Shown here: one piece after another, positions 1 to 64,000 of the stretch
Position numbering within the stretch: the first letter of the stretch is position 1
How the letters are laid out: each line of letters starts with the position of its first letter
Source: Epinephelus fuscoguttatus
Taxonomy: Eukaryota; Chordata; Actinopteri; Perciformes; Serranidae
DNA: 64,000 nucleotides
NCBI RefSeq assembly: GCF_011397635.1
Contig: NC_064770.1
Span: 19,437,707-19,501,706, forward strand
Reading direction: 5' to 3'
Position numbers and translations under genes: made by a program
Notes under the pieces: generated by a model
What the model was told of the DNA's origin: nothing
Databases searched by the model: none
What the model saw: only the letters and a program-made list of their open reading frames with translations

Positions 1-2802
1 CACATTCTAAGTAATTATTCTTCATTTTTATCCATTATTTCTGGAAGTATCACATCTCATAGATTTGGAGCATTCACAGCAAACTATGTTTCTATACATG
101 TCTTGATCCATTCCAGTGGATGAATGATGGATGCACATTTAAGTTTCACTTTTGTTTCTTTAGATACCAAATTTGATCATTATAGCTCATCATCATTATA
201 AATGACAGGTGTTTGTAACCCATCTTCATCGTTTTTACCTGAGAGGTTAACATGTCCTCACAGTAGAGCAGAGTGGAAAAAGGAACATCAAGAAGGACAG
301 AGAGAGAAATATTAAAAAAAGGAGCAGGGAAGACAAAGTGAGCAAATCCAATTTAGCCATATGTGATCCTATCTCCACAGCAACTCTTTGTGTTTGCAGC
401 GAGCAGTTTGTGAGCTTTGGCACTGACCAACTCTTCTCCCCGTGCTAGCCCCTTCCTAACTGCCATCCCTGAAAAGACGAGCAGGCTGATAGAAAAAGGG
501 ACGCGATGAGGGAAAGAGATAAAACATGGAGCGACATGGGGAGAAAGTGAGGGAGAAGAGGAAAAATAAAGAGCGAGTGGGGGATAGGGAGGTGATGAAG
601 TGAGTGGAGACTTGAGAGGGGAGTCGCAGGACATTCCTGAGCCAGCTGTGGGTTGGAGGGGGAATTCTCACTGAATGCCTGACAAATAAAACAAGACACA
701 GGCTATTTCAGTATTCCAGGCAAAAACCCACTGGCACATCGCAGCGGAATGAGGGGGAAAAGAGAGATTTTGGAAGGAAAAAGAGGCAGGCTAATGAGAG
801 AACCAGCAGGCTGCAAGGTCCTGTAAGGCAGGCCTGAAACCGCAGCAGTCCAGCGGTTAACCTTTCGTTGCCTCTCCCTCTCCTGTCTCCTCCAAAATGG
901 AGGCAGAAACTGGCAGCGGCAGTAGCAGCTCTCGGGCCCTGACAGCACACACATTCCTCTTGCACAGACAGGTGGTGGGGCTGTTTAATAAATACAGGAT
1001 TTGATGGAGGGAGTCAGCGAGGGAGGGGGGAAGAGTCAAAGGCCATCACAGACTGTAAACAGCAGAGCTGAGCAGCCATAATATGGCTACTGCTCCTCGG
1101 GGGATACAAAACCCTGGACTCTACTCATAACTCCTTGTTAATGACTCACCGATTCAACTGAAATGCTGCTGACTATCTAAACACTATTGTTCCTGTGGAA
1201 TGACTGACTACACACGGCTCACTATACTAAGTGGGGCTCAACTCTACAGCTCAAGAGTTCAAGAGTAAGCAGTTCAAATAGTGGAGTTCAAATGATTCTG
1301 ATGGAGTGGCTCAAAGGCTGGAAATTGTATTTGATTACCTCTCAGCTCAGACCACACAAGATAGACCAGTAGTTCCCAACCTTTTATGTCTGACAGATCA
1401 ACACAGCATCATCAGATGAGTTTAAACCAACAGTGATCCATCATAGTGTTCATTTCGATTGATTTTAAAGTGGGTGTTAATATGTGGGTTGTCAATATTG
1501 CTGGAAGAAAAAACATCATCACCACCAGCATCAATTGTTGATTAAATAATTCTACTATGAAAAGGTAATTTCCCAATTTTTATTTTACAGAAATTGCTCA
1601 TATTCTCATCTGTAGCGAACTAATTCATCGGTAGCCTATTAACAGGCATGCAGGGTATATTCTGATTCTGATCTACCTCCAAGCAGGTGTTAAGATGACA
1701 TATATCTAACCTTGCTGGGAGATATAGCAGTCGGTGCCTTCAGGAGGGAGCGCATTAGGGATTGTCAAGCCTGAGCACGTTTGAAGAGAGTGACAAAGGG
1801 TTCATCAGCTGTTTACGACTGGCTTCACATTCACAGACGCTCACTGACAGTCTGACACTGGTGTGTCAGGCCCTTAATATGTGCGTAGCAAAAAAGTCAC
1901 TGCTTTCTCCACGATACACCTCTGGGCAAACGTATTTCCCTGTATAGCAAAATGGAGGCACGGCAGTATGCTGATTGCAGACAGCAGGCACACAGCTGTC
2001 AACTTAGAGTGATTCTGATTCAACAACTTATGCACAGTGGTAAGAGCAAAATCGCCCAGTGCCCTCGTGTCATGAATGATGGTGAGTTTGCATGCGCACT
2101 TATTTTATGTGCAGAGTAAGAACGTTTCTAGGCACATATCACTTTCCAATTTTTCTCAGAGCCCCACAACTCTCGCTGTGTTCACAGTTCCTTCATTTCC
2201 ACTACTGGGGATAGTAAAGAATTTACATTGATAGGTAACTAGAGATAGCTACTAAGGAAAACCAAACCGTTCCTGTTTTGGTAATGCAATGGTTGATGCA
2301 CTGCTTTTGCGCCATAAATTGAGTCTTCATTTAGTTGAGAGATTGCACCAGCCCCAGAGCAGTGTCGAGCTGTGACGCCAATTTTCCATAGTGGCCAAAT
2401 GTGGAATTGCAACATTTCAGTCCGTCATGTGATGCCATGGAGCCAAAAAGACTTCCCCACGGACTTACATTGAGAAAGAGATGTATATCAGTGGATACAT
2501 TTTACTGAGCATCACAACCCCCGCAAAATGACTCCTTTCTCAACTGGGATTTGATCCATTTAGTCTGATTTTGAAACATTTTGAAAAGTCTAGAACAGCT
2601 GCACTTTTGAATCATTTTATCGCAATTTGCATAATTTGGAAGTTCCAGTACTTTCATACCCCGAAAAACAAGCTTTTTTGGTTTCTTATCCATAAGGCTA
2701 CTTTAAGCTAATGATATCAAGTTTGCTTCATACTCCTCATGTACCCACGCTCCTTAGGGTACAAGTTCCCTCGCGGGTTGCATAATGACTAAGACACACC
2801 AA
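1..2802. other. No gene recognised
   Basis: I see no spliced or intact coding pattern. The minus-strand frames at 353-1039 come from a purine-rich stretch (GAGGGAGAAGAGGAAAAATA and similar) and show no family resemblance. Confidence 0.6.
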
Positions 2803-3627
2803 AGGCCTGTACTACGAAGCCAGTTCAACTTTATTATATCTTCATTTATATCATTTTGTTATCTGGTTTGACTAACCCTAACATTGAGTGTCTGGGTAAG
2901 CAGTACAACAAAGCTGGTTATCAGCTAGTTCAGTCAACTCTGGGTTTGTCTATCCAGCCACGGGGGTGTTAATTGCGAGCAACAACATCAGACCCATGAA
3001 TGAAGCAGACTGTTCCATATGACATGACATAAATGGGTACCGAAAGTGTCTGCGACAGTGAGAAAGTAAATTGCCAGTGGTGTAGGATGTAAACAATACT
3101 CATACCAATTTTATAACAAAAAATATGGAAACATTGAAAATACTGTCCAAAAATACACCATTGGCTGAGACTTAAATTATGTGTAGGTATCACTGAGCTA
3201 TTTGTGACACAAGCATATGTCACTGCAGACTAAAGTTAACTTTGCATAAGTTCAAATCCTGCTGAAATCATGTGTTTAGTGTTGTAAACGATCTCTCTGT
3301 TTGTTAGAAACTCTGTTTAAAAACTAGTGGAAAAAAACACCCTGAAACATTGAACTGACATGTAACAATATACAGTATAGGCTTCTCTTTTTTACCTGAG
3401 ACTTTACACTTTTGCTCATGGATACTTTTTTCTTCAGTGATCTGATTGGTCAGACGTTGGGGTGTTGACAGGCTGTGATCCGATACCCTGAAGTTAACTT
3501 GCTCCAGAGTTGTTCTGCATAAGTTGCCACTGTGATTTAAAGAGAGCCAGTTTCTTAGTACTGAAAACCCAGAGTTAACCCAGAAGATACCTCACTAACT
3601 TCAAACCCTTCTTCATGGTACAGGCCT
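2803..3627. mobile_element. Non-autonomous DNA transposon with TIRs AGGCCTGTAC
   Basis: The left end AGGCCTGTACTACGAAGCCA and the right end (reverse complement AGGCCTGTACCATGAAGAAG) form terminal inverted repeats. Nearby AACTCTGGGTTT (about 2936-2947) and AAACCCAGAGTT (about 3566-3577) continue the inverted relation. The 825-bp element has no credible coding frame. The ends resemble Harbinger or ISL2EU-type fish elements; this is a guess. Confidence 0.7.
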
Positions 3628-6600
3628 CAAATCTCCTTAGAAACTTGAGTTTATTAAGTAAACCTGAACAATCTAATACAAAAACAATCTACCAGCCCTG
3701 CAATAAATAAGTCCAACATTATGAAGTTCAGTTGTTGCTGGCGCTGTATCACAGAGAAGTTGATCTGACTCTCTTCTTATTGGATTGCACTATATTACGG
3801 TGTTTATTATACAAACAAATCTTCCCTAAAGCCACAGATAACCCCAAAGATAAGCGCTTCCCTTCAAGAAGAAAAGCCTCGTCATAAGTGGAATCGCTCT
3901 CGATTTAGTCTCATGTAACAGCCAGAGGCCAGAATAGCTCGAAAAATTCCCTCCTTTGTTTAATGTGACAGTTTTTTTCACACATTCTCACTTTAAGCGA
4001 GTCGGCGTTGTTTCCCATCCATTGTGACGTCAGTAGCATTTTTAATATTTCACACTTTGTGATCTGACTGCCTTTTGTTGCACCCACATTCATAAGTCGA
4101 GTGAACCCATGGTGAACTCAAACTGCTGTCAGGATGTCAGTCGGCGTGTGTGGATGTCAATTTCTTGTAGATACTGTCAGTAATAAACGAAAGGGAAAAG
4201 AAAAGTCAGAAAGGACCATACAGCAGAACAAAAGACTTTTTAGCGAGCCATAAAGCACTGATGTGTTTATAGTGCTATTGCATGATGTTTATCTTCATCT
4301 TCTTCACACTTGCTATTGTTCCATCTGCATGCAGAGACTTGTCCTGCCAACACTGCCAACACAACCAACACAGAGTGTGTGTGAGTGCGCACTGAAGGAG
4401 GGGTTGAGCTGACAGCCAGTAATAAGACATGACAGACTGATTCACTTGGATGAACGCCACAGCATCATATGACAGGTTGACTGCACCTGTATGACAACAA
4501 TGAATTATCTGATTACTAACAACATAGTTTAATTTGTAACCATGGGACAACCTGTTATGTACGCAATTTATGACGTGCGTTCGGACCAATCACGACTGTA
4601 TTGTCTAGTTAGTGTTGCGTCACCTCCAGTTGGCTCGTACCAGATCCAGGGCCCTGCAGCCTGTGTCCATGGAGCTCTACAGTGGAGAGCAGACACTTTA
4701 AAGTCCTTTTTGTGACATGCAGCTGAAGGCCGGGGCTTTCCGATGAGCAGCACTCCACTGTTGCCACCCAGGGACCGAATTAGTGGCCATGTGTGTCAGC
4801 GGGCAGCCACATCACAGCCACCATCCCGCCAAAGTCTTTGTGATCTTCCCAACAGCGTGCGAGCTCGCCTGTGCCACTGCACACGCTTTTTCCTTCCTCT
4901 GCTCCCCCCCTCTTAACCACATAGATGAGAGGAGAAGAGGGAAGAGGGGTGACCATTTCATAGGGGGAATCCCACATCCTGTAATTTTATCTTTTTGTCT
5001 GTCTGAAGAGCCTCAGAAAAACATGATAAGGTAAAGGGGTAAAGTAGATGCAACAGTGACACTGGGCACATACATTTTTCATGTGCAACTGATAAACAGT
5101 TCAGTCCAGAGCAATGTGCACACTTCCTTTACTTTAGACTGTATGTCAAAAGCCACTTCCTAGAGTTGAGTCACTCATTTAGGATGACAGCTGCTGGTAG
5201 ACCGCTGCAACCACATCCAGTGTCCTTTCTTCCTCCATCTACTCATCCCAAATCTTCTCCCTCTCTCTCTCTCCTCAGCACTAGAATTAGTCTGCACAGG
5301 CTGCACAGGCTCTTGCAGGGTCAAAGCATGAGTGACGCAAATCACTGACAGTTTCAAAGGCTTTCCTACGAATGGTTGTGCGGTGATCTCGGCTAAACCG
5401 TTTGAGGACATTAAATGTGGATAGTGAGCATGCCTCATGGAAACAGCCCCGTAGCGGCAGAAGAGTTAAGTCCCCGCTGCATATCCCACATCACTGATGG
5501 AAATGATTAAGTATATTGGAGTGTAATTCCACCCCCCTCGGTCTGGCTCTTAAAATAGAGAAATAAAGAGAGGAGGGCGGCTGGCCCGGGCGGATGTCTG
5601 AATTCCTCTGATTGGAGCAGAGCAGCAACTTGTTATTAGGCTGATGTCGACCCATGACCGCACCAGCAGGCCTGCCATGTGGGGGAGAGGCGCATGGCAT
5701 CGCTCACTCCTCCTGCCTGTTCTCTTTACCTCTTGCATTACCAGCCTGTGGTTTCCTTTTGTGTGTGTATTATTGATTTCAAAGACATTCCTTACATTTG
5801 AATGTAAACACCCAGATCACGATTAGATTCCGGCAACAGAAGAGCAGCTCTGAGGGTTGTGTTTTAGTTGGTTCAGTGTCTCCAAACATCTATTTCATAG
5901 AGCTGGTTTATATGAAACATGTGTCTGAGTGCTCTTTCCACAACTGTGAGTGAATGGCAGCTCTGTAACCAGTGTGATATCTATCATGTTAATAACCCAC
6001 ATACTGGCACAGTGTAACCGCTCTGGTCATTGTGTTCACTGGAGGCTAGTGGGAAATGAGGCGTGAACAGCTGAAGGATTTCAAAGAAAGCAGAGGTTAC
6101 GTTGAGTATGTAGCCTATACTCCAACCACCTGAAAGTCACAGCTTCCAGCCCTGTAATTTGGGCTGCTGCTAAAAGACAAGGCGATTGCTACAATAACAG
6201 CGGACATGTTCATAAAAAATGAACTGGTGCTCTGGCGTTTTTGAAAGTGGATGCTGTCAGGCTAACAGAGAGACAGGCAGCGCTTGAACACAAGACACTG
6301 ATTTGTCCCACTGAGGTTAACCAAGCAAGACTAAACAGAGGCTTCGACCACATGTCAAATGTTAAAAGTTTTGATTCAACGACAAACAAATAGGATTATT
6401 GAGCTGGGAGTAGGTGTTGAAAACATACCAACAATCTCATCAGACATCAGACCAACAGATGTGGGCTTTACAGGAGTCAGCCGCTGAGTCAGATTAGAGT
6501 TTTGATGCTACCTCAAATAGTACGGTGCAGCAGATGCACTGAACCACAAAAGTAATTTGTGTTTGAACTGGCTTGGATCGGTCCATGCAGTCAGTGAAGA

Positions 6601-6639
6601 AGAGTAATATTAGCCCCTGTAACCCTGCTTATATGGAGA
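3628..6639. other. No gene recognised; possible non-coding conserved sequence
   Basis: Short frames only. The GC-balanced, low-repeat stretches at about 4600-4920 and 5430-5720 have the look of conserved non-coding sequence, but nothing in the sequence alone proves it. Confidence 0.5.
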
Positions 6640-6933
6640 TGTAATATAGGGCATATGTGCCCCTATATGAAGAGTGATGTTGCCATATAAGTTAACTATA
6701 AGGCAATATATTATAATCACATACGTAAATCCTCTGGATATATTAGGATATAAGTTAAAATATGTATAAGTATAAGGAAATACCCATAGTAAAACTAAAT
6801 TTTCTATATGATGACTTTTTATATGGCATTATATGTTGCTACCATATATATTGATATATATGATATCCATTTGATTTACAAATGCATGTTTATAAAAACA
6901 ACATATACAAAGAATCTTATGCTTATGTTTCAT

Positions 6934-7302
6934 TCATTCATCTCCCACCGCTTCATCCTCTTGAGGGTTGCGGGGGGGCTGGAGCCTATCCCAGCTGACA
7001 TCGGGCGAGAGGCAGGGTACACCCTGGACAGGTCGCCAGACTATCGCAGGGCTGACACATAGAGACAAACAACCATTCACGCTCACATTCACACCTACGG
7101 ACAATTTAGAGTCACCAATTAACCTAGTCCCCAATCTGCATGTCTTTGGACTGTGGGAGGAAGCCGGAGTGCCCGGAGAGAACCCACGCTGACACGGGGA
7201 GAACATGCAAACTCCGCACAGGGGGGCTCCCAAGCCCGGGATCGACCGGCAACCCTCTTGCTGTGAGGCGAGAGTGCTAACCACCACACCACCGTGCCGC
7301 CC
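6934..7302 (-). mobile_element. SINE-like retroposon, copy 1, with 14-bp target-site duplication
   Basis: On the minus strand the 369-bp element starts GGGCGGCACGGTGGTGTGG and carries TGGTTAGCAC (box A-like) and GGTCGATCCC (box B-like, one base short), then a body and an ATGAATGA 3' end. The identical 14-mer TGCTTATGTTTCAT stands on both sides (6920-6933 and 7303-7316), so it was retroposed. A near-identical copy lies at 19043-19408. It is a dispersed sequence I know to be common in fish; I am not sure of its family name. Confidence 0.8.
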
Positions 7303-7513
7303 TGCTTATGTTTCATATTTACATAAATAATATCAAATACTGACGGACTTTGGGATGAGTATATGTGCTTGGAAAATATGTCTACAATATAAGTATATAT
7401 TACATGTACATGAATTAAAAATAACTATGATGGATATCTATGTTGCCACCATATATGTTAAGGATAGATTTTTAATTTATAATGCAAGTTCATAAAAATG
7501 AATAAATATGTAT

Positions 7514-7521
<8 letters not shown>

Positions 7522-7583
<62 letters not shown>
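7522..7583. repeat. CA microsatellite
   Basis: About 31 uninterrupted CA units, preceded by ACCCACCC. The minus-strand poly-Val-Cys frame across it is not a gene. Confidence 0.95.
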
Positions 7584-7588
<5 letters not shown>

Positions 7589-7800
7589 GTAGTGTGGTTA
7601 GTGGTTAGTGTAGTGTAGTTATGTATGTTTTTATTGACACATACATGACTATCTTTTAAAGTCACATATATAATATTAACATACAGTATAATGATGGGCT
7701 TTGGGATGTATATATGTGCGTGGAATATATTATTACAATATATAGTAGACATGTACATATACTAAATATAAGTATATGATGGATATTTCAATTTTTAAAT

Positions 7801-7888
7801 AATGAGAAAATACATATAAAACATACAGAAGAATAATTATGTATATATACACATGATTGTTCTGTATGTTTTATATGTATTTCTCATT
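7801..7888. repeat. 29-bp near-perfect inverted repeat
   Basis: The arm at 7801-7830 (AATGAGAAAATACATATAAA then ACATACAGAA) is the reverse complement of 7860-7888 except for one extra A, with a 29-nt loop. It sits inside the AT-rich tandem array and could extrude as a cruciform or be a MITE core. Confidence 0.8.
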
Positions 7889-8330
7889 ATTTTTTGACAT
7901 ACATTATATTTACATATGTAACATCAACATATATTGATGGGCTTTGGGATGAATGTATATGTTTATAGTATATATGTCTACAATATAAGCATACATATGT
8001 GCATATACAAAAATGTCTATATGATGGATTTCTATATACATATATGGATTTATATGTATATATATGTGTGTGTGTAATTAGTATATCATACATTTCTACA
8101 AATTTATGTTATGTATAAATAATTATATATGTGACAAATATGGCAATAAATGTATTATATATACATAAACATACATATTTGGACTAGACATGCATGTGAA
8201 CACATGAAACAGTTTCATGTTTCTTACTTTATATACAGTATATAGTTTATACGTACATGTACATAGATGTTTTTACTTCAAATGTACATATATTTCATGT
8301 ATGGAAATTCAATATATATACACATTACAT

Positions 8331-11300
8331 TTTCATTTCTGTATGAGGGCATGGTCACACCTGAGCAAATGCACATGAGTGACCATCACCTGGCGAGGCT
8401 GAATTCGTCATGAGCAGTGCCTGATGTGACGGACGTGGAAAGCTAACTTGTTAGCCAGCTAATCTTAGCTACTTTAGCTACTCTGTTATTGGTTTATTTT
8501 TCCATTTTATTACCTTCCAAGCCTCTCTCCCAACTCACTGCCAGCCAGGTAGAGTCTCTCATGTGGGGCAGTTTGTATTTTTTATAGCCAATATCATACA
8601 ATATCGGCTGGCTAAACACTGCAACAATCGATATCTACTCCACATATACTTCTTTGCTATTGTTTGAAGCTGTAACTTTGCCTGTCAGAGTTCACCAAAG
8701 CTGAACTGTAATGTGAGGATGCAAATTCACCCTCCTGCTCGCACTGAAGAGAAGTAAACAGGATGCAAAAATTTGCTGGTGTTAATAATTTCGCTCCTGT
8801 GTAACTTGACCTCCTCTTAACACAACTCCAAAGCCCTGAAAACAAATAAATCACACCATGACTTATATAAGGATCACAGGATGCAGCTCTGCATGAAATA
8901 AAGCATATATTGAACAGTTACAGCCACACAGAAATATGGTGGCAGCCTCTTGCATCACATGACTGGAGAATAAAACTGTGGAGAAGCTGTCAACACGAGA
9001 CAAAAAGACTCCCAGCAGCCACCGTATCATCTGATTTGAGAGTCCTGTGATGGTCTTTGGGCCCGCAGTTATAAAGTGTCCGTCTGTTAGCACGTCACAA
9101 GTTCATGACCAGCCACGGTTCGCACACTGCCCCGGAGTGAGCAACTTTGGCTCATCAGATGCACTCAGGGCTACAGCCTTATCACATGCTCCAACCGCAA
9201 ACTAGTGACTCCCTGTGACCCAGTTCACGCTGCTAATTGGCAGCCTTTAAATTTGCCAGGAAAAATTAGCGCAAACTCTATTTGCTCCGTGCAGAGTGAA
9301 AGTCATCATCTGAGGCCACATGGCTGAGTCCTGCAGATGTGCACGCAGATATGGAGGATGTGCAAGTGGAAAATGAGTCATATCACCTGAAACTTGAACT
9401 CATGCTATCTGATGTGACTCATCTGTTTTTCTACCTAATGAAAAATCATCATCACTATTTTAGTATTGCTTAATGCCTATCTGTTGTGTTGTGTCAGATG
9501 AATTCCTCTCCAGCACAGCTTTTCCACTTCGACTTCTTTTGACATTATGTATGAATTCATTTCACTGAGTAAATGTATTTGGACAGAGGCTTCATGTTAC
9601 TTCAGAGCTGTTGATTTTTATTCTCATATAACGTGGACATTGGAATAACAGATTACATTTTCATCAACTGGGGAGAGAGAAAAGGAATGCAAATACCTGT
9701 TGAAGCCAAGACCTAATAGTAAAAAAGTCAACGCTGTCAAACACAATTTCAGAGACGTGGGATGAACTCAATTTGACGAAGTGCACTTCTGGTGGGATGG
9801 TTTGATGATATTGTAGCAATGAGCTGCAATCACAGCGTGCCTGACCTCGGTGTCAAGCAGCCAAGTCCCCTGCCAAACACTGCAAGCAGATCCAACTGGG
9901 TCCAGAGTTGACCCACGGGCCCAGAATAGGACCTCAACTGAGTGACAGATGTTTTTGATAGCTTTCTTTTTTCTGTGCAAACCACAGCTCTGGCTTACTC
10001 TAAGTTGTACCCCTGAAGAACGCCTCTCCTCTAGCCTCTTAAAGACCCTCTCTGAATCCAAAATCCAAGCTCCAGACTTAAGACAACTTGTCCAACTCAT
10101 GGATTTGGCTCACCACCATACACCTATCCTTCATCCCAAGACCCTTTTCTCCCAGCCCTGGCGTCTCCAGATCACCCGCCTCCCTGCTGCGTCAGCCCTC
10201 CAACTGGCTGATCCCAAAGAACAGCCGTTAATCTGAGGAGGAACGTTGGAGAACGTCTCCTTTTAATTATCAGAAAGCTCAGAGCTGGGTTGGATAATGG
10301 ATTCCAAATGGTGAGCTCGGGCAGGAGCTGGTTGCAGGGTTTGGAGGAGGTGGCCATGGAGTGAGCAGGAGGAGGAGGAGGAGGAGGAGGAGGAGCAAAG
10401 AGATATGACTCCATCTCAGGTCCTGACCTTTGGCTGCCCCCTCGCTCGTGTGCTTTGCCACAGATTGAGACCAGATTGACTGCGTTAGCCAAGGACATGA
10501 TTGAGTGACAGAATAATCTCACTAACAGAATCGCACACAGGCTAGTGGAGCTATCTTCCCCCTAGGGGCTATCTATCTGGGCTGTGGATACCTTATATGC
10601 TCTAGAGATCTTTAACTCATGCTGATATTACTGACAGAGTGGCACCTCTCTACTCAGAGTAGGAATGGGTTGTTGGAGCAAGCATCTCTCTCTCTCTCTC
10701 TCTCTGTCCCTCTCCCTGAGGACCAGAAGCCTATCAGTATTTATCTTCACAGAAAAGATGAATGAGTTAGAACCATAATCTGTTATGTTCTGTCCTCCTC
10801 TCTGTTCCCAGGACACACTGGTGGCTCGATGAAGATCTTACAGCCCGAAGGCTTAACACTAAAGCAAAAATAATAGAATCACACAAAAACAAAACACAAG
10901 CTAATCATTATGGCTCCGAACACATAACACATACACATTCATTCACACACACGCACTACAAGACCACCCCTGAGAGCTGACCTGGCCATGCCCCCTGCCG
11001 CTCAGCGCTGGCGTGTGTCCAGAACAAACTGGGCCTCTCCGTAGGGAACAGCGGAGGCCTGAGGCCGTGCTGCTTAGCAGGCGCCGAGGGGGCGGCAGGC
11101 TGCCAGTGGTCAGTCGCTGCCGGAGCTTCTGGGAACGGTGTCACACTCACACTAACCCCCATCCTCACACCAGCCAGCTCCTGGGTTCAGGGCCGGGTGC
11201 AGAGGTCGAGAAAGAACAGCACTCCTACGACAAAGCAGCTGGATTCGCTGTCATGGATGAGCTCATTTTGGCCACCGTCCAAACAAGAGGCGAGCCAGCC

Positions 11301-11991
11301 CCCCCCCCCCCCCCCTTCGACATGTGAGCTGTCTCCATGAAGTCACTCGCCGAGCATAGATCAACAGCAGAAGCACACAGGCTCTGTGCACACGGCCACA
11401 AACAAAGTCTAAAGCCTCTCTGAGGTTCAACCAAGGCCAGAGTGATGACAGGATGAGGAGGTACATCTTAAGGACGGACGGATTGGCAACAGAAAAAAGG
11501 ACTGAAACTCATTTGATTAAAAGAAACTGCAGCGAAGGCAAGGAGGCATACAAGAAAAAAACAGCACGCCTTCAAAGCTAAATGTAGCCTTATCATACCC
11601 ATAATCAGGCTACTGTAAAAAAAAAACTCCTTTGACAGAAAGACGACTCAAAGTGATGCTAAGTGAGTAGCCTCAGCTTCTTTAATCAAACAGACGCAGC
11701 ACAAAGGGAGACATTTCCTAGAAGGCCACAAGGAACTCTCAGCAGGCCTCTTGATAATATTTTAACCCTGTCAGACAACCCAGTCTCCGGAATAAGTGTT
11801 GGCATTATACGTTTCTGCAAACTTTGGATATGTAATATTTGCACATTATTTTGTACAAACTTAACATTGTTAAATCAATGTTGAAACTGAACGTTTCTTT
11901 ACATTTCAGCAACACTATGGTTGTTCTGTAGTTATGTTTAGGCACAAAAATCACTTTGGTATGGTTAGGTAAACATCATCTTTGGGCTTAT
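8331..11991. other. No gene recognised
   Basis: It contains a GGA microsatellite at 10367, a TC run at 10685 and a GC-rich patch at about 10970-11330 with a poly-C run near 11300. The frames at 9949-10236 and 11013-11327 have no recognisable domain, and I see no matching splice sites. Confidence 0.5.
10367..10395. repeat. GGA trinucleotide microsatellite
   Basis: About nine AGG units give poly-Leu or poly-Pro frames on the minus strand. A pure TC run follows at 10685-10705. Confidence 0.9.
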
Positions 11992-12560
11992 AATACCCAG
12001 TTTTGGTGGCACAATGCTGCTGGAAATGCTGCCGATGTCTTGCTAAAGAATAAGTGCTGATATCTCGCAAATAGTTAACTGCTTTTGGTGGCTTAATCGC
12101 CGGTGGAAATGCTGCCAATGTCTCACAAAAAAAAAAAAAAAAAAAAAAAAACTTTATGGTGGCACAATTGCTGCTGGAAATGCTGCCAATGCCTCACTAA
12201 AAAAAAATAAGCCCCAGTGTCTCGCTAAAAAACAACCACTGACATCTCGCAAAAAAATAAATGCTTTTGGTGGCACAATCAGCACTGGGAATGCTGCTGA
12301 TGTCTTACAAAAAATTAACAGCTTTTGGTGGCGAATTCGCTGCTGGAAATGCTGCCGATGTCTCACTAAAAAAACAACTGCTGATATCTCACAAAAAAAA
12401 CCCAACTTTTTGGTGGCATGATGCTGCTAGAAATGCTGCCTATGTCTCACAAAAAAATAAAAAATAAATAACTGCTTTTAGCAGCACAATCACTGCTGGA
12501 AATGCTACTGATGTCTTAAAAAAAAAACTACAAATACTTTTGTGGCACAATTACAGCTGA
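11992..12560. repeat. Minisatellite of about 70-90 bp units
   Basis: About eight diverged units carry GGTGGCACAAT, GCTGCTGGAAATGCTGCC, GATGTCTCAC and A-rich linkers, at about 12004, 12078, 12160, 12270, 12328, 12411, 12481 and 12543. Unit length varies because the A runs vary (one is 25 A at 12127). The frames through it are artefacts of the repeat. Confidence 0.8.
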
Positions 12561-13772
12561 AAGTCCCGCAGATACATGTGACTATGTCACTTCTGAAACA
12601 TTGATATGATTCCTATGTAACATATCTGCAGAAATGTGCAATGCCAACATTTTCTTGTGGCGACTGGGCTGTGTCAGGTCAGCTGGTTTAACAACCTCGT
12701 CCCCTGCTCCCTTGTGCAATGATAATGCACAGACGGACACTGTATATATGCACCTACAAATATTGTTACTGCGAACAGTGTAAATATGAAATGACTGGTT
12801 AATATGGACTCAGAGAGGTGCTGGAGCTGATAGTGGCTGTCAGACTGCTCCAGGACAGCAGCTATAAGGAAGGAAGGCTACCTAGAGTCTGCCTACTCCA
12901 AGAAGGAAACACAAGCCAAGGAAACAGTTTATCTAAAACCCATTTTCTTTTGTACAGACTACAAGACTGCAGCGATAAGGTGGTTAGACCATATACAAAG
13001 TGCCCATTGTAAAACAGGAAGAAAACAATAAGGCTATGAGACAGCGTCAGGCTTGCTCAGTCCACACTTGTGACAGACAAGTGGCTTTCTGTACCACATG
13101 GAAAGGAGAGGAATAGCAAAGCAACAGAGGCCAACAGCAGAATATTATATTTCCATTCGATTAGCAAAATTATTTATAAGCATGTGTGTGTGCTGTTGAT
13201 ATAAAAACACACTGCCCATTAGCCCGTGGTCTATAAAAGGACAGAGGCTTAGCAATTAACCCACATTCCCAAACTTAACCAGCTGCCTCCATTTCCAAAT
13301 GACTATAATTCCAAACAACGTGGTAATTTCCTAGGCAGAGAGCGCATGTCTGGTGTGCTGCTGATTATGGCTTTTTGGAAACTTATAAAGACTGCGGTTT
13401 CCTGGAGGGAGACCGCATCAGCTGTCATATTCATAATTATAGCATTTCTGCTATTTCTATCAATCATGTAATTATCGTATCTGCTATTTCTATCAGTCAT
13501 ATAATTATCATATTCGGTCATTTCTACTAGAAACTTTGTTTCGTGAAGTTTTCTTTACAGTTCAAGATCCATGACGGCCAAAACATTTGGGACAGTGTGT
13601 GCTGCTTTTCTTTTCCAGCCCATTTTCAAGAGCTTGACTTTGAGTCTTTGACCTGATGTTTGCATAGCTGATCCGCCGCAGACTTAGGACCATTTGACTG
13701 TGGAGAAAGACACGTCTTAGCACATCAGGTGTGTGCTGCTGTCTTTACATAAACATTACATACAGGTCTGGA

Positions 13773-13774
<2 letters not shown>

Positions 13775-13825
<51 letters not shown>
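13775..13825. repeat. CA microsatellite
   Basis: About 25 CA units after GAGCGCAC. Confidence 0.95.
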
Positions 13826-13826
<1 letters not shown>

Positions 13827-14239
13827 CAGAATCCACTGAAGATGTGTTGATGCTTTTCTAATTACAGCTCCCTTTTCAAATCACTTAATAAAAACTCGCT
13901 CAAGACCATGACAACTCAGCCTTAAAAACAATTTATAACAACATGTTTAAACTTTAATTGAAGGGCTATTAAGAGTCGTTAAACTCAAAGCCAATCTAGT
14001 TGTAACAGCTGCTCCACAGAACCCCCACGCCATAAATTTAGGGCAATTAAGTCTTGAGCTCTGCTAATGAATCTGACTAACAAGCTGGAGGAGGGTTGGT
14101 GTTCTTGCACCAGGTGTCGAGGCCATACGCAGGAAGTCCCAGCAGGAGTTAACACCTGGGAATAATAAAGTCTCGCAGCAGACAACAGGTCCACTCTGAC
14201 AATATGATAAAAACTTCAGTATATAGAACATAATGAAGC

Positions 14240-14556
14240 TTAAAGGAGTACTTTACCTGCAAAATGACCATTTGGATATCAGTTAGTCGCTGTGTGTTGC
14301 CTTAAATTTTTGGAGAAACCTTTGTTTTCCTTGCATGCCTCCATGGTGAATGAACAAAGAATCCACAAAAGGGCGAACATTCATGCTCATGGAATTAAGT
14401 TGTTTATCGCAGCCTATTGTGCAAGCATGACAAATTTTAGTCTTTTTTGGATTCTTCGGGCACCATGGAGGCATGTGAGAAACAGTTTTCTTCACAAATT
14501 CAAGGTAACACAGTGAGTAACTGATATACCAATGACTACACAAAGTTTTCTTTTAA
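14240..14556. mobile_element. TTAA-flanked inverted-repeat MITE
   Basis: The left part (TTTGGATATCAGTTAGTC, then TTTTCCTTGCATGCCTCCAT) is mirrored by the right part (ATGGAGGCATGTGAGAAA, then GAGTAACTGATATACC). TTAA is found at 14240-14243 and 14553-14556. The element is about 317 bp with no coding capacity. Confidence 0.75.
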
Positions 14557-15864
14557 ACTAGTTCAGTTTAACCACAATGACGTGTGATTCAGAAGTACCA
14601 GTGAGTATTCCAGTTTGTACGCAGATAGCTTCTCTAGCTCTAGCTTTCTTTTCATCCAGAAAGGTATTAGACGGAAGTAAGAGGAAAAATGAATGAATAA
14701 ACACAAGGTCATCTGGAGGGCAATTAGTGTAATATTGCCCCCTTGTCTAACACAGTTGGGCCATTGATTGCGAAGGAGGAAGTGATTTTAATTACATATG
14801 CGTCTGTGATGTTGATACCATCAGTGGATCATGAGGGAAAATTAGAAACACTCTGTTTCCAAGCAATAACAGAAACAAGTCTTCTGACTTTATTTACAGT
14901 AAAGCTACACAGGCACCCTCATTGTCCTCTGGCACTGAAGACAAGGATGAACCATAATAAAAATCATGAGCTCTGATAAGTTCTGCAATCTGCTGTATGT
15001 TGGGGAAACACTGCAGTGAGCGATAATGAGTGTATTATGTGCATATCTTTAATTTTAAGGCTGCATATATAGACATAAAATGATGTATATACCTGACCAT
15101 GTTCTCTATGACAGATCTCAAGACATGGTCACCCTCTCCATCCCATAATCGTCAACTTGGGCAAACTGCTATGGGTACCACTTAATCTCATAATAACCAG
15201 AACAGTGGAAAGTGCACAGAGGTCTTTCCTAATATCACACCAAACTGAGTCAATGAGGGAGCAGCACCCCTCCCTTCCCCACTCCTCTAAAAGGCCACCA
15301 TTGTGTGTGAAGAATTGCCATGGCTACTGCCGGCAAACTGTAAGCCTTTTAGAATTATTAGCATTCCTGTCTACCCCAAGCACTGTAGCAAAGCTGCTCG
15401 CTTTACCATCAATCCGCCTCGAGAGAAACACACCATTTCTTTCATTAGAAACTACAGGAATTTCCATCTGGCTGGGAATTAATTAAAGTTGAATTATGGG
15501 CTGTGAGCAATATTGGACGAGCCAGACAAATTCAACAACACCCATGGAGGGTAAGAGTGAATGTGGCCTTGTTAATGAGCATGGTAAGAGGCTAGCAAAG
15601 CCACTTGTCAGAGGCACAAACTCTGCGGTTATTAGGCAAGGCGGTGATAAGACAATGTGACCATTGATAGATCCATTTTTCTTGGCCACAATTGATCCTT
15701 GTAGCAGCGTCTCTGCTTGATGCTAAATTTGTTTTTCAGAAGTGTCCATTGTATTCATTTATGTAAGAGTAATGGTAACAGCTGAAGCATGCTGAAGTGG
15801 CTATAAATTTAAATGACTTCAAAGTGAGCATCACATGTCACGTTAGTACTGTTGCAATACCACG

Positions 15865-16230
15865 TTAAAGGGACAGTTCATCCCCAAATAAAAAATACAT
15901 ATTTTTCCTCTTACCTATGGAGCTATTTGTCACACCAGATTGTTTTGGTGTGAGTTGTCGAGTGTTGGAGATATCGGCTGTAGAGATGTCTGTCTTCTCT
16001 CGATATAATGGAACTAGATGGCACTTGGCTTGTGGTGTTTAAAGCACCCAAAAAATACATTTGAAAAGCTCAAAAGCAAAGTCTCTTTCCAGAAAACATG
16101 ACCTGGTTGAATGTATTTTTTTTTGGCGCTTTGAGAACCACAAACCGAGTGCCATCTAGTTCATTGTACTCACGAGAAGGCAGACATCTCTACGGCCTGT
16201 ATCTTCAACACTCTGCGACTCATACCAAAA
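15865..16230. mobile_element. Inverted-repeat MITE, right end truncated
   Basis: It begins TTAAAGGGACAGTTCATCCC. The segment GGTGTGAGTTGTCGAGTGTT and GATATCGGCTGTAGAGATGT at about 15955-15995 is mirrored at 16170-16230 (ACATCTCTACGGCCTGTATC, AACACTCTGCGACTCATACC). The outer part of the right arm is missing, so it is a deleted copy of a fish repeat that I have seen in longer form. Confidence 0.75.
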
Positions 16231-17255
16231 GACAAAAGGTCTAATTTTATTAATCACCACAGAAAGAAACGAACAATTTATGATACCAGCATTATTTTGT
16301 GTTATAGTGCAGAGTTCCCACATTGATACTCAAATTAAGTGATCCATTTTAAAACAGGTGATGTGGAATTTGAAGATCCATTTCAACAGTGTTTGGAATA
16401 AAAGTCAATGGTTTCATGATTACTGACTGTTAAAGAATAACTAGGCCATGATGCTGCTGATGATCTGGCAGCACACACAATTACAAGAGCTGCTGAAAGC
16501 CAAAAGCATGAGATTAAAATAAAAAACATTTTTTTCCAAATAACTGGCAGTTTCCATGGTTAAATTAATCATATGACAGAAAAATGTAATGCAATATAGT
16601 GATTACCAGCTTGGGGAGTTTCTGCAATGTAGCATAAACAATCAGAAACCATCTAATTCTAAAATAATGCGACAATCGTATCATTGTCAGTGACACAGGG
16701 AACCTGAGTGAGACAATGTGGCCACTATCAGACTCTAATGAGAAAGCCTGGACCAACGGTGACACAACAGGCTCTGTTCCACAGGCAAGCTGGGAGGCTC
16801 CGCTATCAGACCTGGGATTCCTCCAGTCCCTGGCACCTCCACTGATGCAGAAAAAGTAGGTCTGCGTGGGACCCGAGGGAAAGCAGGGCCCCAGTGACAT
16901 TCCACGGTTCGTGCCAAAACAGCTAAATGGCAACAATTTCCCTGGAGTGCACGCAAACGATAGTTTCGGTTTCACCTATCTGTGTTGTTCCAGGAACAGG
17001 TTACAAGTAAACAGCTCCACTGAAACGATCCCCAAAGTCTCACTAGACTGTGACCTCAATGGAACATGTGAGAAAGGTGTTATGTATGGCTTAGTGTGTC
17101 TAAAGTTTAGATGTTGCAATAACAAGGGCTGAAACACTATTAATAATGTGATTTACTGTTTTTACTTTCTGACAGTTAAGAGTTTTGATTTGATGCACCT
17201 GTGAACTGTGTAATAAAAACAAAACTAGCAGAAATAACTGACATTTTCTCATCCG

Positions 17256-17261
17256 TTTATT
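17256..17261 (-). terminator. tbcd: Candidate polyadenylation signal of tbcd
   Basis: A minus-strand AATAAA lies 265 nt past the tbcd stop codon and is the first such hexamer I see downstream. It would give a short 3' UTR that includes the 14-base poly-C run (poly-G on the plus strand) at about 17496-17509. Confidence 0.5.
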
Positions 17262-17525
17262 GTTATGTAAAACCATCAGATTGTGATTCACTCCATGTGT
17301 TGTTTTTGGCGCATGGATGGACCAGCTGATACGGGGCAGCTTCATAAAGAGCAGATCCATTCTTAATGCTTACAGCATGTCGTCCATGTTGTTGTTGCTT
17401 TGCAGCTGGTGTTCACAGCGAGCGGTGATCAGGAAACCTGGACAGGGCTCTGCTGCTGATGAAAGACAGTGGTCAGAGTTAACTCAGCCCAAAGGGGGGG
17501 GGGGGGGCAAAGAGATATAAGAGTT

Positions 17526-54370
<36,845 letters not shown>

Positions 54371-55308
54371 TCTGCCAGACTACAACCACAACGAGTGTCT
54401 CTGTTGCAGACGCTAACGTCAACGTTTGCTGTTATAAGTTATGGAGCAGTTAGCTAGCTAATGTTAGCATTCATGCCTAGCTAAAGGATGGAGGTTAAAA
54501 TATCTTACGAAACGATGGAATTATTAAACAGGTGCGACACAGACTTAGCGGAGGTATTAACGTGTAAAATAACTGCGCGAAAACTGAAATAAATATCACT
54601 ATATAAAGCCGAGGCATTAGTCTTTACAGTTTCTATGCAGTGATGCAGTTTGCAGTTGCTGTTGTGTCGCGCCCTGCCCCAGTACGGTAAGCGAGAAGGT
54701 ACAGACTTATCTCAGGTCGCGATAGGCCAGTCATAAAGGCGCTTCTGTCTCTGAGAGGAAGTAAAATTTGTTTCATGTTTATTAACATTTACCAGTGGTG
54801 GAAAGTAACTATGTGCCTAACTATTTTTATTTTATGCTACTTTATACATCTACTCCAGGGGGAAATGATTATTGTAAATATTGTATTTAACTGCATTTAT
54901 TTGACAGCTATAAATACTAGTTAGTTTTCAGATCAAGGTGTTAAAAAACATGTTAATACATCAAGAATGGGCCAGTAATGTAATATTACAATGCTAAGAG
55001 GGCCTGTTCTGCTTTGCTTTTTGATAAGGCTACATTTTTCTGATAATAGCTGTGTGCTTTTACTTCAGTGAAAATGAATGCAGGACTTTTACTTGTAGTT
55101 AAGTATTTATATAGTGTGACATCAAACTATTTTTAGTATAGTACAGTGGTAATTAATTTTGGTCCTTATTAACATCCTTATTATCCTTATTATTTTTTAA
55201 AAGGAATGCATATCATGAAGAATAAATAGCAACAAAGCATTAAATTAAAAGGAAAAACAAAAGGAAAACGTTAAAAAAAATTGACCAAAAAGTAAATACC
55301 AAAAAATA

Positions 55309-55353
55309 GATAAATTAAATTAAATTAAATTAAATTAAAATAAATTAAATTAA
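55309..55353. repeat. AAATT pentanucleotide run
   Basis: Repeats of AAATT/TAAAT with one interruption, in the region between tbcd and fn3k. Confidence 0.8.
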
Positions 55354-55479
55354 AAAATAAGGAAACAATACCAACATTCCAAAGCAGTTCATACGCAGCA
55401 ATAATTATACCTCGGTTTTACATTTATGCACCACCTCATTTTTTAAAATATATTTATTGATTTATTGATTGATTGATTT

Positions 55480-56135
55480 GACCGTTTTAATTCCCTGTCC
55501 CAACCATTCCACAAGTTAACCCCTTTGACAGATACATTCCTTGTTTGCCTTTACTAACAGCGCTGTGAATGGTTCAGTGATGCAGCCTATATTGTCAGTA
55601 TGTCAGACAAATTCATATGATCATGATTTTCTACCTGGAAAAAAAACCTTAAAACATAAAACTTCTTAAGTCTATGGGTGCATCAAAACCTGGGCTATAC
55701 AAGCTCTGTGTATGTTCAATTTAATTGCAAATAGAAGAGTATAAAATGAAAATGTACATACAACATAATAATGCACATATAAGCAAAGTAGCAACACAAA
55801 TTAATGTAAGACAGCAGGTTTATACATGTATGTTTATTTTACTAAGTTGCATGTGAGTGCTGGGATGCAAGGTGCACAACAGCCTGGGAGAAGAAGCTAG
55901 TGTTCATTCTTGTGGCAGGAGGTCAAACAATCAGTAAGAGGGGTGGAGAGTTCTTCATGATGATGGAGGTCTCCAGGCTACAAATGCAGCATTGTGGGAC
56001 AATCATTTCACTTCATCCTAGGCTTTACTGTTGGCTAAGCAGCGGGTATTAAGTATTGCATGAATTAATTAAAACACAACAACATTTTGTCAGTGTATGT
56101 AGTGTTTCAGTCTGCTGGACATCAATAGTTTGATG
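55480..56135. repeat. Duplicated 3' flank of fn3k (copy 1)
   Basis: Blocks such as AGTGCTGGGATGCAAGGTGC, ACAACAGCCTGGGAGAAG, GGTCAAACAATCAGTAAGAG, TTTCACTTCATCCTAGGCTT and GTGTTTCAGTCTGCTGGACA recur in the same order at 58645-59372 downstream of fn3krp. A minus-strand AATAAA at 55833-55838 is conserved in both copies (the other is at 59069-59074) and may be the polyadenylation signal. Confidence 0.85.
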
Positions 56136-56159
56136 CAAGGGAAGTGACTGGGAGTACAG

Positions 56160-57796
56160 TTATTTCAGCAGTTTCTTCATAACACTTATTGAAGGGCGCC
56201 TGTATTCATTGCCAAAGTGGTTCCAGTGATTTAGATAGTTAAAGAGTTGGTAAAGCTGGTTTCTCTGTGCAAAGCCTGGTGCTTTAGGAATCTTTTCATG
56301 GTAAGCAGAGTAAAAAGCACTGTTGAAACCACCAAACATTCCAGCAATACCCAGCTCAAATTCTGAATGACCATAGAAAGAGGATGGGTCAAAGATGACT
56401 GGGCCGTCTGCACACTGTGCCACGTTGCCTCCCCATAAGTCTCCATGCAGGAGAGCAGGAACAACCTCTATATCTTTGAAGAACAGAGGCATTTTCAGCT
56501 GTAAATGACAGAAACACTATGTGAGTCAGATAACTGAAACAATAATAAGGATGCATGAAAAGTGAATTTGAGGGAAGGTGCACCTGTAGCTTGGCCCATA
56601 ACTCTCTGGCCTCTCTGTCTCCATAGGATTCCTCCACCATGTTGAGCTGGTGCTGCAGTCTCTGCTGTGAGAAGAATGTCACCCAGTCATCCTGCCACTC
56701 GTTGTTCTGAGGAGGTAAGGGGGGGTGGGGGGGGGGGATTCAAGCTTAGAGACTACAATACAGTATTATACAGATGCAATATTCATATACTTACCTGTGG
56801 AAAAAATCCATAGCATGTAGCTACATTGAAGCCAAACTTCTCAACAACAGCCACATCTGACTGTCCAGCTCCTTTTCCTGTACAGTCATATTGTAGTTAT
56901 AGTCCATCTTAATCAATCAGCAGTAAACTCTCATCTAAATGTCTAGAGAGTGAAAGATGTTTTTTGCACATTTGTCTGTATTTGCATGCGAGGTTAAAGT
57001 GAATTACCCACTGTCTGCTGCTCTTTATTTAATTTTTCCAGCTGTCTCTTGTTGAGAAGATGCATGTCTGCCAGCTGCTCTCCGAGGTGCTTTGAGTACC
57101 TGCACGTTGGATATGGAATTAAAGTATTTTATAAAAACAGAAGAACAACAACAACAACAAACTTTTGACTGTTATTTGCCCTCCATTCGACTGGTACAGT
57201 ATGAAAAACACACTGTATGAGAGAGCTCTTACTTGCTCAGACCTCTCATGTCCAGATGTTCCATCACAAGTACACATCCTCCTGTGTCAAGCTCAATCAC
57301 CTTCACAGGCTTGGGGACTTTAACAGTTTCTGTCTTTAAAATGGCTTCCAAACTGGCCATCTCCCCATCAAACATCAATTTGGCCTGAATAAAACAAAAT
57401 AAATCATGTGAAAACGAAATGTAAAAAAGTAAAAAGTAAGGATTTGGGCTGGTAGGCAAAGCAACAGCACAGATCTACACTCGTTGGCATGTACTTACTA
57501 TGAAATTAAATCCGTCTCCATTTCGCAACGTGTGCACAAAGTTCAGTAGCAATCAAAACTACTGTGCTTTCAGAGGGTGCAGCTTGCAGCCATATAAAAA
57601 GCCACTCACTGTCACTATATTGAATTTAAATATTAAAAAAACAATGATTAAATACCTCGCTCTTGTAATTTATCTTCACAAACACCCTCCCATGGTCAGT
57701 ATCATAACTCTGACCCTCGCAAATGTATCCACCTCCTGCATGACCACATGACTCCAGCATGGATGTCCCCAACTCTTTCTTTAACTTCGATTCCAT
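56160..57796 (-). CDS. fn3k: Fructosamine-3-kinase, six exons
   Basis: It phosphorylates C3 of fructosamines on glycated proteins, which destabilises the adduct and repairs the lysine. Exons: 57656-57796, 57233-57384, 57008-57099, 56795-56877, 56584-56706, 56160-56498; all GT-AG, total 309 codons plus stop, the usual family length. Visible are VFVKIN with the ATP-binding lysine (K41), the catalytic HGDLWGGNV with D217, and the [11 protein letters not shown] metal-binding segment. I start at [10 protein letters not shown]; the in-frame extension seven codons upstream begins with TTG. I call it fn3k, not fn3krp, because exon 4 (CYGFFPQ) and the C-terminus ([15 protein letters not shown]) resemble FN3K, and because it is the copy next to tbcd, as in human. 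Residue 24 is Tyr, not the family's P-loop Cys; a Cys is at 26. Exons 5 and 6 are nearly identical to the neighbouring copy. Confidence 0.92.
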
Positions 57797-59952
57797 TGTT
57801 ATTTCCCCAAAAAACAATTCTGGTGAAACTGTAGTGGTGCTAATATCAACTGCGCGGTGTCCTAGGCTGCACCCAAACCTCCACCATCTGGACCTGCGGA
57901 CCTACCCTCGCAGTACTGTGACGTGTTCACCGTCATCACGTAAAATCTGCAGCGCTCCAGACTGTTTTACTCGTTGCCATGGAAACGTTCGAGCGACGAT
58001 TACAGTTATTTACATGGTGGTCGCTGCCGTTATATCATGTCTGCGCATCTGTCCCTGCAGATAATGTGAGTGAAATACATTTCTGTGCAACATATAGGCT
58101 GCAGACATCCAAATACAGAGACGTACTGCTATGACTAAATAAATAGGGTGGGCCTTATGGTTACATCAGAAGATATGCTTTTGATGTTTTTCGGCCATTT
58201 TCTATATATTTGGCATGACACTGCACAAACTATATCTGCAATAATACAATGCATTTTGATTACCATCTATAGCCTATAGATCAGGCTGCAGAAACTATTT
58301 TGCTTTTTTTTCTTGGTCGGTTTTTTTTAATAACGTCACGTCCGTATTGCAATGAATTGTGGGTTATTAAATCAGTGAAGTCGGTTGTAGTCTGCACCTA
58401 TGGTCTGCACCCCAAGCAGACTTTCTGGAACTTTACAGAAGGTCAGCCTTTGGCACCATGAGGACTGGATGACGTGTAGATTTGGACAGCCCGCAGCACA
58501 CCCACACTTCCCAGGACGGCACCCTTGTTTCTAACAGGACTGTTATTTTTAGGATAATATAGTGGTAGTTTATTGTAATTTATTTATTATTTCTGCACTA
58601 CATTGTTTTATTTTTATTTTTTTAATTTACAGAGTGGTCAACAGTTTTATTTCCCTGTCACAACCATTCCAAAAGTTAACCCATTTGATGTATACATAAC
58701 TATTCCTTAAGTCTGTCCTAACCCTTGTTTCTTCAAATTATTAACCATTTCACATAAGTAAATAGACTGAATACTTACTTCTTCCACCACGTACCAGTTG
58801 TTATTATTCATATGGTTCAGTGACGCAGCCTATAATATTATGTCAGTTAAATGCATATAAGATTGTGATTTTCTTCCTAAAAAAACATTTAAAGTATGAC
58901 AAAACGAATAACACTTCTTAAGTCTGTGGGTGCACCAAAATCAGAGAAAAACAAGTTGTGAGCATGTTTTACTGAACTGCAAATAGTAGAGTATAAAATG
59001 AAAATATACATACAACATAATAATGCACATACGAATGCAAATGCAAGACAGCCAGGTTTATATGTTTGTTTATTTTGTTAAGTTGCATATGAGTGCTGGG
59101 ATGCAAGGTGCACAACAGCCTGGGAGAAGCAGCTACTGCAGGAGGTCAAACAATCAGTAAGAGGGGTGGAGAGTTCCTCATGATGATGGAGGTCTCACAG
59201 TCGGATTCACTGCAGTGCTCATACCAGGCTACAAATGCAGCATTGCAGGACAAACATTTCACTTCATCCTAGGCTTTACTGTTGGCTAAGCAGCGGGTAT
59301 TAAAAACTGCAAGGATTCACATTTTGTCAGTGTATGTAGTGTTTCAGTCTGCTGGACATCAACAGTCAGGCTGTTATTCTGTAGAATAAAATATTGCATT
59401 CACTAGGAAAAATTAAATATTGTTTGCACAGCTGTACGATTCAGTCGGGTGCTGGTTGAATGCAGGCAATGAAAAATAATAAAACATTAAGAAAGGGTTC
59501 ACAGCATAGCACAGCAAATCCTAAGTTGGTCCAGAGCTCAGTTTTTTTGGTGTAAGGTAAGCCTTTCTTTTTCAAACAGTATTGCATGTTAAGGTTTACT
59601 TTTGGCAACCTGCAAGTCAGCATAGAAAATACTGAATTTAACAATACTTAGATAAATATACCCTTGTGCAAACATACAATTTATGATAGTTACTGAGAGA
59701 TGTGGATTCTGTTTTATCACATTTTGAAACCAGGTCAGTTTAGGTGGAGCAGGCAGGGCAGAATTACTTTGTTCTGTTAATTCTGTATTGTCTACACAAT
59801 ATGCAAGACATTACAATGTTAGAATGTTATGATTTGTCTATTTAAATATTAGCCACACTATTTTTTAAGACAAATTAGAGTCTGTCAATATATACATAAA
59901 ACTTGGTTCAAGTTTAAGACTCTGAAGCTTCCACAAGTGACTGTGAGTGCAG
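57797..59952. other. Region between fn3k and fn3krp
   Basis: The fn3k promoter should lie just above 57796 (CpG-bearing to about 58070). Above it is unremarkable AT-rich DNA, then the duplicated flank and the 560-bp segment unique to fn3krp (59373-59931). No gene is seen. Confidence 0.5.
58645..59372. repeat. Duplicated 3' flank of fn3krp (copy 2)
   Basis: This is the counterpart of 55480-56135. It has an extra 30-40 bases near 59200 (CACAGTCGGATTCACTGCAG) and is followed by about 560 bp (59373-59931) that copy 1 lacks before the gene's last exon. Confidence 0.85.
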
Positions 59953-61578
59953 TTATTTCAGTAGACTCTTCATAATGCTTACTGACGAACCCCTGTAGCC
60001 ACCGCCAAAGTGGTTCCAATGATTCAGATAGTGATAGAGCTGGTAAAGCTGGTTTCTCTGTGCAAAGCCTGGTGCTTTAGGAATCTTTTCATGGTAAGCA
60101 GAGTAAAAAGCACTGTTGAAGCCACCAAACATTCCAGCAATACCCAGCTCGTATTCTGAATGACCATAGAAAGAGGATGGGTCAAAGATGACTGGGCCGT
60201 CTGCACACTGTGCCACGTTGCCTCCCCATAAGTCTCCATGCAGGAGAGCAGGAACAACCTCTATATCTTTGAAGAACAGAGGCATTTTCAGCTGTAAATG
60301 ACAGAAACACTATGTGAGTCAGATAACTGAAACAATAATAAGGATACATGAAAAGTGAATTTGAGGGAAGGTGCACCTGTAGCTTGGCCCATAACTCTCT
60401 GGCCTCTCTGTCTCCATAGGATTCCTCCACCATGTTGAGCTGGTGCTGCAGTCTCTGCTGTGAGAAGAATGTCACCCAGTCATCCTGCCACTCGTTGTTC
60501 TGAGGAGGTGAGGGGGGAAAATGAAAGCTACAGTGATATTTCTAAGGATAACTGTAACATCTCAACAACCTTGAGGGCACATACACATTTTTACCTGTGG
60601 GAGATATCCACAGCATGTAGTTACACTGAAGCCAAACTTCTCAACAACAGCCACATCTGACTGTCCAGCTCCTTTTCCTGTGTACATTTAATAGGTTATG
60701 CAGAATATCTTTATCAATCAGCAGTAAACTCTCATCTAAATTTTGAGAGCTAACTGTTATTCAGTGTAACAATGGCAAGTCATGGCAAGGTGAATTACCC
60801 ACTGTCTGCTGCTCTTTATTTAATTTTTCCAGCTGTCTCTTGTTGTGAAGATGCATGTCTGCCAGCTGCTCTCCTAGGTGCTTCGAGTACCTGCACATTG
60901 GATATGGTATTAGAGTATTTCATTAAAAAAAAGAGCAAACTTCCTATAATGATTTCACATTGCCCTCCATGCTACTGGTACAGTATGAAAAACACACTGT
61001 ATGAGAGAGCTCTTACTTGCTCAGACCTCTCATGTCCAGATGTTCCATCACAAGTACACATCCTCTTGTGTCAAGCTCAATCACCTTCACAGGCTTAGGG
61101 ACTTTAACAGTTTCTGTCTGTAAAATGGCTTCCAAACTGGCCATCTCCCCATCAAACATCAATTTGGCCTGAATAGAAAATAAATGAATAAATAAATAAA
61201 TAAAAGGATTTGGGCTGGTAAGCAATGCAGTAACACAGATCTAACGTTACACTAGTTTGCATGTGCTTACAACGCAGTTAGATACGTCTCCATTTTGCAA
61301 CGTGTGCAAAAAGTTCAGTAGCAATCAAATACTATGTGGCTTTCAGAGGGTGAAGCTTCAGGGCATGTATAGCCTGCTATGACACAAGTAACTGTCACTA
61401 TAATGAGTTAAAATATAACACAATAATGATTACATACCTCGCTCTTGTGATTTATCTTCACAAACACTCTCCCATGGTCAGTATCATAACTCTGGCCCTC
61501 GTTGATGCATCCACCTCCTGAGTAACCAGTGGACTTCAGCATGGATGTCCCCAACTCTTTCTTTAATTTAGCTTCCAT
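59953..61578 (-). CDS. fn3krp: Fructosamine-3-kinase-related protein (ketosamine-3-kinase), six exons
   Basis: FN3KRP phosphorylates ribulosamines and psicosamines on glycated proteins. Exons: 61438-61578, 61017-61168, 60799-60890, 60595-60677, 60377-60499, 59953-60291; each has exactly the length of its fn3k counterpart, and the product is also 309 residues. It keeps the canonical P-loop GGGCINEG with Cys24, the lysine in VFVKIN, and HGDLWGGNV with D217. Exon 4 reads CCGYLPQ and the C-terminus HYLNHWNHF then GYRGSS, both as in FN3KRP. Its ATG is 346 bp from the arl16 ATG on the other strand, so the promoter is probably shared. The order fn3krp-fn3k-tbcd on one strand is the mammalian order. 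The 3' flank has about 560 bp more than that of fn3k. Confidence 0.92.
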
Positions 61579-61924
61579 GGTTATTGCCCAAAACCAATTT
61601 TAGTGGAGCTGTAGTGGTGTTACTATCAACAGCGCGGTGCAACCGCACTCACAGAAGTTGAAGGGGCGTTTTCGACGTGTTTTTGGTGTGTTTCCGTCGT
61701 CTGAGCTAACGGAACTCTGCTCCTCTGCTCTGGACGTTCGACTTGTTTTTCTTCCGGTATTTGCATGGAGTGGTAACCAATCAGAAACAAACAATTGACT
61801 GATTTCTTCTTCGTCCTATCACAGAGACGTATCGCGGTCACGTGAGCGTCGCCATGGTGTCAGATAAAGCTACATGAGCTACGTGCTAGCTCAGGCTTTG
61901 CTATGTCTGTGCTTGAAAAGCGAG
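61579..61924. promoter_or_regulatory. Probable bidirectional promoter of fn3krp and arl16
   Basis: The 346 bp between the two divergent ATGs must hold both 5' UTRs and start sites. It is locally richer in CpG than the neighbourhood (CGTGTTTTT, CGTCGTCTG, CGCGGTCACGTGAGCGTCGC) and contains a CACGTG E-box near 61840 and a CCAAT (61778-61782). I see no TATA box. Confidence 0.6.
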
Positions 61925-63509
61925 ATGAGCGGCAGTGAAATTTGTTTGCTTCTTGGAGCGACTGGTGTCGGAAAAACGTTGCTGCTGAAACGTCTACAAA
62001 ATATCCTTTATACCCGACTGAATGTTTCCAACTACAACTTGTAAAAAGTAGTATTAATTTGTTACTGTGTGTCAACGTGTTGTGTAGCTAACGTAGCTAT
62101 AGCTAGCTAGCTGACGATAGCCTAGTGTAGAGCCGTTAGTAACGTTAGTGATCTAAGTCACAATTAGCTATAGCTAGTTAATTATAAACATACAGACGGG
62201 CTACACACTATAGGAAACCCATATAAGGTGTCTCTCACATGTGTGTTTAACTGTGTTGAGATTTGGTGGTTGAAAAGGCTATAGCATATGATTTATGTTA
62301 TTTTCACACTCATGAAACCATTACGTGACCCCTCATCTCCATAAATGGGGGCATTGCCATCCTGGATGAGACCACTAATTTATTTTCCTTTAAGTTGTCA
62401 CCCGTTTGTCTATCCATTTTTCCATATTTTTATATCAGTTTGAGTGCATACTCAGTTACTAAACACTTGGTAGACATGCATCCAAGGTAAATAAGTGACA
62501 TGGTATGGAGGAAAATAAATTATAAATACATGGCATACCCTTATAAAAAGGATTACTACAAAATGCCACTTTCACAACTTATGGAATATATCATATAAGC
62601 TGTTCAAATAATATTTTGATCTGCTTTTGTGCATTTAAATTGTGATAACAGTCATAGCACTGGCTGCTAAGGATATTTTTCCTATCAGGTTTTATTTACA
62701 GCTCAGTCTGCATGGATTAGGTGAACTGGGGGGACCTCCTTCTACTCTGCCTACTGTAAGTAATATTGAAAGGTAGTTTTAATACGTTTACAGGCTCAGT
62801 TTTGATGAGACAGTAGACGTCCATGTAATGCCCTCACTCTCCTTAAACCTCCTCAGGTAGGGACCAACCTGACAGACCTGACACTGAAGAAGAAGAAGGT
62901 GACATTAAGAGAGCTGGGAGGCTGCATGGGCCCTATATGGCCGAGTTACTTCAAAGACTGCTCCTCTGTCATTGTATGTTTTTGTATACATGCTGCAACA
63001 TTTGACAGAGTTAAATGAATTGACTGCTGCAATCACTTGAATAAATGTGTCTTTCTTTGTGTTTTGTTATAGTTCATGGTGGACTCAGCCAACATTGCTC
63101 AAATATCCTCCTCCTGTGTCCAGCTGCTGTCAGTACTTTCTGCTGAGCCTCTGCAAAGTGCCTCTGTGGTTATTCTGTTCAACAAGAGGTGACTCTCACA
63201 TACACACCAATCACTATATTCGCTTGCCATACCTGCAAGATGTCAGTCAGCATGTTCAATACAAAAAATATCCGATATCATAATTTTGTCTCTTGTTGAA
63301 AGCTGTTACCATTGTGTATTTTCTTTTTTTTTTTTTTCTTCAGTGACTTGCCTTGCACTATGAGTCTCGTAGAGATGAAGTCCCTGTTCAGAATGGATGA
63401 CATCATTGCATCTGCGCCTCAGCCAATCACAACAATTGAAATCAGTGCCCGCTCTGGACAGGGACTTCAGGAGGTGCTGAGCTGGCTGGAGTCCATCATA
63501 GTCAAGTGA
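61925..63509 (+). CDS. arl16: ADP-ribosylation factor-like protein 16, five exons
   Basis: ARL16 is an atypical ARF-family GTPase, reported in ciliary protein traffic and as a RIG-I regulator. Exons: 61925-62000, 62700-62755, 62857-62973, 63073-63188, 63344-63509; 176 residues. Motifs: P-loop GATGVGKT at residues 11-18, VGTNLTD around the switch I threonine, RELGG in place of the usual D-x-G-G-Q (residues 62-66, so the Asp and the catalytic Gln are replaced), NKSD at 120-123, and EISARSG as the SAK-like motif. There is no glycine at position 2, so no N-myristoylation is expected; family members of this type are divergent. Intron 1 begins ATATCCTTT and ends AC, read here as a U12-type intron. 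The other introns are GT-AG. The start is the first ATG in frame with the P-loop. Confidence 0.93.
62001..62699 (+). other. arl16 intron 1, U12-type AT-AC intron candidate
   Basis: The intron begins with ATATCCTTT, the consensus 5' splice site of the minor spliceosome, and ends with TTTAC. A branch-like TTCCTATCA lies about 20 nt before the end. Using these borders gives exon 1 of 76 nt and exon 2 of 56 nt, in frame, and a protein join (RLQ-K-LSLHG) of about the family length. Confidence 0.8.
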
Positions 63510-64000
63510 ACTATTGTATGTTTGTTTCCTATAACGTGATGCTACTCTCACAGGACTTGGGAATCTCACAGGCAAGCCTGTTGCCAAGAGATGTCAGTAT
63601 CCTCAGTGTGCAAAGACTGTTAACACACATGTGTTTGATGCTGGACTCACTGAAAAACTGTTGGTGTATCTTTGGTACCAAATAACAATGGTGACTGACT
63701 GTTTGTAAGAGTGAATGAGGTAGGAGATGTTTTAGTGGGATGATGGCAAGATGGAATGATTGTGTGGTTGACCTTTTCACATTTGTTAAATCGACACTAC
63801 TGTAGGTCTTACCTTCAGTTAACAACTATTTATACTGGTTACTTTTACCAATCAAATTCTGCACACATAAACAGTGAACTACTGAGATTCATGATGATCC
63901 TCATGCGCAAGAAGTAGAGGGGGTAGAAAGCAGGGAAGGGGCCATTTTAAGTCGCAGGACACTTTACTGTGTTTGAAATGATACAAAGATGGTCTCTTGT
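63510..64000. other. arl16 3' flank
   Basis: It probably includes the arl16 3' UTR. I see no AATAAA on the plus strand before the window ends, so the transcript end is not placed. No other gene is visible. Confidence 0.5.

Follow-up and report, generated by a model that had tools for sequence, protein, structure and literature searches.

The window, a 64,000-nucleotide stretch of the Epinephelus fuscoguttatus genome, contains two tandem fructosamine-kinase genes on the minus strand, each with 309 codons in six exons. Gene A, which is FN3KRP/KT3K-like, lies at 59953..61578 (exons 61578-61438, 61168-61017, 60890-60799, 60677-60595, 60499-60377, and 60291-59953), and gene B, which is FN3K-like, lies at 56160..57796 (exons 57796-57656, 57384-57233, 57099-57008, 56877-56795, 56706-56584, and 56498-56160). 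Both are intact, with a continuous frame encoding 309 amino acids and GT-AG boundaries at all five introns. They match Pfam family PF03881 (1.2e-77 for A and 6.9e-72 for B), and the residues that mark the fructosamine-3-kinase family, D217, W219, D234, and H288, are identical in the two. TBCD is recognized in the window by a PDB match (7e-45), giving the gene order A-B-TBCD. The human FN3K/FN3KRP (KT3K) pair at 17q25.3 belongs to the same family and is also arranged in tandem beside TBCD, the order FN3KRP-FN3K-TBCD being the one listed in the available portions of two sources (PMC10334611, PMC3892072). Human FN3K (HsFN3K) aligns to A and B without gaps, so that residue numbering is common to all. 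A whole-genome protein search revealed no third FN3K-family gene: all 12 exon matches (E ≤0.001) fall within A and B, with 11 of 11 candidates scored. The comparisons below cover one genome and human references, with a single human sequence representing FN3K and with a provisional sequence representing human FN3KRP (HsFN3KRP). Relatives were also sought in contig collections; the genome contigs gave one distant match, the sequence of which was not used, the viral contigs gave none, and no vertebrate was obtained.

Overall, A and B are 92% identical, compared with 64% for human FN3K and FN3KRP (PMC12486099; 64.4% with the provisional HsFN3KRP), and identity reaches 99% in a tract at 60043..60509 of A and 56250..56716 of B (both minus strand) that runs from the final bases of intron 4 through exon 5 and intron 5 to codon 280 of exon 6. 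Over these 467 bp, the copies align without a gap and differ at four positions: A 60346 in intron 5, 60152 and 60151 in codon 244, and 60121 in codon 254, the last of which is silent. The original prediction, made by eye, was of about four differences in roughly 427 bp, and a count over that interval (A 60073-60499, B 56280-56706) gives exactly four. A scan for the best segment of silent sites recovered A 60509-60043 at mismatch penalties of 8, 10, and 20, with 2 mismatches in 211 silent columns, a result reached in none of 2000 permutations. With limits drawn by eye (A 60041-60513), silent mismatches number 3 of 215 inside and 187 of 789 outside (Fisher 3e-18), and third codon positions alone, also with limits by eye, give 1 of 116 against 16 of 156 (p 0.0015). 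The limits of the tract are sharp. On one side lies intron 4, where similarity is at chance level; on the other, the end of exon 6 carries 19 differences in 120 bases, where about 20 had been predicted, and dS rises from 0.027 in codons 157-278 to 0.575 in the adjoining codons 279-309.

Could such a pattern arise without any exchange, through a duplication of uniform age in which purifying selection on coding and splicing preserved the middle of the gene? Of the residues that PMC12486099 names, the catalytic ones and most of those that bind substrate do reside in exons 5-6. However, intron 5 is identical at 84 of 85 positions while introns 1-4 have diverged by 21-47% (intron 1 is identical at 199 of 252 positions; p 1.5e-6 against intron 5), and mismatches are depleted at third codon positions too. 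Near-identity of intron 5 beside a diverged intron 1 and a diverged adjoining intron 4 means that coding constraint cannot be the cause; we rejected this explanation on the identity of intron 5 and, barring some unrecognized element of extreme conservation in that intron, regard it as extremely improbable. A partial collapse or mis-phasing of the two copies in mid-gene during assembly is scarcely more credible. The evidence does come from one assembled genome, without reads, but, with 26 contigs totaling 1.047 Gb (C1 at 52.8 Mb and C24 at 22.4 Mb), the assembly appears to be at chromosome scale, four differences persist inside the tract, two of them within one codon, and a second tract is located apart from the first. 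A recent gene conversion spanning exon 5, intron 5, and the greater part of exon 6 is well supported.

The second near-identical tract, at 60974..61180 of A and 57190..57396 of B (minus strand), spans exon 2 and continues into the 5′ part of intron 2. It contains five differences in 207 bp and 1 mismatch in 99 silent columns, which none of 2000 permutations matched. Elsewhere, A and B are 82% identical over 62 bp at the 5′ end, 79% in introns 1 and 2, and 66% in intron 3. Their 3′ flanks also align over ∼650 bp (58641..59366 for A and 55481..56129 for B, minus strand), in pieces that are 79-94% identical. This homology of the whole unit, from the 5′ end through the 3′ flank, had been overlooked, as had the second tract. 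A dispersed repeat was considered as the source of the common flank and set aside: in the genome search, 55569-56129 matches two places, at B and at A, and so is not an evident dispersed repeat. Of the original picture of an old pair with a homogenized middle, the conversion tract therefore stands, while the restriction of homogenization to the middle does not, in view of the alignable introns 1-3 and 3′ flank and of the tract in exon 2.

Set against these tracts are islands of divergence, all on the minus strand. One is made up of exon 4 from codon 146 onward together with intron 4 (60500..60627 in A, with GYLPQ; 56707..56827 in B, with GFFPQ). Intron 4 is identical at 47 of 88 aligned columns (0.534), which does not exceed what 30 shuffled controls reach (mean 0.439, maximum 0.547), and its earlier description as unrelated is fair. 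In its final 12 codons, exon 4 has five nonsynonymous changes and one synonymous change. The other island is the C terminus, codons 281-309 and the stop, at 59953..60042 in A, with H284, G295, and S299, and at 56160..56249 in B, with N284, E295, and P299 as in HsFN3K. The paralogue-specific motifs noticed earlier (GFFPQ against GYLPQ, HSEF against HSEY, and FNYL..EYRRPS against YHYL..GYRGSS) are read directly in the translations. At the C terminus, dN/dS is ∼0.3 (0.173/0.575). Compared with the intron background, its silent divergence is not firmly in excess (p 0.04 to 0.15), and it falls short of saturation (binomial p 0.003 to 0.09). Positive selection as the sole cause of C-terminal divergence is thought unlikely, since silent sites there have diverged too, even if their excess over introns is not firm.

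Within the main tract, one codon stands apart. Codon 244, equivalent to F244 of HsFN3K, is TAC (Tyr) in A (60151..60153, minus strand) and TTT (Phe) in B (56358..56360, minus strand); it is the sole amino acid difference in codons 155-282 and carries two of the four nucleotide differences. For four differences placed at random in the tract, the chance that two coincide in codon 244 is 0.00017, and the chance that two coincide in any single codon is 0.02, the clustering having been observed first and tested afterwards. Residue 244 is one of five sites, with 171, 179, 260, and 284, reported to distinguish the specificities of FN3K and FN3KRP, although F244Y alone left human FN3K active (PMC12486099). 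At these five, A has the complete FN3KRP/KT3K set (Q171, M179, Y244, Y260, and H284, the ancFN3KRP states of PMC12486099). B has Q171, M179, F244, Y260, and N284, thus sharing two of five residues (F244 and N284) with the fructosamine-active FN3K set of H171, L179, F244, F260, and N284 that HsFN3K carries. Prokaryotic homologues show H171 as well as M179, so which states are older is not certain. At the 36 sites in codons 157-278 where HsFN3K and the provisional HsFN3KRP differ, B agrees with FN3K at 12 and with FN3KRP at 15. The P-loop Cys24 assigned a role in the FN3K redox switch, in the available parts of PMC11754801 and PMC11148063, is present in A, whereas B has Y24 and C26 and lacks this residue.

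Phylogenies of the separate segments conflict. In the block of exons 1-4, A groups with B, and those tested trees in which B joins HsFN3K are rejected (AU p at most 6.5e-5); distances place A with B in exon 4 alone, and AU tests likewise reject the tested B+HsFN3K trees for the tract. At the C terminus, by contrast, the three tested A+B trees are rejected (AU p 0.007-0.016 with 5 sequences and 0.013-0.027 with 10), and the best tree places B with HsFN3K as its sister without joining A specifically to FN3KRP. Grouping of the two copies in every segment, named beforehand as the outcome that would count against an old pair, was accordingly seen in exons 1-4 and not at the C terminus. In contrast to the human pair, then, the exons 1-4 and tract of the fish pair are not sorted by orthology.

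How old the pair is can be read in two ways. The main rival to great age grants the conversion tract and disputes nothing but the antiquity: a single FN3KRP-like gene, with its 3′ flank, would have been duplicated in the fish lineage, followed by mid-gene conversion and by convergence of B, through drift or adaptation, on the FN3K-like residues F244, N284, E295, and P299. We give this about even odds. The silent background, ∼20%, is rather even (∼21% in intron 1, in intron 2, and in the far 3′ flank alike, with an exon 1 pS of 0.25), the C-terminal silent sites are neither firmly above it nor saturated, and exons 1-4 place A with B. Three of the matches of B to HsFN3K need no more than a Tyr-to-Phe change, which comes easily (LG chance 0.46 each), and the predominance of nonsynonymous changes at the end of exon 4 fits adaptation of B. 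The published view, in the accessible portions of the sources, dates the origin of FN3K after fish speciation (PMC13223202) and, citing Ensembl, describes the gene as having been duplicated twice independently, once in reptiles/birds and once in placental mammals (PMC11148063). Yet a recent duplication conflicts with the C-terminal rejection of A+B trees, leaves the chance-level intron 4 unexplained, and must accommodate a gene order the same as that in humans. F244, N284, E295, and P299 occur in none of six non-vertebrate homologues, the LG chance of at least four HsFN3K states among the nine C-terminal changes of B is 0.012, and the C-terminal dN/dS gives no indication of strong positive selection.

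The alternative, a duplication older than the split between ray-finned and lobe-finned fishes whose apparent recency is mimicked by repeated conversion outside a few islands, has in our estimation a little short of an even chance. It draws on the C-terminal trees and on quartet differences of 7+7 for B-FN3K/A-FN3KRP against 9+9 and 11+11, on five sites (153, 244, 284, 295, and 299) that show the full orthology pattern with none reversed (quartet and pattern both with the provisional HsFN3KRP), and on the gene order, the chance-level intron 4, and the lack of a third gene in the genome search. Against it, the C-terminal silent sites are not saturated, introns 1-2 and the 3′ flank would need conversion too, long after duplication, the best C-terminal tree leaves A unjoined to FN3KRP specifically, and the human references are a provisional FN3KRP and one FN3K sequence. 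At somewhat less than even odds, FN3K would be older than the tetrapods: an FN3K/FN3KRP pair would have stood beside TBCD in the bony-fish ancestor, with recurrent conversion that spares specificity residues mimicking, in gene trees, separate duplications in fish, birds, and mammals.

Two intact genes, a mosaic of silent divergence, the tract limits, and the difference at codon 244 are matters of observation. From the sequence, our main reading, to which we attach a probability of roughly 0.86, is that repeated interlocus gene conversion has passed sequence between the tandem genes A and B, with islands spared. The youngest tract, the 467 bp from exon 5 to codon 280, would have arisen through repair of a break or heteroduplex in one gene with the other as template, and the tract that begins around exon 2 and enters intron 2 would be of similar youth. 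Conversion would have halted at, or been selected against in, the end of exon 4, the C terminus, and codon 244, where selection probably retained the difference. The occurrence in B of FN3KRP-type residues at 171, 179, and 260 alongside FN3K-type residues at 244 and 284 hints at transfer from A to B. Judged by its residues, A would phosphorylate ribulosamines only, and B may retain its activity on fructosamines at least in part.

That tandem paralogues undergo gene conversion is well known. Our literature search found nothing joining FN3K or fructosamine 3-kinase with gene conversion, and nothing on topic for FN3K and teleosts, as judged by titles and abstract starts. The nearest parallel, as described in the accessible part of PMC11291592, is provided by the tandem lws opsins of anabantoid teleosts, in which Ks falls to zero in coding parts, segment trees conflict, and one older duplication masked by conversion has been proposed, as in the ancient reading of the present pair; that case concerns another gene family and several species, whereas ours concerns one genome with human references. 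Songbirds likewise have lineage-specific extra copies of the FN3KRP family, although these lie on chrZ, apart from the parent on chr18, rather than in tandem, and the portion available of the account leaves conversion unmentioned (PMC4377847).

The enzymes of this family remove sugars from proteins, and site 244 is reported to help set the choice of sugar (PMC12486099). What is new here is that this reported specificity site is the only amino acid difference within the tract. The locus is in effect a natural experiment, in which homogenization has taken in much of the catalytic part while differences persist at codon 244 and in the tail containing site 284. Whole-gene trees can be misled by conversion, and the published origin of FN3K after fishes, more than once, should therefore be re-examined. 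Gene B is in effect a natural mosaic, an FN3KRP-like body that carries two of the five determinants reported for FN3K, and its activity would thus directly test the model of specificity.

The window holds a tandem fructosamine kinase pair on the minus strand: gene A, which is FN3KRP/KT3K-like (61578-59953), and gene B, which is FN3K-like (57796-56160). Each has six exons, 309 codons, and a match to PF03881; GT-AG is present at all 10 introns, and the two coding sequences align without gaps over the 309 codons. A genome-wide protein search (1.047 Gb in 26 contigs) gave 12 exon matches, every one of them within A or B. TBCD, also on the minus strand and starting near 54376, was assigned from PDB matches of its exon peptides to tubulin-specific chaperone D (7e-45 for three internal exon peptides; the first exon by itself matches weakly, at 0.061). 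Reading frames at 61868-63509 on the plus strand, head-to-head with A, presumably represent an ARL16-type small GTPase, judging by peptides such as LLLGATGVGKTLLLKRLQ and LGGCMGPIW. Within the TBCD gene sits a stretch (52085-52910, starting CTCACCGGCCACTTTATTAGGTAC) that we take to be a degraded DNA transposon of a type frequent in fishes.

Between A and B, a gap-free block of 467 bp (A 60509-60043, B 56716-56250), comprising the end of intron 4, exon 5, intron 5, and exon 6 to codon 280, is a real and, in all likelihood, recent gene conversion tract. For the shorter intervals of the original prediction, which had put the differences at about four, counting gave four in 427 bp; for the final 120 bases of exon 6, where it had put them at about 20, counting gave 19. 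Among silent columns (n = 1004; 5′ UTR, introns, and third positions, counted from where homology begins up to the stop codon), mismatches numbered 3/215 inside versus 187/789 outside limits drawn by eye (A 60041-60513). With limits not preset, the best-scoring silent segment was A 60509-60043 at penalties of 8, 10, and 20, A 60517-60043 at a penalty of 5, and A 60345-60124 with zero mismatches permitted. None of 2000 permutations matched the score of the tract segment; a second segment (A 61180-60974) likewise exceeded all 2000, and none of the four further segments listed did so (p ≥ 0.41). Because permutation takes no account of local differences in constraint, the near-identity of intron 5 matters: A/B identities for introns 1-5 are 0.79, 0.79, 0.66, 0.53, and 0.99. 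Nei-Gojobori dS is 0.30, 0.03, 0.12, and 0.05 for exons 1-4, 0.027 for codons 157-278, and 0.575 for codons 279-309. With two or three silent differences per ~160-215 silent sites, common fish substitution rates would put the tract at, roughly, a few million years old.

The original prediction had confined homogenization to the middle of the genes, which does not fit the extent of the homology unit, from ~60 bp upstream of the start codon to ~680 bp past the B stop. A piece of the shared 3′ flank was found at two places in the genome search, and several hundred bases downstream of the A stop codon (59380-59930) are absent from B. Exon 1 has 17 A/B differences in 141 bp. Introns 1, 2, 3, and 5 are alignable; intron 4 (A 60500-60594, B 56707-56794) is at chance similarity, inside the range of 30 shuffled controls, and was either replaced in one copy or is the oldest surviving divergence.

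With one fish genome compared, two readings of the age of the pair remain: an ancient origin and a fish-lineage duplication with convergence. The segment trees suggested originally gave a divided answer. Six hand-picked topologies were compared for A, B, human FN3K and the homologue AtFN3K (both from the PDB), and human FN3KRP (provisional sequence). For exons 1-4 and for the tract, the three topologies uniting B with human FN3K were rejected (AU p ≤ 0.00081), contrary to expectation for exons 1-4, although exon 1 by itself speaks weakly against that union (0.017 to 0.088). For codons 279-309, 31 residues chosen because A/B differences are there, the three A+B topologies were rejected (AU p 0.0157, 0.0072, and 0.0076; SH 0.038-0.043), as anticipated. 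Adding five prokaryotic homologues, with five topologies, gave the same verdict for exons 1-4 and the tract (p ≤ 8.2e-5) and AU p values of 0.027, 0.0125, and 0.0128 for the C-terminal A+B topologies. The best C-terminal tree sets B with human FN3K but A outside FN3KRP; strict orthology is slightly worse, by 0.3-0.4 log units.

These C-terminal trees support an ancient pair, as do the chance similarity of intron 4, the derived states that B has in common with FN3K, and the gene order A, B, TBCD, which is that of human FN3KRP, FN3K, TBCD (PMC10334611 and PMC3892072, for order only). A duplication within the fish lineage would instead account for the even background divergence (introns 1-2 and the distal part of the 3′ flank are each at ~21%), for a C-terminal silent divergence that is not firmly over this background (p 0.04-0.15) and is under saturation (p 0.003-0.09), and for the closing part of exon 4, where five changes are nonsynonymous and one is synonymous; the C-terminal silent divergence nevertheless far exceeds that of the near 3′ flank (p 0.00025). 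It would also suit published views that FN3K originated after fishes (PMC13223202) or that it did so independently in two lineages, reptiles/birds and placental mammals (PMC11148063, which cites Ensembl).

The 26 A/B amino acid differences include five sites (153, 244, 284, 295, and 299, human FN3K numbering) at which B has the FN3K and A the FN3KRP state, and none with the reverse pattern. F244, N284, E295, and P299 were found in none of six non-vertebrate homologues. Under LG, the chance that the nine C-terminal changes of B reach the human FN3K state at least four times is 0.012, and 0.039 across all differences (24 of 26 sites usable); exons 1-3 have no excess of such matches (observed 1, expected 1.03), and three matches need no more than an easy change from Tyr to Phe. 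At P-loop residue 24, A keeps Cys (61501-61509) and B has Tyr, with C26 two residues on (57719-57727); Cys24 of human FN3K is described as forming a redox-dependent dimer (PMC11754801, PMC11148063).

Codon 244 is the sole amino acid difference within the tract, via two base changes. Gapless alignment equates it with human F244, and D217, W219, H288, and H291 also align. According to a preprint (PMC12486099; published version, PMC13223202), fructosamine activity is set by sites 171, 179, 244, 260, and 284 (human FN3K numbering), with F244 the key determinant in ancestral enzymes, although in the human enzyme F244Y alone was not enough for a switch. The same source gives the human change at site 179 as M179L and the ancestral one as M187L; since the human chain carries L179 and the ancestral change is M187L, Leu is taken as the FN3K-type state. 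On this basis, A (Q, M, Y, Y, H) is FN3KRP-type at 5/5 sites and B (Q, M, F, Y, N) FN3K-type at 2/5, sites 171, 179, and 260 being identical within the tract. If four differences were scattered at random over the 467 bp, the probability of a pair landing in one codon would be 0.02, and that of a pair landing in codon 244 would be 0.00017 (post hoc); because four of the five specificity sites lie in a tract of ~124 codons, the chance of one changed codon striking such a site is ~0.03 (simple arithmetic, also post hoc).

Conversion, most likely from A to B, probably replaced the middle of B, with selection for the B-specific residue 244 and the C-terminal tail limiting or correcting it. The direction is only weakly indicated by sequence, since it is based on three sites with uncertain older states and since B matches FN3K at 12 and FN3KRP (provisional sequence) at 15 of 36 informative tract sites. 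Gene conversion is a known type of event, and its place here is new; the striking detail is that, inside the tract, the reported specificity codon still differs between A and B.
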